Source: Salinigranum rubrum
GTDB lineage: Archaea; Halobacteriota; Halobacteria; Halobacteriales; Haloferacaceae
Assembly: GCF_002906575.1 (NCBI RefSeq)
Contig: NZ_CP026309.1
Location: forward strand, 620,001 to 684,000
DNA: 64,000 nucleotides
Reading direction: 5' to 3'
The position numbers and the translations under genes were made by a program. The notes under the pieces were generated by a model, which was given only the letters and a program-made list of their open reading frames with translations, made no database searches and was not told the DNA's origin. Of the stretch, positions 1 to 64,000 are shown in pieces; positions within the stretch are counted from its first letter, which is position 1; each line of letters opens with the position of its first letter.

Positions 1-15
1 CCCGGCGCCGACCAC

Positions 16-80
16 CGGTCGTGGCGGTACTGACACACCTCACGAAAGGACTGCGCGAACCCAACGGGCCGTGCGGGACC
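16..80 (-). pseudogene. Remnant of a small zinc-ribbon gene (3' half)
   Basis: Reading the minus strand across this stretch gives a peptide containing PVGFAQSFREVCQYRHDR. It lines up almost residue for residue with the C-terminal half of the intact 49-residue zinc-ribbon protein encoded at 2773-2922 (PAGLAQFFCEVCDYRHDR). The first cysteine of the second CxxC pair has become arginine, and no first CxxC knuckle can be found upstream in any frame. It is therefore a decayed copy and not a functional gene. It sits just downstream of the chemotaxis transducer gene, on the same strand. The match is seen directly; origin by duplication is inference. Confidence 0.6.
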
Positions 81-163
81 GGACGATTCGGGCGTTCTCC
101 CGCGTGTGTTCGAGACGCCAACTCGGTGCTCTCTCCTCTCGGTTCTCGTCTATCGTTATCGAC

Positions 164-2251
164 TCATCGACTCGCGTCGACCCCACCGTCGGCTCGTGCG
201 GACGCCGTGCTCGTGTCCCCACTCGGTGACGCGGATTCGATCGGACCGCTCTCGGGCGTGGTCGGGGACGCCTCGGCCCGCACCTCGAACTTCGAGACCT
301 GGTCGTGGAGGTCGTCGGCGAGTGCGGAGACGCGTTTGATCGTCGTCGACGCCTCCGACAGCGAGGCGGCCTGCTCTTCGGTCGCCGCGGAGACGTTGCT
401 CGCCTCGGCCGCCGCCTGGTCGCTCGCGCTGGCCACCTCGCCGACCATCGCGACGACCTCTTCGGCGGAGGCAGCCTGGTCGCCGGTGGCGTCGTTGATC
501 TCCTGGATGCCGCTCTCGGCGTTCTCGATAGCGTCGGAAATCTCGTCGAACATCGCCACCGCGTTCTCGATGGTCTCCGAGCCCGACTCGACGCGCGCTG
601 TCATCTCGCGGATGCCGTCGACCGTCTCGCTCGTCGTCGACTGGACCTCGTTGATGCGACGCTCGATGTCGGACGTCTCCCTCGCGGCCTCCCCTGCCAG
701 CTCTTTTATCTCGTCCGCGACGACGGCGAACCCTTCGCCGGCCTCGCCGACGCGGGCGGCTTCGATCGAGGCGTTCAGCGCGAGCAGGTTCGTCTGCTCG
801 GCGATATCGGTGATGATGTCGACGACCGCTCCGATCTCGCCCATCTCCGTTTCGAGGGCCGCGACCCGCGATGCGGCCTCCTTCGCCTGCGCTTCCATGG
901 CCTGTATCTCGCTGGTCGCCTCGGACGCGTACTCCTTCCCTTCGATCCCTCGCTCGACGGCGGTCGACGCCGTGTCGGTGACCTCGTCGGTCGACGCGGC
1001 GATCTCCTCGACGGTCGCCGATAGCTCGGTCATCTCCTCCGAGATCCGCTGGAGGTTCTCGTTCTGTTCCTCGGCGCCTTGGGAGACTTCCTCGACGGAG
1101 CCCGCTACCTCCTCGCTGGCGATTTCGATCTCCTCGACGCTGGCCGTCACCTCCTCGCTCGACGCGGCTACCTCGTCGGCGACGCGCTGGACGGTGGTGA
1201 GGCTCGCGCTCAACTGATCGATGCCGTTCTGGAGGTTCACGAGCACCCTGCCGTACGTCCCGGGAGCGTCGGTGTCGAGCGTCTGATCGAGGTCTCCCCG
1301 TTCGAGGTCCTCGCTCGCTGCGGAGATCTGGTCGAACCCGGCCGAGAGCTGTTTCACTCCCGCTTCGAGCGAGCCCATGACGTCCCCGTAGGTGCCCGGG
1401 TAGTCCGTCTCGACCTCCTGATTCAGCTCGCCCGTCTGGACGTTCCGGCTGATCCGTTCGAGTTCTCCGAACAGTCCCTGCAGGTTCCGCTGCATCTCGT
1501 TGAACGCCTCGACCATCTGCCCGATTTCGTCGTCCTCGACGTGGTCGTCGACCGTGGCGTCGAGGTCGCCCTGACTGATGGCGACCGCACACTCAGAGAG
1601 CCGTTCGACGGGTCTGGTGATGCGCCGTGAGACGAACAGGCCGATGCCGATGGCGGCGACGAACGCCCCGACGGTCAGCCCCAGTATCTCCAGTTGTGTC
1701 TGGCGGGCGGTCCGGTCGGCGACGGCGACCTGTGTCTCCAGATCGGACTGTGCGGACGCTTCGATGGCGTGTGCCTCCGACTCCATCTCGGTTCGGAGCG
1801 CGTCCATCTCCGCCGCCGTCTGTGCGGCGCGCTCGGTCTCGCCGGCCGCTTGCGCCTCGAAGAACTCCTCGGCGAGCCGGTCGTACTCGTCGTGCTGGGT
1901 CCGAATCGTGGCGAGCTGTTCTTCCTGCGTCTCGCTCAGATGGGTCCCCGCTAACCCCTGTGCCTCCTCGGTGAACTTCTCGCTCGCCGTGTTGAACTCC
2001 TCGTGTGCTCCCGGCTTTCCGAGCTGGGCAGCTTGGACCGCTGCTCGCTGTTGTTCGATCGCGATCACCATCTCCGCGGAGTGGTCCATCTTGAGTCCGT
2101 CCTCCGCGATCAGGTGGGCCTCTTCGTCGATCGTGGTGACGCCCTGGTACCCGACGAACCCCGTCACACCGACGAGCAGTGCAACGAGGACGAACGCGAG
2201 TATCAGCTTCGGCCCGAGATTGACTCCGTCGATTTTTATCTTCTCTATCAT
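164..2251 (-). CDS. Methyl-accepting chemotaxis transducer (Htr type), 695 aa
   Basis: Membrane receptor that controls the CheA kinase and so flagellar (archaellum) switching. One membrane segment lies at about residues 15-38 and a second at 188-208. They enclose a roughly 150-residue helical, Glu/Ala-rich extracytoplasmic sensor like the four-helix-bundle class. A HAMP domain follows at about 207-262, then a HAMP-like repeat to about 345 in which the pattern [16 protein letters not shown] recurs as [16 protein letters not shown]. The long signalling coiled coil carries the conserved hairpin tip at about 476-505 ([20 protein letters not shown]). The Ser/Thr/Pro-rich tail of about 35 residues is ordinary for the family. 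Start ATG at 2251. The ligand cannot be inferred. No che or arl genes lie nearby, so this is an orphan receptor. Confidence 0.96.
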
Positions 2252-2772
2252 GTATGGTATGCTGATTGACCGACCAACCGACGAGTTTTTTGAGGAGTCA
2301 ACCCGTCTCGTCGTCCGGACAAACCCCTTTTTCGCTCCAGCTCGGCCATTTCATTCAGCTATATTGAACACTCTCGAAGATGTGATATGAACGTTCTCGT
2401 CTGAGTATTATGCTTGATATATACCCCCTACGATGTGGTATGTACGGCGCTGTACTTCGTGAGTTCATATTCCATTATGCAATATTCACATCGACATCGA
2501 CACCTGCGCACTGACCTCAACGGCCGAGAGTACCTCTGATACTAAAACTGCTGTAGCCGCTCGTGGGACGGGTCTATTCGGTGCTGATCCGATAGCGTCT
2601 GGTATCCCCGAGTCCGAGACCCCGACTCCGACGAACCGATGGTACCGATACCGGCACGCCTCACAGACGAACTGTGCGGGGGGCCGGACGCCGCTGCCGT
2701 GGCTCTCGTTCCACAACGCGGGCCGCTTCGGACGAGAGCGCCGAAGACGCTTCAGTCGGGCCGTCTCTCCGT
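2252..2772. other. Transducer upstream region
   Basis: AT-rich stretches at about 2395-2490 probably hold the promoter of the transducer gene. The only coding trace is the zinc-ribbon remnant listed at 2626-2716. Open frames here are otherwise short and without recognisable motifs. Confidence 0.5.
2626..2716 (-). pseudogene. Second remnant of the zinc-ribbon gene
   Basis: On the minus strand this stretch encodes SGVRPPAQFVCEACRYRYHR, which aligns with the C-terminal knuckle of the intact zinc-ribbon protein just upstream at 2773-2922. The CxxC pair is kept, but the matching N-terminal CxxC half is absent and the frame runs on into unrelated sequence. It is best read as a truncated duplicate. 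Together with the copy at 16-80 it brackets the transducer gene. Confidence 0.55.
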
Positions 2773-2922
2773 TTACGAGTTGATGAGTCGGTCGTGGCGG
2801 TAGTCACACACCTCACAGAAGAACTGCGCGAGGCCGGCCGGTTGCGTCCCGCTGAACAGCATCTCCGTGTCACACGAGGGGCAGTACTGGGCGGGAATCT
2901 CTTCGGGCCGCTGGAGCTTCAT
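2773..2922 (-). CDS. Small zinc-ribbon protein, 49 aa
   Basis: A 49-residue protein with two CxxC knuckles, CPSC near residue 13 and CEVC near residue 38, spaced as in a single treble-clef or zinc-ribbon fold. It is cytoplasmic, with no signal or membrane segment. I chose the ATG at 2922 (protein begins MKLQRPEE). A longer in-frame extension to 3018 is basic and has no family character. Such one-domain proteins are abundant in haloarchaea and mostly uncharacterised; DNA, RNA or protein binding are all possible. Two decayed copies of its 3' half lie nearby at 16-80 and 2626-2716. Confidence 0.7.
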   Translation of the reverse strand: MKLQRPEEIPAQYCPSCDTEMLFSGTQPAGLAQFFCEVCDYRHDRLINS

Positions 2923-3057
2923 GTGTGGTACTGTCTTGCGGGTACTGCTATTAAATCCTAACCATCTTCCATAGGATTTTCTCGACTCACCGTGGATTTT
3001 GCGTCGAGACGTCCTCAAGAAACCGGACGGACCGGCCCTCTGTGCCCCACGCGGGTT

Positions 3058-3111
3058 GGGGGATTCGATACCGTCCGCCGCGGCGGGGGATTGATACCGT
3101 CCGCGCGCGAC
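3058..3111. repeat. Short imperfect tandem duplication
   Basis: Two adjacent copies of a roughly 27 bp unit beginning GGGGGATT and sharing GATACCGTCCGC, differing by one inserted base and a few changes. It lies directly upstream of the small membrane protein gene at 3120. It may be slippage with no function, or may alter promoter spacing. Confidence 0.5.
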
Positions 3112-3119
3112 GCGGGGGT

Positions 3120-3356
3120 ATGGACGAGACGGCCGGGTCGACGCCCGACGCGCGCGGGGAGCGTGGACTGGACCGGACTGCGCTCGGGTACGCCCTGCTC
3201 TTTTCGGTCCCCGTCTGGATCGGCGTCACGGTGATGATGCTGAAGGTGACGGGAGGACGCCCGCTCGCGCTCGTCGTCGCTCCCGGACTCGTCGTCGGTG
3301 GCGGCGTCTTCGCGCTCGTCGTCCTCGCCGCACGCGGGGGGTACGACACGAGATGA
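3120..3356 (+). CDS. Small two-TM membrane protein, 78 aa
   Basis: A 78-residue protein with an acidic N-terminus of about 25 residues, then two hydrophobic segments at about residues 25-45 and 50-70 separated by a short loop (TGGRPLA). This hairpin topology is common among uncharacterised haloarchaeal membrane proteins. The ATG at 3120 is preferred to an in-frame ATG at 3042, because the longer form adds an arginine-rich stretch that comes from the tandem duplication. Function is unknown. It converges with the membrane protein gene on the other strand. Confidence 0.65.
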   Translation: MDETAGSTPDARGERGLDRTALGYALLFSVPVWIGVTVMMLKVTGGRPLALVVAPGLVVGGGVFALVVLAARGGYDTR

Positions 3357-3434
3357 GAGACGCCACCGCGTCACCGGTCCGTCGTTAGCGGGACGCTGTG
3401 ACCGTCTGCCGGCGGCGTCCGGGTCCGAGTCGAG

Positions 3435-4448
3435 TCAGTTGTCGGCTGGCGTCGCCTCCTCCTTCGGGGCGGCCAGCGTGAACGGCGTGATGGCGATGGT
3501 GCGCTCGGCGACGCTGGCGAGTCGGAGCACGTACGCGAACAGCACCGCCAGCGGTGCGATGGCGACCGTGATCGCGAGCGGCACGACCCCGAAAAGCATC
3601 TCGGGGGAGAAGACGTCGAACCCGACGGCGAAGGTTCGGAGCACGAACACGGAGACGACCACCGCCGGTACCCCGACGTAGAGGAGGTGCCGGGACAGCG
3701 CTGCCAGTTCCTGCTGGACGTACACGGTCTTGAGGTACTGACGCGCGACGTCGATCTGCTTGAGCCGAACCACGAGGTCGTCGAGCGCCTCGTTGACCTC
3801 CTCCGGGTAGGCGTCGCCGTGCTTCGCACGGAGCTGACGAAGCTGATAGATCGACTCTCCGTGGTTCGTCGAGAGCGTGACCGCCAGCGCGCCGAACACC
3901 GACACGTCGGGGTTCGAAACCGACGTGATGACCGCGTCGATCTGTTCGTCGAGTCGCTCTGTGTGTGCTATCAACTCGTCTCGTCGTTCCCCGTCGACCG
4001 TGTCGAGATGTTCCTGCGCCTGATCGATGATCTCCGCACTCGAGTCGTGGAGCATGTGGAGGAACTCCGTCGGCGTCACGGGAGCGACCTCCAGGTTCAT
4101 CGTCTCCTCGATGGCCTCCCGATACGCGTTCGTTCCTTCGATCTGTTCGCGGAGTTCGCCCGGACTGCCGAGCTGGCGCGAGATGACGAGCTGGGAGATG
4201 GAGAGGATGATGGTTATCAGCGTGAAGTTGCCCCCGACGAGCGCGCTGAACAGGTAGAGGAGCGGCGCGACCTGTTCCTGATTGACGCCGCCGATGAACA
4301 CGTCGACCCCCACGAGCAGTCCGTACACGGCTCCCAGCATTCCAGCTGCGATGAGGAGTCGATTCCCGGTGATGAAGACGAACCGCCAGGCGGCGAAGAG
4401 CCATCCCCGGTCGTCGTGGTCCGGGACCGTCGGCGAGTAGTCGCTCAC
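3435..4448 (-). CDS. Membrane protein with long soluble helical middle, about 337 aa
   Basis: The N-terminal part has two membrane segments (around GNRLLIAAGMLGAVYGLL and LLYLFSALVGGNFTLITIIL). A soluble Glu/Asp-rich alpha-helical region of about 150 residues follows, then two further hydrophobic segments before a charged C-terminus. The GTG at 4448 is chosen as start. Upstream in-frame sequence to 4763 is open but basic, proline/arginine-rich and unlike a haloarchaeal protein. No catalytic motif was recognised. The layout resembles conserved haloarchaeal membrane proteins of unknown function; a role in transport or signalling is only a guess. Confidence 0.75.
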   Translation of the reverse strand: MSDYSPTVPDHDDRGWLFAAWRFVFITGNRLLIAAGMLGAVYGLLVGVDVFIGGVNQEQVAPLLYLFSALVGGNFTLITIILSISQLVISRQLGSPGELREQIEGTNAYREAIEETMNLEVAPVTPTEFLHMLHDSSAEIIDQAQEHLDTVDGERRDELIAHTERLDEQIDAVITSVSNPDVSVFGALAVTLSTNHGESIYQLRQLRAKHGDAYPEEVNEALDDLVVRLKQIDVARQYLKTVYVQQELAALSRHLLYVGVPAVVVSVFVLRTFAVGFDVFSPEMLFGVVPLAITVAIAPLAVLFAYVLRLASVAERTIAITPFTLAAPKEEATPADN

Positions 4449-4889
4449 CGTCGGCTCACCGACATTCGACACACGAATCGGTTCGGTCGTCGGATTGACC
4501 GACCGGCGCCGTCGGGGCGGCGGTTCCTGCGGATCCGTCGATGCGTATCTGGAGAGTCGTCGTTCGGATTCACACGTCGTACGAAGACACTCGCCCCGCC
4601 TCGAAAAGCGGTCTGCCGGTGCCTGCAAGTCGCGTCGTCCCGGGAGCGGTCGTGCGGATCGAGCGCTCGGACGCTGGAATCCGACGAACGGGGAGTGCGT
4701 CGTGAGGAGACCGGACGGAGCGAGACCGATCGGGGCTTGCACGTGCCACCACCGCGTGTTCACGACAGCCCGGGGCGGTAGAACGTCCGACCGCAGGCGA
4801 CCGCGGTTCGGGAGCCGCGCGCCGCTCGCGCAGTCTCGGCGCTCGCCACCCGGTGGTCGCGGGCGACGGAGCGTCCGACGCCCGCCGAG
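4449..4889. other. No gene seen
   Basis: About 440 bases between the membrane protein and the PGF-type remnant. Open frames exist on both strands but all are Arg/Pro/Ser-rich with no domain, as expected from GC bias. It may be further decayed sequence of the neighbouring pseudogene. Confidence 0.4.
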
Positions 4890-5394
4890 GGGGGACGACC
4901 AACACCGGCGCCGACCACCGCTCCGACGCCGACCCCGGGAGTCGTCGTCTCGGAGGTGGCTGCCGTCCGCACGCCCGCTTCGTCGGCCCCGCTCTTTCGT
5001 CCGCTGCCGTTTCGGACGCGGAGTCGGCGGTAGCGCCGTCCGTCGTCGCCGCGTCCGAGTCCGGTTCGATCTCTTCGCTCTCGCTGTCAGCGGCGTCGCC
5101 GCCGGCCGGACTGGCCCCGGTCGTGGTCTCCTGACGGCCGCTGCGTCGGTCGACCGCGAACCGCGAGAATCGGGGCGTGTCGGCTTCGAGGACGACCACG
5201 TCCGTCGACCTCGGGCGAACGTCGGCGTTGAGGGCGCGGGTTTCGAGTTCGGTCCACTCGCCGTCGTGTTCGTGGTCGATGCTGAGGTCGGACGGGGCGA
5301 GTCCGCGCGCCGCGACGCCGGCGTGGCCGACTGCGATGGTGATAGTCGAGGGCGCTCCGCGCGACCCGTCGGCCACGGAGATGTCGATGATCAC
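4890..5394 (-). pseudogene. Remnant of a PGF-pre-PGF / PGF-CTERM surface protein
   Basis: The first about 60 residues read from 5394 downward (motifs GHAGVAARGLAPSDLSI, DGEWTELET and ADTPRFSRFAV) look like the PGF-pre-PGF domain found just before the C-terminal anchor of haloarchaeal surface proteins. A Ser/Glu/Asp/Thr-rich linker follows, as expected. In a different frame, near 4972, comes a TTTPGVGVGAVVGAG stretch like the start of a PGF-CTERM archaeosortase signal, but its hydrophobic run and basic end are spoiled. No large N-terminal ectodomain exists upstream. The gene therefore looks truncated at its 5' end and frameshifted at about 4975. Family assignment is by pattern; loss of function is inference. 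Confidence 0.5.
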
Positions 5395-5637
5395 GAACGC
5401 GGTTCGTCGGTCGGTCGCTGTCGCGTCGTCGGTACGGTCCTTATCGGATCCGGTGCTTCGTCGGTCGTCGAGTCAATACGTCCGTACGACTGCACGGTTC
5501 GCCACACCACTCGCGTCCGTCCGGCGGCGCGCCGAACGGTCGCTCCGGCGGCGTGGCGTCCCCCCGTTCTCCTCTCCCCCTCCGACCGATTGGTGCAACG
5601 CCGATACGAGGCCGCCGCGGCAGTGACCAGGAGGCCG

Positions 5638-5886
5638 TTACAGGTTCGAGGCGAGTCGGACCTCGTCGTCGGTCACCGTCGCAACCGCCTCTTCTTGGAG
5701 CGGGTAGCCGTCCTCGTCGTCGATGTCTTCCCACCCGAGGGCCGTGGTGATCTTCGTCGTGATTCCGGGGTCGGGGTCGACGTACGCCGTCCCGTGTTCG
5801 ACTGCGCTGATGATACCGACTTCGTCACCATCGCCGTTGACGACACTCTTCCCGACGTCTTCGTCTGTGAACTGGACTGATTGCAT
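5638..5886 (-). CDS. PRC-barrel-like small protein, 82 aa
   Basis: An acidic 82-residue protein with the haloarchaeal PRC-barrel-like pattern: FTDEDVGKSVVNGDGDEVGIISAVEHG, then YVDPDPG, then GWEDID and a C-terminal acidic strand. PRC barrels form small beta-barrel modules used in RNA processing and electron-transfer proteins; the haloarchaeal stand-alone versions have no assigned function. The ATG at 5886 gives a start typical of the family; the longer open frame upstream is not protein-like. It is transcribed divergently from the HTH regulator at 6044. Confidence 0.8.
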   Translation of the reverse strand: MQSVQFTDEDVGKSVVNGDGDEVGIISAVEHGTAYVDPDPGITTKITTALGWEDIDDEDGYPLQEEAVATVTDDEVRLASNL

Positions 5887-6004
5887 CGCGTATTCACGTC
5901 TCGTCCCGTCAGGCTTCCTCGTACTGCTTGCATCTGCGGCCGCCCGTGAGGGTGGCTTTTCGCCCCCTGAATTGTCATTCAAACGCGACAGTCGTGACGA
6001 CGGA

Positions 6005-6017
6005 GAGAAAGTTTCTC
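6005..6017. promoter_or_regulatory. 13-bp perfect palindrome before the HTH gene
   Basis: GAGAAAGTTTCTC is a perfect dyad centred 33 bp before the ATG at 6044. That is where the TATA/BRE region of a haloarchaeal promoter should be, so it could be an operator for autoregulation. Function is inferred from position only. Confidence 0.35.
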
Positions 6018-6043
6018 GTATCTCCATCACACGGCGTACAGAT

Positions 6044-6712
6044 ATGCCCACGATTGTATCTGGTACCATCCCCGCGGACGAGTTCGCGCTCAGCTACTCG
6101 CTGGAGACGCTCCCGGAGCTGATGTTCGAGGTCGAGCGAGTCGTCTCCAGCGGTACCGACGCGCTGATGCCGCTGCTGTGGGTTCGCGGCGCCGACAGGG
6201 AACGCGTCGAGGAAACGCTCGAGGAGGACCCCACGACCGACAACGTCACGCTCCTCGGTGATTTCGGCGACGAGTGGCTGTTCCGTATGGAGTGGGTGGG
6301 ACACATCGACCTCATGGTCCAGATGCTCGTCAACAGCGAGGCGACCGTCCTCGACGCGGTCGGCCACGAGAGCCAGTGGCGTCTTCGGATGCTCTACCCG
6401 CGCCGGTCGCTCTTCTCCAAGACCCACGAGTTCTGCGAGGAACACGGGCTCAGCTTCGACGTCAGGTCGATTCGCGAACTCGACGCCGAGCCCGCCGGCC
6501 GGTACGGGCTCACGAAGGACCAGTACGAGGTCCTCGCCACGGCGGCGTCGGAGGGCTACTTCGAGGTCCCGCGCGCAGTGACGCTTCAGGAACTCGCCGA
6601 GGAGTTCGACGTCTCCCACCAGGCGGTCTCCGAGCGCCTCCGCCGAGCCACGAACGCGCTCGTCGAGGACACGCTGTTCGTCGGGATGAACGAACTGGAC
6701 AGCGGCGCGTGA
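6044..6712 (+). CDS. HTH-10 (bacterio-opsin activator type) regulator, 222 aa
   Basis: A transcription regulator with the two-part architecture of the haloarchaeal bat/HTH-10 family. The N-terminal sensor-like region of about 150 residues is alpha/beta and acidic. The C-terminal domain begins at LTKDQYEVL and contains the recognition helix region LQELAEEFDVSHQAVSERLRRA. It lacks PAS or GAF domains, so any signal would be sensed by the short N-terminal domain. ATG at 6044. It is divergent from the PRC-barrel gene, and a perfect palindrome at 6005-6017 overlaps its promoter. Target genes are unknown. Confidence 0.88.
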   Translation: MPTIVSGTIPADEFALSYSLETLPELMFEVERVVSSGTDALMPLLWVRGADRERVEETLEEDPTTDNVTLLGDFGDEWLFRMEWVGHIDLMVQMLVNSEATVLDAVGHESQWRLRMLYPRRSLFSKTHEFCEEHGLSFDVRSIRELDAEPAGRYGLTKDQYEVLATAASEGYFEVPRAVTLQELAEEFDVSHQAVSERLRRATNALVEDTLFVGMNELDSGA

Positions 6713-6761
6713 CGCCGTCGGGGCAACCAACGCTTAATACTGTGTAGTGGTACCTCTTCGC

Positions 6762-7064
6762 ATGGTCGAGACCGTCTGGGTCCCGCTCGTCGGCGCCACG
6801 GTGGGCGCCGTCGGGCTGGTGGCCGTCCTCTTCGCGCTGTACAGCCGGAACCGCCCCGCCGCGATGCAGGGCCCGCTCGGAACCGGTGTCTCCCTGCTCA
6901 CTATCGCCGCCGGCGTGGCCGTGCTCTTGGTCGGCGAGGCCGCCCACGGCGCTGGCGCCCTCGTCTACGTGGGGGGCGTCGTCGCGCTCGTCGGCGTCGG
7001 CGTCCTCACCGGCATCATCGCCATGGTCCCCCACCCCGAAGGGGAGGCCGAGACCGGTCACTGA
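6762..7064 (+). CDS. Small membrane protein, three TM segments, 100 aa
   Basis: A 100-residue hydrophobic protein with segments at about residues 5-25, 40-60 and 65-88, separated by short polar loops (YSRNRPAAMQGP) and ending in an acidic tail. ATG at 6762 (MVETVW), preferred over a GTG five codons upstream. It faces the minus-strand membrane-protein operon tail to tail and may belong to the same respiratory or membrane neighbourhood, but nothing identifies its role. Confidence 0.72.
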   Translation: MVETVWVPLVGATVGAVGLVAVLFALYSRNRPAAMQGPLGTGVSLLTIAAGVAVLLVGEAAHGAGALVYVGGVVALVGVGVLTGIIAMVPHPEGEAETGH

Positions 7065-7120
7065 CCAGTCTCTTCTCGGTTGCCCCTCGTACGCACTGGA
7101 CGACGGACGAGTAGTTCGGC

Positions 7121-7408
7121 TCACCCGGCGATGCTGAACGCGACGATGGAGGAGATGATGAACGCCGCGTACAGCGCGCCGAGGGCGAACAGCACCTTCA
7201 GGTGGTAGACGAACAGGTCGTCGGACTCCTCGTCGAGCACCGCCTCGTAGCTCTCGCGTTCGGTCGCCGTCGCGCGGTCCGGATGCACCTCGGCGACGTG
7301 CAATACCTGGAAGCGCTCGCGGCGGAACGGGCGCTCACAGTACGGACAGGTCGCTTCGGGGGTCTCTCCGTCGGGAACGGCGGTTTCGGGGTTGGGGTGG
7401 TGGTTCAT
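7121..7408 (-). CDS. C2H2-type zinc finger with C-terminal TM anchor, 95 aa
   Basis: The N-terminal half carries CPYC, followed 12 residues later by HVAEVH, a C2H2-like zinc-binding pattern. An acidic linker leads to one hydrophobic segment at about residues 72-93 that should anchor it with the finger in the cytoplasm. ATG at 7408. It is the last gene of a minus-strand set of five membrane-protein genes, 8 bp after its upstream neighbour, so co-transcription is likely. Haloarchaeal proteins of this kind are often found among cytochrome-oxidase-associated genes (from memory); no oxidase gene is in this window. Confidence 0.78.
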   Translation of the reverse strand: MNHHPNPETAVPDGETPEATCPYCERPFRRERFQVLHVAEVHPDRATATERESYEAVLDEESDDLFVYHLKVLFALGALYAAFIISSIVAFSIAG

Positions 7409-7416
7409 CTCGTGAG

Positions 7417-9042
7417 TCAGGTGACGGGTGCGGCGAACGGTTGAGCGACGATCCAGAGGCTCGTCATCGTGTAGACGATCATCACGACGACGAACGGGTA
7501 CTGGCTCCGAATGGGCTGGAGCCGTCCGGGGAACAGTTCGAACGCGCGGGCGTGGGCGACCCACACGGCCAGGAGGTGACCGGCGACGACGAACCCCAAC
7601 TGGAGGCTCCCGAACCACGCCGGCAACGAGAGGAGGGGGACGCTCGTCGGGGCCGAGAGCGGCGAGAGCGCGAGCGTGCCGAGTGCAGGCGCGAGCGAGA
7701 GGAAGTAGCCGAGGAAGTGCGCGACGTGATAGCCCGCGGCGATGGGGACGAGCGCGGGGGCGAACCACCCCGCGACGAACCGGGTGGTGACGTACGTCTC
7801 GGCCGTCTCCCCCACGAACCGCGTCGAGGCGTGGTAGACGAGGAGGAAGAGGCCGAAGCCGACGACGGCGGTGACGAGGTGAGTGAGCAGGGGAGGGACG
7901 ACGAGCGCGAGCGCGCGGACGACGCCGTTCCACGCGGGCGTCGAGACGAGGCCGTCGTACGTCGTCGCCCAGAGGAGCGCGACGACGAACGCGACGTCGT
8001 CGCGTCCCATCGCGCGAGGGTAGCGGACGAGCGCCGTCCCCGGGAGCGTCAGCGTCGCCGCCGCGCCTGTGCGCTCTTCGGCGGTCGTCGTCGACCGTCG
8101 AACGGCTGCCGTTCCCTCTGTCTCGCCCGGTTCGGTTCCTTCGCGGTCCCCCTCTGCTCTTTCGCCGTCCCGCTCGTCCGGGAGGGCGACGCCGCCGTCG
8201 TGGGCTGTCTGCGGGCGCCCCCGGGCGGCTTCCGGCGGTTCGATGATCGGGTCACCCCGTCGAATCGGTGCCACGAGGCCGTAGAGTCTGAACACGCGCG
8301 CGACTGGGTCGACGCGGTCGAACCACACGCGGCCGTAGACGGCCGCTCCGGCGAGCGTGACGAGGGTGTAGCCGGCGACGACGGCGACGAGCGTCGACGG
8401 CCGCTCGCCGACGGGGCTGACGACTTCGAGCCACACCAGTCCGAGGAGGCCGGCGACGCTCGGCCACACGCCGAGCGCCTCCGGGAGCGTCCGCGCTCGG
8501 TCCGTACCGACCCGTCCGCGCACCCGCTCGACGAGCGACGAGAGCGTCAGCCACGGGTTCACGAGCGGCCAACTGTCGGCGAGGAGGTACGTCGACATGG
8601 TGTAGCCCGCCCACCAGCCGACCCACACGGTCAACACGGCGAGGTTCAACAGCGGGTCGCGCGGCCCCACGACGCCGACGACGAGCACCGCGAGGAGGCC
8701 GAGAACGCCGAGCGCCCGAACGACCGGGACGAGTGGACGAACGCCGCCGACGGGCAGGCGGAGTCGGCGGTCGTTGACCTCTCTGATGACCTCGTGGTCG
8801 GTGACGAACGTGGCGAAGAGGAACGAGGCGGCGACGACGCCCCCGCCGGTGACGACGACGAGCCAGAACGGCGCCTGCGCGGACTGGAGCGACCCGCTGA
8901 GCGACCCGGCGTGCGCCAGTGCGGGTCGAGCGAGTCCGACGAGAGCGAGGAGACAACCGACGAACGCGCCAATCGCGCGCGCGCTGACGAGGCGTCGACG
9001 TCGGAGCGGTTTCTCGGGGTTCATCGACCTGGCGGCGGTCAC
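7417..9042 (-). CDS. Polytopic membrane protein, 541 aa
   Basis: It begins with a cleavable-looking signal or first TM (VGCLLALVGLARPALAHAG), then about ten hydrophobic segments. A Glu/Arg/Thr-rich hydrophilic loop of about 80 residues lies in the middle (residues about 280-355). The last third has histidines within or beside membrane helices (LTHLVTAVVGFG, YHVAHFLGYFL, AGHLLAVWVAHA), which could bind haem or metal, but no named family motif was recognised. The GTG start at 9042 overlaps the stop of the upstream gene by four bases, implying translational coupling. Likely part of a respiratory-chain-associated membrane cluster; that is inference. Confidence 0.8.
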   Translation of the reverse strand: MTAARSMNPEKPLRRRRLVSARAIGAFVGCLLALVGLARPALAHAGSLSGSLQSAQAPFWLVVVTGGGVVAASFLFATFVTDHEVIREVNDRRLRLPVGGVRPLVPVVRALGVLGLLAVLVVGVVGPRDPLLNLAVLTVWVGWWAGYTMSTYLLADSWPLVNPWLTLSSLVERVRGRVGTDRARTLPEALGVWPSVAGLLGLVWLEVVSPVGERPSTLVAVVAGYTLVTLAGAAVYGRVWFDRVDPVARVFRLYGLVAPIRRGDPIIEPPEAARGRPQTAHDGGVALPDERDGERAEGDREGTEPGETEGTAAVRRSTTTAEERTGAAATLTLPGTALVRYPRAMGRDDVAFVVALLWATTYDGLVSTPAWNGVVRALALVVPPLLTHLVTAVVGFGLFLLVYHASTRFVGETAETYVTTRFVAGWFAPALVPIAAGYHVAHFLGYFLSLAPALGTLALSPLSAPTSVPLLSLPAWFGSLQLGFVVAGHLLAVWVAHARAFELFPGRLQPIRSQYPFVVVMIVYTMTSLWIVAQPFAAPVT

Positions 9043-9755
9043 GACGCTCCACCGATGCTCGGGCGGAACGCGAGCAGGAGGACGCTCCCGACGAAGACGG
9101 CGGTCGAGAGGTCCACCGACAGTGCCGAGAGCGCGGCGACGACGCCCGCCCCGCCGACGAGGCCGGCCGAGAGCGACCCCGCGATGGGAAGCGTACAGCT
9201 CAGACAGGAGCCGAGGCCGAGCACACCCGAGACGGCGGCTCCAGCGAGGTCACAGAGGGCGGCGTAGACGAGGTACGCCAGCGCGAGGTAGCCGATGACG
9301 CGGAACGGGACGAGGTTGACCGTGAAGCCCGCACCGGCGTAGCCGACGCGCGGGCCCCACCCGGGGACGGTCATCGTCACCTGGAGGCCGTGGACGTGCG
9401 CGTGGGCGTGACTGTGGCCGTGGTGGCCTGCCGTGCCGAGGAGACCGGCGAGGTCGACGCTCACGAGCCCCGCGAGCCCCGCGAGGACGAGGAAGTAGAG
9501 CCCCGCGAGGATGCCCGCGACGGTCTGTGCCCGGCGGCTCGTGGCCCGCGGAGTGACGTGGACGACGCCCACGACGCCGACGTTGATCCAGACGAACGGG
9601 TAGAGCAGGTACCGAACCGACTCCACGCCGGTGTTCGAGAGCAGCAGGTAGCCGACGAGGCCGGCCGCCTCGACGGTGACCAACAGCGTGAGCCACCACA
9701 GTTCGGGCCGCTGGAGCCACCGACTTTCGAGCGAGACGCGCGTCTGGTGTCGCAT
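9039..9755 (-). CDS. Six-to-seven-TM membrane protein with His-rich loop, 238 aa
   Basis: A hydrophobic protein with about six or seven membrane segments and a striking histidine-rich loop near residue 110 (HHGHSHAHAHVHG), a probable metal-binding site for copper or zinc. A Cys pair, GLGSCLSCTLP, lies within a glycine-rich segment near residue 182. The family looks conserved in haloarchaea but I cannot name a function. It sits between two other membrane-protein genes, overlapping the downstream one by four bases. A role in metal delivery to an oxidase or halocyanin would fit the His and Cys motifs but is unproven. Confidence 0.8.
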   Translation of the reverse strand: MRHQTRVSLESRWLQRPELWWLTLLVTVEAAGLVGYLLLSNTGVESVRYLLYPFVWINVGVVGVVHVTPRATSRRAQTVAGILAGLYFLVLAGLAGLVSVDLAGLLGTAGHHGHSHAHAHVHGLQVTMTVPGWGPRVGYAGAGFTVNLVPFRVIGYLALAYLVYAALCDLAGAAVSGVLGLGSCLSCTLPIAGSLSAGLVGGAGVVAALSALSVDLSTAVFVGSVLLLAFRPSIGGAS

Positions 9756-9765
9756 CGGCGGCGGC

Positions 9766-10125
9766 TCAGATCATCCCCATGAGCTTCGCCACGAGGACCA
9801 GGATGAACGCCAGCCCGAGAACCCACGACCCGAGCGCGGCGGCGGCAGCGTTGCCGAGGCCGCGACCCCGTGCGGCGATGAACGTCCCGAAGAAGAGGTA
9901 GCCGACGGCCACCAGTCCCCCCGCGACCAGGAGGACGATACCCCCCAACTGGACGGCGGATTCGGAGACGCCCCCGCCGACGAACGCGATGGTCGCTCCG
10001 CCGAAGACGGCGATCGCCGCGACGAACGCGAGAATCCACACCGTCGGGTTCTCGGCCAGTTCGATCAGTCCGGAGCGGCCGTCCTTCGCGGTCCCCCGAG
10101 CGGTGCGGGCGTGTACTGTCGCCAC
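9766..10125 (-). CDS. Small membrane protein, 119 aa
   Basis: After a charged N-terminus of about 25 residues there are three or four hydrophobic segments (VWILAFVAAIAVFGGATIAF, LGGIVLLVAGGLVAVGYLFF, LGSWVLGLAFILVLVAKL). The GTG at 10125 is the only reasonable start, and it places the first 61 bases inside the 46-residue gene upstream. Ten bases separate its stop from the next gene. Function unknown; part of the five-gene minus-strand membrane set. Confidence 0.72.
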   Translation of the reverse strand: MATVHARTARGTAKDGRSGLIELAENPTVWILAFVAAIAVFGGATIAFVGGGVSESAVQLGGIVLLVAGGLVAVGYLFFGTFIAARGRGLGNAAAAALGSWVLGLAFILVLVAKLMGMI

Positions 10126-10205
10126 CCGCGGCCGCTCAGGAAGACTACCGTCGCGACGAGCACCACTCCAGTCAGGACGCTGAGAAGGAACATCGATTGA
10201 GCCAT
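10065..10205 (-). CDS. Single-TM miniprotein, 46 aa, overlapping the next gene
   Basis: The ATG at 10205 opens a 46-codon frame beginning MAQSMFLLSVLTGVVLVATV, one clean membrane helix followed by a basic cytoplasmic tail ending at the TGA at 10065. It overlaps the start of the following membrane-protein gene by 61 bases in another frame. Its helix-plus-tail layout is like small subunits of terminal-oxidase clusters. It would be the first gene of the operon, just downstream of an AT-rich promoter region. Confidence 0.5.
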   Translation of the reverse strand: MAQSMFLLSVLTGVVLVATVVFLSGRGWRQYTPAPLGGPRRTAAPD

Positions 10206-10637
10206 GTGAACAGTCCTCTATGACGATTGATTATCCTATAGCGGAACATAAATCGTTCGGCGAGCGCGCCCGGGACGGCACCTGTTCGGTCCCCTGTTTC
10301 CCGGGTGGTCCCCGAACGCAGGCCGAGACGCTTCGGCCGTGGTGGTCGAAGCATCTCGATCTGTATTAGATATAATTATTTGAACACACTGTATCTTGCC
10401 GCACGCCTAATTTGATATACTATATGTCTATTTTGAATTTATCTTGGGAACAAACCAGATATATCCAATGTTCTTGTTATTTATATACATATACAATAGA
10501 ATCCTGTCTGAGGACAACTCGGCATAGTTCAATTAATTCTATCGAAATATTACCCGCCGACCAACTTCGCCGACATCCCATTACGATAGTACTGTCGTAA
10601 CGCCACGACCAAACGCGGATTCGCAGAATGAGAACGA
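10206..10637. other. AT-rich intergenic region
   Basis: About 430 bases, of which 10360-10600 is far richer in A+T than anything around it. Runs such as TATATACATATACAATAG break the genome's usual composition. It holds the promoter of the membrane-protein operon at its left end. No convincing gene was seen: the one 62-residue open frame on the plus strand has no motif and unusual composition. It may be a remnant of a mobile element or an insertion hotspot. Confidence 0.5.
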
Positions 10638-11453
10638 TCAGATGAAGTCGGGCAGTTCCTCTTCGGACTCGGCCATGTTGATGTTGACCTCGATGACGTT
10701 GGCGGTGTTCGTCACCGTCTCGACGAGGCGTTGCTGGTACGACTCCTCGCTCATCCGGTTGACCGGCCCGGAGACGCTGATGGAGCCGAGCACCGTCCCG
10801 TGGCGGTCGAGGACCGGCGCTCCGATGGCCTGCAGCCCTTCGATTTCTTCCTCGTCGTTGTACGCGTAGCCGCGCTCGCGCACCCGTTCGAGTTCTGTGA
10901 ACAGTTCCTCGGGGTCGGTGATGGTGTTCTTGGTCTTCTTGACGAGCCCGTACCGGTCGATTATCTCCTCGACGCGCTCTCGGGGCAGATGCGCCAGGAT
11001 GGACTTACCCGTCGCCGAGAAGTGGAGGTAGTCCGGCCGCTGGAGCTTGCTCGTCTGGTACGTGCTGCCGACGGCCTTCGCGCCCTTCACCTTGTAGAGG
11101 TTGACGTTGAGACCGTGTTGCTCCGTCGAGAGGTGCGCGTACTCCTCGGTCTCTTCGGCGAGTTGTTCGATCTCCGGCTTCGCGATGGTGTAGAGGACGT
11201 TCTGGTTCCGGACGTACTCTCCCAGGAGGAGGAACTGCAGCGAGAGCTTGTACGTGGTCCCCTCCTTCACCACGAGTTTGTTCTCGCGCAACGTGGTGAG
11301 GTAGTTGTAGACGACGCTCTTCGAGGTGTCCAGTTCCGCCGCCAACTCGGTCACCCCGGCGCCGTCGAGCTCTTCGAGTGCTCGGACCACGTCCATCGCG
11401 CGCGAGACCGTCTTCAGGGTCCGCGGCGAACGGGCGGTCGGTCGGTCGGTCAT
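10638..11453 (-). CDS. IclR-family transcription regulator, 271 aa
   Basis: The N-terminal winged helix-turn-helix covers about residues 15-80 (VTELAAELDTSKSVVYNYL). The C-terminal IclR effector domain has the signature run HFSATGKSILAHLP and the distal GSISVSGPVNR motif. IclR proteins bind a small carboxylate or aromatic effector and repress or activate adjacent catabolic genes. It lies upstream of and on the same strand as nothing obvious, but next to the amidohydrolase and ABC importer genes, which it probably controls. It is clearly related to the second IclR in this window at 46961. Effector unknown. Confidence 0.94.
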   Translation of the reverse strand: MTDRPTARSPRTLKTVSRAMDVVRALEELDGAGVTELAAELDTSKSVVYNYLTTLRENKLVVKEGTTYKLSLQFLLLGEYVRNQNVLYTIAKPEIEQLAEETEEYAHLSTEQHGLNVNLYKVKGAKAVGSTYQTSKLQRPDYLHFSATGKSILAHLPRERVEEIIDRYGLVKKTKNTITDPEELFTELERVRERGYAYNDEEEIEGLQAIGAPVLDRHGTVLGSISVSGPVNRMSEESYQQRLVETVTNTANVIEVNINMAESEEELPDFI

Positions 11454-11759
11454 ACCCTACGTTTCGGGCTCTGTGTGTTAGCTGTTTGTATTTGCGACAT
11501 TCCGAGCTATCCGCGAGCGTCCTGCTCTCTCCCCGCTCGCACCGCTTCAGAGGTGTACCCCTGAATGCTCCGGCCAACAGCCCGTGTCTCGCCCGTTCCC
11601 GTGTTCTCATTTGGTGCCTACCCGTCTCGTCCGTAACTCCGGACGCGTCCGCACGTGTGGCATTCTCGTCGGTTCGTTGCACCGGCCGTCGGGTCGATCA
11701 CCGGCTCACGTCGGCCGAGAGCGCCCGAACCGACGGGGTTAGAGAAATGAGAACGCCGG
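11454..11759. other. IclR upstream region
   Basis: About 300 bases containing the promoter of the IclR gene and the 3' end of the amidohydrolase transcript. No gene was recognised; open frames on both strands are low-complexity. Confidence 0.4.
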
Positions 11760-13010
11760 TCACTCGGTCGCGAGACGCGCCAGCGCGCCGGCGAGGACGG
11801 CCGTCGCGTTGGCACAGTCCGCCCAGTCAGTCCACTCGCGTGGGTTGTGCGAGATGCCGTCGCGCGACGGCGCGAACAGGAGGGCGGCGTCGGTCACCCC
11901 CGCGATGTGCATCGTGTCGTGCGCCGCCCCCGAGTGCAGGTCCATCGTCTCGACGCCGGCGGCGACGCCCGCGTCGTGCAGCGCCGCCCGACAGCGTTCG
12001 CTCATCGGGACGGGTTCGCGGTCCCACGGTCGTTCGAGTCTGTAGTCGACCGGGCGCTCCGCGGCGATGCGTTCGAGGCTCTTGCGCGCCCGGGAGACGA
12101 TGGCCTCCATCGAGCGGTACTCCACGTCGCGGACGTCGAGGGTCAGTTCCGTCCGCCCGGCGATGACGTTCGGCGCGTTCGGGTGGACGACCCCTTTGCC
12201 GACCGTTCCGACGGCCGTCTCGGACTCCTTCGTCGCCCACTCGGTGGCCGCCGACTCGACGTCGAGGACGAACTCGCTGGCCGCGGCGAACGCGTCCGAC
12301 CGGTCCGTCATCGACGTCGCGCCGGCGTGGTTGGCCTCCCCGACGACTTCCACGGTGCAGCGCGTGAGCCCGGTGATGGTCGTCACGACGCCGGCCGAGA
12401 CGCCCGCCGACTCGAGTCGTTCGCTCTGTTCGACGTGCAGTTCCAGCCACGCGTCCCACTCGCTCGCGTCGACGCGGCCCTCGCCGTCGAAGCCGATGTC
12501 TTCGAGCGCCGCCCCCAGGCTGATGCCGTCGTCGTCCTCGACGGCGAGCGCCTCGCTGACGTCGAGTTCCCCCGAGGCGACCGCCGACCCGAGGAGGCCG
12601 CCGTCGAAGCGCTGTCCCTCCTCCTCGGTGAGCGAGACGACTTCGACGGGACGGTCGGGTTCGACGCCGGCGTCCTGCATCGCCCGGACCGCTTCGAGGG
12701 CGGCGTACACGCCGAGCGGACCGTCGAAGATGCCGCCCTCCGGGACGGAGTCGAGGTGGCTTCCGGCGGCGACCGGTGCCTTCGACGGGTCGGCGCTGTC
12801 GGGACACCACCGGCCGACGATGTTGCCGACCCCGTCGACGCGAACCGAGAGTCCCGCGTCGCGGAGGCGGTCGCAGAACCGCTCGCGGGCCCGTCGGTCC
12901 GCGTCGGTCCCGGTCAGGACGGTCCGGCCGTGACCCGCCGGGACGTCCAGCGCGCCGAAGGCCGCGTTGGACAGGACGTCCTCGCGCAGTCGTTGCTGTT
13001 GGACCTGCAT
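11760..13010 (-). CDS. M20-family N-carbamoyl/N-acyl amino acid amidohydrolase, 416 aa
   Basis: A two-metal amidohydrolase of the hydantoinase/carbamoylase (AllC/HyuC-like) branch of M20. It cleaves N-carbamoyl or related amide groups from amino or ureido acids in the cytoplasm. Metal-ligand motifs are all present: GSHLDS, FDGPLG, TEEEGQRF, ELHVEQ and the late HDTMHIAG; the dimerisation insertion lies between about residues 210 and 325. The ATG at 13010 (MQVQQQRL) is favoured over an in-frame extension to 13097, because a TATA-like GTATATG at 13038-13044 sits at promoter distance. It is divergent from the ABC importer operon, which probably brings in its substrate. Exact substrate unknown. 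Confidence 0.93.
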   Translation of the reverse strand: MQVQQQRLREDVLSNAAFGALDVPAGHGRTVLTGTDADRRARERFCDRLRDAGLSVRVDGVGNIVGRWCPDSADPSKAPVAAGSHLDSVPEGGIFDGPLGVYAALEAVRAMQDAGVEPDRPVEVVSLTEEEGQRFDGGLLGSAVASGELDVSEALAVEDDDGISLGAALEDIGFDGEGRVDASEWDAWLELHVEQSERLESAGVSAGVVTTITGLTRCTVEVVGEANHAGATSMTDRSDAFAAASEFVLDVESAATEWATKESETAVGTVGKGVVHPNAPNVIAGRTELTLDVRDVEYRSMEAIVSRARKSLERIAAERPVDYRLERPWDREPVPMSERCRAALHDAGVAAGVETMDLHSGAAHDTMHIAGVTDAALLFAPSRDGISHNPREWTDWADCANATAVLAGALARLATE

Positions 13011-13310
13011 GGTCGATAGCTGTGTGATTCGCCACCGAGTATATGACTGTTTCCCAATCCGCCGAATCCGGGCGTTGCGCGCGTGTACGATGGACAATTC
13101 GAACCTACATTAACGATGTTGAAGAACCCAAGCGAACGTCCGCTCTCCTCCTTCGAACGAAGCGACGAACCGGGTTAGAGTGAATGATTACACACAAAAA
13201 CGAGGAATCAACCCAAATTCGCCCGGCAATCGTGACAATACACCCGTGACTGCGCGGTTCTCGTCGGGAGTAATCAAAAGTATTATTAGCGGGTACCGGA
13301 ACAACGAACT
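13011..13310. promoter_or_regulatory. Divergent promoter region, amidohydrolase / ABC importer
   Basis: This 300-base space serves both strands. For the importer, TATTATTA at 13281-13288 ends 22 bp before the ATG at 13311, giving an essentially leaderless mRNA. For the amidohydrolase, GTATATG at 13038-13044 plays the same role on the minus strand. The middle is AT-richer than the surroundings and is the likely place for IclR binding. No gene seen. Confidence 0.55.
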
Positions 13311-14962
13311 ATGTCCCAAGATGGCAGTGGCGCCGACGCCAGTCACAGCGACGGCCGTCGGCTCGACAGACGGCAGTTCCTCGCGGCAGCGGCCGCCTCG
13401 GGCGTCCCGGTCGCGCTAGCCGGGTGCGCCGGCGGTTCGAACGAGAGCTCCGGCTCGTCGTCCGGCGGTTCGGGCGGCTCCGGTGGGTCGAGTTCGTCGA
13501 CCGAGGGCGGCTCCTCGGGCGGGTCGGCCAGCACGGGCGGGACGCTCCAGTGGGGTGGCGCGGTTCCCGTCCAGTCGCTCGATCCGCACATCGAGAGCGC
13601 TGCGGCCTCCCAGCGCGTCCTGGAGAACATCGTCGAGGAACTGGTCCAGCTCCAGCCCGACTACTCGCTGGAACCGCACCTCGCGGAGACGCTGGAGCAG
13701 TCCGACGACAACACGACGCTGACGATGAAGCTCCGGGAGGGCGTGACGTTCCACAACGGCGAGGAGATGACCTCCGCGGACGTGCTCGCCTCGTACGAAC
13801 GGGTCGCCAACGGCGAGTACCTCGCCAGCGGCTTCTTCGAGTTCGTCGATTCGATGGAAGCACCCGACGACTACACGTTCGTGGTCAACCTCTCCCAGCC
13901 GTTCGCGCCGTTCGTCGCCCGGATGGCCACGTCGGAACTGGCCGTCCTCCCGGAGGAACAGGCCGCACAGGACCAGATCGAAGAGCCCATCGGCACGGGT
14001 CCGTTCCAGTTCGACTCTCGCGAGATCGAGACGTCGTTCACGATGACGAGGTTCGACGACTACTGGGGCGAGCCCGCGAAGCTCGACCGGGTCGTGAAAA
14101 GCGAGATCACCGATCCCTCGGTCCGCCTGCAGTCGTTCCGCGCCGGCGAGTACGACTTCATCAACGGCATCCCCCGAAGGACGTCCAGTCGGTCCAGAAC
14201 GACCCCTCGATTCGGTTCGAGAAGCAGTTCCCGAAGGCGCTCATCTACCTCGGGCTGAACTGCGACAAGGCCCCGTTCGACAACAAGGACGCCCGCCTCG
14301 CGCTCGACTACGCCATCGACAAGGAGGCGGTCGCCGAGGCGGCGCTGTACGGGACGGGCCGGACCACCGCGACCCCCGCCGCGCCGGGCAGTCCGTGGGT
14401 CAACGAGGACGTCCAGCCGCGGCCGCGGGACCCCGACAAGGTACAGGAGCACCTCGACGCCGCGGGGCTGTCGGACGGCTTCGAGGTCTCGTTTAAGATC
14501 CCGCAGTCGTACCCGACGCAGGTCCAGGGCGCGAAGGTCATCGCGGACCAGGCCTCCGACATGGGTATCTCGATGAACATCCAGCAGATCACGTGGAGTT
14601 CGTGGCTCTCGGACGTCTACTCGAACCAGAACTTCGAGGCGACCACCTCGTCGTACCTCGCGCTCTGGTACCCCGACGTCTCCTTCTACAAGTTCCTCCA
14701 CCCCGACGGGGCGTTCTTCTTCACGGGCTGGACGAACGACGAGTACAACGGGCTCGTCGAGGAGGCCCGCACCATCTACGACGAGGCCGAGCGCGCACAG
14801 CGGTACAAGCGCGCGACCGAGATTCTCCACGAGGAGCGCGCCGGCCACCTGTTCCTCTGGTGGCAGCCGAACCTCTACGGCTCGGTCCCCGAGTACCAGG
14901 GCGACATGGGCTCGCCGGACGGGTCGACGCTCCGCTTCGCCGACAACTACTTCGAAGGATAA
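13311..14962 (+). pseudogene. ABC importer substrate-binding lipoprotein (dipeptide/nickel family 5), frameshifted
   Basis: The N-terminus has a Tat motif (RRLDRRQFL), a hydrophobic stretch and a lipobox (LAGC), then a Gly/Ser linker, so it would be exported folded and anchored outside. The body matches family 5 solute-binding proteins (SLDPHIES, TLTMKLREGVTFHNGEEMT, GTGPFQFDS, and later YLGLNCDKAPFDN). At 14171-14175 a run of five C breaks the frame. Adding one C joins INGIP to PKDVQSVQ and gives a complete protein of about 550 residues with no other damage. Either the assembly lacks a base or the gene is freshly inactivated. It leads the operon with two permeases and a double ATPase. Confidence 0.88.
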
Positions 14963-14983
14963 GCTCTCACCTCACTCACCACC

Positions 14984-15943
14984 ATGTCGATGTACAACTA
15001 CCTGGTGAAGCGACTCGGGTTCATGGCGATCACGCTCTTTTTCGTGACGCTCATCACCTTCGTCGTGACCACCATCCTCCCGGGCGACGTGGCGCTTCTC
15101 ATCCTCGGACCGAACGCGTCGGAGTCGTCCATCCAGGCGCTCCAGGCACAACTCGGGCTCGACCGGCCGCTGTACGTCCAGTACGTCGACTGGGTCGTCG
15201 GCCTCGTCCAGGGGAGCATGGGGCAGTCGCTCCGTTTCGGCGACCCGGTCGTGATGCTCATCGCGGAGAAACTGCCGCGCTCGCTCCTCTTGGCGACCGC
15301 GTCGACGTTCGTCGCCGTCGTCCTCGCCGTTCCGCTCGGCATCATCGCCGCGGTGAAGAAGAACGAACTCCCGGACCTCGGCGCCTCGCTGTTCGGCTTC
15401 GTCGGCATCTCCATCCCCATCTTCCTGTGGGGGCTGGTGTTCATCCTCGTCTTTGCGGTGTGGGCCGGGTGGTTCCCCACGGGCGGGTACGTCTCCCCGA
15501 GCGAGGACCCCGTCGGCACGCTGAAACACCTCGTCCTCCCCGCGACGTCGATGGGCTTCGCGCTCACCGCGTACATCATGCGGATGACCCGCTCGTCCAT
15601 GATCGAGGTCCTCTCCGAGGAGTACATCAACCTCGCCCGCGCGAAGGGGATGACCCAGCGCGTCGTCGTCCTCAAACACACGCTCCGAAACGCCATCATC
15701 CCGGTCATCACGGTCATCGCGTTCCAGTTCAGCTACGCGTTCGGTGGCGTGGTCGTCCTCGAAGAGGTGTTCTTCTGGCCGGGCATCGGCCGGCTGACGC
15801 TGACGGCCATCCAGTCCCGCGACATCCCCCTCCTGCAGGGGTGTATCATCGTCGTCGCGCTCATCTACATGGTGTCGAACCTCGCGGCCGACGTGCTGTA
15901 CGCGTACTTCGACCCGCGCATCCGGTACGGAGGTGGTGAGTGA
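14984..15943 (+). CDS. ABC importer permease, DppB/OppB type, 319 aa
   Basis: Inner permease subunit of a dipeptide/oligopeptide/nickel-class importer. Six membrane segments are visible, starting with the conserved N-terminal helix (YLVKRLGFMAITLFFVTLI). The ATPase-coupling (EAA) loop is EEYINLARAKGMTQRVVVLK. It lies 21 bp after the binding-protein gene and its stop overlaps the next start (TGATG), so the genes are translated together. Fully intact, in contrast to the binding-protein gene. Confidence 0.95.
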   Translation: MSMYNYLVKRLGFMAITLFFVTLITFVVTTILPGDVALLILGPNASESSIQALQAQLGLDRPLYVQYVDWVVGLVQGSMGQSLRFGDPVVMLIAEKLPRSLLLATASTFVAVVLAVPLGIIAAVKKNELPDLGASLFGFVGISIPIFLWGLVFILVFAVWAGWFPTGGYVSPSEDPVGTLKHLVLPATSMGFALTAYIMRMTRSSMIEVLSEEYINLARAKGMTQRVVVLKHTLRNAIIPVITVIAFQFSYAFGGVVVLEEVFFWPGIGRLTLTAIQSRDIPLLQGCIIVVALIYMVSNLAADVLYAYFDPRIRYGGGE

Positions 15944-16902
15944 TGCGGGAGGACCGGGAGCCACCGGTGCGGGAGCCGCGACCGGACGGCGGCGAGGTCA
16001 CCTCGGGGTCGCGCTTTACTCCCTCGGACGCGCAGAAGGAACGCTGGCGGCGCTCCCTCCGACGCTCGTGGGAGTTCCTTCGGCAGTTCCGCCACAACGC
16101 GAAGGCGAGCATCGGGCTGGCCATCGTGCTGGGACTGCTCTTCGTCGCCGCGTTCGCGCCCATCATCGCCCCGTACCCCGTCGATCAGACGAACATTCAG
16201 GACCGCTCGGAGGCACCCTCCGTCGAGCATCCGTTCGGGACCGACGACCTCGGCCGCGACCTGTTCAGCCGCGTCGTGATGGGGTCGCGCATCTCGCTGT
16301 ACGTCGGATTCGGCTCCATCACCGGCGCGCTCCTCGTCGGGACGATAATCGGGGTGGTGTCGGGCTACTACGGCGGCCTCGTCGACGAGGCGCTCATGCG
16401 GGTCATGGACGCGGCGATGTCGTTCCCGCCCATCCTGCTCGCGCTGACCGTCATGGTCGTGCTCGGCCCCGAACTGAACAACGTCATCCTCGCGCTGGCG
16501 TTCGTCTACACGCCGTACATCGCTCGCATCGGCCGGTCTGCCACCCTCTCGGAGCGCAACGAGGCGTACGTCGAAGCCTCGGTGGCGCGCGGGGAGACGA
16601 ACGGCCACATCATCTTCCGCGAGGTGCTGCCGAACTGCATGGCCCCGCTTCTGGTGCAGGGCTCGCTGAACATCGCCTTCGCGATGCTGGCGGAGGCCTC
16701 GCTGTCCTTCCTGGGGCTCGGTGCCCAGCCGCCGACGCCGTCGTGGGGGCTGATGATCAACACCGGCCGCGGGTTCATGCAGAGCGCGCCGTGGATGGTG
16801 CTCGCCCCCGGCGTCGCCATCGCGATCACCGTCATCGGCTTCAACCTGCTCGGTGACGGCCTCCGAGACATCCTCGACCCGAAGGTGGACGCGATAGAAT
16901 GA
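15943..16902 (+). CDS. ABC importer permease, DppC/OppC type, 319 aa
   Basis: The partner permease. It has a hydrophilic N-terminal region of about 50 residues, typical of the DppC family, then six membrane segments. FGTDDLGRDLFSRVVMGSR is the family hallmark after the first periplasmic loop, and ERNEAYVEASVARGE is the EAA coupling loop. The ATG at 15943 overlaps the preceding stop by one base; a GTG at 15940 is the alternative. Its stop overlaps the ATPase start in an ATGA. Confidence 0.95.
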   Translation: MREDREPPVREPRPDGGEVTSGSRFTPSDAQKERWRRSLRRSWEFLRQFRHNAKASIGLAIVLGLLFVAAFAPIIAPYPVDQTNIQDRSEAPSVEHPFGTDDLGRDLFSRVVMGSRISLYVGFGSITGALLVGTIIGVVSGYYGGLVDEALMRVMDAAMSFPPILLALTVMVVLGPELNNVILALAFVYTPYIARIGRSATLSERNEAYVEASVARGETNGHIIFREVLPNCMAPLLVQGSLNIAFAMLAEASLSFLGLGAQPPTPSWGLMINTGRGFMQSAPWMVLAPGVAIAITVIGFNLLGDGLRDILDPKVDAIE

Positions 16903-19070
16903 GTCACTCAGTGCCCCCCAATACGACCGCATCGACCGCGACCGACGGACAGGACGCCCCGCTCCTGCGGGTGGAGGACCTCCGGACCGAGTTCGCCGTC
17001 GAGGGCGGCCGCGTCGTCGCGGCCAACGACGTCTCCTTCGAACTCGACCGCGGCGAGACGATGGGACTCGTCGGCGAAAGCGGTGCCGGCAAGTCCGTCA
17101 CCGCCCGGTCGCTCCTCCAGCTCATCGACTCCCCAGGACAGATCACCGGCGGGAGGGTCGTCTTCGACGGCGAGGACCTCCTCCAGCGCTCGAAAGAGGA
17201 GATGCAGTCCGTCCGAGGCAACCGCATCGCGCTCATCCCGCAGGACCCGATGACGTCGCTCAACCCCGTCCTCACCGTGGGCGAGCAGATCATCGAAACC
17301 ATCACCCACCACCAGGGCACGTCGAAGCGCGAGGCCCGTCAACAGGCCATCGAGGCGATGCGCGAGGTCGAAATTCCCGACGCCGAGTCGAGAATCGACG
17401 ACTACCCCCACGAGTTCTCCGGCGGGATGCGCCAGCGCGTCCTCATCGCCATCGGCCTCTCCTGTCAGCCGGACCTCATCATCGCCGACGAGCCGACGAC
17501 GGCGCTGGACGTCACGACGCAGGCGAAGATACTCGACCTGCTGAACGAGTTGCAGGAAGAGCGCGGGATGGCCGTGTTGATGATCACCCACAACCTGGGC
17601 GTCGTCGCCCAGACGTGTGACCACGTCGGCGTGATGTACGCCGGCAACCTCGTCGAGACCGCTCCGCTCCGCGAACTGTTCCGGACGCCGCGCCACCCGT
17701 ACACGCGCGGGCTCATCGACTCCATCCCGCACGCGGACGTCGAGTACGACCGGCTGCCGACGCTCGACGGGTCGATGCCGGACCTCGAAGCGCTCCCGGC
17801 GGGCTGTAACTTCGCCCCGCGGTGTCCCCACGCCACCGACGAGTGCCGGCAGTCGGGCGACCCGCCGCTGGAGACGGTCGAGGGCTCCGAGACGAAGGCG
17901 GCCTGCATCCGCGCGTCGGAACTCGACTTACAGGCGCGGGAGGTCTCCGAAGCGACCGCCGGCGGTTCGAACATCGACCGGAGCGGCGACCCGCTGTTCG
18001 CCGTCGACGGGCTGAAGAAGCACTTCCCGGCCGGCGAGGGCTTCCTCGACGGGCTCACCCTCTCGCGCGACGGCGGCCTCCCGAGCATCGAACGCCAGTC
18101 GGTGAAGGCCGTCGACGGCATCAGCTTCGACATCTACGAGGGCGAGACGGTCGGCCTCGTGGGCGAGTCCGGCTGTGGGAAGTCGACCGTCGCCCGCACC
18201 GCGCTGCGACTCCTCGACCCGACCGACGGCGAGGTGTACTTCGACGGTCAACCGTTACACGACCTCGGCACGTCGGAGGTCCGGAGCCTCCGCCGCGAGT
18301 TCCAGATGGTGTTTCAGGACCCGCGGAGTTCGCTCAATCCCCGGAAGTCGGTCGGGAAGATCATCGGCCGCGCGATGGAGCGCCACGACATCGCGACCGG
18401 GAAGGAGAAACGCGAACGCGTCGGCGACCTGCTCGAACGCGTCGGCCTCTCACGAGAGGCCGCGAGCAAGTACCCCCACGAGTTCTCCGGCGGGCAGCAA
18501 CAGCGGGTCGCCATCGCGCACGCGCTGGCGGTCGAACCGCGGCTCATCGTCTGTGACGAACCCGTCTCGGCGCTCGACGTGAGCGTGCAGGCGCAGATCC
18601 TCAACCTCCTCGAAGACATCCAAGCGGAGTTCGGCATCGCCTACCTGGTCATCTCCCACAACATCGGCGTCGTGCGACACATCTGCGACCGCGTCGCGGT
18701 GATGTACCTCGGCGAAATCGTCGAGTTCGGCGAGGTCCCACAGGTGTTCGGCCCGCCGTTCCACCCCTACACGGAGAGCCTGCTCTCTGCGGTCCCGGCC
18801 GCGGACCCCGACACGCGGACGGACCGCATCCTCCTCGAAGGGAGCGTCCCGAGCCCCATCGACCCGCCGTCTGGCTGTCGCTTCCGGACGCGGTGTCCGA
18901 AGAAGATCGGGGAGGTCTGCGAGCAGGAGTGCCCCTCCCTCGAAGCGGTCGACGGCGACGACGGTCACCGCATCGCGTGTCATCTCTCGCGCGAGGAGAT
19001 GAGCGAACCCGTCGGCGGCGAGGCGGAGTGGGAGACCGCCAGCGCGAACGCGGGCACGTCCGACGACTAG
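16899..19070 (+). CDS. Fused double ABC ATPase (DppD-DppF), 723 aa
   Basis: Two complete ATPase domains in one chain power the importer. Domain 1 has Walker A GESGAGKS near residue 60, signature FSGGMRQRV and Walker [13 protein letters not shown]. Its oligopeptide-family C-terminal box [14 protein letters not shown] would, by family knowledge, hold an Fe-S or structural site. After a linker of about 25 residues, domain 2 has Walker A GESGCGKS near residue 422, signature FSGGQQQRV, Walker [13 protein letters not shown] and its own box [10 protein letters not shown]. Most bacteria encode DppD and DppF separately; the fusion fixes a heterodimer stoichiometry. Its stop overlaps by four bases that of the convergent DUF1028 gene. 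Confidence 0.96.
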
Positions 19071-19792
19071 TACTTGATCCCCGTTCGGAGGAGTTCCTCG
19101 GGGTAGTTCTCGCCGACGAGTTCGTCGGTCGCTTCTCGCAGTCCGGCCTCGACCGACCGCGCGTGGTCGTACAGCGCTCGTAACTCCCCGACCGGGTCGT
19201 CGGCGCGGTCGACGCGGAGGTTGTGTGCGAGCGACGGATTCGGCGCGTGGACGAGCAGTGCCGCGCTCACCTCGCCGCGTTTGTCCCCGCCGGCGTCGTC
19301 GCCGGCTTCGAGCGCCGCGAGGAGTCGGTCGCCGAGCGGGTCGTCAGGGTCGGTGTCGGCGAACGCCTCGAAGACGCTGTCGACGACCCGTTCGCCGACG
19401 AGCATGTTCCCCGCGACGGTGACGTGCTCACCCGCGCGGTGGCCGCACCACGACACGCAGTCGTCGCCGGTGAACGTGAACGTCCCCGAGGCATCGACGC
19501 CGTGGACCTGCCGGTACCCCGCGTGGTCGTCGGCCGCGAGGAGCGCCCCGCCCGCCTCGTTGACCGCGTCGCCGTCGGCGACGCGGTCGAGCAGGTCGCG
19601 TCCGTGTTCCGTCCGGGTGAACGACTGGGTGAGAACCGCGGCGTCGGCGCTCACGTACGGGCAGGTCGCCCCGACCGCGACGATACCGGTCGCCACCGCC
19701 GTCCCGAACGTCTCGCTGGCCGAGTCGTACGCCGCGATGGAAAAAGTCCCCGGCCGTGCCTCGGCCGGGAGGTGCTCGACGATGTCCTTCAT
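19067..19792 (-). CDS. DUF1028 family protein, 241 aa
   Basis: The N-terminal motif TFSIAAYDSASETFGTAVAT and the following GATCPYVSADAAVLTQS are typical of DUF1028, a family structurally related to Ntn-hydrolases and of unknown reaction. The latter part shows VAGNMLVG and an acidic end. In other genomes DUF1028 genes often sit with peptide-type ABC importers and amidohydrolases (from memory), as here. It may therefore process the compound that the importer brings in. ATG at 19792. It lies tail to tail with the ATPase gene. Confidence 0.88.
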   Translation of the reverse strand: MKDIVEHLPAEARPGTFSIAAYDSASETFGTAVATGIVAVGATCPYVSADAAVLTQSFTRTEHGRDLLDRVADGDAVNEAGGALLAADDHAGYRQVHGVDASGTFTFTGDDCVSWCGHRAGEHVTVAGNMLVGERVVDSVFEAFADTDPDDPLGDRLLAALEAGDDAGGDKRGEVSAALLVHAPNPSLAHNLRVDRADDPVGELRALYDHARSVEAGLREATDELVGENYPEELLRTGIKY

Positions 19793-20429
19793 GTCCGTGG
19801 GTCGTTACACGCCGGCAAGTAGCTGTCGACGCGCTCACGTGGGCCAGAGCAACGGCCAGTTCGCCGTCTCACGTGTCTAATTAGTATCATACATAGTATT
19901 TCTACACCCGAGAGGTTCGGTCGCACGAGTTCACGCGGGATTAGATGACTTTTAAAAACGAAGCTTAAGTATTGATGAGTCTTGAGCCGCCAAATCAGAT
20001 AAAATACTCGCCTGACTTCCGTGGTTCGGAGACGCGGATCGTCGTTCGGCATTGTCACTCGATACGGTCCAGAGATGACCCTCAAAACGTGTCTAAACAG
20101 ACGCGAAGACAGGACGGCTCCCTCCCCCCGTGAGCGATAGTAAGACGCGAAATAAATATATCTAATTGTATCAGATACGCTCGCATCCGTCACGAGTACT
20201 TGATCGACGAGTGAAATGTTCTCACGGGACAATATATACGTCTGGCTCCCCTAGTCGTCAGACGTCGTGTACGGGAACCGAATCCCCACTCGCCCCGAGA
20301 CGGGGCCAGCATCCGGTACGGGCCGCCGCGACCGACCGACGCAGTCGTCGGTGTGGCGACGGCCCTTCTCGGTCGCAGTCACCCTGTCCGTGTCGACGGA
20401 CCCGGACGACAGATGAGCGGGGAGTCACG
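19793..20429. other. Upstream region of DUF1028 and sensor kinase genes
   Basis: A 640-base divergent spacer. AT-rich patches at about 19877-19905 and 20130-20170 are likely promoters for the minus- and plus-strand genes. Open frames here lack motifs; an in-frame extension of the kinase to 20166 is basic and not domain-like. No RNA gene recognised. Confidence 0.45.
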
Positions 20430-21956
20430 ATGAGTTCCGCGACGACTCGTTCGCTCCTCGACGTGCTCTCGGACATCTTCTTCGTCTTCGACGAGGACGG
20501 CCGACTGGTCGAGTGGAACGAGGCCGCGGTCGAGGTGACAGGCTACTCCGACGAGGAACTTCGCTCGATGTCGCCGGTCGACTTCTTCGATGGAACCGAC
20601 GTCGAGGCGGTCGAGCAGGCGATCGGAGAGGTGCTCGAAACGGGTGACGCGACGGTTCAGGCGGCCCTCGTCACCGCCGCTGACGAGCACATCCCGTACG
20701 AGTTCAGCGTGTCGAGAGTGATCGACGACGAGGGCGACCCGGTCGGCTTTGCGGGTATCGGGCGGGACTTCACCGAGACGCTGCGCGAGCGCGAACGGCT
20801 CCACCAGCGCGAGCGGACGCTGCGGACGATGCACGAGATAATCGCCGACCGCGATACCCCGTTCGAGGAGCAGGTGCAGGCGCTGCTCGACCTCGGTCGG
20901 GAGGTGGTCGGCGTCGAGTACGGGACGCTCTCGCGGATCCGCGGCGACGACTACGTCTTCGAGGTGGTGAGTGTGGACGACGATTCGATCGAAGCTGGCG
21001 ACGTCGTCCCCGTCTCCGCGACGAACTGTGAGGTCGTGGCCACGACCGAGCGGACGCTCGTCGCGGGTGACGTCGGTCGCGACGTCGCCGACGCGGACCA
21101 GCGGGCCGGCTACACCGACTGGGGGATCGAGTGTTACCTGGGTGCGCCCGTCTTCGTCGACGACGAGGTGTACGGCACGTTCTGCCTGTACGGGACGGCT
21201 CCGCGGCCCGAGGAGTTCTCCGAGTGGGAGGTGACGCTCGTCGACCTGATGAGTCGGTGGGTCAGCTACGAACTGCAGCGGCGGTCGACCCGCGAGCGAC
21301 TGAAGCGGCAGAACGAGACGCTCGAACGGTTCACGTCGATGGTCTCGCACGACCTGCGAAGCCCGCTGAACGTCGTGTCCGGTTCGCTCGACCTGGCCGA
21401 GCGGACGGGCGACCCCGAGCACTTCGAGCGGTGCCAGCAGGCCGTCGACCGCATGGACTCCCTCGTCGTCGACCTGCTCTCGCTCGCCCGCGCCGGGATG
21501 GAACTCCGTGAGGTGACCGACGTCGGCCTCGGTACGCTCGCCAGACAGTGCTGGCAGACGGTCCCCTCGTCGCGTGCGACCCTGCAGGCCGAGACGAGGG
21601 CGGTCGTTTGCGCCGACGAGACACGCCTCCGACAGCTCCTCGAGAACCTCTTTCAGAACTCGGTCGAACACTGTGTGCGAGAAGAGACCGGCGACAGGAC
21701 CGACGGCGAACACGTCACCATTACCGTCGGCGACCTCGACGGCGGCTTCTTCGTCGAGGACGACGGCCGGGGTATCCCACCGGAGGAACGCGACCGCGTC
21801 TTCGAGAGCGGGTACTCCTCGCGGCGCGAGGGGACCGGGTTCGGGCTCGACATCGTCCGGCGCGTCGCCGACGTCCACGGCTGGGAGGTCACGCTCACCG
21901 AGAGCGCCGAGGGCGGAGCACGGTTCGAGTTCACCGGCGTGGCGACCGCGGGTTAG
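20430..21956 (+). CDS. PAS-GAF sensor histidine kinase, 508 aa, cytoplasmic
   Basis: Domain order: PAS at about residues 8-125 (FFVFDEDGRLVEWNEAAVEVTGYSDEE-type start), GAF at about 150-290 (bat-like GAF with LGAPVFVDDEVYGTFC), dimerisation domain with the phospho-accepting His in SMVSHDLRSPLN, then the ATPase domain with N-box NLFQNSVEHC, G1 DDGRGIPP and G2 GTGFGLDIV. No membrane segment, so it senses an internal signal such as redox, light or oxygen. No response regulator lies beside it. ATG at 20430. It converges on the next kinase with a four-base overlap of stop codons. Confidence 0.93.
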   Translation: MSSATTRSLLDVLSDIFFVFDEDGRLVEWNEAAVEVTGYSDEELRSMSPVDFFDGTDVEAVEQAIGEVLETGDATVQAALVTAADEHIPYEFSVSRVIDDEGDPVGFAGIGRDFTETLRERERLHQRERTLRTMHEIIADRDTPFEEQVQALLDLGREVVGVEYGTLSRIRGDDYVFEVVSVDDDSIEAGDVVPVSATNCEVVATTERTLVAGDVGRDVADADQRAGYTDWGIECYLGAPVFVDDEVYGTFCLYGTAPRPEEFSEWEVTLVDLMSRWVSYELQRRSTRERLKRQNETLERFTSMVSHDLRSPLNVVSGSLDLAERTGDPEHFERCQQAVDRMDSLVVDLLSLARAGMELREVTDVGLGTLARQCWQTVPSSRATLQAETRAVVCADETRLRQLLENLFQNSVEHCVREETGDRTDGEHVTITVGDLDGGFFVEDDGRGIPPEERDRVFESGYSSRREGTGFGLDIVRRVADVHGWEVTLTESAEGGARFEFTGVATAG

Positions 21957-24196
21957 TCTCCCGACGTCTCGTCATCGACAGCGTCCTCGATGTCGACGCC
22001 GCGGAACTCGAACCGGGCACCTCCGGTCTCGCTCTCGGCCGCCGTGACCGTCCACCCGTGTGCCTCAACGATGCGTCGAACGATGGTCAGACCGAATCCC
22101 GTCCCGCCGGCGGACGACTTGTGTCCCGGCTCGAAAACCGTCTCACGTTCCGGTTCGGGGATTCCGGGCCCGTCGTCCGCGACGTAGAGACCGTCGTCGC
22201 CGAGGCGGCCGACGCGGACGGTCACGCTCGGTTCCCCGTGTCCGACGCTGTCGTCGGCATCTGGCCGACTGCCCGTGGAACCGTGGTCGACGCTGTCGTC
22301 GGCCCCTGACCGACTGCTCGTCGAGCCGTGTTCGACCGAATTTCGGAACAGGTTCTCGAAGACGTGTCTCAGCCGGTCCCGGTCGCCGTGGAGGGTGAAC
22401 TCGTCGTCGACTTCGAGGATCGCATCGGCCACGTCCACGGTTCCCCAGCACTGGCCGGCCAGCCCGGTGATGGAGATGGGTTCGGTCTCCGCGACGGTCT
22501 CGCCGTGTCTGGCGAGCGTCAGCGTGTCGTCGACGATGGCCTCGATGCGCACCAGCGACCGCAGGACGGGCGGGAGGTGTTCGCTCTCGGACCCCGCATC
22601 GAGCAGTTGCACCCGACCGAGCGCGACGCTGAGCGGGTTGCGGATGTCGTGTGAGATGACGCTCGCGAACTCGTCGAGCCGCGCGTTCTTCCGGCGGAGT
22701 TCCCGCTCGTGCTCGACCCGTTCGGTCACGTCGCGCGCGATGCCGACGACTCGGGCGACCTCGCCGTCGACGACGACGGGCGCGAGCCGGGTCTGCCAGA
22801 CGCCGTCGACGTCGGGAGGCGTGACCGACTCGTCGTACGTGACGGCCGAGCGCGTCTCGACGCAGCGTCGGTAGTGTGTCTCGGCCACCCTTCCCGTGTC
22901 CTCGCCGAGCACCTCACGCGGGGTCCGCCCCTTGACCGCCGCGGTCGTGAGCCCCGTCCGCTCCTCGTGCGACGGGTTGAGCCGGCTGTAGCGGAACACC
23001 GGGTCGCCGTCTTCGGTCTCGACGTCGACCAGGAAGATGCCGTCGTCGGCGTTCTCGAACACGGCCTCGTACTCCTCGGACAGCGCCCGCCGCTCCTGCG
23101 CCCGTCGCTTCCGTTCGGCGATGTCTCGGGTGACGACGACGAGTCCCTCGATGTCGCCGTCAGCAGGGCGCACGCAGGTCGATTCGAGCCACACCCACGA
23201 CCCATCGGCCTGTCGGCCACGATACTGACAGACGTACTTCTCCCCGGGGTTCGCGAGCGCCCGCTCGAACGTCCGCTCGGCTTCGGCCCGGTCGTCGGGG
23301 TGAATGCGCTCGAACGCGCTCCTGTCGACGAGCGACTCCGGCGGGACGCCCCCTTCCTGATACGCCGCCGCGCTGCTGTACTGGATGACGCCGTCTTCGT
23401 CGACGACGCTGATGGTGTCGGAGCTGTTCTCGACGAACGCGCGGACGCGTTCGAGTTCGCGCTCGCGCTCCTTGCGCTCGGTGATGTCCTGAAAGGCGCC
23501 CCGGAGGACTCCACCGCTTTGCCCGTCGGCCGAGACGACCTCCCCGTGGGTCCGAACGTCGCGGATCTCGCCGTCGGTGCGCACGATGCGGAGGTCGAGG
23601 TCGAACCGCTCGCCGTGTTCGAGTGCGTCCTCGACGGCCGCGGCGATCACGTCGCGGTCGTCGGGGTGGTAGAAGTCGATCGCCTCCGACACCGTCGGCT
23701 CGTACGAGTCGTCAACGCCGTGGATGGCGCGGACGCCGTCGGACCAGAACAGCCGGTCGGTCGCCGGGTCGTACTCCCACATCCCGACGTCGATCAGACC
23801 CTGAACGCTGTCGAAGAGGTACTCCTGTCGTTCGAGTTCGCGTTCGCGCCCCTTGCGCTCGGTGACGTCGATGAGCGCGAGCGACAGGCCGCCCTCGTCG
23901 GGATGGGCTCGGATTTCGAGCCACCGGTCCCGTTCGGCGTCGTAGTGCTCGAACGTGGTCCGACTCCCCGTCTCCATCGCCGTCTCGAGTCGTTCCTCGA
24001 CGTCGGTGTCGCCGCCGAACGACCCCGACACGGTCGTCCCCTCCAGTTCGTCCGGGCTCCGACCGAGCAGCTCCGCGGCCGCCTCGTTGACGACGGTGTA
24101 TCGAAGGTCCGCGTCCAGCGCGGCGACACCGTCGGTGACGCGTTCGAGCGCGTCACAGAGAGCGAGGACGCTCTCGGTCGAGTCCTCCCGAGTCAT
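21953..24196 (-). CDS. Multi-PAS sensor histidine kinase, 747 aa, cytoplasmic
   Basis: About four consecutive PAS/PAC modules occupy residues 10-500; each PAC end is marked by the ERKERERELER-type helix. The phospho-accepting His follows in SVISHDIRNPLS, and the ATPase domain has N-box FENLFRNSVEHG, DDGPGIPEPE and GTGFGLTIV. No membrane segment. Directly after the N-box there is an insertion made of a tandem repeat (DNA 22238-22337), so the ATP lid region is longer than usual. ATG at 24196. The paired, converging kinases have no adjacent receiver gene, suggesting they feed a distant or shared regulator. Confidence 0.93.
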   Translation of the reverse strand: MTREDSTESVLALCDALERVTDGVAALDADLRYTVVNEAAAELLGRSPDELEGTTVSGSFGGDTDVEERLETAMETGSRTTFEHYDAERDRWLEIRAHPDEGGLSLALIDVTERKGRERELERQEYLFDSVQGLIDVGMWEYDPATDRLFWSDGVRAIHGVDDSYEPTVSEAIDFYHPDDRDVIAAAVEDALEHGERFDLDLRIVRTDGEIRDVRTHGEVVSADGQSGGVLRGAFQDITERKERERELERVRAFVENSSDTISVVDEDGVIQYSSAAAYQEGGVPPESLVDRSAFERIHPDDRAEAERTFERALANPGEKYVCQYRGRQADGSWVWLESTCVRPADGDIEGLVVVTRDIAERKRRAQERRALSEEYEAVFENADDGIFLVDVETEDGDPVFRYSRLNPSHEERTGLTTAAVKGRTPREVLGEDTGRVAETHYRRCVETRSAVTYDESVTPPDVDGVWQTRLAPVVVDGEVARVVGIARDVTERVEHERELRRKNARLDEFASVISHDIRNPLSVALGRVQLLDAGSESEHLPPVLRSLVRIEAIVDDTLTLARHGETVAETEPISITGLAGQCWGTVDVADAILEVDDEFTLHGDRDRLRHVFENLFRNSVEHGSTSSRSGADDSVDHGSTGSRPDADDSVGHGEPSVTVRVGRLGDDGLYVADDGPGIPEPERETVFEPGHKSSAGGTGFGLTIVRRIVEAHGWTVTAAESETGGARFEFRGVDIEDAVDDETSGD
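22238..22337 (-). repeat. 45-bp in-frame tandem repeat in the kinase N-box
   Basis: Two adjacent 45-bp units (22238-22282 and 22283-22327) plus the start of a third duplicate the end of the N-box. In protein they read SVEHGSTSSRSGADD, SVDHGSTGSRPDADD, then SVGHGE. Because the unit is 15 codons, copy-number change keeps the frame. The repeat unit includes N-box residues themselves (VEHG), which suggests slippage expansion. Similar N-box repeats occur in other haloarchaeal kinases (from memory). Confidence 0.8.
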
Positions 24197-24286
24197 GTGC
24201 CGTGTTATCCACGTGTGAGAATAAACGTTGATTGGGTCACGCTAACACGACCGGCGGAGAGGGCCGGGTCGTCCGGGGGACGCGGC

Positions 24287-25309
24287 TCACTCGGTGTACG
24301 GGTCGATGCTGTCCTTGGTCCCTCCGAACATGACTCGCTCGATGGTCTCGTCGGCGAGGAAGTCGTGGGGGAATCCCAGTTCGACCGCGCTGACCTCGTC
24401 CAGTCGCCTGCGGTGGTCACCGTCCAGCGTGAGGTCGAGGCTCGTGAGGTTGTCCCGCAACTGTTCGAGGCTCGTCGCCCCGAGGATGGGAAGCTGTTGT
24501 CCCGGTTGCTGGCGTACCCACGCCAGGACGACCTGTGCGGGCGAGACGTCGAGTTCCTCGGCGACTGCGACCACCTCTCGGGTGATCTCGTGTTGTCTCT
24601 CGGTGATCTCTCGATCCGTGGTGGTGGCACGACCCTCTCCTCCATCGAGGTACTTGCCCGTCAGCACCCCGCCGTCGAGCGCTCCCCAGACGCACACACC
24701 GAGGTCGAACGCCCGGGCCATCGGGAGCAGTTCGCGTTCGGGCGTCCGCTCGGTGAGGGTGTACTTGATCTGTATCGCCGAGAGGGGCGCCCAGTCGCGT
24801 TCGAGGGCGAGTTGCTGTGCCCGGGCGACCACCCACGCCGGCGTGTCCGAGAAGCCGACGTAGTGGACTTTCCCCCGAGAGACGAGGTCGTCGAGGCCCC
24901 GCATCACCTCCTCGATTGGCGTCAGGCCGTCCCACGCGTGGACCCACAGCAGGTCGATGTAGTCGGTTTTCAATCGAGCGAGCGAGGCGTCGACCGCCTG
25001 CATCATGTTCTTGCGGTGGTTTCCACAGCCGTTCGGGTCGCCCTCGCGGGTGCTGAGGGTGTACTTCGTCGCGAGGACGCACTCCTCCCGCCGACCGTCG
25101 AGGAGGTCGCCGACGATTTCCTCTGCCGTCCCGTTCGTGTAGTTGTTCGCCGTATCGACGACGTTCCCGCCGGCCTCGACGTACGCTTCGAACATCTCCG
25201 CGCACGCCTCCCGCCCGGCGCCCCAGCCCCAGTCCTCGCCGAACGTCATCGTCCCGAGCGCGAGTTCGCTCACCCGCAGGCCGCTGTTCCCCAGTAGCGT
25301 GTATCGCAT
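24287..25309 (-). CDS. Aldo/keto reductase, 340 aa
   Basis: An NADPH-dependent TIM-barrel oxidoreductase of the AKR superfamily. Catalytic residues fit: Asp in DTANNYTNG, Tyr in the same element (NYTNG), Lys in LATKYTLS and His in DLLWVHAWDG. Late residues LPILGATSLEQLRDNL form the cofactor-binding end. ATG at 25309 (MRYTLLGNSGLRV), matching the usual start; the extension to 25465 is not protein-like. It is the broad AKR11/12-like (YghZ/Gpr) type. Substrate unknown; it stands alone between the kinase and a GTPase gene. Confidence 0.92.
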   Translation of the reverse strand: MRYTLLGNSGLRVSELALGTMTFGEDWGWGAGREACAEMFEAYVEAGGNVVDTANNYTNGTAEEIVGDLLDGRREECVLATKYTLSTREGDPNGCGNHRKNMMQAVDASLARLKTDYIDLLWVHAWDGLTPIEEVMRGLDDLVSRGKVHYVGFSDTPAWVVARAQQLALERDWAPLSAIQIKYTLTERTPERELLPMARAFDLGVCVWGALDGGVLTGKYLDGGEGRATTTDREITERQHEITREVVAVAEELDVSPAQVVLAWVRQQPGQQLPILGATSLEQLRDNLTSLDLTLDGDHRRRLDEVSAVELGFPHDFLADETIERVMFGGTKDSIDPYTE

Positions 25310-25473
25310 GCGTGAGAGAGGTCGCCAGCGAGCAAAACGGTGCGTGTCGTCTCCGGGGTCGACGTGGGTCGGCTGCGCCGCTCCCACCCCGTGTCGGCCG
25401 TGTGTCTGACGGGAGTTCAAGTACCGGTGGGCGGTAGCTCCCCGCACGCGTCCCCGGAGAGACACGACAGACG

Positions 25474-26094
25474 ATGGGCATCCTCACACGACTCAGATCC
25501 TTCCTGTTTCCGGACTCGGCACCGGCGGTTATCGGCCTGTACGGCCCGCCGAACGCCGGAAAGACGACGCTCGCGAACTGTATCGCCGCCGACTGGGCCG
25601 ACGTGTCCGTCGGCGAGGCGAGCGAGGTCCCCCACGAGACCCAGCGCGCCCAGCGCGCCGACGGCATCGAGATAGACCACGAGGAGGGGAGCGTCACCGT
25701 CAGCGTCGTCGACACGCCCGGCGTCGCGACGGAAGTCGACCACGCCGCCTTCTTCGAACACGGCCTCGACGAGGCCGACGCACAGGCGCGCGCTCGCGGG
25801 GCGACCCGCGGCATCGGCGAGTCGATGCGCGTCCTCCGCGAGGAGGTCGGGGGCGTCATCTACGTCCTCGATTCGACGGGGGACCCCCGCGCGCAGGTCA
25901 ACGACATGCTCCTCGGCATCGTCGAGGACCAGGGACTCCCGCTCGTCCTCGTCGCCAACAAGGTTGACCACGATGACGCCGACGCCGATGCGGTGGCCGA
26001 GGCGTTCCCGCACTACGACGTCGTCCCCGTCTCGGGGCTCACCGGCGAGAACACCGAGGCGCTCTATACGGCCATCGCGGAACGGTTCGGCTGA
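25474..26094 (+). CDS. Era-like small GTPase, 206 aa
   Basis: A TRAFAC-class GTPase with G1 GPPNAGKTT near residue 24, G3 DTPG, G4 NKVD and G5 SGL near the end. There is no RNA-binding KH domain, so it is the single-domain archaeal form of the Era/Der-like group. The switch region is preceded by a VPHETQRAQ segment. Role unknown; family members act in ribosome assembly or stress. It faces the aldo/keto reductase gene head to head. Confidence 0.9.
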   Translation: MGILTRLRSFLFPDSAPAVIGLYGPPNAGKTTLANCIAADWADVSVGEASEVPHETQRAQRADGIEIDHEEGSVTVSVVDTPGVATEVDHAAFFEHGLDEADAQARARGATRGIGESMRVLREEVGGVIYVLDSTGDPRAQVNDMLLGIVEDQGLPLVLVANKVDHDDADADAVAEAFPHYDVVPVSGLTGENTEALYTAIAERFG

Positions 26095-26100
26095 GGCGTT

Positions 26101-26982
26101 TCAGTCGGACGACTGCTCGTCCGTCTCCGACGGTTCCTCCGATTTCCGTCCCGGGAGGCCGGTCAGCGCGGTGGGCGGGTCCGACGGCAGTTTTCCACCG
26201 CCGCCGCCGACGTCGACGACGACCCCGTCGGCGGGGGTGGTCTCGGGTCGCTGCTGTCGGTCCGCCTCGTCGGTCGCGTCGGGTTCGGCGGACTCCGTGG
26301 TCGGCTTCTCGTCGACGCGCCCGAGTCGGTCACGGATCACGTCGGCGAACTCGTCCGGGTCGTACACCGACCGAACCGTGACCGACAGGTCACCGCTCGC
26401 GCCCGCCCGGACGGAGACGCTCCCGAGTCCGAACAGGGCGTCCCACGCCGACTGCCGCTCCTCGACGGCGCGCACCTTGTCGAGCGGCACCTCCGTGCGG
26501 ACCAGCGACAGGAACCGGTACTCCTCCAGCATCCGCTTGTTCGTGACGAGGTAGGTCGTGAGCGTGTTCCGCCAGTACTGGTGGAGGCCCGTCGACAGCA
26601 GGTACAGTCCGACCGCGAGCGCGACGGTCGGGTAGACGAGCGGGTGGTCGGTGGCGTACAGCAGGGACAGCCCCGCGCCGAGGAACGGCACCCCGGCGAG
26701 CGCCTTCGCGAGCGCGCTCCGCTGGGCGGGGTTGCGGTCGTCGACGACCCACTCGTCCGCTCGCATCGTCGGTCGGTCCGGCATCGCGACGAACTGGACG
26801 TACGCGCCGAACCCGGCGACGAACAGGCCGAAGACGGCCAGCGCGACACCGGCGGTGGGTGGAACCGTGGGCTGGTTCGCCGTCAGCGGGTACCGCGTCT
26901 GAAGCGCGACGAGATACGCCCCGACGGCGACGAACGGGAGGCCGAAGAGCGAACTCCAGACGGCGGGGAGACCGCGCGTCAT
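26101..26982 (-). CDS. PH-domain (bPH2/YdbT-like) membrane protein, 293 aa
   Basis: The N-terminal part has two membrane segments (WSSLFGLPFVAVGAYLVAL and AGVALAVFGLFVAGFGAYV), then a further hydrophobic pair around residues 100-135. The bacterial PH-like domain follows at about 140-215, marked by YLVTNKRMLEEYRFLSLVRTEVPLDKVRAV. The tail of about 70 residues is acidic, glycine-rich and probably disordered. ATG at 26982. It overlaps by four bases the stop of the upstream CARDB surface-protein gene, so the two are co-translated and may act together at the membrane. Confidence 0.88.
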   Translation of the reverse strand: MTRGLPAVWSSLFGLPFVAVGAYLVALQTRYPLTANQPTVPPTAGVALAVFGLFVAGFGAYVQFVAMPDRPTMRADEWVVDDRNPAQRSALAKALAGVPFLGAGLSLLYATDHPLVYPTVALAVGLYLLSTGLHQYWRNTLTTYLVTNKRMLEEYRFLSLVRTEVPLDKVRAVEERQSAWDALFGLGSVSVRAGASGDLSVTVRSVYDPDEFADVIRDRLGRVDEKPTTESAEPDATDEADRQQRPETTPADGVVVDVGGGGGKLPSDPPTALTGLPGRKSEEPSETDEQSSD

Positions 26983-28415
26983 CGTCGCCCCCGGTACATC
27001 TCGTAGACGATGCCGAACCCCGAGAGGAACACCCCGAGGAGCGTGAGCGACACCTCGCCGAAGGGGCTGCCGCCGCACTCGCTGAAGAACCCACGCTGGC
27101 AGGTCGCATCGCCCTCGCCCCCGTCGGTCGTCGGTGACGGCGTCGGGGCCGCGGGCGACGGCGACTGTGTGGGCGCGGGAGCCGTCGACGTCACGGTGAA
27201 CGTCGGCGGCGGCGTGGTCGGCGTCCGCGTCGGGGCGTGGACGGTTACGGGTCGCGTCACGAGCGCCGCGTCGCCGACGCGGACGCTGTGTGTCGTCCGC
27301 TGTGCCGACAGCGGGACGGCCGCGCGCTCGACGTCGTCGTACGGCACGCGGAAGCTGACCGTCCGCTGCTCGCCGATGGGGACGCGGACCCACTCGGTTT
27401 CGACGACCGAGCCGTCGACCCAGTAGGCCACCTGTCCCTCGAAGTGGGCCGTGTCGACGTTTCGAACGGTCAGGTTCACGGTGTGTGAGTCGCCGGGCCG
27501 GACGTCGTCGGCCGCCTCGAACGACTCGACCGCCAGCGACGACGCGTCGGCGTGCGGTCGCTCGACGACGCGGACGGCACCGCCGGAACGGTCGCCGCCG
27601 GTGACGACGGCGTGGTCGTACGTCGTCTCGTTGGCTACCGTCCCGACCGCCGCTTCGACGTCCGCGAGGCGGATCTGAAAGGCGACCTGTCTGGTGTCGT
27701 TCCCCGAGACGGTGACCGCCTTCTCGGCGACGTGTTGCCCGGCGAACGCGTACGCCACCCGCCGCGTGACGGCGACGTCGCCGGGATTTTCGACCGTCGC
27801 GAGGACGAGGTACGGTTCGCCGTGTGAGACTTCGGTCGGCGCCTCGATTCGTTCGACGGTGAAGTCGACGTCGGGCGTCACCCGGAGTCGGGTCGCGATG
27901 CCGGCCCCCGACTCGTTCCGGACGCCGTGGACGTGGGTCCCGGCTTCGACCGAGTCGTGAACCGCGCTGATCTCGTCGGCGGTAACGGTGACGGTGAGGA
28001 GCGTCGTCGCCCCCGCGTCGAGCGTCGCGGTTCTCGTCGCGACGGTCTCGCCGTCGAACGAGTAGCGGAGCGTCTCGGTGCCGCGCGCCGTCCCGTGGTT
28101 CGTGACCGCGGCCGTGACGGTCACGTTGTCGCCGACGCGGACGCGCGACGCCGCCGACAGGTTCGAGACGACGAACGCCGACTCGCCCGGCGTCGTGGTC
28201 GGGCGCTGTGTCGTGCGGTCGGTCGTCTCCGTCCCGTCCGACTGCGTTTCGTTCGACTGCGGTTCCGCCGTCGTGTCGGCCTCCGTCCCGTCGGGGCTGG
28301 ACTCGGACTGTGCTGTCACGGACTCTCCGGCCACCGGCGTGACCGCAACCGTGACCAGCACGAACGCGAGCGCCACCGCGACGACGAGGGAGGGCCAGTC
28401 GTTGCTGGAACGCAT
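26979..28415 (-). CDS. Secreted CARDB-repeat surface protein, 478 aa
   Basis: It begins with a signal peptide (VVAVALAFVLVTVAVTPVAG). A Thr/Glu/Ser-rich linker follows, then about three immunoglobulin-like CARDB domains, recognised by repeats such as VRVGDNVTVTAAVTNHGTARG, HTVNLTVRNVDTAHFEG and GEPYLVLATVENPG. After a Thr/Pro-rich stalk (PTRTPTTPPPTFTVTS) there are two cysteines and a final TM (GEVSLTLLGVFLSGFGIVYEMY). ATG at 28415; upstream in-frame sequence to 28679 is not signal-like. It is exposed on the outside, likely for protein or glycan contacts. It overlaps the PH-domain gene. Confidence 0.88.
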   Translation of the reverse strand: MRSSNDWPSLVVAVALAFVLVTVAVTPVAGESVTAQSESSPDGTEADTTAEPQSNETQSDGTETTDRTTQRPTTTPGESAFVVSNLSAASRVRVGDNVTVTAAVTNHGTARGTETLRYSFDGETVATRTATLDAGATTLLTVTVTADEISAVHDSVEAGTHVHGVRNESGAGIATRLRVTPDVDFTVERIEAPTEVSHGEPYLVLATVENPGDVAVTRRVAYAFAGQHVAEKAVTVSGNDTRQVAFQIRLADVEAAVGTVANETTYDHAVVTGGDRSGGAVRVVERPHADASSLAVESFEAADDVRPGDSHTVNLTVRNVDTAHFEGQVAYWVDGSVVETEWVRVPIGEQRTVSFRVPYDDVERAAVPLSAQRTTHSVRVGDAALVTRPVTVHAPTRTPTTPPPTFTVTSTAPAPTQSPSPAAPTPSPTTDGGEGDATCQRGFFSECGGSPFGEVSLTLLGVFLSGFGIVYEMYRGRR

Positions 28416-28602
28416 ATCCGACCGGTTCCGCGGACCCCACATAAGGACGAGGTGCCCCGTATCAGACGTGATATCATCAAATTGATAAATTTGGAGAATG
28501 TGATCTATACTTGTATTTCCCGACCCATCGAACGTTCCTCCTGCCTCCTCTGGTCCGCGAAGCACAGGAGCTATTGCCGTGGTGGGAGGCGGTCGACACG
28601 TC

Positions 28603-29430
28603 GTGCCCTCCACCACGCTCCACGACTCGCTGACGACCGAGAAGCACCGTCTCCCCGACGGTCGGACGCTGGCGTACACGCTCTGTGGCGACCCCGACGG
28701 CGCACCGGTGCTCGTTCATCACGGCACACCCGGTTCGCGCCTGTTCGCGGCACTGCTGGACGGCGCTGCCCGCGACGTCGGAGCGCGACTCGTTGTTCCG
28801 GACCGCCCCGGCTACGGTCGGTCGTCGCCGCCGCCGACTGACTGGGACTGGTCGGACTGGCGGGCCGACTGCACGGCCCTCCTCGCGGCCGACTCGCTCG
28901 ACGACGTCTCGACGCTCGGCTTCTCGGGCGGCGGCCCGTTCGCGCTCGCCTGCGCCCGGAGCGACCGGGTGACGCGGGTCGGCCTCGTCGGTGCGGTCGT
29001 CCCCCCGTTCGAGGGCGGCCTCGCGACGCTCGCACGGGTGCCGTTCGCGCTCCGAGCGCTCTTCGGCCTCTCGACTCTGCTCGCGTCGGCCGTCGGCCCG
29101 AGCGTCGTCGTCGGGCAGTACACCGACCGCGACGTCGACGACGCCGTCGCCGAAGCAGTCGCCGCCGACTTCGACGAGGCGCTCGACCAGGGAGCGCGTG
29201 CACCCGCCCGCGAGAATCGCCTGTTCGCCGTCGGCAGGATAGAAGCGCCACGGGACGTTCCGCTCCGTGCGTGGCACGGGTCGCGGGACGAAAACGCTCC
29301 TCTCGACCCTGTCGAGCGTCTCGTCCGCGACGTGGACGGAGCGCTGCGGACGCTCGACGCGGACCACCTCGGGACCCTCCTCGACTGTCGCCGCGAGGCG
29401 CTGCGGTGGCTCGTCGGCGACGAGGGCTGA
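28603..29430 (+). CDS. Alpha/beta hydrolase, about 275 aa
   Basis: A soluble alpha/beta-hydrolase fold enzyme. The oxyanion-hole motif HHGTPGSR lies near residue 30, the nucleophile elbow is GFSGGGP near residue 105, an acid residue falls in AWHGSRDENAPL, and the catalytic His in DADHLGTL near the end. Four GTG codons (28579, 28582, 28600, 28603) could start it; 28603 leaves the family-like N-terminus. Substrate unknown: esters, epoxides or lactones are all possible. It is divergent from the CARDB/PH-domain pair. Confidence 0.88.
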   Translation: MPSTTLHDSLTTEKHRLPDGRTLAYTLCGDPDGAPVLVHHGTPGSRLFAALLDGAARDVGARLVVPDRPGYGRSSPPPTDWDWSDWRADCTALLAADSLDDVSTLGFSGGGPFALACARSDRVTRVGLVGAVVPPFEGGLATLARVPFALRALFGLSTLLASAVGPSVVVGQYTDRDVDDAVAEAVAADFDEALDQGARAPARENRLFAVGRIEAPRDVPLRAWHGSRDENAPLDPVERLVRDVDGALRTLDADHLGTLLDCRREALRWLVGDEG

Positions 29431-29490
29431 GACGGACGATGCGGCCGCTTCGGCGGACGATGCGCCCGCGCGGGTGGCCCGGCGTCGGAG

Positions 29491-29500
29491 TTATATATGG
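29491..29500 (+). promoter_or_regulatory. TATA box of small zinc-binding protein gene
   Basis: TTATATATGG is centred 26 bp before the ATG at 29521, which places the transcription start at or next to the start codon. This supports both the start and a leaderless transcript. Confidence 0.6.
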
Positions 29501-29520
29501 TATGTGGTGTCTAGTATCAC

Positions 29521-29745
29521 ATGGCCCAGATACACACCTCGGGGGACGTGGAACTGGGAGCGAACGGTGCGCCCCTGTGTGACTGTGGGGCCGAGATGGA
29601 GCCGTTCATCTCCGGGTCGCGACGGACGGGCGGGCTGTTCAGTCCGCACGTCGAGTACCGGCTCTTCACCTGTCCGCAGTGCGGCGACGGCTGTCGACTC
29701 GAACGCGCACAGGGCGAGACGGAGTGGCACCCGTTGACCCGCTGA
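29521..29745 (+). CDS. Small Cys-rich zinc-binding protein, 74 aa
   Basis: A 74-residue soluble protein with CDCG near residue 20 and CPQCG near residue 51, a spacing suitable for one zinc ribbon, with a SRRTGGLFSPHVEYR loop between. The C-terminus is polar. A strong TATA box supports the ATG at 29521 and real transcription. Function unknown. It lies between a hydrolase gene and the tail of the MFS gene. Confidence 0.75.
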   Translation: MAQIHTSGDVELGANGAPLCDCGAEMEPFISGSRRTGGLFSPHVEYRLFTCPQCGDGCRLERAQGETEWHPLTR

Positions 29746-29772
29746 CCCGGGCGCTTCTCGACGCCACCGTTC

Positions 29773-30954
29773 TCAGTGCCACACGAGGAGCGCCGCCACG
29801 AGGAGACAGGCCGCGAGGCTCCCGAACGCGGCGGCGTAGCCGACGGCGGTAGCGACGATGCCGACGTACGCGGGGCCGACGGCGCTCGCCCCGAGGAAGA
29901 GCGCCCGTGCCGCGCCGAGGTCCGCGCCCATTCCCCCGTCGGGCGCCGCGTCCATGACGATGGCGTCGGCGAGGGGGAACTGCGTCTTGTAGCCGACCGC
30001 GAGGACGAGCGTACTCGCCCAGATCAGGAGAGCCGACTCGGCGACCACGAGCACGACCAGCGCGAGCGCCGCCGCCCCCATGCCGGCGGCGGCGACGTCC
30101 TGTCGGTGGAAGCGGTCCGAGAGGTCGCCCGCCAGCGGCTTGATGCCGAAGCCGACGACGAACACGACGGCGAACGCCACGGAGGCGAGGCTCTCGGTGA
30201 ACCCCTTCGACCCGGCGAGGTAGGTGGGGAAGAACGTGATGAAGCCGCCGACCATGAAGTAAAAGAGGGCGTACGCGGTGAGCGTCCGACGCTGGCCGCT
30301 CGACGCGACCAGTCGCCGGACCGTCGTCCCCAGTTCGAGGTCGGCACGCTCCACCTGATAGGGCTCGTCCGACCACCACACGAAGAGGAGGGTGAGCAGG
30401 GCGAGCGCGACGGCAATCGGCAGGAAGGGAGCGCGCCACGTCGCCGACGAGAGAACGACCACCGCGACCCCCGATGCGACGAGTCCGCCGGCGTCGGTTC
30501 CTGCCGCGTAAACGCCGAGTGCTCGTCCGCGGCGCTCGACGTAGCGGTCCGACACCAGCGCCCGCGAGGGGATGGCGAAGAGCCCCTTCCCGAGACCGAC
30601 GACGACCGCCGCGGCGACGAACGGCAGGTACGACGAGGCCGTCCCGAACAGCAGGAAGCCGACGACGAGGACCGCGAGGCCCGGAACGATGAGCGTCGTG
30701 CGGGTCCACTGGTCGGAGAGCCGTCCGCTCGGGTACTGTGCGACGGCGTAGACGCCGCCGAGCGCGGTGAACGCGAGGCCCGCCGTCGCCTCCGTGATTC
30801 CGAGGTCGGCGATGATGGTCGGGAGGAGCGGCGAGAGGACGAACCGACCCCCCTGGATGATCGCCCACCCCACCGAAAGCGTGACCAGCAGGCGACCGGC
30901 CTGGCCGCTTGTCAGGCGCTCCGTCCGTTGTGACCCCCGGGTTCGACCGTCCAC
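29773..30954 (-). CDS. MFS transporter, about 393 aa
   Basis: A major facilitator with twelve predicted membrane segments. The loop 2-3 motif is QYPSGRLSDQWTRT and a weaker repeat lies between helices 8 and 9 (IKPLAGDLSDRFHR). The substrate cannot be read; the sequence looks like drug or organic-acid exporters. GTG at 30954 is preferred; an in-frame GTG at 31044 would add 30 basic, proline-rich residues. It is divergent from gfcR and shares an AT-rich intergenic region with it. Confidence 0.9.
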   Translation of the reverse strand: MDGRTRGSQRTERLTSGQAGRLLVTLSVGWAIIQGGRFVLSPLLPTIIADLGITEATAGLAFTALGGVYAVAQYPSGRLSDQWTRTTLIVPGLAVLVVGFLLFGTASSYLPFVAAAVVVGLGKGLFAIPSRALVSDRYVERRGRALGVYAAGTDAGGLVASGVAVVVLSSATWRAPFLPIAVALALLTLLFVWWSDEPYQVERADLELGTTVRRLVASSGQRRTLTAYALFYFMVGGFITFFPTYLAGSKGFTESLASVAFAVVFVVGFGIKPLAGDLSDRFHRQDVAAAGMGAAALALVVLVVAESALLIWASTLVLAVGYKTQFPLADAIVMDAAPDGGMGADLGAARALFLGASAVGPAYVGIVATAVGYAAAFGSLAACLLVAALLVWH

Positions 30955-31108
30955 ACGCTCGCTTCGGAGGGGCGGGGGTTTGAGTCTGTGTATTCTCGTC
31001 GACTCGTGCGCGCTCGGACGCCCACGCCCGTCCGCTTCGTCCACGTGTCACGCAGGCCCGTCGCCCGTGATGATTATATTTCTGTATTATAAATCAGAAA
31101 CAATCATA

Positions 31109-31127
31109 TTCGATAGTATTTAGTCAC
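31109..31127 (+). promoter_or_regulatory. Conserved 19-bp promoter motif before gfcR
   Basis: TTCGATAGTATTTAGTCAC occurs here and, with one change (T to C at position 11), at 36960-36978 before the CBS-ParB gene. It lies about 82 bp before the gfcR ATG in the AT-rich spacer shared with the MFS gene. It could be a common promoter core or a regulator site of the sugar cluster. Confidence 0.5.
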
Positions 31128-31209
31128 AAGCGTCCGAACGATTGTGATAACCCATGTCGACTGTCGACGCGCGGACGGCCGCGTCGCGGTCACGAGGACG
31201 GTGGTACCC

Positions 31210-31863
31210 ATGATGAACGTCAACGAACTCATCGAGGCTGCGGGATCACTCGCCGCGAGCGGCGCCTCCCACGGCGAGATTTCCGACGAACTGAACGTCT
31301 CTCGCGACACGGCGTCGTGGCTCGTCAGGAAGAGCGAACCGGAGACGCTGTCGCGGACCGACCGCCCGAGGACCGGGCCACGGAGCGCCGGCTACCGTCC
31401 GCAGGACGTCCACGTCGACTGGAGCGCCATCGGTCGCAAGAGCGCGCGACTCGACCACGTCGGTGCGGCGCTGGCCGACCTCCTCTCGACCGTCGAGCGG
31501 GAGGCCGACCTCACCGTCGGTATCGAGAAGGCCGGCGCGTCACTCGCGACGGTCGTCTCGCGCGTCCTCGACACCGACCTCGGGTCGTACGCGCCCGCGA
31601 AGCACCAGTGGGAGGCGGGCGACATCGCCGACCTCGACGGGTCGTTCTCGCAGAACTTCGCCCCCGTCGACGGCGCCGACTGCTACGTCGTCGACGACAC
31701 CATCACCTCCGGGACGACGATGACGGAGACCGTCGAGGCCATTCGGGAGGAGGGCGGTAACCCCGTCGCCTGCGCGGTGCTCGTCGACAAGCAGGGCGTC
31801 GAAGCAATCGACGGCGTCCCGGTCTACTCGCTCGTCAACGTCGTCCGCGTCGGCGACGAGTGA
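31210..31863 (+). CDS. gfcR: GfcR, phosphoribosyltransferase-like sugar-catabolism regulator, 217 aa
   Basis: The N-terminal HTH has the diagnostic run ISDELNVSRDTASWLV within the first 40 residues. A type I phosphoribosyltransferase-fold domain follows, with the PRPP loop YVVDDTITSGTTMTETV. This combination is the haloarchaeal GfcR family, shown in Haloferax to activate glycolytic and semiphosphorylative Entner-Doudoroff genes, probably by sensing a sugar metabolite through the PRT-like fold. The start MMNVNEL at 31210 matches the family start. It stands at the head of a region with two alpha-glucosidases and a sugar-binding protein, so it may govern them. Confidence 0.9.
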   Translation: MMNVNELIEAAGSLAASGASHGEISDELNVSRDTASWLVRKSEPETLSRTDRPRTGPRSAGYRPQDVHVDWSAIGRKSARLDHVGAALADLLSTVEREADLTVGIEKAGASLATVVSRVLDTDLGSYAPAKHQWEAGDIADLDGSFSQNFAPVDGADCYVVDDTITSGTTMTETVEAIREEGGNPVACAVLVDKQGVEAIDGVPVYSLVNVVRVGDE

Positions 31864-31954
31864 CAGCCGCTTTTCGGAGTCGCCGTTCTCCCGTTCTCGG
31901 TCGCGTTCGTCTCTATCGTCTCCCGCGAGAACTGAAACCGTGTTTCCAGCCGAC

Positions 31955-33478
31955 TCAGGCCGACTCCTCGGTCCCTTCCAGTTCCTCTTTCAGCCGCGTC
32001 ATCGCCTCCTGTGGCGTCCGTTCCTGGGCGTAGCTCTCGTTGACGCGTCTGGCGATGCGGATCGACTGGGTGGGCCAGATGGTCGTCACCGGCCGTGGGA
32101 TGGCGTTCTCCCCGGCGATGCGCAGTTGCTCCATGTACCGGCCGTACGGTGCGACCTCCCGGGCGCGGTCGGAGCCGAACAGATCGGTCCTGGGCGGCGT
32201 GTATCCGAGCAGGTCGAACATCTCGAGTTGGAACTCCGGCTCCATCATCGTCCGCATCACCTGCACGGCCGCGGACTTGTTCTGTGAGTTCGGGTTCAAG
32301 GCGTTGTGCCAGCCGCCCAGTGCCGCCACCGGCCCGCCCGTCATCGGGTACTCCGCCTCGTCGGCGGTGACGCCGTACGGGATGGGCATGACGCCGAGGT
32401 CCTCGCCGAAGGCGTCCTCCGCGCCGTTGATGCCGATGGAGTACGGCCAGTTGCGGTGCATGATGGCGTCGCCGTTGGTGAACGGCTTGCGCGAGGACTC
32501 TTCGGTCCACTGCAGGACGGCCTCGGGCGCGATGTTGCCCGCGAAGTCGCCGCCGATTCCCTCGGGGTCGTCCTCGCCGTGGATGAACGTCCGAACCATC
32601 CGAATGGAGTCGACGACCGGCTGTTCGTCGACCGTCACCGGCCGGTCGCCGATGGGACCGAACAGGTACTGGGAGGGGTCGCCGAAGTACGCGCCGCCCC
32701 ACGAGGTCATGAACTCGTTGAAGTCACAGCACGACAGCCCCTCGTAGGCGTTCGCCTGGAACGAGAAGCCGTACTGGACGTCGGGATTGGCCTCCATCGC
32801 CTGTTTCGTGACCTGCGAGAACTCCGCCCACGACATCGATTCGGTCGCCCAGGTCTGGAAGTCCGAGTCGCCGTACCCGGCCTCGCGGAGCAGGTCCTTG
32901 CGGTACTGTATCGTCGGGAAGTCCGGAAAGAGCGGCACCCCGTACAGGTCGCCCGTCTCGGGGTGGGAGGCCGTCTGGACGGAGGCGCTGAAGTAGTTCT
33001 CTTCGACGTCGGTCAGCATCTCCTCGGGCAGGACGTTCGAGAGGTTCGCCAACTGCTCGCGGAGGATGAAGGGGATGGTCCATCCGCTGTCGAACTGGAG
33101 CAGGTCGGGGGTCTCCCGCCCCGACGAGAGCCACTGGGTGTACCGCGACTGCCGGTTGTCCGTGAGATTCGACCCCGCGAGCATCTCGAGTTCGATGTTC
33201 TCCGAGAGGCCCGCACTGCGGAGTGCCGCTACCACCTCGTCTCTCCGGTTCTTCTCGCGCGGGCCGACCGCCCACGAGACGGTGACTTCCTCCGTCGGTT
33301 CGCTGGTGTCGATCGGTTCCTCAGTGCTGTCACCGGAGGAACCGCTCGATCCGCCGCCGGTGCTGACACACCCGGCGAGGCCGACTGCCGTCGCCGACGC
33401 GCCCGCCGCTTTGACGAACTGCCGCCGCGAGACTGACTTGGTGCTGTTCTTCGGTGTACTGCTGTCGCTGTGGTTCAT
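31955..33478 (-). CDS. Sugar ABC substrate-binding lipoprotein (family 1), 507 aa
   Basis: It has a twin-arginine signal (SRRQFVKAAGASATAVGLAGC) with lipobox Cys near residue 37, so it is exported folded and lipid-anchored. The body is a maltose-type binding fold (VSWAVGPREKNR, LYGVPLFPDFPTIQYRKDLL, MRTMMEPEFQLEMF). Family members capture maltose, trehalose or other glucosides. ATG at 33478 overlaps by four bases the stop of the alpha-glucosidase gene upstream, a clear operon. No permease or ATPase gene of its importer is nearby, so it must borrow one encoded elsewhere. Confidence 0.92.
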   Translation of the reverse strand: MNHSDSSTPKNSTKSVSRRQFVKAAGASATAVGLAGCVSTGGGSSGSSGDSTEEPIDTSEPTEEVTVSWAVGPREKNRRDEVVAALRSAGLSENIELEMLAGSNLTDNRQSRYTQWLSSGRETPDLLQFDSGWTIPFILREQLANLSNVLPEEMLTDVEENYFSASVQTASHPETGDLYGVPLFPDFPTIQYRKDLLREAGYGDSDFQTWATESMSWAEFSQVTKQAMEANPDVQYGFSFQANAYEGLSCCDFNEFMTSWGGAYFGDPSQYLFGPIGDRPVTVDEQPVVDSIRMVRTFIHGEDDPEGIGGDFAGNIAPEAVLQWTEESSRKPFTNGDAIMHRNWPYSIGINGAEDAFGEDLGVMPIPYGVTADEAEYPMTGGPVAALGGWHNALNPNSQNKSAAVQVMRTMMEPEFQLEMFDLLGYTPPRTDLFGSDRAREVAPYGRYMEQLRIAGENAIPRPVTTIWPTQSIRIARRVNESYAQERTPQEAMTRLKEELEGTEESA

Positions 33479-35238
33479 GTGTCGTGGTTGCCTTCTGTGT
33501 GTTCTGTCGTCCGATTCGTCCGCACTGTGGGGTCGGTCGCAGTCGACCCGCGGAGTCGGTACACGACCGCCTCGTAGGGTCGGAACTCGCGTCCGACAGG
33601 GGTCGTCGGGACGTTCGCGTAGTTGCCGACGAGCACGTCCGCGTCGTCCGTGTCGAGGTTCGTCTCGAAGCGAGCGGTCCGCTCCGACCAGTTGAGGACG
33701 ACAAGCACCGTCTCGTCTTCGAGGGAGCGCGTGTACGCGTACAGTTGCTCGTCGTCGGGGACGAGGAGGTCGTAGTCGCCGTAGACGAGCGTCTCCTCGT
33801 CCTGGCGGAGGCCGATGAGACGCCGGTAGTGGTGCCAGACGGACGCTTCGTCCGCTACCGCCCGCTCGACGTTCACCTCGGGGTAGTTCTCGTTGACCGC
33901 GAACCACGGGTCGCCGTCGGTGAATTCGGCGTTGGGACTCGAAGTCCACTGCATCGGCGTCCGTGCGTGGTCACGGCTCCGGTAGTTGACGAACTCGCGC
34001 ACCTCCTCGTAGGACGATATCTCGCCGGTGGCGAGCAGTTCCTCGACGATGCCGGTCGTCATCGGGTCGTCGAGTTCGTCCAGAGAGTCGAACTCGGCGT
34101 TCGTCATCCCGACCTCGTCGCCCTGGTAGAGGAACGGCGTTCCGCGCAGCGTCAACAGGAAGGTGGCGAGGAGTTTCGCGCTCTCAGTTCTGTACTCGTC
34201 GCTTCCGAACCGTGAGACGACCCGGGGAAGGTCGTGGTTGCCGAGGAACACCGCGTCCCACGACTCCGCCGCGAGTTCGTGCTGACAGCGGGTCACGAGT
34301 CGCTTGAACTCGGTGAGTTCCCACTCGCCCCACCCCTCACGGTCCCACGCACCGTTCGGTCCTTCGTCGACCGTCAGGTGGTTGAACTGGAACACCATGT
34401 CGAGGCTGCCTCCCGAGAGGAAGTCCGCGGCCTCGTCGACCGCCGTTCCTCCCATCTCGCCGACGGTCACGACGTCGTACTCCGAGAGCACGTCGTCGGA
34501 CACCTCTTCGAGGTACGCCTGCAGGTTCGGTCCGTGCCGGTAGTGTTCGGCACCGACGAGCGGTCGGTCCGGGTCGCCGTCCGGGAGTCCCTCTCGTTTC
34601 GAGAGGAAGTTGATGGCGTCCATCCGGAAGCCGTCGATTCCCTTCTCCAGCCACCACCGCATCAACTCCTTCACGTCGGCCCGAACCGCGGGGTTCTGCC
34701 AGTTCAGGTCCGGCTGATTCTCGTCGAACAGGTGGAGATACCACGCGTCTCGCTCTTCGTCCCACGACCACGCAGGCCCCCCGAAGATGGACTCCCAGTT
34801 GTTCGGCGGTTCGTCCCTCTCACCCGCTTGCCAGATGTAGTAGTCCTCGTACCCGCCCTCGCGCCGCCGCGACTTCTGGAACCACTCGTGTTCGGCCGAG
34901 GTGTGGTTCACCACGAGGTCCATGATGAGCCGCATGTCTCTCGCGTGAAGCTCCCCGACCAGTTCCTCCCAGTCGGCCATCGTCCCGAACTCCTCGGCGA
35001 TAGCGCGGTAATCACGAATGTCGTACCCGTTGTCCGCGTTCGGCGAGTCGTACACCGGACAGAGCCAGACGACGTCGACGCCAAGCGAGTCGAGGTACTC
35101 GACCTTCTCTGTGATACCCGGAAGGTCGCCTACCCCGTCACCGTTGCTGTCGTTGAAGCTTCGCGGGTAGATTTGGTAGGCGACCGCCTCCTTCCACCAG
35201 GTGCGTTCTTCCCGAGTCGCCGGAACTGCTCGACTCAC
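33475..35238 (-). CDS. GH13 alpha-glucosidase, 587 aa
   Basis: An intracellular retaining glycosidase (no signal peptide) of the oligo-1,6-glucosidase/alpha-glucosidase type that cleaves alpha-1,4 or alpha-1,6 glucosides. Nucleophile Asp207 lies in GFRMDAINF, the acid-base Glu261 in VGEMGG and the stabiliser Asp335 in GNHDLPRV; region I is DLVVNHTS. The N-terminal calcium-like loop NDSNGDGVGD is conserved. GTG start at 35238 gives the usual TWWKEAVAYQIYPRSF N-terminus. It is co-translated with the sugar-binding protein. It is very similar to the second enzyme at 37898. Confidence 0.95.
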   Translation of the reverse strand: MSRAVPATREERTWWKEAVAYQIYPRSFNDSNGDGVGDLPGITEKVEYLDSLGVDVVWLCPVYDSPNADNGYDIRDYRAIAEEFGTMADWEELVGELHARDMRLIMDLVVNHTSAEHEWFQKSRRREGGYEDYYIWQAGERDEPPNNWESIFGGPAWSWDEERDAWYLHLFDENQPDLNWQNPAVRADVKELMRWWLEKGIDGFRMDAINFLSKREGLPDGDPDRPLVGAEHYRHGPNLQAYLEEVSDDVLSEYDVVTVGEMGGTAVDEAADFLSGGSLDMVFQFNHLTVDEGPNGAWDREGWGEWELTEFKRLVTRCQHELAAESWDAVFLGNHDLPRVVSRFGSDEYRTESAKLLATFLLTLRGTPFLYQGDEVGMTNAEFDSLDELDDPMTTGIVEELLATGEISSYEEVREFVNYRSRDHARTPMQWTSSPNAEFTDGDPWFAVNENYPEVNVERAVADEASVWHHYRRLIGLRQDEETLVYGDYDLLVPDDEQLYAYTRSLEDETVLVVLNWSERTARFETNLDTDDADVLVGNYANVPTTPVGREFRPYEAVVYRLRGSTATDPTVRTNRTTEHTEGNHDT

Positions 35239-35625
35239 CCCTCGTCACTCCTCACGGGCGTTCGCACCGTGTGTGTAGACGTTCCTGTGTCGTTCATCGT
35301 CGTGTCGGCTGAGCCCTCCTTTCGCCGTTTCTGTGTGTCGAGACCATCGGTGGGAGGCGAGGGCGTTCGGCCCTCGCGTGCCTCACACGACGGGAGCTAT
35401 CCACTTAACTGTAAAAATATTAAACAAGAGATTTAATAACTTTCTCAACGAGGTCGAAAACGCCATGCGACGGGAGATCAGAGACGGCTGTATTCGTACA
35501 ACTCGCGGTTTAACGGCGTCGTGTCCGGGGCGACTCGCCGACGGTCCACTCGTTCGGATGTCGCCGCGCGCGGCACGAGTGAGCGACACGAACTATGAGT
35601 ACGGACGTCCAACAGCGGTGCATCG
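35239..35625. other. Divergent spacer, alpha-glucosidase / TrmB-family regulator
   Basis: A 390-base spacer with an AT-rich block at about 35405-35445 (TAAAAATATTAAACAAGAGATTT) that is the best promoter candidate. No gene recognised. A TrmB-type operator is expected here on functional grounds, but I see no clear TACT-N7/8-GAGTA element. Confidence 0.45.
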
Positions 35626-36690
35626 ATGACGGGCCCCGAGAAGCCGGACGACGCGACGCTCAGAGCGGAGTTGAGTCTCTTCGGGCTCTCCGACGCGGAG
35701 ATAGACACGTACCTCGCCTTGCTTCCCCGGGGTGAGGCGACGACTCGGACGGTCGCCGAGGACGCCGGCGTCACCCAACAGGCGGTCTACAACATCGCCG
35801 ACCGCCTCGAACGGCGCGGGCTCGTCCGGGTGAGGGAGTACGCCTCGCCGAAGACGATCCGTGCGATTCCCCCGCGCGAGGCGATCGAGTCGCTCTCCGA
35901 GCGGCTCGAATCGCTCACGCCGTCCCTCGAAGACCGGTTCGATGCGACCACCCCACGAGAGCCGGAGATTCAGATCGTGAAGTCCCGGGAGACGGCGCGG
36001 AAGCGACTTCACGACGCTGTCGCGGGAGCCGAACGGGAGGTCTTCGTCGCCGTCCCCGAGAACGTCTTCCCCGATATCGAGTCGGTCCTCCGGGCCGCTG
36101 TCGACCGCGACCTGCTCGTCTTCTTGTTGCTGGGCGAAGCGGACGCCAGCGAGGACTCCGAGGCGAACGAGCAGCGGTTCGCCGGCGTCGCGGACGTCGT
36201 TCGCGTCTGGGACGCGGGCCTCCCGTTCGTCTACGCCGTCGACGACGCGTCGGCGATGATCGGCGATCCGGACTTCCTCTCGGGTCCACACGATGACAAG
36301 CAGGCCGTGACCGTCTCACAGCACCACCTCACCGGCTCCGTCCACGGGATGTACCTCAGCGCTTACTGGCCGGCCTCGACCGAGGTGTACGTGACAGACC
36401 CCGATGCACTCCCCAAGTCGTTCGACTGGTTTCGTCAGGCCGTCCTCCACGCCTTACTGCATCGTCAGCAGGGGACGGACCTCTGGGCGGACGTCACGAC
36501 CCAGGGCGGCGAGGAGGTCTCCGGGTCGGTGTGTCGCGTCAAACAGGCGTTCGTCGAGCCATCGACCAACGACTACACGCTGGAGACGAGCATCGTCCTC
36601 GACACCGACGACGGCGAGGTGAGTTTCGGCGGGCCGGGCGCGTTCATCGAGGACTACGAGGCCGACACGGTGACGCTCCGGACCGCGTGA
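35626..36690 (+). CDS. TrmB-family sugar-responsive regulator, 354 aa
   Basis: The N-terminal winged HTH spans about residues 12-80 (LSDAEIDTYLALLPRG, VAEDAGVTQQAVYNIADRLERRGLV). A phospholipase-D-like regulatory module follows at about 110-245 (RETARKRLHDAVAGAEREVFVAV), then a C-terminal sugar-binding beta domain. In Halobacterium TrmB is the global switch between glycolysis and gluconeogenesis, binding glucose. This protein sits between two alpha-glucosidase genes and is therefore likely to control them, perhaps as a local paralogue and not the global TrmB. ATG at 35626. Confidence 0.92.
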   Translation: MTGPEKPDDATLRAELSLFGLSDAEIDTYLALLPRGEATTRTVAEDAGVTQQAVYNIADRLERRGLVRVREYASPKTIRAIPPREAIESLSERLESLTPSLEDRFDATTPREPEIQIVKSRETARKRLHDAVAGAEREVFVAVPENVFPDIESVLRAAVDRDLLVFLLLGEADASEDSEANEQRFAGVADVVRVWDAGLPFVYAVDDASAMIGDPDFLSGPHDDKQAVTVSQHHLTGSVHGMYLSAYWPASTEVYVTDPDALPKSFDWFRQAVLHALLHRQQGTDLWADVTTQGGEEVSGSVCRVKQAFVEPSTNDYTLETSIVLDTDDGEVSFGGPGAFIEDYEADTVTLRTA

Positions 36691-37029
36691 TGTCGATGGG
36701 GACGCCGAACCGTCGGTCACGGCTCCGCTCTCGTCTCGGTCGGGACTGTCGACGACCGTGACCGCCAGCGTGTTCGAACCGCTCGTCGTGTTCGAGGTGT
36801 CCGACTGCGGCCATCGACCGGGCGTAATCGGTCAAATACGGTATCGAACACGGACATCCGCTCTCGTCGTTCGTTTTTGCTCGCCACGGCCGACTGTGTT
36901 CGGGAACGGTCCGTCGACGTTCGAGCGCCCTTCCGACGAGACGAACAGAAACGAACACGTTCGATAGTACTTAGTCACCACGAGTAGTGGCTGTGAACGA
37001 ATCACTCCTATGACGAACGAGGATCGTCG
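36691..37029. other. Spacer with conserved promoter motif and a 7-codon leader
   Basis: About 340 bases without a gene of normal size. It contains the 19-bp motif at 36960-36978. A minimal open frame at 37010-37033 (ATG, seven codons, TGA) has a stop that overlaps the CBS-ParB start codon. Otherwise nothing is recognised. Confidence 0.45.
36960..36978 (+). promoter_or_regulatory. Conserved 19-bp promoter motif before the CBS-ParB gene
   Basis: TTCGATAGTACTTAGTCAC matches the motif before gfcR at 31109-31127 in 18 of 19 positions. It lies 50-70 bp before the ATG at 37030. The GATAGTACTTAG core could be a TATA element. Whether it is a shared operator is inference. Confidence 0.5.
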
Positions 37030-37833
37030 ATGACGCCGATGGAGTTCGACGAGGTTCCCGTCGAGACGTACATGACGACCGAGGTCGACACGGTCGGCCC
37101 GGACGCGTGGGTGACGGACGTCGTCGACCGCCTCAAGGGCGGGTCGCCGTACGGTGGCCTCCCGGTCGTCGACGAGGCGGACAGACTCCTCGGTTTCGTC
37201 GGGGCCATCGACCTCCTTGAGGTGTACGGCGCGAAGTCGGTCGCGGAGGTCATGACGCGGGAACTCGTCGTCGCCCGCCCGGAGATGACGGTGAAAGACG
37301 CGGCTCGCGTCATCTTCCGGACGGGCCACCAGTTCCTCCCGGTCGTCGACGACGCGGGCACGCTCTTGGGCATTTTCTCGAACGGCGACGCCGTCAGGAG
37401 TCAGATCGAGCGGACGACGCCCTCGAAGGTCCAGAGCACCCGCGAGATGCTCGAACGGACCCACGGCGTTTCGATCGGCGTCTCGGAACGAGCGGTCGAC
37501 GTCGCGTCACTGATTCCGACCCAGCGGGAGGTCTACGGGGACGAACTCGAAGGACGCAAGTACGAACTACAGAACGGCCTCGCGGAGCCACTCATCGTCG
37601 TCTCGTACGGGCACGAGACGCTCCTCGTCGACGGCCACCACCGTGCGCTCGCCGCACAGCGACTCGGCATCGACCGGATGCCCGCGCACGTGCTCACCGT
37701 CTCACCCGACGAGATCACCGAACTGGGCCTCCGCAAGATGGCTCGTCTCGGCGGACTGGACTCGCTCGCCGACGTCGACGTCAACGACTACGTCCAGCAC
37801 CCCCTCATCGAGAAGACGGAGCCGAGCGGGTAG
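37030..37833 (+). CDS. CBS-pair and ParB/SerK-like domain protein, 267 aa
   Basis: Two CBS domains at about residues 8-60 and 70-130 (YMTTEVDTVGPDAW, VMTRELVVARPEMTVKDAARVI) form an adenine-nucleotide sensor. The C-terminal ParB/Srx-fold domain spans about 160-245, with the signature LLVDGHHRALAAQRL. In some archaea this fold is a free-serine kinase (SerK), so a nucleotide-regulated kinase is possible, as is DNA binding. No parA partner lies nearby. ATG at 37030; a second Met at 37039 is possible. It shares an upstream motif with gfcR, tying it to the sugar cluster. Confidence 0.85.
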   Translation: MTPMEFDEVPVETYMTTEVDTVGPDAWVTDVVDRLKGGSPYGGLPVVDEADRLLGFVGAIDLLEVYGAKSVAEVMTRELVVARPEMTVKDAARVIFRTGHQFLPVVDDAGTLLGIFSNGDAVRSQIERTTPSKVQSTREMLERTHGVSIGVSERAVDVASLIPTQREVYGDELEGRKYELQNGLAEPLIVVSYGHETLLVDGHHRALAAQRLGIDRMPAHVLTVSPDEITELGLRKMARLGGLDSLADVDVNDYVQHPLIEKTEPSG

Positions 37834-37897
37834 TTCACGCGTCGAGGCGGTCGGTTCTCGTCGACCTGTCCCGAGCGATACCTACCGATGGCTCCCG

Positions 37898-39595
37898 TCA
37901 GAGCCGGTACACGGCCGCCTCGTACGGCCTGAACGCGCGCTCGGTCGGCGCTGACGGCGGGTCCGGGTAGGTACCGACAAGGGCCGTCGCGTCCGTGTCG
38001 TCGACCGCGTCGCCGGAAAAGCGGGTCGATTCGTCGGACCAGTTGAGCACGACGAGCACCGTCTCGTCGTCGAGGGAGCGCGTGTAGGCGTACACCTGCT
38101 CGTCGTCGGGGAGGAGGAGGTCGTACTCGCCGTAGACGAACACGTCGTTGTCGTGTCGCAGGTCGATCAGTTCTCGGTAGTGGTGCCAGATGGACGCCTC
38201 GTCCTCCAGTGCGGCCGCCACGTTGATCTCCGGATAGGTATCGTTGACCGCGAACCACGGCTCTCCGTCGGTGAAGCCCGCGTTGGGGCTCCCGTCCCAC
38301 TGCATCGGCGTCCGCGCGTGGTCGCGGCTCGTGTAGTTGACCATGCCGCGAGCCTCGTCGAACGAGTCGATTTCGCCGTCGGCGATGAGGTCCTCCACGG
38401 CACCGATAGTCATCGGGTCGTCGAGTTCGTCGAGTCCGTCGAACTCCGCGTTCGTCATCCCGATTTCGTCGCCCTGGTAGAGATACGGCGTCCCGCCCAC
38501 CGTCAACAGGAAGGTGGCGAGGAGTTTCGCGCTCTCAGCTCTGTACTCGTCGCTCCCGAACCGCGAGACGATACGCGGCTGATCGTGGTTCCCCAGATAG
38601 ACCGCGTTCCATCCTCGCCCCCGAAGCCCGGTCTGCCACCGGCTCATAACCTCTTTGAACTCGACGAGGCTCCACTCGCCCCACCCCTCGGGGTCCCACC
38701 GTCCCCGCGGCCCCGCGTCGAGGTGCATGTGTTCGAAGTGGTAGATCATGTCCAGCCCCGCGCCGCCTTCGCCGAGGTACTCCGCAGCGAGGTCGACGGG
38801 AGTGGAATCCATCTCGGCGACGGTCATGACGTCGTACTCCGAGAGCACGTCGTCGTACAGTTCGCGGAGGTACTCGATGAGACGGGGACCGTGGTACGTG
38901 TGCTCGTTCCCGACGGGCCAGTCGTCGGGGTTTCCATCCGGAAGGCCATCGGCCTTCGAGAGGAAGTTGACGGCGTCCATCCGGAAGCCGTCGATGCCCT
39001 TCTCCAGCCACCACCGCATCAACTCCTTCACGTCGGCTCGAACCGCGGGGTTCCGCCAGTTCAGATCCGGCTGTTTCTCGTCGAACAGGTGGAGGTACCA
39101 CGCCCCACGAACCTCGTCGAAGGTCCACGCCGACCCACCCATGAACGACCCCCAGTTGTTCGGCGGTTCGTCCCTCTCGCCCGCCTGCCAGATGTAGTAG
39201 TCCTCGTACTTCCCCTCCTGACGCCGCGACTTCTCGAACCACTCGTGCTCGTCGGAGGTGTGGTTCACCACGAGGTCCATGACGAGTTTGATGTCGCGGG
39301 CGTGGAGTTCGTCGAGCAATGTTTCCCAGTCGGCCATCGTCCCGAACTCGTCCATGATGGCCCGATAGTCGCGGATGTCGTACCCGTTGTCCGCGTTGGG
39401 CGAGTCGTACACGGGGCAGAGCCAGACGACGTCGACCCCCAGCGAGTCGAGGTACTCGACTTTCTCGACGATGCCTGGAAGGTCGCCCACTCCGTCCCCG
39501 TCCGAGTCGTTGAAGCTCCGCGGATAAATCTGGTAGACGACCGCCTCTTTCCACCACTCCTCGTCGATTTCTGTGTGTCGGCTCCGTTCGGTCAT
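37898..39595 (-). CDS. GH13 alpha-glucosidase paralogue, 565 aa
   Basis: A second intracellular GH13 enzyme, nearly identical to the one at 33475 through the first 200 residues (for example YQIYPRSFNDSDGDGVGD and CPVYDSPNADNGYDIRDY in both). Catalytic residues are kept: nucleophile Asp207 in GFRMDAVNF, Glu in VAEMDS and Asp in GNHDQPRI. It diverges mainly around the substrate-side loops after residue 210 and lacks the Thr/Asn-rich tail of its sister. That suggests the same reaction on a slightly different glucoside. ATG at 39595. It stands alone on its strand with its own promoter region. Confidence 0.95.
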   Translation of the reverse strand: MTERSRHTEIDEEWWKEAVVYQIYPRSFNDSDGDGVGDLPGIVEKVEYLDSLGVDVVWLCPVYDSPNADNGYDIRDYRAIMDEFGTMADWETLLDELHARDIKLVMDLVVNHTSDEHEWFEKSRRQEGKYEDYYIWQAGERDEPPNNWGSFMGGSAWTFDEVRGAWYLHLFDEKQPDLNWRNPAVRADVKELMRWWLEKGIDGFRMDAVNFLSKADGLPDGNPDDWPVGNEHTYHGPRLIEYLRELYDDVLSEYDVMTVAEMDSTPVDLAAEYLGEGGAGLDMIYHFEHMHLDAGPRGRWDPEGWGEWSLVEFKEVMSRWQTGLRGRGWNAVYLGNHDQPRIVSRFGSDEYRAESAKLLATFLLTVGGTPYLYQGDEIGMTNAEFDGLDELDDPMTIGAVEDLIADGEIDSFDEARGMVNYTSRDHARTPMQWDGSPNAGFTDGEPWFAVNDTYPEINVAAALEDEASIWHHYRELIDLRHDNDVFVYGEYDLLLPDDEQVYAYTRSLDDETVLVVLNWSDESTRFSGDAVDDTDATALVGTYPDPPSAPTERAFRPYEAAVYRL

Positions 39596-40195
39596 CGTCG
39601 TAGCCCCATCGTGAGTCGTTACCGTGGCCCCGCGCTACATCGGTGTTGCGGTGCGACGGGCTGGAATCGAGGCGGCGAGTCGAACTAGACACCACCAGAC
39701 GTTTCTCCCCGTTCAGAATCACGGTTCGCATCTCGAAGTCGGGTCCGAACTGACTCGGGTGAGTCTCGAATAGTTGATATAATTACTCGGATTACGACAC
39801 GTCGAGGACGGCCCGATAGAAGAGCCTCCGTTCGAGTCTCAGTCTCCTCCCTCCGACTCGGAAGACGGGGCACGTGTTCCGTGTCTGCCGGGGGTTTCGT
39901 CCGATCTGGCGTGTACTCTCTGCTTTCCCTCCGTGGTAGACGAATCACCATGTGAAACTCGTCTCCTGGTTCACATCTGTGTGGGTTTCTAGCGTTCGTC
40001 TCGCCCTCTATCGCGTCCCGTGGGGGGTTCCGACCGCCGTCGTCTCGACGGCTCAGAGTCGAGCGCTTCGATTCGTCTGGTCTCTCGAACTGTTGAAATA
40101 TACAACTACTTTTATACACCAGATGGAGATAGAGCGAACTCGCTCGCCCGGTCTGACCTCGGCACGTTCGGTCGTCGCGGACGCAGCGACCGCCG
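39596..40195. other. No gene seen
   Basis: A 600-base spacer. The part near 39595 must hold the alpha-glucosidase promoter, and an AT-rich block lies at about 39770-39800. A second AT-rich block at 40095-40125 precedes the end of the DUF7260-like gene. Open frames are Arg/Ser-rich shadows. Confidence 0.4.
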
Positions 40196-40948
40196 TCAGC
40201 GGAGGCCGGCCCACAGCCCGAGTTCGGCCCGCTGGAGCCGACCGCACACCCCTGCGATGGCCGCCAAGCCGGGGTACCGCTTCACGTCGAGGTCGGCATA
40301 CAGCGACGTCACGAGCGGTTCGTAGCGCCGTCGCGGTTGCCCGTGGAGATACGACTGGTGGGTTTCGAGGAGGCGTTCGAGGCGCGCGCGGGCGTCCCGC
40401 GCCTGCGTCCTCCGTCGGACGACCGTCTCTCGACCGTTCCGGACCGTGTCGATCCGATCCAGCACCGGGTTCAGCGCCCGGTCGAGTCGTTTCAGCTCCC
40501 TCGTCTCCTCGTGGACACGAGCGCGCGTCCGCTCGCGTATTCGGATCGAGCACCGACTCTCCTCGATCAACCGCGACCGGAGTTCGGGTGATTCCCGCCT
40601 CGTACCGGGAGCCAACACCAGTTCCACGAGGTCGGCGGAGAACTCGGCGGAGAGGCTCTCGGGGACCGTCGATTCGCCGTACACCTCCTGCCAGTGCGGC
40701 ACCGCCAGTACGGTCTGGCGGTAGGCGGCACGTATCTCCCGGAAACAGGACGCCTCACCGGTGACAGCGGCGGTTCGTATCGCTGTGGGCTGTCTCGGGG
40801 TGGTGTCCGGACGTGCACCGGCGAACTCGAGGTTCCCGACGCGCCGGACGAACCGTTCGAACGCGGTCGCTTCGGCGGCGAGTCGCCGCTTCTCGGTTCG
40901 TGCGAGTGCGTGTGCGTCGGCGAGTATCGACGTGTGGAGTGAACACAT
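40196..40948 (-). CDS. DUF7260-like alpha-helical protein, 250 aa
   Basis: A soluble, strongly helical protein rich in Arg, Glu and Ala with no membrane segment. It contains long predicted coiled-coil stretches such as ETRELKRLDRALNPVLDRIDTVRNGRETVV and a conserved-looking QTVLAVPHWQEVYGESTVPES element near residue 80. The pattern is that of a haloarchaeal family of unknown function (DUF7260, named from memory). ATG at 40948. Nothing nearby explains its role; it marks the left border of the organic-acid island. Confidence 0.72.
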   Translation of the reverse strand: MCSLHTSILADAHALARTEKRRLAAEATAFERFVRRVGNLEFAGARPDTTPRQPTAIRTAAVTGEASCFREIRAAYRQTVLAVPHWQEVYGESTVPESLSAEFSADLVELVLAPGTRRESPELRSRLIEESRCSIRIRERTRARVHEETRELKRLDRALNPVLDRIDTVRNGRETVVRRRTQARDARARLERLLETHQSYLHGQPRRRYEPLVTSLYADLDVKRYPGLAAIAGVCGRLQRAELGLWAGLR

Positions 40949-41049
40949 GTACCGGACTGGTACACGAGAATCCCCGTGGCTCCCACAAAACTATTTCCCC
41001 GAACTCTCCGGGTCGCTGTGGACTGACTGTCGTTTCGGTGACCTCTCTT

Positions 41050-42006
41050 TCAGTACCGACTGATGCCGGTCCCGACGGAGCAGACGTACTCGCCCGTCGC
41101 CGCCTGTGGGAGCCGACGACTGCGCCAGAACACGCCGCCGGACGCCGCCGTCACCGTCGCTTTCGGCTCCCCGAACGGGGTCGTGACCTCGAACAGCGTG
41201 TCTCCGCGTCGGACCCGGTCGCCCAGTTCGACGGCGAAAGAGATCAGTCCCCCGGCCGGCGACGTGTAGTACTCGAACCCCGCGGCCTTCGTCTGGGGTT
41301 CGAGGTCGGCGTCCGCCCCGAGAAAGTCGTAGTACCGCAGGACGTTGAACACGCCTCGAACGCCGAGTCGGATGCTCGTCTCGTCCCACCCGACACAGCC
41401 GCCGAGTTCGGGGTCGACGGTCGGGATTCCGTCGTCGGGTGCGACGCGAGCGAGTTGTCCGCTCGGTCCCTTCATGTCGAGTATGTAGCCACACCCGAAC
41501 ACCTTGGCGAGTTCGAGACACGCGTCGTGGAGACGGTGGCGGCGGCCGCACCGAACCCGAACCTCGTTCAGCATTCGGCTGGTCGACCCCTGGTGGAGGT
41601 CGAGCACGAGGTCGGCCCGTTTCGCGACCTCGTAGGTCGCTGCGGAGATTCGCTCGCTCGAACTCCCGCTCTCGTGGCCGGGGTAGGTTCGGTTCGTCTT
41701 CACGCCGTCTATCGGGTTGCGGTGTTCGGCCACCTGAAAGCCGTGGTAGTTGACGATTCCGACGACGAGCACCGTCCCCGAGAGTTCCGCAGGGTCCAGA
41801 CGCGGCACGACGCGCTGGACGACGCCGACCCCGTTCAGTTCGTCGCCGTCGCTGGCGGCCTGGATGTACAGCGTCTTGCCGGGCTTCTCGCCGTTGACGA
41901 CGGCGACCGGGAGCCCGAACGCGCTCCCGTCCCGGGTTTCGCCGACCGCCAGACGGCCGGTGTCGACCTCTCCCGGACGGGCGCTCGCTGTCCCGATCGT
42001 GACCAT
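41050..42006 (-). CDS. Aspartoacylase / succinylglutamate desuccinylase-like hydrolase, 318 aa
   Basis: An M14-like zinc hydrolase that, in its family, removes an acyl group from an N-acyl amino acid. Visible motifs are YIQAASDGDELNG (first metal site), HRNPIDGVKTNRTYPG (substrate Arg/Asn) and LDLHQGS (third metal ligand). The C-terminal barrel has AGGLISFAVELGDRVRRGDTLF. Unusually, the first ligand position, normally His in GxHGxE, is Asp here (SDGDE), which may alter metal use. It is divergent from the flavoprotein gene and could release a dicarboxylate for the pathway encoded to its right. Confidence 0.86.
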   Translation of the reverse strand: MVTIGTASARPGEVDTGRLAVGETRDGSAFGLPVAVVNGEKPGKTLYIQAASDGDELNGVGVVQRVVPRLDPAELSGTVLVVGIVNYHGFQVAEHRNPIDGVKTNRTYPGHESGSSSERISAATYEVAKRADLVLDLHQGSTSRMLNEVRVRCGRRHRLHDACLELAKVFGCGYILDMKGPSGQLARVAPDDGIPTVDPELGGCVGWDETSIRLGVRGVFNVLRYYDFLGADADLEPQTKAAGFEYYTSPAGGLISFAVELGDRVRRGDTLFEVTTPFGEPKATVTAASGGVFWRSRRLPQAATGEYVCSVGTGISRY

Positions 42007-42169
42007 ACGTCACCGAGTGTGGGAGGGCGTAATAGGTGTTAGGTTTCGTCGACCCTCGTTCTGTCGGGCGATTCGGATCGTCCGGGCAGGAGTTGTTGGC
42101 CGGGCGCCCGCCAGTCGACGGTGACGGAACTATTAATATGACGGGGCAAAACGGGTTTCTCGACACGCC

Positions 42170-43572
42170 ATGGACAGACTACGTTACGACGTCGTCGTCG
42201 TCGGCTGTGGGATGGCCGGCCTCTCCGCTGGGCTCCGCGCCGCCGAACTGGATCGGTCGGTCGCAATCTTGGAGAAATCGCCGAAGGAACACCGCGGCGG
42301 ACAGACGAGGTTCAGCGAGTCGTTTCGCGTCCCCTCCGCGGAGACGGACCTCTCCGAGTGGGGCTACGAGTTCGCCATCGACGATTACACGCCGGACCAG
42401 TTCTACGAGGACGTGATGGACCGGACGAACGGCCGAGCCGACCCCGAACTCGTCCGAACGCTGGTCGAGAACGCGGCCCCGACGGTCGAGTGGCTCACCG
42501 CCGCCGGCATCGAGTGGGACATGGAGCCGCTCGCGACGGGCTACACCGTCGGGCGGACCTGGTTCGACGGCGAGCAGGGCGTCGCGGCGGTGATCGCCGC
42601 CGCGGAAGACGCGGGTGCCGAGGTGTTCTACGAGGCCGAGGCGCGGCGGCTGCGACGCGGAGACGACGGCGGCGTGACCGGACTCGTGGCCGATTGCGGC
42701 GACGACCGCGTCCGGTTCGACTGCGACGCGGTGGTCGTCGCCGCCGGCGGGTACGAATCGAGCCCGGAGAAGCGAGCGCGGTACTACGGCGCCGGCTACG
42801 ACGACATGAAGGTCCGTGGGAGCCGGTACAACACCGGTGGCGCCATCGAGATGGCGCTCGACGCCGGCGCGAACGCCTGTGGCCAGTGGTCGGGGGCGCA
42901 CATGGCGCTCATCGACGCGGCGTCCCCCGAGGTGGAAGGCGGCGCGAACCGCGTCGACGGCTACCAGTACGGGGTGATCCTCAACGTCGACGGCGAGCGG
43001 TTCGTCGACGAGGGTGAGGACGCTCGGGCGCACACGTACGCGAAGTTCGGCCGGCGGATCTTCGAGCAGCCGCGTCACCGGGCGTACGTCGTGCTGGACG
43101 CCCGCGGGGGGAACTCGCCCGTGCGACGGGACCCTCCGAACCCCACGTGGTCGACTCGCTCGACGAACTGGTCGCCGAACTCGACGTCGACGCCGAACGC
43201 GCCCTGGAAACGCTGCGCCGCTACGACGACGCCTGCGACCCCGACGAGTTCGACCCGCACGTCCTCGACGGGAACGCGACGACCGGGATTCGCCCGCCGA
43301 AGTCGAACTGGGCGATCGGTCTCAGAGAGCCGCCGTACTCCGCCTACGCGGTCACCGGCGGCATCACGTTCGCCTTCGGCGGCGTCGAGATCACACCCGG
43401 CGCGGAGGTCGTCGACACCCGTGGTCGCGTTATCCCTGGGCTGTACGCCGCGGGGAACTCGACCGGCGGGCTCTTCTACGACAACTACCCCGGCGGGACT
43501 GGGCTGATGAACGCGGCCGTCTTCGGAAAGGTCGCGGCCGAGCACGTGGACGACTACCTCGCGGCGCGGTGA
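42170..43572 (+). pseudogene. Fumarate-reductase/tricarballylate-dehydrogenase-type flavoprotein, frameshifted
   Basis: The Rossmann FAD motif VVVVGCGMAGLSAGLRAAE sits at the N-terminus and the typical FAD_binding_2 motifs follow: GRTWFDGEQG, RGSRYNTGGAIEMALDAGA, then GGITFAFGGVEI and AAGNSTGGLFYDNYPGG near the end. The family oxidises or reduces the C-C bond of a di- or tricarboxylate such as succinate or tricarballylate. At 43106-43111 a run of six G breaks the frame. One more G restores DARGGELARATGPSE and a clean product of about 467 residues. The rest is undamaged, so this is an assembly error or a very recent knock-out. ATG at 42170. Confidence 0.87.
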
Positions 43573-43607
43573 GCGCGGCGCGAGACGACTTCCCCCGAGA
43601 GAGACCG

Positions 43608-44234
43608 TTACTTCCCCGGGAACTCGACGTACCGACCGACCTTCGCCCGCGCGTCCTCGGTGACCGACGACCCGTGGTAGACGAGGCCGACCTCGAACTC
43701 GTACGCCAAGAGCCGTTCGAGACTCTCCTCGGCGAGGTTCAGGTCCTGTGAGTAGACGGCCGGCGGGAGGTGGAAGTAGCCGGCTGGGAGTCCCCGCTGG
43801 TCCGCTCCCGAGAGGGCGTCGCCGAGCACCACGATTCCCGCGTCCTCGTCGATGAGACCGTGATTCTCGGGTTCGTGTCCGGGCAGGTGGATGGCGGTGA
43901 ACCGGCCGATCCGGTCCCCGTCTCCGTACCGGTTGTCCGGTTCGTGTTCGGTCTCGACGTCGAGTCCCTCGGGAACCCACGTCTCCACGTCGAACGCCTC
44001 GACGACGTGGTCGAACCCGCCGATGTGGTCGCCGTCACCGTGGGTGATCACGACCCGTTCCGGCTTCACTCCGACCTCGGCGATTCCCTCGACGAGCGCG
44101 TCGGTGGTCCGTTCCAGTCCTGTATCGAACAGCGTCGGCGTCCCCGCCGTGAACAGGAACGCACGGAACCGCTTCCCCTCGGGTTCGTCCAGGCACGTGA
44201 TGTCGTACACGTCTTCCACGATTTCGACAGGCAT
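43608..44234 (-). CDS. Metallo-beta-lactamase-fold hydrolase, 208 aa
   Basis: A soluble MBL-fold protein. The metal-binding motif reads THGDGDHIGG (HxDxDH in place of the common HxHxDH), followed by LPGHEPENHG, VLGDALSG and YHGSS, so all later ligands are present. Such proteins hydrolyse thioesters, lactones or glyoxalase-like substrates. ATG at 44234 (MPVEIVED) fits the family; the extension to 44297 does not. It is convergent with the flavoprotein gene and downstream of the AOR gene on the same strand, 136 bp apart. Confidence 0.88.
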   Translation of the reverse strand: MPVEIVEDVYDITCLDEPEGKRFRAFLFTAGTPTLFDTGLERTTDALVEGIAEVGVKPERVVITHGDGDHIGGFDHVVEAFDVETWVPEGLDVETEHEPDNRYGDGDRIGRFTAIHLPGHEPENHGLIDEDAGIVVLGDALSGADQRGLPAGYFHLPPAVYSQDLNLAEESLERLLAYEFEVGLVYHGSSVTEDARAKVGRYVEFPGK

Positions 44235-44370
44235 GTCACCGAGACTGTACCGCCTCCGACACGATAGTGGTATCGGCAGGACCGGGCTGCCGACCACACA
44301 AGCCGTCTGCTCGGGTCTCGTCCGACCTCAGTTCCGTTCGACTGGCGAACTGTCGTCGGTTCGCACCGCC

Positions 44371-46023
44371 TCACACCACGTTCTCGTCCGGCACGACACC
44401 GTCGGCCGTCCAGCCGCGGTAGGCGTAGTACTCGTCGAGAGCGCGCTCCAGTCCGTCGATCTCGTACGGGAGAACGTCGTCGCTCCGGTCGAACCCGCGC
44501 TGGTTGTTGAAGTGTCGTTCGAGTTCGACGACCGCTCGCCCGCGTTCGAGTAGTCGGTCGTACTCCGTCCCGAACAGTCGTTCGTAGCGTTCGTCGCTCA
44601 TCGCGCCCCGTGAGAACTTACAGATCACCGCCGAGTCGTTCACGGCCTTCAGATCTTCGAGGTCGGCGACGATCGATGCTTTCCCGTCGAGCCCCTCCGG
44701 GTGTATCCGTCCCTCGTACTCCAGGTTGTGGATCTTCGAGTACATGTGGTCCGCGCCCCGGTTCGAGGTGGCGTAGCCGAGCGCGCGTCCGTGGAGCACG
44801 CGCCCGTCGTGGCCGGGGAACTCCAGCCCCTTCGACGTCCAGTTGGTCACGCCGAGCGTCTCGTGGGCCCGGTCGACGCCCTCCGCGAGCAGGTCGCCGA
44901 CTCCCTCACGGCGGGCGATTTTCTCGACCAGGTCGTGGATCAGCGTCGAGTCGCCGAACCGCTCTTCGGACGCGAGGTACGCGCCGATAGTGACCCCGGC
45001 GCTGATGGTGTCGAGGCCGAGTTCGTCACACAGTTCGTTCGACTTCATCACGGAGACGACGTCGTCGACGAGGAGGTTGCTCCCGAACGAGAACACCGTC
45101 TCGTACTCGGGACCCTCCGTTTCGACGCCTCGCGCTTCGTCCCGCGTCGGGAGCTTACACGCGAACGCACACATCGAACACGTCCCGCGTCTGTACTTCT
45201 TCGACTCGACGGCCGCCCCGTTTATCCCCTCGACGCCTTCGTCGAACGACATCCGTTCGAAGTACTTCGTCGGCAGGGAGAACAGTTCGTTCTTGAGGTC
45301 GACGCCGCTCGTCGTCCCCTGTCGCTTCATGATGTGGTCTTCGGTCGCCGCCTGCCGGTGAATCTCGTCGGCGACGTCCCCGTCGGGAAGCGAGACGTCC
45401 ACCTCTGCGTCGCCGGTGAACGAGACGGTCTTGACGTTCTTCGCCCCGAGCACCGCGCCGAGGCCGCCACGGCCGAACGCCCGCGAGTCGGAGGTCATCA
45501 GGGCGGCGTAGCGGACGCGGTTCTCGCCCGCCGGTCCGACCGTCACCAGGTGGTCTCCCCCGAAACCGTGGCGTTCCGTCATCGCCGCCGACGTCTCACT
45601 GACCGTAGCACCCGCGAGTTCGGGGACCGACTCGAAAGTCACCTCCTCGTCCGTCACGTGGACCGCGAGGAGTTCGTCGCTCTCGCCGACGATTTCGACG
45701 CACGGGTAGCCCGCCTCGACGAAGTTCCGCGACAGAAACCCCCCGGCGTTCGTCGACACCAGTCCGTCGGTCAGTGGAGAGACCGCCGTCGCGTTCATCC
45801 GTCCGGTGAAACTCATCCGCGAGGCCTGGAGCGGCCCCGTCGAGAGGTACACTCGGTTCGCCGCCCCCAGCGGGTCCGCGTCGAACGGGATCCGATCGTG
45901 TGCGAGTTTCACTGCGACGCCTCGACCGCCGATGAACGACCGTAACTCGTCGTCGATCCGTGTGGTTTCCCAGGTCCGCTCACCCACGTCTACGGTGAGC
46001 AGTTCCCCGGTAATTCGGAGCAT
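44371..46023 (-). CDS. Aldehyde:ferredoxin oxidoreductase (AOR family), 550 aa
   Basis: A tungsten- or molybdenum-pterin enzyme that oxidises an aldehyde to a carboxylate, passing electrons to ferredoxin in the cytoplasm. The N-terminal pterin-binding domain shows IGGRGVAVKLAHD, STGPLQASRMSFTGRM and LVSTNAGGFLSRNF. The [4Fe-4S] ligands are Cys282, Cys285 and Cys289 (CSMCAFAC) and Cys468 in AVICKFS. At 550 residues it is a little shorter than hyperthermophile AOR. ATG at 46023 (MLRITGELL) is the family start. It belongs to the organic-acid island, where an aldehyde product of the pathway would be its substrate. Confidence 0.95.
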   Translation of the reverse strand: MLRITGELLTVDVGERTWETTRIDDELRSFIGGRGVAVKLAHDRIPFDADPLGAANRVYLSTGPLQASRMSFTGRMNATAVSPLTDGLVSTNAGGFLSRNFVEAGYPCVEIVGESDELLAVHVTDEEVTFESVPELAGATVSETSAAMTERHGFGGDHLVTVGPAGENRVRYAALMTSDSRAFGRGGLGAVLGAKNVKTVSFTGDAEVDVSLPDGDVADEIHRQAATEDHIMKRQGTTSGVDLKNELFSLPTKYFERMSFDEGVEGINGAAVESKKYRRGTCSMCAFACKLPTRDEARGVETEGPEYETVFSFGSNLLVDDVVSVMKSNELCDELGLDTISAGVTIGAYLASEERFGDSTLIHDLVEKIARREGVGDLLAEGVDRAHETLGVTNWTSKGLEFPGHDGRVLHGRALGYATSNRGADHMYSKIHNLEYEGRIHPEGLDGKASIVADLEDLKAVNDSAVICKFSRGAMSDERYERLFGTEYDRLLERGRAVVELERHFNNQRGFDRSDDVLPYEIDGLERALDEYYAYRGWTADGVVPDENVV

Positions 46024-46388
46024 CGCGACACGTACGAGCGTCCACCGGATAAACGTTCCCTGGGCCGTGTGTTCGAGTGCTGCCCGCCGTGTCGTCCCCA
46101 CGAGTCGGACTCCGCTCCCCCACCCGAAAGGACTTAAAATTCACATATCATAGATAAGCTGCGAGAACGGCTCAGAACGCCGAATTCGACGCATATGGGG
46201 GCATCGATCGAAAATTTTTCGTCGTGACGGACACTCCGGTGCACGTGTCCGTCTGGTGAGGGACCGACGTGGACCGCTCTGTCGGGCGACCGGACACACC
46301 GACGGTGGTGCGTTTGTACTCCACAGCTCTGCGTTGATATTATCTGGACGTTCGTGTACGTAAGCGGCTGAAGAGGATCTGAGCACGT

Positions 46389-46412
46389 CATTACAGTCGT
46401 ACAACTGTAATG
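46389..46412. repeat. Perfect 9-bp inverted repeat with 6-bp spacer
   Basis: CATTACAGT and ACTGTAATG are exact reverse complements separated by CGTACA. It lies alone in a large non-coding region about 365 bp upstream of the AOR start on the minus strand. It is a dimeric-regulator operator candidate or the stem of a small RNA. No poly-T follows, so a terminator is unlikely. Confidence 0.5.
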
Positions 46413-46856
46413 TACTGGTGCGGAGCACGCTCGGTCCGACGCGGCGTCGCGCGGCGTGTCGGTCCGGGCGACCGGAATCGGCGTCCGGCCGATACACGGA
46501 CTGTCTTCGATGTGAGGGTATCGAGTGACGAGTTGTTTTCGAAGAAGTGAACGGCACTCCCTGACAAGAGTCATCACTCCTCGTGGCTCAGTTCCTCGAA
46601 CTCCCGCGTTTGTGGGTGAGATGGCGGTTTTCGCGTGTTTTCCGGATGATGAACCTTTTATACTCGCCGTCGCCGCAGGCCGGCGGTACTGGTCGCTCCG
46701 TGAACGGTTCGTCGGGCACGAGTGCGGAGGGACACGACACGCTTTCGTCTCTCGGACGTCGGTCCCATGCAACTGTTCGGACGGACTCGTCCCCGCCCGA
46801 GTGAGTCGTCTCGAGGACCTGTCCGGAGGCGAGTCGTGACACACGTCCTCGTTTTA

Positions 46857-46940
46857 TCTATAGTGAATTATAATTATAGTGCGTTCCGATAGGCCGAACA
46901 GCGCGACAGTTCGCTCTCGGCATAGTGAATTTAATATAGG
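46857..46940 (+). promoter_or_regulatory. Repeated ATAGTGAATT elements in the IclR promoter
   Basis: The decamer ATAGTGAATT occurs at about 46859 and again at 46922, each followed within a few bases by TATAATTATAG or TTAATATAG. The second copy overlaps the probable TATA element (TTTAATATAG at 46929-46938), about 27 bp before the ATG at 46961. Two spaced copies suit an IclR dimer pair and suggest autoregulation; this is inference from position. Confidence 0.45.
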
Positions 46941-46960
46941 TGCACCACGTTACGCTCATT

Positions 46961-47731
46961 ATGAATCGTAAACGACCGAGCGAAACCCTCTCGACCATCG
47001 AACGGGGGTTCGAGGTGGCTCGAGCGTTACGCGAGTTGGGGGGTGCACGTGTGACCGAACTGGCCGAGGAGTTGGACATGGCACCGAGCACCGCTCACAA
47101 GTACCTGGCGACCCTGGCCAAGGAGCGATTCGTCGTCAAGGAGGGCGACGTGTACCACGTGGGACTGGAGTTCCTCGACCTGGGGACGTACGCGAAGAAC
47201 CGGAAGAAGGGGTACCGACTCAGTATCCCGAAGGTCAGAGAGATCTCCGAGGAGACCGGCGAGCGCGCGCAGTTCGTCGTCGAGGAGTACGGCCGCGGGA
47301 TCTACCTCCACACCGAGGCCTCGGAGGCGCGGGCCGTCCTGACGGATAGACACGCCGGCATCCGCCGGTACCTCCACTCGAGCGCGGCCGGCAAGGCGAT
47401 CCTCGCGAACCTCCCGGACCACCGTATCGACGAGATCATCGACGAGCACGGACTGCCCGCCGAGACCGAGCACACGATCACGGACCGGGAGCACCTCCTC
47501 GACGAACTCGACCAGATTCGCGAGTCGAACGTCGCGTACAACAACGAGGAGTCGGTCGAGGGACTCCGCGCCGTCGGCGTTCCGGTCCGGGGCGCCGACG
47601 GATTCGTCCTCGGTTCGCTCAGCGTCTCCGGCCCGAGCAACCGCCTGAAGGGACCGCTGTACCGAGAGGAGATACCCGACCTCCTCCTCGGTCACGCGAA
47701 CGAGATCGAACTCAACATCAGGTACTCCTGA
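46961..47731 (+). CDS. IclR-family transcription regulator, 256 aa
   Basis: Winged HTH at about residues 10-70 (VTELAEELDMAPSTAHKYLATL), effector domain with HSSAAGKAILANLP and GSLSVSGPSNR. IclR proteins typically control acetate, aromatic or dicarboxylate catabolism with a small organic acid as effector. It lies 68 bp before an amidase gene on the same strand and at the left of five MmgE/PrpD genes and the Tct transporter, so it is the natural local regulator. It is paralogous to the IclR at 10638. ATG at 46961 is supported by the TATA-like TTTAATATAG at 46929-46938. Confidence 0.94.
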   Translation: MNRKRPSETLSTIERGFEVARALRELGGARVTELAEELDMAPSTAHKYLATLAKERFVVKEGDVYHVGLEFLDLGTYAKNRKKGYRLSIPKVREISEETGERAQFVVEEYGRGIYLHTEASEARAVLTDRHAGIRRYLHSSAAGKAILANLPDHRIDEIIDEHGLPAETEHTITDREHLLDELDQIRESNVAYNNEESVEGLRAVGVPVRGADGFVLGSLSVSGPSNRLKGPLYREEIPDLLLGHANEIELNIRYS

Positions 47732-47799
47732 CCCGCGCCGCGACGGTCGTCGGCCCTCCGCTCACAAACTATAGATAACTCGGCTTGGAACACTGAGCC

Positions 47800-49350
47800 A
47801 TGCGCGACCTGCTCAGACGAGTCTCCGGCGAGGACGTTCGGCGACTGGCCGACCTGTACCGCTTCGACGTGAGCCGAGACGAGTCGACCGCACTGGCGTC
47901 GGCCGTGAACGACCGACTCGACGACGAACTCGACCGCCTCTACGAGATTCCCGTCGACGACTCGGTGGCGAATCCGGGCGAGCGAACCTGGCGCGAACCG
48001 ACGGACCCGTACAACGCACTCAGCGTCGCGTGTCACGTCCCGCCGACCCCGGGACACGGCGAACTGCTCGCCGACACGACGCTCGGCTTGAAAGACCTCA
48101 TCGCCGTCGCCGGCGTCCCGATGCAGTGTGGGTCGGCCGTGATGCAGGGGTTCGTCCCGAGCGGGGACGCGACGGTGACGGCGCGACTCAGGGCGGCCGG
48201 TGCGACGATCACCGCGAAGACGAACCTCGACGAGTTCGCGGGCGGCGGGCGCGGGCGGTCGTTCCGCGGCCTCGTCCGCAACCCCGTCGACGCGGAACGG
48301 ATCGCCGGCGGGTCGTCCGGCGGGAGCGCCGCTGCCGTCGCCGCAGACATCGTCGACGCCGCGCTCGGCACCGACACCGGCGGGTCGATCCGGAAACCGG
48401 CGGCGTTCTGCGAACTCGTCGGGCTGAAGCCGACGTACGGTCTCGTCCCCCTCACCGGCGTGGTGGAGAACACGTACACGCTCGACCACGTCGGCCCGAT
48501 CGCGTCGACCGTCGAGGACGCCGCGACTGTACTCGAAGCCATCGCCGGCACGGACAGTGCCGACCCTGCCAGCATGGCCGCGGCGGGCGACGAACAGTAT
48601 CAGACCGGCGGGTACCGCGACGCCGTTCGGTCGCCGCCGCCGGTGTCGGACCTGCGTCTCGGCGTCGCGACGCAGGGACTCGACGACGACATCGACGAGA
48701 CCGTCGCCGCGAGACACCGACACGCCCTCGACGAACTCGAGGATGCAGGAGCGACACTGACCGAAGTCGCGCTTCCGTTTCTCGACCAAGTCAAACACGT
48801 CAAGAACGTCCTGAGCTACGTCGAACTCGCCGCCTACTGGCGTGACGGCGGTGCTGCCGTCCGACGCGGTGGCGTCCAGAACACGGCGGACCACCTCGGG
48901 TTCGCCCGACGGGCCCGCACCGCGAACGGCGAACTCAACGAGTTCTACCGGGGTCGCCTCCTCACCGGGGCTCGCCTCGCCACGGCGCACGACGGTCGCC
49001 ACTACGTCAGGGCGCTCGCCGCCAGGGAGACGGTTCGCGAGGAACTCGGGGCGCGACTCGACGGCGTCGACGCGGTTCTGACGCCGACCGTCCCGCGTCT
49101 GGCCCCGCTCGTCGAGGACGCGCGCGACTCCGGCGTCGATTACGACGGCGTCGAAGGCGCGCAGTACGGCTTCGGCCGGTACACGAAGATAGCCAACGTG
49201 TCGGGCGCGCCCGCCCTCACGCTACCTAACCGGGTCGACGCGGGACCGGCGGTCGGACTCCAACTGCTCGGTTCCCGGTTCGACGAGGCGACCCTCCTCG
49301 GCGTCGCTCGGTCCGTCGTCGAGGCGCTTTCGACCGCACGGAACCCGTAA
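47800..49350 (+). CDS. Amidase-signature (AS) family amidase, 516 aa
   Basis: A Ser-cisSer-Lys hydrolase that releases ammonia or an amine from an amide. The catalytic Lys lies in GLKDLIAV, the cis-Ser in AGGSSGGSAAAV and the nucleophile Ser in DTGGSIRKPA. The N-terminal about 70 residues are helical and the C-terminal region includes NVSGAPALTLP. It resembles free amidases more than the GatA subunit of amidotransferase, because no gatB/gatC is nearby. It follows the IclR gene and probably shares its regulation. It would feed the island with a carboxylic acid from an amide. ATG at 47800. Confidence 0.93.
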   Translation: MRDLLRRVSGEDVRRLADLYRFDVSRDESTALASAVNDRLDDELDRLYEIPVDDSVANPGERTWREPTDPYNALSVACHVPPTPGHGELLADTTLGLKDLIAVAGVPMQCGSAVMQGFVPSGDATVTARLRAAGATITAKTNLDEFAGGGRGRSFRGLVRNPVDAERIAGGSSGGSAAAVAADIVDAALGTDTGGSIRKPAAFCELVGLKPTYGLVPLTGVVENTYTLDHVGPIASTVEDAATVLEAIAGTDSADPASMAAAGDEQYQTGGYRDAVRSPPPVSDLRLGVATQGLDDDIDETVAARHRHALDELEDAGATLTEVALPFLDQVKHVKNVLSYVELAAYWRDGGAAVRRGGVQNTADHLGFARRARTANGELNEFYRGRLLTGARLATAHDGRHYVRALAARETVREELGARLDGVDAVLTPTVPRLAPLVEDARDSGVDYDGVEGAQYGFGRYTKIANVSGAPALTLPNRVDAGPAVGLQLLGSRFDEATLLGVARSVVEALSTARNP

Positions 49351-49395
49351 CGTCGCCGCTCGACTCGTCGAGGGGCGACTGCGACCGAACGCGAC

Positions 49396-50757
49396 CTACG
49401 ACCGGGCGTTCAGCAACGCCGTGAGGTCGCTCGTCTCGTACTGTTCGAGGTTCCTGACCGTCTCGACGATTTCGTTCCGGTGCGATTCGGGGAACGCGTC
49501 TTTGGCGATGCCGTGGAACTTCTCCTCCAGTTGCTCCCAGGACATCGGGTTCGTCGGGTGCCCCTCGAACGCGGTCTTCTCGATGCGGTGTTCGCTCCCG
49601 TCCGCCGTCGTGACGGTGATGTTGTACGGCTGTTCGCCCGCCTCGAACCGCTCGGTGAGTTCGGCGCTCCCCTCGACGGTCATCTTCCCCATCAACTCGC
49701 GGACGTCGTCGCGGGTGATGCGCTCCTGTTCGTACTGTTCTTTCATCAGTTGCCCGTCGAGGGCGGCCGCCGCGAGCGTGTAGGGGATGCTGTGGTCCGC
49801 CTGCTCGCGGTTCTTCGGCACGTGGCGGTCGCCCTCGCCGCCGCCCATGACGTGCTTCGCGCTCTCGTAGGTCACCAGGTGAAGCTGTTCGATGTCGTGG
49901 GGGTCGATATCGTCGCGTTCGAGCAGTTCCAGCAGGCCCTCGATGGCCGTCTGGGCGTGCGTGCCGGCCATGTACTTCTTCGTCATGACTTCGAGGATCC
50001 GTTCACACGGCGTGAACTCGACCTGGAAGTCGCGCTCTTGGACGATCTCCTTCCAGCCTTTCTGCCCCTCGAACGCGTCGACGGGGCCCTCCATGCCGTT
50101 CTTCGCGAGCATCGTCGTGTACACCGCGTTGCGCGCGAGGTTCGCCGACGCGATTCCCTTCCACATCGATATCTCGCCGGTGCGCGTCACGCGGAGCGGG
50201 TTGTAAGCCGCCGTCGCGATACCGACCGCGTTCCGAATCCCTTCGTAGTCGAGGCCCATGAGCTTACACGCCGCGGCGGTCGACCCGAACGTCACGTGGA
50301 TGTGGTCCCAGCCGATGTCACGGCCCGGGGCTTTGTCGGCCATCTCGCCGTGCACCTCGTACGCGATGCCGACGCCGGTGATGAGGTCCTCCCCGGAGCA
50401 GTCGGCGTACTCCGCGCTGGCGATGGCGGCACCGACGTTGTCGCTTGGGTGCGGCGTCTCCCCGGGGAGCAACAGCGCGTCCATGTAGTCCAGATAGCGG
50501 ATCAGCGCCGTGTTCATCATCGCCGCCTCGGGGGGCGAGGCCGTCTCGTCGGAGCCCCAGATACCGCACGCGCCTCCCTCGGGGTCGAGTTCGCGGACCG
50601 TCTCGCGGACGATTTCGACCGGTTCGTCGCCGATCGATCCGAGGGCGATGCCGATCGAGTCGAGGATCCGTTTCTTGATCCCCTCGACGACCTCCTCGGA
50701 GAGGTCGTCGTACTCGGTCGCGTCGATGAAATCTGCGAAGTCGGCTGTCGTGGTCAT
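49396..50757 (-). CDS. MmgE/PrpD family protein 1 (PrpD type), 453 aa
   Basis: A member of the superfamily that holds 2-methylcitrate dehydratase, cis-aconitate decarboxylase and iminodisuccinate epimerase. It has the PrpD-branch pattern: RYLDYMDALLLPGETPHPSDN (active-site Asp and His), VTRTGEISMWKGIASANLARNA, and KNREQADHSIPYTLAAAALDG. The helical and lid domains are both present, so it is full length. Closest relative in the window is the gene at 62020. ATG at 50757, with a TATA-like TTTATACTT about 34 bp upstream. It is divergent from paralogue 2 and convergent with the amidase gene. The reaction cannot be named from sequence. Confidence 0.92.
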   Translation of the reverse strand: MTTTADFADFIDATEYDDLSEEVVEGIKKRILDSIGIALGSIGDEPVEIVRETVRELDPEGGACGIWGSDETASPPEAAMMNTALIRYLDYMDALLLPGETPHPSDNVGAAIASAEYADCSGEDLITGVGIAYEVHGEMADKAPGRDIGWDHIHVTFGSTAAACKLMGLDYEGIRNAVGIATAAYNPLRVTRTGEISMWKGIASANLARNAVYTTMLAKNGMEGPVDAFEGQKGWKEIVQERDFQVEFTPCERILEVMTKKYMAGTHAQTAIEGLLELLERDDIDPHDIEQLHLVTYESAKHVMGGGEGDRHVPKNREQADHSIPYTLAAAALDGQLMKEQYEQERITRDDVRELMGKMTVEGSAELTERFEAGEQPYNITVTTADGSEHRIEKTAFEGHPTNPMSWEQLEEKFHGIAKDAFPESHRNEIVETVRNLEQYETSDLTALLNARS

Positions 50758-50964
50758 GCCTTCGGTTAGCCTTCTGGGCTCACTGATTTATACTTTCATA
50801 CCCGTTCCGCCGGCGCGCTGCCGGGCGGACGCTCGTCCTGCCGACTGTCCGTCGGTGGCGAATTCGGCACCCCGGGGTGTCGAATCGCTTCACGTCACCT
50901 CACGCGGTCACAGACGACAGTATCAAGACCGACCTCCGTGAGTGGAGCGTATGCAGGTGGTCAG

Positions 50965-52353
50965 ATGACGATTGCACGCGAGTTCGCCGAGTACTGCGTC
51001 GACCTGTCGGTCGACGACCTCCACGACGAGACCGTCGAGTACACGAAAGGGCTTCTCCTGGACACGCTCGGAACGACCGTCGGGGGCTACCACTGGTCGG
51101 ACTCGGCCGACGTGATGGTCGGTGCCGGTCGGGCCCTCCACGGGACACGGGGGCCGGAGGGAACCGCGACGGTGCTGGCGACCGGCGACCGCCTGTCGCC
51201 CGCGGACGCCGCGCTGGTCAACGGGGCGCTCTCACACAGCCTCGACTACGACAACCGACACTCCCCCGGGAGCCTCCACATCGGTTCCTCGGTCGTCACA
51301 GCCGCGTTGGCGGCCGCAGAGACGGCCGACGCGGACGGCGAAACCCTCCTCCGTGCGCTCGTCGCCGGCTACGACGTCACCGCCCGCCTCGGCATGGCCT
51401 GCAACCCGCGCTCCTCGCACGAACGCGGCTTCCACCCGACGGGGACGTGCGGAACGTTCGGCGCCACCGCCGCCGTCGGCGTCGTCTACGGCCTCGCTTC
51501 CGACGAACTCGTCTCGGCGTTCGCCGTCAACGGCAGCCAGGCGAGCGGGTCCTACCAGTGCAGCATCACCGGCGGGTGGAACAAACGGATCCACCCGGGA
51601 CTGGCCGCGAGAAACGCCTTCGTCGCCGTCGCCCTCGCCACGAACGGGTTCGAGGGGCCACCCGACCCTATCGAGGGCGACCTCGGCTTCCTGCAGGCGT
51701 ACGCCGACAGGCCCGCGCCCGAACGGGCGACAGCGGGTCTCGGCGACGTGTACGAGGCGGCCCGGACGAAGATCAAGCCGTACCCCGTCGGGACGTTCGC
51801 GCACGTCCCCCTCGCGCTGCTGATCGACCTGGCCACCGAGGAGGAACTCGCCCCCGACGACGTCGAGTCCATCGTCGTCGAACTGCCGACCTCCGGCGCG
51901 GCGATGTTCGGGCGTAGCGAGGGCGACGCCCACCCGACCTCGTCCGCGGAGGCGCAGTTCGACATGCCCTTCTCGGCGGCGCTCGCCGTCGTCTATCGCG
52001 AGGCCGGACTCTCCGCGTTCGAGGCGGCGCTCTCCGACGACCGCCCCGCCGCGTTCGACCGCGTGATGGACGTCACGACGACGGTCGCGAGCGACGAACT
52101 CGAAGCGTACCTCCCGGAACTGTACCCCGCCCGCGTCACGGTCGAGACCGCGACCGAGTCGTACGAACTGTTCCGCGAGTGGGTCCAGGGCGAACCCGAC
52201 CACCCGATGACGTGGGACGACCTCGAACGCAAGGTCGCCGACCTCGTCCCGGCGCTCGACGCGGACGACCGCCGTCGCCTCGTCGGTCGCGTCCGCGACC
52301 TCGAATCGACCACGGGACGCGAACTCGTCGACCTGCTCCGTACCGCCGGCTGA
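50965..52353 (+). CDS. MmgE/PrpD family protein 2 (epimerase/MmgE branch), 462 aa
   Basis: A full-length MmgE/PrpD protein of another branch. It has LSHSLDYDNRHSPGSLHIGSSV at the active-site loop, RGFHPTGTCGTFGATAAVG (the His equivalent to His159 of aconitate decarboxylase) and GGWNKRIHPGLAARNA (Lys). It lacks the PrpD-branch ADHSIPY run, showing AEAQFDMPFSAALAV instead. The pattern is closer to iminodisuccinate-epimerase-like members than to dehydratases. ATG at 50965 (MTIAREFAEY). Divergent from paralogue 1, with 207 bp between the starts, and convergent with paralogue 3. Confidence 0.92.
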   Translation: MTIAREFAEYCVDLSVDDLHDETVEYTKGLLLDTLGTTVGGYHWSDSADVMVGAGRALHGTRGPEGTATVLATGDRLSPADAALVNGALSHSLDYDNRHSPGSLHIGSSVVTAALAAAETADADGETLLRALVAGYDVTARLGMACNPRSSHERGFHPTGTCGTFGATAAVGVVYGLASDELVSAFAVNGSQASGSYQCSITGGWNKRIHPGLAARNAFVAVALATNGFEGPPDPIEGDLGFLQAYADRPAPERATAGLGDVYEAARTKIKPYPVGTFAHVPLALLIDLATEEELAPDDVESIVVELPTSGAAMFGRSEGDAHPTSSAEAQFDMPFSAALAVVYREAGLSAFEAALSDDRPAAFDRVMDVTTTVASDELEAYLPELYPARVTVETATESYELFREWVQGEPDHPMTWDDLERKVADLVPALDADDRRRLVGRVRDLESTTGRELVDLLRTAG

Positions 52354-52396
52354 CGCTCGGCTGATGCGCCGCTGACGAGCCGAAAGAAAGAGCCGA

Positions 52397-53749
52397 TTAC
52401 GCGCTTACCGCGTCGGTCAGGCGGTCGACCGCGTCGTCCGATTCGAGGTCCATGATGGCCTCGTACGCGTCGTCGGCGTCCGCGTCGGAGAGGACGTCAC
52501 GCGCACACTCGTCGAACTTCGCCCGGAGACGCTCCTCGGAGAGGGGGTTGTTCGGCGAGCCAGGCGCGTGGATCATCTCGTTCGAGAGCCGCTCGCCCTC
52601 GACGGTCGTCACCTCGACGCGCGCGGCGTAGTTCGCGTAGTTCCCGCCGAAGAGGTTCTCCTCGAACGCGCGCGTCACCTTCCGCGTCTGTTCGCGCGTC
52701 GCCGGCGCGGTGACGTACTCGTCGGTGAACTCGTGGATGCCGGGGTCCCGTTCGAGGAGCACGGACGCGAGACAGAACTCGATGGAGAACTTCGCCTCCA
52801 GCCCGGTCTCGGGGTTCGCGTGGTGGAGCATCTCCGACGCCGCGTCGTCCAGTGCGACGGTGACGGTTTCGACGTCTTCTGGTTCGAGGTCGTGGTCGAC
52901 GACGATTTCTCTGAGTGCGTCCATCGCGGCGTGGGTGATGACGCCCGAGGGGTACGGCTTGTAACCGATGTCCATGACCGCCCAGGTCTCACCGAGGTCC
53001 TCGGTGAGTTCGTCGGGGTCGTACGTTCCGCCGGGCGTCATCACGGTGCCGTATCCGATCTTCCCCTCGAACACGCTGGGGTCGGCGGTGAAGCCCTCGG
53101 CGGCGAGCGTCGCCGCGCGGACTCCCATCTGCGCCGCGTGTCCCGAGTGGAGCGGCTTCGTCATCGTCCCGAAGTTCTTCTTGAGCGCGGACGACCCCGA
53201 CGCGGCGATACCGAACGCGTGGCGGACCTGTTCCGTCGGGAGGCCCATCACGGAGGCGGCCGCCGCCGTCGCGCCGAACGTCCCGACGGTTCCGGTGCTG
53301 TGCCACCCGTTCTCGTAGTGCTCCGGATACGTGCTGTGTCCGGTTCGATAGGCCGCCTCCACCCCGACGACGTACGCAGTGAGCACCTCCGGCCCGGTCG
53401 CGTCGACCTGTTCGCCGACCGCGAGTGCGGCCGAGAACACCGGCGACGTCGGATGGATGACGATCGATTCGAACGTGTCGTCGAAGTCGACGGCGTGGCC
53501 GAACGAGGCGTTCGCCAGCGCCGCACCGGGTGGACTCGCGTCGCCACGGCCGAACACCGTAGCGGTCCCCTCGGCGAACGTCGCGTCGACGTACGACGCG
53601 ACCCGTTCCCCGACCTCGTGGTACGATCCGTAGACGGCGACTCCGACGAGGTCCGTGATCGCTTCCTTCGCCTTCTGCCGAACGTCGTCCGGAACGTCCG
53701 TGAGAGATGTCTCTTCGACGAATCGTGCTAACGCTACTGTCTCGTTCAC
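52397..53749 (-). CDS. MmgE/PrpD family protein 3 (decarboxylase-like residues), 450 aa
   Basis: This paralogue keeps the residues of cis-aconitate decarboxylase best: DFDDTFESIVIHPTSPV (Asp, Thr, His), GWHSTGTVGTFGATAAA (His) and FGTMTKPLHSGHAAQ (Lys). The C-terminal lid ends in GSPNNPLSEERLRAKF. It therefore belongs to the MmgE/CAD-like branch, though epimerase or isomerase chemistry is equally possible. The GTG start at 53749 sits 27 bp from a TATA-like GTATGTTTATTT at 53770-53783, a leaderless arrangement. Divergent from paralogue 4. Confidence 0.92.
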   Translation of the reverse strand: MNETVALARFVEETSLTDVPDDVRQKAKEAITDLVGVAVYGSYHEVGERVASYVDATFAEGTATVFGRGDASPPGAALANASFGHAVDFDDTFESIVIHPTSPVFSAALAVGEQVDATGPEVLTAYVVGVEAAYRTGHSTYPEHYENGWHSTGTVGTFGATAAAASVMGLPTEQVRHAFGIAASGSSALKKNFGTMTKPLHSGHAAQMGVRAATLAAEGFTADPSVFEGKIGYGTVMTPGGTYDPDELTEDLGETWAVMDIGYKPYPSGVITHAAMDALREIVVDHDLEPEDVETVTVALDDAASEMLHHANPETGLEAKFSIEFCLASVLLERDPGIHEFTDEYVTAPATREQTRKVTRAFEENLFGGNYANYAARVEVTTVEGERLSNEMIHAPGSPNNPLSEERLRAKFDECARDVLSDADADDAYEAIMDLESDDAVDRLTDAVSA

Positions 53750-53881
53750 GTCCTACGGTCTGAGTACTCCCAAATAAACATACCGACTGGATACGTTCGA
53801 TTTTACCCTCTCTGACCCCGTACAACCCGCCAGTCGGTGTCTGGGCCAACGCTTATCCACTCCCCGGTCGAGCCACAGTCG

Positions 53882-55264
53882 ATGGAGTTCACGAGCGAGA
53901 CGATCAGCGACTACGCGTATCACCTCTCGATAGACGACATCTCCGACGACGCGGTCGCCGCTGCACGGCGACTCGTCCTCGATTCGGTCGGCTGCTGTCT
54001 CGGGGCGTATGCGAGTCCCCCGAGCAAACACTTGCGAGCCACGTACGGCCGCCTCGACGGCCCTGGTGCGCAGACCGCGACGGTCTTCGGCTCGGGGACG
54101 TCCACGCTGCTGGAGTACGCGGGCCTCATCAACTCCACGATGGTCCGGTACCTCGACTACAACGACACCTACATCAGCGAGGGTCGCGCCTGCCATCCGA
54201 GCGACCACATCCCCGCTCTCGTCTCGGTCGCCGAAGCCGAGGGCCGCACCGGCGCGGAACTCGTCGAGGCCATCGTGCTCGCCTACGAGATAGAGGGCAT
54301 GGGTCTCGATACGGGTGTCCTCTGGGGTAACGACTACGACTACGTGACTTGGGGGAGCTTCTCCAGCGCCGTGGCTGTGGGAACGCTCATGGGTCTCTCT
54401 CGGATGGAACTCCAGCACGCGGTCGGTATCGCGGGGGCGTCGAACCTGACGCTCATCGTCTCCCGGAAGGGCGACGTGAGCATGTGGAAGGGCGTCGCCC
54501 ATCCGTACGTCACCCACAACGCCATCCAGGCGTGTCAGATGGCCCGTGCCGGCATGACTGGTCCGGAACGCGTCTTCGAGGGTCCCGGCGGGTTCTTCGA
54601 GGTCGTCGCCGGCCGGCCGCTTGACGTCGACCGTGTTGGTGGACGGGACAGCGCGGCGTATCGAATCACGGATGCGCACGTCAAGCCGTTCCCGTGCGGC
54701 TACTACATGCAGCCGATGATCGCAGGTGTCCGCGACCTCGTCACCGAACACGACATCGCTCACGAGGACATCGACAGGATCGAGGTCGAGACGTTCGACG
54801 AGGCGGCGTCGATTCTCGGCGGTGCGGAGAAGTGGTCGACGGACCTGACGCGGGAGAGCGCCGACCACAGTATCCCCTACACGACGGCCATTGCGGCCAT
54901 CCACGGCGACGTTCGGCCGGAACACTATGCGAACTCCTACCGGACGGACCCGACCGTTCACCGCCTGATGGACCTCGTCACCGTCGAGGCCTCCGACGAG
55001 ATGAACGCCGAGGCAGTCCGGCACCCGGACTCGACCCCTTCTCTCGTCCGGCTGATCGTCGACGGCGAGGAGTACGAGACACACGTCGACTACGCCCCTG
55101 GCCACGCGCGCAACCCGCTGTCGCAGGCTGCGCTCGAAGCGAAGATGAGATCCATGGCTGAACCGCTGCTGAGCGACGAAGCGATCGACGTCATCGTCGA
55201 CTGTTGTGACGACCTCGAAACCCTGCCTGCGGTCGATCCGCTCGTCGAGGCGCTCGCGGTCTGA
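53882..55264 (+). CDS. MmgE/PrpD family protein 4 (PrpD type), 460 aa
   Basis: PrpD branch again: VRYLDYNDTYISEGRACHPSDH, KGDVSMWKGVAHPYVTHNA, FKP-equivalent AHVKPFPCGYYMQP and RESADHSIPYTTAIAAIHG. It keeps the YNDT and HPSD active-site pieces more faithfully than paralogue 1 and is the best candidate for a hydratase/dehydratase of a tricarboxylate. ATG at 53882 (MEFTSETISDY) is the family start. It is followed 69 bp later by an SDR gene on the same strand, probably in the same transcript. Confidence 0.93.
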   Translation: MEFTSETISDYAYHLSIDDISDDAVAAARRLVLDSVGCCLGAYASPPSKHLRATYGRLDGPGAQTATVFGSGTSTLLEYAGLINSTMVRYLDYNDTYISEGRACHPSDHIPALVSVAEAEGRTGAELVEAIVLAYEIEGMGLDTGVLWGNDYDYVTWGSFSSAVAVGTLMGLSRMELQHAVGIAGASNLTLIVSRKGDVSMWKGVAHPYVTHNAIQACQMARAGMTGPERVFEGPGGFFEVVAGRPLDVDRVGGRDSAAYRITDAHVKPFPCGYYMQPMIAGVRDLVTEHDIAHEDIDRIEVETFDEAASILGGAEKWSTDLTRESADHSIPYTTAIAAIHGDVRPEHYANSYRTDPTVHRLMDLVTVEASDEMNAEAVRHPDSTPSLVRLIVDGEEYETHVDYAPGHARNPLSQAALEAKMRSMAEPLLSDEAIDVIVDCCDDLETLPAVDPLVEALAV

Positions 55265-55333
55265 CCAGTTCCGCCCGTCTCTGCGATTTTACTGGAGCAG
55301 AAGAGGTTAGTACGCGGTGTGCGGACACGTCGT

Positions 55334-56131
55334 ATGGACCTCGGACTCACGGATAAGACGGCACTGGTCGCCGCGTCGAGCAAGGGGCTCGGGCGAGCAA
55401 TCGCCCGCCGACTGCTCGACGAGGGCGCCGCAGTCACCATCACCTCGCGGAGCGAATCGAACCTCGCCGACGCGCGCGCGTATCTGCTCGACGAGACGGG
55501 CGTCGACCCGTCTCGCCTCCTCGCACGGCCCTGTGACGTGCGGAGCCGCGAGGACATCGAGGCCGCGGTCGCCGAGACGGTCGAGACGTTCGGCGGCCTC
55601 GACGTCCTCGTCAACAACCACGGCGGACCCCCGGCCGTCACCTTCGACGCGGCGACCGACGAGCAGTGGGACGACGCGTACGAACTCGTCATCAAGAGCA
55701 ACGTGTGGCTGAGCGAAGCGGCGCTTCCACACCTCACAGACAGTGACGACGGGTGCCTCGTGACCATCACCAGCGCGTCCGCCCGGGAACCCCCCGAGAA
55801 CCACGCGCTGTCGAACGTGTTCCGCCTCGGACTGTACGGGCTGACGAAGACCATCGCCCGCGAGTACGCCCCCGACGTCCGTGCCAACGTCGTCGCCCCT
55901 CGGTACGTGATGACGGAGCGGATCGAGTACAAGATCGAACGACGCGCGGAGTACGAAGAGATCACGAGCGAGGAGGCGATGCAGTCGCGCAACGACGAGG
56001 TGCTGCTCGACCGCCCGGGGACGCCCGAGGAGTTCGCCACCGCGGTCGTGTTCCTCGTCTCGCCACAGGCGAGCTACATCACGGGTGACGTCCTCCGGGT
56101 CGACGGCGGCTGGACGCGAGGCGCGCTGTAG
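55334..56131 (+). CDS. Short-chain dehydrogenase-like protein 1, degenerate YxxxK, 265 aa
   Basis: A Rossmann-fold SDR with a FabG-like sequence: cofactor motif AASSKGLGRAIA near residue 15, VLVNNHGGPP near residue 90 and C-terminal ITGDVLRVDGGW. The catalytic Ser is present (TITSASA), but where YxxxK should be it reads SNVFR (in ALSNVFRLGLYGLTK), so both Tyr and Lys are replaced. A recognised SDR subgroup shares this feature. Such proteins may bind NAD(P) without normal oxidoreduction or use different residues. ATG at 55334. Downstream of MmgE/PrpD 4. Confidence 0.9.
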   Translation: MDLGLTDKTALVAASSKGLGRAIARRLLDEGAAVTITSRSESNLADARAYLLDETGVDPSRLLARPCDVRSREDIEAAVAETVETFGGLDVLVNNHGGPPAVTFDAATDEQWDDAYELVIKSNVWLSEAALPHLTDSDDGCLVTITSASAREPPENHALSNVFRLGLYGLTKTIAREYAPDVRANVVAPRYVMTERIEYKIERRAEYEEITSEEAMQSRNDEVLLDRPGTPEEFATAVVFLVSPQASYITGDVLRVDGGWTRGAL

Positions 56132-56251
56132 CTCCCGACGGCGCGGTATCGAGTCGCGGCGCTCCCCGGTTCGAACGGCTCCGACACGCTCGACCGAACG
56201 CCGTCGCTCCAGGCGGGTGAACAGAACAGAAAGAGCGGAAGAACCCTCAGC

Positions 56252-57505
56252 TCAGAAGAGGTTCTCTTCGATCAGCGTGCGGATCTCGTCGTCCTCGTAC
56301 AGCGTCTGGAACTTGTTGCTGGCGATGTCCTGGACGGGCTGTCCGACCAGCGGGTTGTGGTCGGGTTCGCTGAACGTGGTCGCGACTTGCTCCGCCACTT
56401 CCTCCGAATCGGCCGCGGCCTGGAACGCCTCGACGTGGATGTCGTAGATTTCGTCCGACGTTCCCGGCGGGAGCCACGCCATGTGGTGGTCGTTGACGAT
56501 TTCGGACACCTTCGCGGCCGCTTCCTGCGGGTACGAGGTGTTCATGATGATCGCGTCCTCGTTGTTCGCCAGCGTCTTCTCCTCGCGGGAGGCCGTCGGT
56601 GAGGTTTCGGGCAGGACCTGGCTGATCGCCTCGTAGAAGTCCGGCGTCGCCTCGGGGTTGACCATACAGAACTGGGTGTAGTACGAGTCGTTCCGCGTCG
56701 AGATGTTCGAGACGTACGAACCGAAGTACCCGTCCAGGTCGCCGCGCTGGATCGCTGCGCGGGCCTCGCTCCCGCCGGAGACGCCGACGAACTGCCAGTT
56801 GTCCTCGTTCAGCACCGGGTCGTTCGCGCGCAGGTACGTCGCGAACACCAACTGTGCGGCGTTCGAGTACGGGAAGCGCAGGGTGCGCTCCTCCGCGAGG
56901 TTCTGGAAGTCCTCCCACGTCATCTCGAAGTGGTCCTCGACCGGTGTCGTCCGCGGGTTGAACTGCAGCGCGCGCGTGTCGGCGGAGAACCTGACGGTCG
57001 CACGAAGCTCGCTGAGGTCGTAGTTCGCCTGACTGGCGCCGATCTGGTTCACGATGGCGGAGTTGATCCGCATCCCGCCGAGTCCCCCGCCGTCGGTCGG
57101 GGTGTTGTTGGCCAGTTCGTTCATCAGCACGACGCCCTGCGCACCCGGACGGTTGGTGACCGTCGTCGTGATGTCGCCCGGATACACGTCGCTGTCGTCC
57201 ATGTAGTTGAACCAGGTCCGAGCGAGAATGTCGATCAACCCACCCGGGTCGGTGTCGACCATCATGTCGACGATGCTCCGCGACGGGGGCCACGACGCCT
57301 CCCCACCGGACTCCGAGCCACCGGACTCGGTCTCCATGCTCTCACCGCCGTCACCCGAGCCGCCGGACCCACCGGACCCGGACTCTGTACTTCCGCCGCC
57401 GTTACTCGAGCCACCCTCGGACGAGCCGGACTGTCCCGAGCAGCCAGCGATCCCTACTGCACCCGCAGCTGCAAGTGCACGAACGAACTGTCTTCTGTCT
57501 ACCAT
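56252..57505 (-). CDS. tctC: Tripartite tricarboxylate transporter receptor TctC/Bug, 417 aa
   Basis: Extracytoplasmic receptor of the TTT system. It carries a Tat motif (MVDRRQFVR) and lipobox (IAGC), then a Gly/Ser-rich linker of about 60 residues, and a Bug-type Venus-flytrap domain (PPSRSIVDMMVDTDPGG, ITTTVTNRPGAQGVVLMNELA). It captures a carboxylate and hands it to TctAB. ATG at 57505 is chosen because TTAATAATTC at 57535-57544 sits at promoter distance; an ATG at 57532 falls too near that element. It is transcribed toward SDR 1, tail to tail, and away from SDR 2. Confidence 0.92.
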   Translation of the reverse strand: MVDRRQFVRALAAAGAVGIAGCSGQSGSSEGGSSNGGGSTESGSGGSGGSGDGGESMETESGGSESGGEASWPPSRSIVDMMVDTDPGGLIDILARTWFNYMDDSDVYPGDITTTVTNRPGAQGVVLMNELANNTPTDGGGLGGMRINSAIVNQIGASQANYDLSELRATVRFSADTRALQFNPRTTPVEDHFEMTWEDFQNLAEERTLRFPYSNAAQLVFATYLRANDPVLNEDNWQFVGVSGGSEARAAIQRGDLDGYFGSYVSNISTRNDSYYTQFCMVNPEATPDFYEAISQVLPETSPTASREEKTLANNEDAIIMNTSYPQEAAAKVSEIVNDHHMAWLPPGTSDEIYDIHVEAFQAAADSEEVAEQVATTFSEPDHNPLVGQPVQDIASNKFQTLYEDDEIRTLIEENLF

Positions 57506-57723
57506 GGTACTACGCTTCACACTTTTTGCCATCCTTAATAATTCTTTCTATGAGTGGGACACCTGATATGACTCTGGTGCATATATGCGTCCTCGAAGAA
57601 TTGGAAACCGTGATCAGCGGTGCGGCCTCTCGCTCTCGGTTCTGCGCTCTCCGCGTGTGCGCACGCGAAATCAGACACAGCAATACTCGCCGCGGACGAC
57701 GGGCCCGCCTGCGAGCCCGTGAC

Positions 57724-58530
57724 TCAGACCGAGATGTTCTCGATGTCCATGCAGGTGTTGAGGCCACCGTCGACCTTGATGACCTCGCCGGTGACGAACG
57801 ACGCCTCTTCGGAGGCGACGAACCGGACGACGCTCGCCACCTCTTCGGGCTCCGCACGCCGGCGCAGCGGTGTCGCCTCCTCCAGTTTCCGGAAGTTCTC
57901 GCGTTCGGTCGGCGTGAGTTCGCCGCGTTCGGTCTTCACTTTCCGTCCGGGGATGACGCTGTTGACCCGAACGCCGTTCGGCCCGAGTTCCGCCGCGAGC
58001 GTCTTCGTCAGACCGATGAGCCCCGTCTTCGTCACGACCCCGTGAGCCTTCGTTCGTCGTCCCTGCAGGGCCATCAGTCCGAGGACGTTGACGATCGTCC
58101 CCTCGCCCCTGGGCTTCATGTCCCTGTACGCCTCCTGCGACAGCAGGAACGCCGAGCGGAGGTTCACGTCCTGTACGTGCTGCCACTCCTCGAGCGTGAT
58201 CTCCTCGAACGGGACCGAGGGTCGGATCGCCGCGTTGTTGATCAGGACGTCGATGGGTCCGAGTTCGTCTCGAACGTCGGCCACCATCGACTCGATGTCT
58301 TCGGGCTTCCCCAGGTCGCCGAGCGTGATCACCGTCTCGCCGCCCAGTGCCTCGACCGCTTCGGCCGTCTCCTCACAGCCCGCTCGGTCGCTCCGGGCGG
58401 TGATTCCGACGTTCGCCCCTGATTCGGCGAGCGCGATGGCGATGGACCGCCCCATGTTCTTGCTCGACCCGGTCACGAGGGCCGTCTTTCCGTCCAGTCC
58501 TGGATAGCGTACCGTCTCTGTCTCCGCCAT
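57724..58530 (-). CDS. Short-chain dehydrogenase-like protein 2, degenerate active site, 268 aa
   Basis: An SDR with intact cofactor motif VTGSSKNMGRSIA, NNAAIRPS and the C-terminal VTGEVIKVDGG. The catalytic elements differ: the Ser-bearing strand reads VNVLGLMALQG with no Ser, and the helix reads KAHGVVTKTGLIGLTK, with Lys kept but no Tyr four positions before it. Either it is a binding or regulatory protein or a divergent enzyme. ATG at 58530; a longer form from 58551 is possible. It lies between the tctC and tctA genes, divergent from tctA, which strongly ties it to the transported substrate. Confidence 0.9.
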   Translation of the reverse strand: MAETETVRYPGLDGKTALVTGSSKNMGRSIAIALAESGANVGITARSDRAGCEETAEAVEALGGETVITLGDLGKPEDIESMVADVRDELGPIDVLINNAAIRPSVPFEEITLEEWQHVQDVNLRSAFLLSQEAYRDMKPRGEGTIVNVLGLMALQGRRTKAHGVVTKTGLIGLTKTLAAELGPNGVRVNSVIPGRKVKTERGELTPTERENFRKLEEATPLRRRAEPEEVASVVRFVASEEASFVTGEVIKVDGGLNTCMDIENISV

Positions 58531-58607
58531 AGTGCAGAGGGGGTCGTTCATTCCATAAATAACTATTGTCCGGGTCCGGCGCCCGCTGCGTCACCGATGA
58601 ACGTTAG

Positions 58608-58616
58608 TTAGATATA
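58608..58616 (+). promoter_or_regulatory. TATA box of tctA
   Basis: AGATATATGA-like sequence centred about 31 bp before the ATG at 58643. It argues for that start over the ATG at 58616, which would lie inside the box, and for a short or absent leader. Confidence 0.5.
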
Positions 58617-58642
58617 TGAGGGTGTACCTAGATTGGACCTCC

Positions 58643-60226
58643 ATGGTCGAGGCTTTACTCGTGTCTCCAGTGGACCCAATCGCTGTAGACCCGATCGTAC
58701 TCCAGGCGGTCGTCGTCGATTACCTCTCGTGGTTGGCCGAGAAACTCAGCGGCGCCGCCTCCGTGGTTGGGGACAACTTCCTGTTCCTCCTGATCGGTGT
58801 CGTCGCGGGGATGATCATCGGGACGATTCCGGGGATGGGTGGGACGGTCGTCCTGACTATCCTGCTTCCGTTCACCCTCGCCCTCCAGCAGTACGAGGCG
58901 TTCGTGCTGTTGAGCGGGGCTGTCGGTGCGACGACGTTCTCCGGGTCGCTGACAGCCATCCTCATCAACACCCCCGGGTCGAGCAGTAACGCCGCGACGC
59001 TCATCGACGGCTACCCGATGACACAGAAGGGACAGTCGGAGACGGCGATCACCGTCTCCGCCATCTCGTCCGCCACCGGAGCCGTGCTCGCTGCGAGCGT
59101 GTTCATCCTCGCCATCCCGCTCATGATCGAGGTCGTGCTCCTCTTCGGTCCCTCCGAAATCTTCTGGATCGTCATGTTCGCCATCGTCATCATCCCGTTC
59201 GTGGTCGCGGACCGACCGCTCTTCGGCATTCTCACGGGGGGTCTCGGCGCGCTGGTCGCGTTCGTCGGTGTCAGTCCACAGACGGGCGAGCCACGCTTTA
59301 CCTTCGGTATCCTCACGCTCAACGACGGCATCGAACTCATCGCGATGCTCATCGGCTTCTTCGCCATCGCGGAGATCGTTCGGATCGCGTCGCTCGGGCG
59401 GAACACTATCGTCGACTTCGACACGGTCGAACTGGCCGGGAGCAAGATGGAGGGGCTTCGCATCGTCCTCCGGAACAAGTGGCTCTGGCTGCGCTGCAGC
59501 CTCATCGGCCTCCTCATCGGCGCGATTCCCGGTGCCGGCGGGTCGGCGGCCGGGTTCGTCGCGTACGCACACGCCATCCAGAGTTCGCCCGACAAGGAGA
59601 CGTTCGGGAAGGGGAACCCGCTCGGCATCCTCGCACCCGAGTCGGCTAACGACGCGAAGGACGGCGGACAGCTGTTCCCGACGCTCGGCCTCGGCATCCC
59701 CGGGAGCGGGACCATGGCCGTCTTCCTCGGCGCGATGCTCATGCACGGCGTCTTCCCCGGACCGACGGTCCTGACCGACAACACCGAACTCGTCCTCATC
59801 ATCGCCCTGTCGATCCTCTGCTCGAACATCCTGACGTCGGTCATCGGACTCGCCGTCGCCAACAAGGCGACGTACGTGCTTCAGGTCCCGGTTCCGCTGC
59901 TCCTCACCGGGATCACCGTCCTCTCGTTGACCTCCGTCCTGATCGTCCGGAACGCCGCCGTCGACATGCTCGTCACCGTCGTCTTCGCGGTCCTCGGCAT
60001 CATCCTTGTCTACCTCGAGATCAACCGCATCCCGTTCCTCATCGCGTTCGTGCTGGCGGGCATCCTGGAGCGACAGTACCACCTGGCGGTCCAGTTCGCG
60101 GGTGGGGACAGCATGGGCGCCTTCTTCGGCGCTCCGCTCGACAAACTGCTCATCGGCATCTTCGTCGTCTCGCTGGTGCTCCTCATCATCCCACGACAGA
60201 AACTGCTCCAGCGGTTCGTCGGGTAG
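58643..60226 (+). CDS. tctA: Tripartite tricarboxylate transporter large permease TctA, 527 aa
   Basis: The 11-12-TM channel subunit of the TTT family. Hallmarks include GMIIGTIPGMGGTVVLTILLP near residue 60 with its inverted-repeat partner LLIGAIPGAGGSAAGFVAY near residue 300, and LINTPGSSSNAATLIDGYP, which forms the conserved cytoplasmic loop; APESANDAKDGGQLFPTLGLGIPGSGTMAV completes the substrate path. It imports di- or tricarboxylates with cation coupling. It is intact. Unusually it is not in an operon with tctB or tctC, both of which lie on the other strand. Confidence 0.96.
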   Translation: MVEALLVSPVDPIAVDPIVLQAVVVDYLSWLAEKLSGAASVVGDNFLFLLIGVVAGMIIGTIPGMGGTVVLTILLPFTLALQQYEAFVLLSGAVGATTFSGSLTAILINTPGSSSNAATLIDGYPMTQKGQSETAITVSAISSATGAVLAASVFILAIPLMIEVVLLFGPSEIFWIVMFAIVIIPFVVADRPLFGILTGGLGALVAFVGVSPQTGEPRFTFGILTLNDGIELIAMLIGFFAIAEIVRIASLGRNTIVDFDTVELAGSKMEGLRIVLRNKWLWLRCSLIGLLIGAIPGAGGSAAGFVAYAHAIQSSPDKETFGKGNPLGILAPESANDAKDGGQLFPTLGLGIPGSGTMAVFLGAMLMHGVFPGPTVLTDNTELVLIIALSILCSNILTSVIGLAVANKATYVLQVPVPLLLTGITVLSLTSVLIVRNAAVDMLVTVVFAVLGIILVYLEINRIPFLIAFVLAGILERQYHLAVQFAGGDSMGAFFGAPLDKLLIGIFVVSLVLLIIPRQKLLQRFVG

Positions 60227-60840
60227 CGGTCTCGCGGTCACGTTCTCCGTTTCGCTCCGTTCTCGTCCCGTGTTCGATTCCCGCTGTTTTCTCTCGCCGT
60301 CGCGTCCCACGGGCCACAGTGCGTCATCGCTGGCGCTGACGCGTCGCCCCCGTGCCGACACCGACCGCACCGCGCCTCGACGATGACCGTCCCGTCACCG
60401 CTCCCTCCGTTGCCGAGTCACACCGCACTCGGCAGCAGTCGTGCACGACGACTCGTCGACGACGTTCGGTCCGTCCGTACGCGTGGCGGCGACACGCTCT
60501 CTGCCGTCTGTGGATGGCTCACCCCTCACCCGCGGCTCACCCTTCCAAGCCCTGTCTGCCGTCCGACTGTCGACATCTGCGGCCGGGGAGACACGTCGGC
60601 TGTCGAGCCGTATTCGAGTCCGAGTCGGCGTACGCGTCGACGGCGTCGACGAAGCGTTGCGTCGTGGGAGTGCCGAGAGAGCGTCGCTCAGTGAGCGACG
60701 CACGCACAGAACAGGAGACGAGCGGGAGACACGCGAGGGCGCTACCGGCGGAACGAAGCGCGACGAAACCGCGCTCGGCCGTCAGTTCGACGTCGGAGAC
60801 GAGAACACGAACGGACGAGAACAGCGTCGTCGAGTCGCGG
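60227..60840. other. Non-coding gap between tctA and tctB
   Basis: About 610 bases between convergent tctA and tctB with no convincing gene. Frames on both strands are Arg/Ser/Asp-rich. Because tctA and tctB are normally adjacent, this may be a scar of the rearrangement that inverted tctB. No inverted repeat or transposase trace was recognised. Confidence 0.45.
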
Positions 60841-61380
60841 TCAGGGGAGGAAGCCGAGTCGCCACACCGACGAGACCTGCAGGAACTCGACGAAGAGCAG
60901 GTAGAGAACCCCCAGGATAATCGCGGTCCAACCGAGCGCGAGCGGGATTCGGCGCTTGAGTTCCGACGTCTCGTTGACGAGGACGTAGACGATACAGAAC
61001 GCTGCCGAGACGGTGAAGAACCCGACGAACACCACGCCGACCACGTACACGATGAGCCAGACGAACTCTTTCGCCACGCCGACGGTGTTCAGGTCGTAGA
61101 GCCCTTCGAGGTCCGAGTCGTCCTCCCCTTCGTCGTCGGTACCCAGGTCGAACCCGGCGCTCACGTCCGAGAGGCCGAGTTTCTCTTTGATCTGGTCGCC
61201 CCGGAACTTCATGATCATGATACCGATTAGCGTCGCGCCGACGAGGTACAGGATGAACTGTGGAACGACCGCCGACATCTCCAGAAACGTCGTGGTCTCG
61301 ATGTACGCCGTGATCACGGTGATCGCGACGACGGCGAGGAAGAGGAACTCGTAGGGGTCCTCTCGAACTTTCTCCAACAT
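60841..61380 (-). CDS. tctB: Tripartite tricarboxylate transporter small permease TctB, 179 aa
   Basis: A four-TM protein with the size and layout of TctB: helices at about residues 12-32, 36-56, 105-130 and 150-172. They are divided by an acidic cytoplasmic loop (LGTDDEGEDDSDLEG) that is longer than in bacteria and typical of halophile acidity. It joins TctA in the membrane. ATG at 61380. It is encoded on the strand opposite tctA, converging with it across a 610-base gap, and followed upstream by uspA on the same strand. Confidence 0.85.
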   Translation of the reverse strand: MLEKVREDPYEFLFLAVVAITVITAYIETTTFLEMSAVVPQFILYLVGATLIGIMIMKFRGDQIKEKLGLSDVSAGFDLGTDDEGEDDSDLEGLYDLNTVGVAKEFVWLIVYVVGVVFVGFFTVSAAFCIVYVLVNETSELKRRIPLALGWTAIILGVLYLLFVEFLQVSSVWRLGFLP

Positions 61381-61536
61381 GGACAGGGCTTGACGAGGAT
61401 ACGTAATAAAGATACTCCCCCTGGCGTCCGTCGGGTCGCTCTCCCTGTGGGCCGATGCACGACTCCGTTTCGGCGGTGTCGAGCGACACGAACTCCTGCG
61501 ATACCGTGCGTCTCCGTGCCGTGCCGACGGGCGGGG

Positions 61537-61974
61537 CTACTCGTCGTCTCGGGGTCGAATCGACACGACTGGTCGCTCCGACTCGAGCAGGATCGATTGT
61601 GCCACGCTCCCGAACAGCACCTTTCCCGTCGGAGACCGCTTCCGCGGGCCGACGACTACGTACCGCGCGTCGTGCTCGTCGGCGTACGCGAGCACTTCGT
61701 CGGCGGTGTCCCCGACCAGTCCGACCGACACGATATCGTCACCGAACGTCTCCGAGGCCTCCTCCGCGACCGACCTCGCGTACTCCCGAATCCGGTCGAC
61801 GTCGACCGCGTGTCCGGTCTTTTCGATCTCGGTCCGCTCCATCTCGATGAATCGCGACCGACTCACGACGTGGACGACGTGTACCGGGTCGCCGAACGCG
61901 TCACCGAGGGTCTTGGCCTCCTTGACGACGGTCTCCGCGCGGTTCGACTGGTCAACTGCGGCAACTACGACCAT
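61537..61974 (-). CDS. UspA-family universal stress protein, 145 aa
   Basis: An ATP-binding UspA-fold protein with the nucleotide motif GPRKRSPTGKVLFGSVAQSIL (the G-2X-G-9X-G(S) type) near residue 108. The N-terminal strand VVVAAVDQS is present. Usp proteins often accompany transporters in haloarchaea and may gate them. It lies upstream of tctB on the same strand, 156 bp apart, so a role in regulating the Tct system is plausible. ATG at 61974. Confidence 0.93.
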   Translation of the reverse strand: MVVVAAVDQSNRAETVVKEAKTLGDAFGDPVHVVHVVSRSRFIEMERTEIEKTGHAVDVDRIREYARSVAEEASETFGDDIVSVGLVGDTADEVLAYADEHDARYVVVGPRKRSPTGKVLFGSVAQSILLESERPVVSIRPRDDE

Positions 61975-62019
61975 GCCCAGAGTGTTCTCCGCTCGTGCAT
62001 TAGTGTTTCCGCCGCGTCC

Positions 62020-63390
62020 TCAAGACTGCGTGAGCAGGGCGACGAGGTCTCGTGTCTCCATCTCGTCGAGGTTTCGCACGGCGTCGACGATGGCCTCCTG
62101 TTCGTCGGGGGTGTAGACGCCGTCGGCGAGCATCGCGAACTTCTCGCCGAGTTGCTCCCAGGACATCGGGGTCGCCGGGTGGCCCTCGAAGTACGACTTC
62201 TCGATCTCGTAAACCGACCCGTCGGTGAGCGTGATCCGGATGACGGCCGGCATCTCGCCGTTCTCGTACCGCTCCGTGAGGTCGGGGTCTTCGAAGATGT
62301 GGATCCGACGGAGGAGGTCCTGAACGTCGTCGCGGTGGAGCCGGTCGAGTTCGTACTGGTCGTGGCCCAGTTCGCCGTCGAGCGCGAGCGCGGCCATCGT
62401 GTACGGCAGGCTGTGGTCGGCCTGTTCGCGGTTCTGGACGTTGTGACGGTTGCCCGACTCGTTCTCCTTTCCGGTTCCGCCCATGATGATCTTCGCGCGC
62501 TTGTACGTGTCCACCTCGATCCGCTCGATTTCGTGGGGGTCGATGGACTCACGCGCGAGGAGTTCCTCCAGTCCGTCGAGTTGCGTCTGGGCGACGGTCC
62601 CCGCCATGTACTTCTTGGTCATGGTCTCGGTGACGGCCTCGCAGGGCGTGTACTCGACCTCGAAGGGGCCGGAGATGATCTGTTTCCAGCCCTTCTGACC
62701 CTCGAACACGTCGATCGGTCCCTCCATCCCGTTGTTCGCCAGCATGACGGCGTAGACGGCGTTCCGCCCGGCGTTCGACGCCGACAGCCCCTTCCACATC
62801 GTGAGGTCGCCCGTCCGCGTCACGCGGAGCGCGTTGTGCCCGACGCCGGCGATGCCGATGGCGTTCATCAGCGCGTCGCGGTCGAGGCCGAACAGCGACC
62901 CCGCGCCCGCCGCGGAGGCGAACGTGACGTACGTCCCGTGGTCCCAGCCGCGGTCCATGAGCGGTGCGTTCTTCCCGAGTTGATAGTGAATCTCGTAGGC
63001 GAGGCCGATCGCTCTGATCAGCTCCTTCCCCGACGCGTCGGTGTACTCGGCGGCGGCGACCGCGGGCGCGACGTTGTTGCTCGGGTGGGGGACCTCGCCC
63101 GAGAGGAGGTACGCGTCCATGAAGTCGAGGTACCGGACCATCCCGCCGTTGAGCGCCGTCGCGAGCGGCGGGGAGGTCTTCATCTCCGACCCCCAGATGC
63201 TCGTCGTCCCGTCGTTGTCGAGTTCGGCGACCGTCTCGCGGAGGATCTCGACTGGTTCGGCTCCGATCGACCCGGTCGCGATGGCGATCGAGTCGAGGAG
63301 GCGCTTCTTCGTCTCGTCGACCACCTCTTCGGAGAGGTCGTCGAAGGTCGTTGCTACCACGAAGTCGGCCATCTCGGCGGCAGTCGTCAT
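62020..63390 (-). CDS. MmgE/PrpD family protein 5 (PrpD type), 456 aa
   Basis: The closest relative of paralogue 1 at 49396, shared through most of its length (DLSEEVV, RVTRTGDLTMWKGL, MEGPIDVFEGQKGWKQI, KYMAGT, NREQADHSLPYTMAALALDG, YFEGHPATPMSWEQL). Active-site loop FMDAYLLSGEVPHPSNN keeps the Asp and His positions but has Asn for the third HPSD residue. ATG at 63390 (MTTAAEMADF); an upstream start at 63405 is possible. It is separated from its sister by about 11 kb of transporter and SDR genes. Likely the same class of reaction on a related acid. Confidence 0.92.
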   Translation of the reverse strand: MTTAAEMADFVVATTFDDLSEEVVDETKKRLLDSIAIATGSIGAEPVEILRETVAELDNDGTTSIWGSEMKTSPPLATALNGGMVRYLDFMDAYLLSGEVPHPSNNVAPAVAAAEYTDASGKELIRAIGLAYEIHYQLGKNAPLMDRGWDHGTYVTFASAAGAGSLFGLDRDALMNAIGIAGVGHNALRVTRTGDLTMWKGLSASNAGRNAVYAVMLANNGMEGPIDVFEGQKGWKQIISGPFEVEYTPCEAVTETMTKKYMAGTVAQTQLDGLEELLARESIDPHEIERIEVDTYKRAKIIMGGTGKENESGNRHNVQNREQADHSLPYTMAALALDGELGHDQYELDRLHRDDVQDLLRRIHIFEDPDLTERYENGEMPAVIRITLTDGSVYEIEKSYFEGHPATPMSWEQLGEKFAMLADGVYTPDEQEAIVDAVRNLDEMETRDLVALLTQS

Positions 63391-63722
63391 GAACAGTCTG
63401 ACCACTCACAGACTCCTGAAATACTTTCCGCTGTCCGACACCCTCTCAGCGACCGCCGACGACCCGAGACCGCCCGCTGGCTCCGTCGACTCCGGGTCGT
63501 CTCCGGAGATGTCGGGGCCACCTCCAGTCCGCCTTATCGCGATTCGTGGCGTCGATGTCGAGCGGTTTGACCCGACCGAACCGCTTATTGACGCTGAATT
63601 CGTCGGCCCGTCCAACGACCCGTGACCTCGCCACCCGTGACCCCCGCCCACCCGCCGCTGACTCACCGCAGCCTTCCAGCCGCGAGTCGGACGACCGACA
63701 CGCTCCACGCGCGAACACAGTG
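63391..63722. other. Divergent spacer, MmgE/PrpD 5 / MFS gene
   Basis: About 330 bases holding promoters for both strands. TGACGCTGAATTC-type and GAAATACTTTCC segments are modestly AT-rich. No gene recognised. Confidence 0.4.
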
Positions 63723-64000
63723 ATGTCTACCCCCGGAGACCGTCTCACCCCGACCCGCGCGTACGACCTGCTCAGGAGGTTCGACGCTCTGGTGTTCATG
63801 TCGCTGCTGTGGTTCATGGTCCAGTACCTCCGGTTCGTGTTTCCCCCGCTGTTCGAGACCATCCAGGACGCCTACGGTGTCTCGAACGCGGAGGTCGGCG
63901 TGTTGTACTCGGCGCTGCTGTTCGCCTACGCGATCATGCAGTTCCCGTCCGGCTACCTCTCGGACCGGTTCAGCGAGCGTCTGGTGATCACCGCCGGCGC
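63723..64000 (+). CDS. MFS transporter, N-terminal part (cut by window end)
   Basis: The first 92 codons of a major facilitator: two membrane segments (LVFMSLLWFMVQYLRFVF and VGVLYSALLFAYAIMQF) separated by a short loop, followed by the loop 2-3 motif PSGYLSDRFSERLVI. It looks like an organic-acid or sugar-phosphate type permease, and its place next to a MmgE/PrpD gene makes a second carboxylate uptake route plausible. The rest of the gene lies beyond the window. ATG at 63723. Confidence 0.88.
   Translation, partial: MSTPGDRLTPTRAYDLLRRFDALVFMSLLWFMVQYLRFVFPPLFETIQDAYGVSNAEVGVLYSALLFAYAIMQFPSGYLSDRFSERLVITAG

Follow-up and report, generated by a model that had tools for sequence, protein, structure and literature searches.

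In the 64,000-nucleotide stretch of the Salinigranum rubrum genome analysed here (the window), the gene for a family 5 substrate-binding protein (SBP_bac_5) of an ABC importer is split by a one-base break of its reading frame, and we put at roughly 90% the probability that this break is a consensus error, one of many in this assembly. One base would have been dropped from the consensus in a G/C-rich stretch, producing an apparent frame break, and the organism would most likely carry an intact binding protein and a working importer. This reading is preferred because one-base losses are numerous across the same genome and include one in an indispensable gene. The original prediction had left three options side by side, namely a wrong sequence, a very recent loss of the receptor and a phase-variable tract. 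The first is strongly favoured by a roughly tenfold density of frameshifts, by the one-base deficit of nearly all of them and by the presence of isoleucyl-tRNA synthetase among the genes hit; the third finds no support among the orthologues.

The site lies on a contig of 4.25 Mb, in a haloarchaeal genome of 4.97 Mb assembled into 6 contigs. The upstream half of the gene (13311..14171, plus strand) codes for a family 5 substrate-binding lipoprotein as far as the first part of its fold, including the signal sequence with lipobox; a Tat-type RR motif and an LAGC sequence that we take to be the lipobox were spotted in it by eye. It matches positions 2-176 of the 368 of the PF00496 profile (E = 1.8e-46; 159.4 bits, cut-off 32.4). 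The downstream half (14174..14962, plus strand) continues the same protein through its stop codon and matches profile positions 180-359 (E = 5.8e-31; 108.4 bits, same cut-off), so that both halves pass the gathering score of SBP_bac_5, and do so in order. The family order of the halves and the order of the operon are those of SBP_bac_5 proteins of Opp/Dpp/Nik-type ABC importers, but, unlike in these, the gene falls into two parts in the present assembly, its reading frame being interrupted at 14171-14175 (plus strand). The frame that begins at 13311 stays open to a stop at 14258, and the coding frame from 14174 onwards is a different one, which is open across the junction and ends with the stop at 14962. 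A codon-usage phase model that was blind to the site placed the frame switch between 14169 and 14177. Two elements of the original prediction are borne out here: exactly five Cs occupy 14171-14175, and the gene carries a one-base frame break, as indicated by halves that are consecutive on PF00496 and by orthologues that are one base longer at this point.

For the comparison at the site we gathered 36 orthologous loci, 3 of which were identical to others over the 300 bases around it, leaving 33 distinct sequences. In all 33, the residues on either side of the junction are separated by a full codon, against two bases in the window. This codon is GCG in 17 orthologues, CCG in 10, GCA in 2, and CCT, GCC, CCA and GCT in 1 each. 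CCC occupies the position in none of the 33, nor does any of them carry a six-C tract at the site. The expectation that only a C from a six-C run could be missing was too specific, and the orthologues do not suggest that a six-C tract was shortened to five, although such a shortening is conceivable given how common CCC is as a proline codon in this genome. In the two closest orthologues, L028 and L022 (81% and 80% identical in the downstream half), the sequence reads ATC CCG CCG, so that the missing base could as readily have been a G as a C; on this comparison, the five-C run may be a product of the base loss rather than its cause. That the loss, judged by the orthologues, need not lie in a homopolymer is a counterweight to the interpretation as an error.

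The frame is open through both halves in 32 of the 33 orthologues. The exception, L045, comes from another haloarchaeal genome, G159, whose copy of the binding-protein gene has a separate one-base break of its own (L057 / L045, G159:C3 near 92150). This break lies about 185 bases upstream of the window's site, at a G run that is one base shorter than in two relatives, and the gene is in frame at the window's site; it could be an error too. Thirteen more matches from the order-wide search, additional to the 33 compared at the site, have open frames of 530-608 codons with no stops.

The frequency of such breaks was measured in the window together with 40 stretches of 20 kb of the same genome (864 kb), with 20 stretches each of two genomes of the same genus, G002 and G003, as controls. 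The codon-usage phase model was trained on known genes and retrained for each genome, and an identical rule was applied to all three: a candidate consists of two coding segments on the same strand, each 120 bases or longer, in different frames and at most 60 bases apart, with each frame open for at least 45 bases into the territory of the other. A looser list of junctions took in ordinary operon overlaps, and the count of 22 is that obtained under the stricter rule. These 22 candidate frameshifts in 864 kb compare with 1 in 400 kb for G002 and 1 in 394 kb for G003, and correspond to about 2.5 per 100 kb, approximately ten times the density in the two same-genus genomes. The control rate predicts 2.2 (Poisson P = 3e-15 for at least 22, treating the two-event rate as exact), and Fisher's test on coding segments, in which the uncertainty of a control rate based on two events is taken into account, gives an odds ratio of 9.5 (P = 1e-4). 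About nine tenths of the candidates thus represent an excess over the control rate. By rough extrapolation, 22 in 864 kb amount to about 127 genome-wide and, given that the scan detects about one-third of breaks, the actual total would run into some hundreds, an equally rough figure.

The direction of the shifts is nearly uniform. Of the 22 candidates, 21 belong to the one-base-missing class (sign test, P = 1e-5), and the sole candidate of the other shift class, of low complexity by inspection, is probably false. Among the 2 candidates in 794 kb of control sequence, 1 is of the loss class; this is the weakly scored G002 candidate, with one base missing beside a six-G run, the G003 candidate being of the other shift class and lying in a repetitive stretch. 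When random indels were introduced into control stretches, the scan recovered 51 of the 160 losses and 48 of the 160 gains; with the two recovered about equally, it is not biased towards the loss class.

Junction stretches, defined as the switch point plus 25 bases on each side, were compared with random coding stretches of the same lengths. A G/C run of at least five bases is found in 14 of the 22 junction stretches versus 10.1% of the random ones (P = 1.7e-9), and a G/C run of at least four in 19 of 22 versus 42.6%. G/C runs of seven or more number 27 here (a value derived from rates) versus about 51 expected from the controls; this shortage also points towards error, although it deserves little weight since base composition differs between the genomes. 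Three features of systematic consensus deletion error occur together: an excess of losses over relatives, an association with homopolymers and damage to an indispensable gene. We infer that the excess of breaks originates in sequencing or consensus calling, in what is probably a long-read assembly that was not sufficiently corrected, and the binding-protein site would probably belong to this excess.

Both halves of 21 of the 22 candidates, and the downstream half of the remaining one, were scanned against Pfam. In 10 of the 21 pairs, the two halves continue one family in order; these are a UvrD helicase, a DUF3179 protein, an Lhr-type helicase, a branched-chain permease, TrkH, a DUF4147 kinase, isoleucyl-tRNA synthetase (DUF5915), a sulfatase, an FAD_binding_2 protein and the binding protein itself. 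The other 11 comprise 6 pairs without a family in one or both halves, 3 pairs with different families (TtuA-like, geranylgeranyl-reductase-like and glycosyltransferase-like), each of which presumably fits one protein of known architecture, and 2 pairs with repeated domains (TrkA_C and BPD_transp_2), where the same family in both halves is compatible with either a split gene or separate ones.

Relatives were compared at 8 junctions in 7 genes selected by us, using 26 orthologue rows and 3 rows of distant or paralogous relatives of the FAD gene. At all 8 junctions the distance between the halves in this genome falls one base below a multiple of three. The distance is a multiple of three in all 29 comparison rows, and exceeds that in this genome by exactly one base in 28; the remaining row, from a helicase, has a shorter loop. 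We note that the FAD_binding_2 gene lies within the window itself, at 42185-43563, where it shows the same kind of split, being one base short with a six-G run in the junction stretch; all 5 related rows compared with it are in frame. Elsewhere in the genome, TrkH and TrkA genes lying close together (L105 5409-10806) were both flagged as one base short, each with a G/C run of five in its junction stretch, and of this pair TrkH was compared with relatives.

The strongest single item in favour of an assembly error is the split of ileS. Isoleucyl-tRNA synthetase is an indispensable enzyme, and a single gene lies above the TIGR00392 (ileS) cut-off in each of the 4 genomes of the genus. In this genome, ileS is split by a one-base frame break adjoining a five-C run (G000:C1 near 1911195; L108 841-3995). 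In the three other genomes, it forms a single open frame, 1067 to 1118 codons long, which takes in a conserved stretch of about 115 residues at the C terminus; this stretch, 81-88% identical in those genomes, here lies in another frame. The frame of the main part remains open past the break, for 1098 codons, and the protein as written ends in unrelated sequence. From its conservation, the C-terminal stretch would appear to be indispensable as well. A true loss of this end, together with breaks in many more genes, is much less likely than systematic one-base losses from the consensus.

As far as the excerpts of the two sources go, false deletions at homopolymers that are two to eight bases long, with four to five the most frequent length, have been reported in PMC12007338, where they turn genes into apparent pseudogenes and affect A/T runs about twice as often as G/C runs, and systematic nanopore indel errors that shift frames in homopolymers have been described in PMC8011154. 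The pattern found here, in which one-base losses split intact conserved genes throughout the assembly, resembles the long-read homopolymer deletion errors of these excerpts. It differs from the assembly treated in PMC12007338 in that all junction runs of five or more are G/C, and from long-read homopolymer errors as presented there in that 8 of the 22 junction stretches are without a G/C run of five or more. Our literature search found nothing on homopolymer frameshifts in haloarchaeal ABC transporter genes.

The next most probable explanation, albeit an unlikely one, is a genuine and very recent inactivation, in which one base was lost and the importer was left without its receptor beside intact permeases and ATPase. 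Such a loss in one gene would look identical at this locus, and would be easier to accept for an accessory and patchily distributed system; indeed, of the 392 genomes sampled from the order, 43 (among them this one) match the downstream half at E 1e-60. A close paralogue that could stand in for this half is absent from the genome, whose remaining matches to it show 27-39% identity (best E = 1.5e-17), a point that has been counted in favour of genuine loss, as has the one-base break found at another position of this gene in G159. The latter is ambiguous, in that its shortened G run may itself reflect an error, and the more elaborate proposal that the break is real and recent and that the two genomes document repeated loss of the receptor, for instance under selection in rich medium, is improbable. 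Against genuine inactivation stands the fact that about nine tenths of the candidate breaks in the sampled part of this assembly exceed the control rate. The condition of the gene also argues against it: with L045 omitted, the 32 remaining orthologues share 86 invariant columns upstream (counted from residue 73) and 123 downstream, of which the window retains 84 and 122, respectively. Its mean identity to these orthologues (0.72 upstream, 0.75 downstream) is within the inter-orthologue range, on the low side, and comparison of both halves with them disclosed no second decay mutation. If the inactivation were nonetheless true, the strain would have shed the receptor of an amidase-linked importer and kept the rest of the operon.

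A -1 slippage of the ribosome at C CCC CGA, whether programmed or tolerated, would yield the full-length protein from the sequence as written, but is very improbable. By inspection, the P-site codon CCC is able to re-pair one base back; however, none of the 33 orthologues has a break at this site, all being in frame there, the 70 bases downstream show no more structure than shuffled sequences (z = -0.60), and the other candidate breaks sit in varied contexts, so that we set a programmed frameshift site aside. The phase-variable tract of the original prediction, which would switch the receptor on and off, has a single-base run at the break to speak for it, yet can scarcely be entertained, as a run of five is short for a contingency tract, G/C runs of at least five are common in this genome (about 185 per 100 kb) and no orthologue has six Cs at the site.

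With about 2.5 flagged frameshifts per 100 kb in the 864 kb sampled, reports of lost genes, pseudogenes or truncated proteins based on this assembly are not trustworthy without reads. With regard to the biology of the importer, a working receptor should be assumed until reads show otherwise.

The genes that follow the binding protein are undamaged, as originally predicted. On the plus strand they code, by open reading frame and family match, for an OppB/DppB/NikB-type ABC permease of 319 aa (14984..15943) and an OppC/DppC/NikC-type permease of 320 aa (15940..16902), followed by a double ABC ATPase of the DppD-DppF type, with two ABC_tran and two oligo_HPY stretches in one chain of 723 aa (16899..19070). 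Two permeases and ATPases beside a binding protein make up an ABC import operon of the Opp/Dpp/Nik type. On the minus strand, the window carries a divergent M20-family amidase of the hydantoinase/carbamoylase type (11760..13097; above the TIGR01879 cut-off), an IclR-type regulator (10638..11453; PF01614 and PF09339) and, at the other end of the operon, a DUF1028 protein (19067..19792; PF06267).

Neither half of the binding protein reaches an NCBIfam equivalog cut-off, so that no substrate can be named from these models. The conserved amidase and IclR neighbourhood indicates that the importer probably takes up the substrate of the amidase, and its cargo is thus probably a hydantoin-, carbamoyl- or ureido-type compound. 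All six named loci have the binding protein, the two permeases and the double ATPase in this same order; the amidase lies beside the binding protein in five of them, the IclR regulator is present in five and the DUF1028 gene in three. The arrangement seen at 10638-19792 of the window, with an IclR regulator, an amidase and an Opp-type importer, and in some cases a DUF1028 protein, recurs in several haloarchaeal genera.
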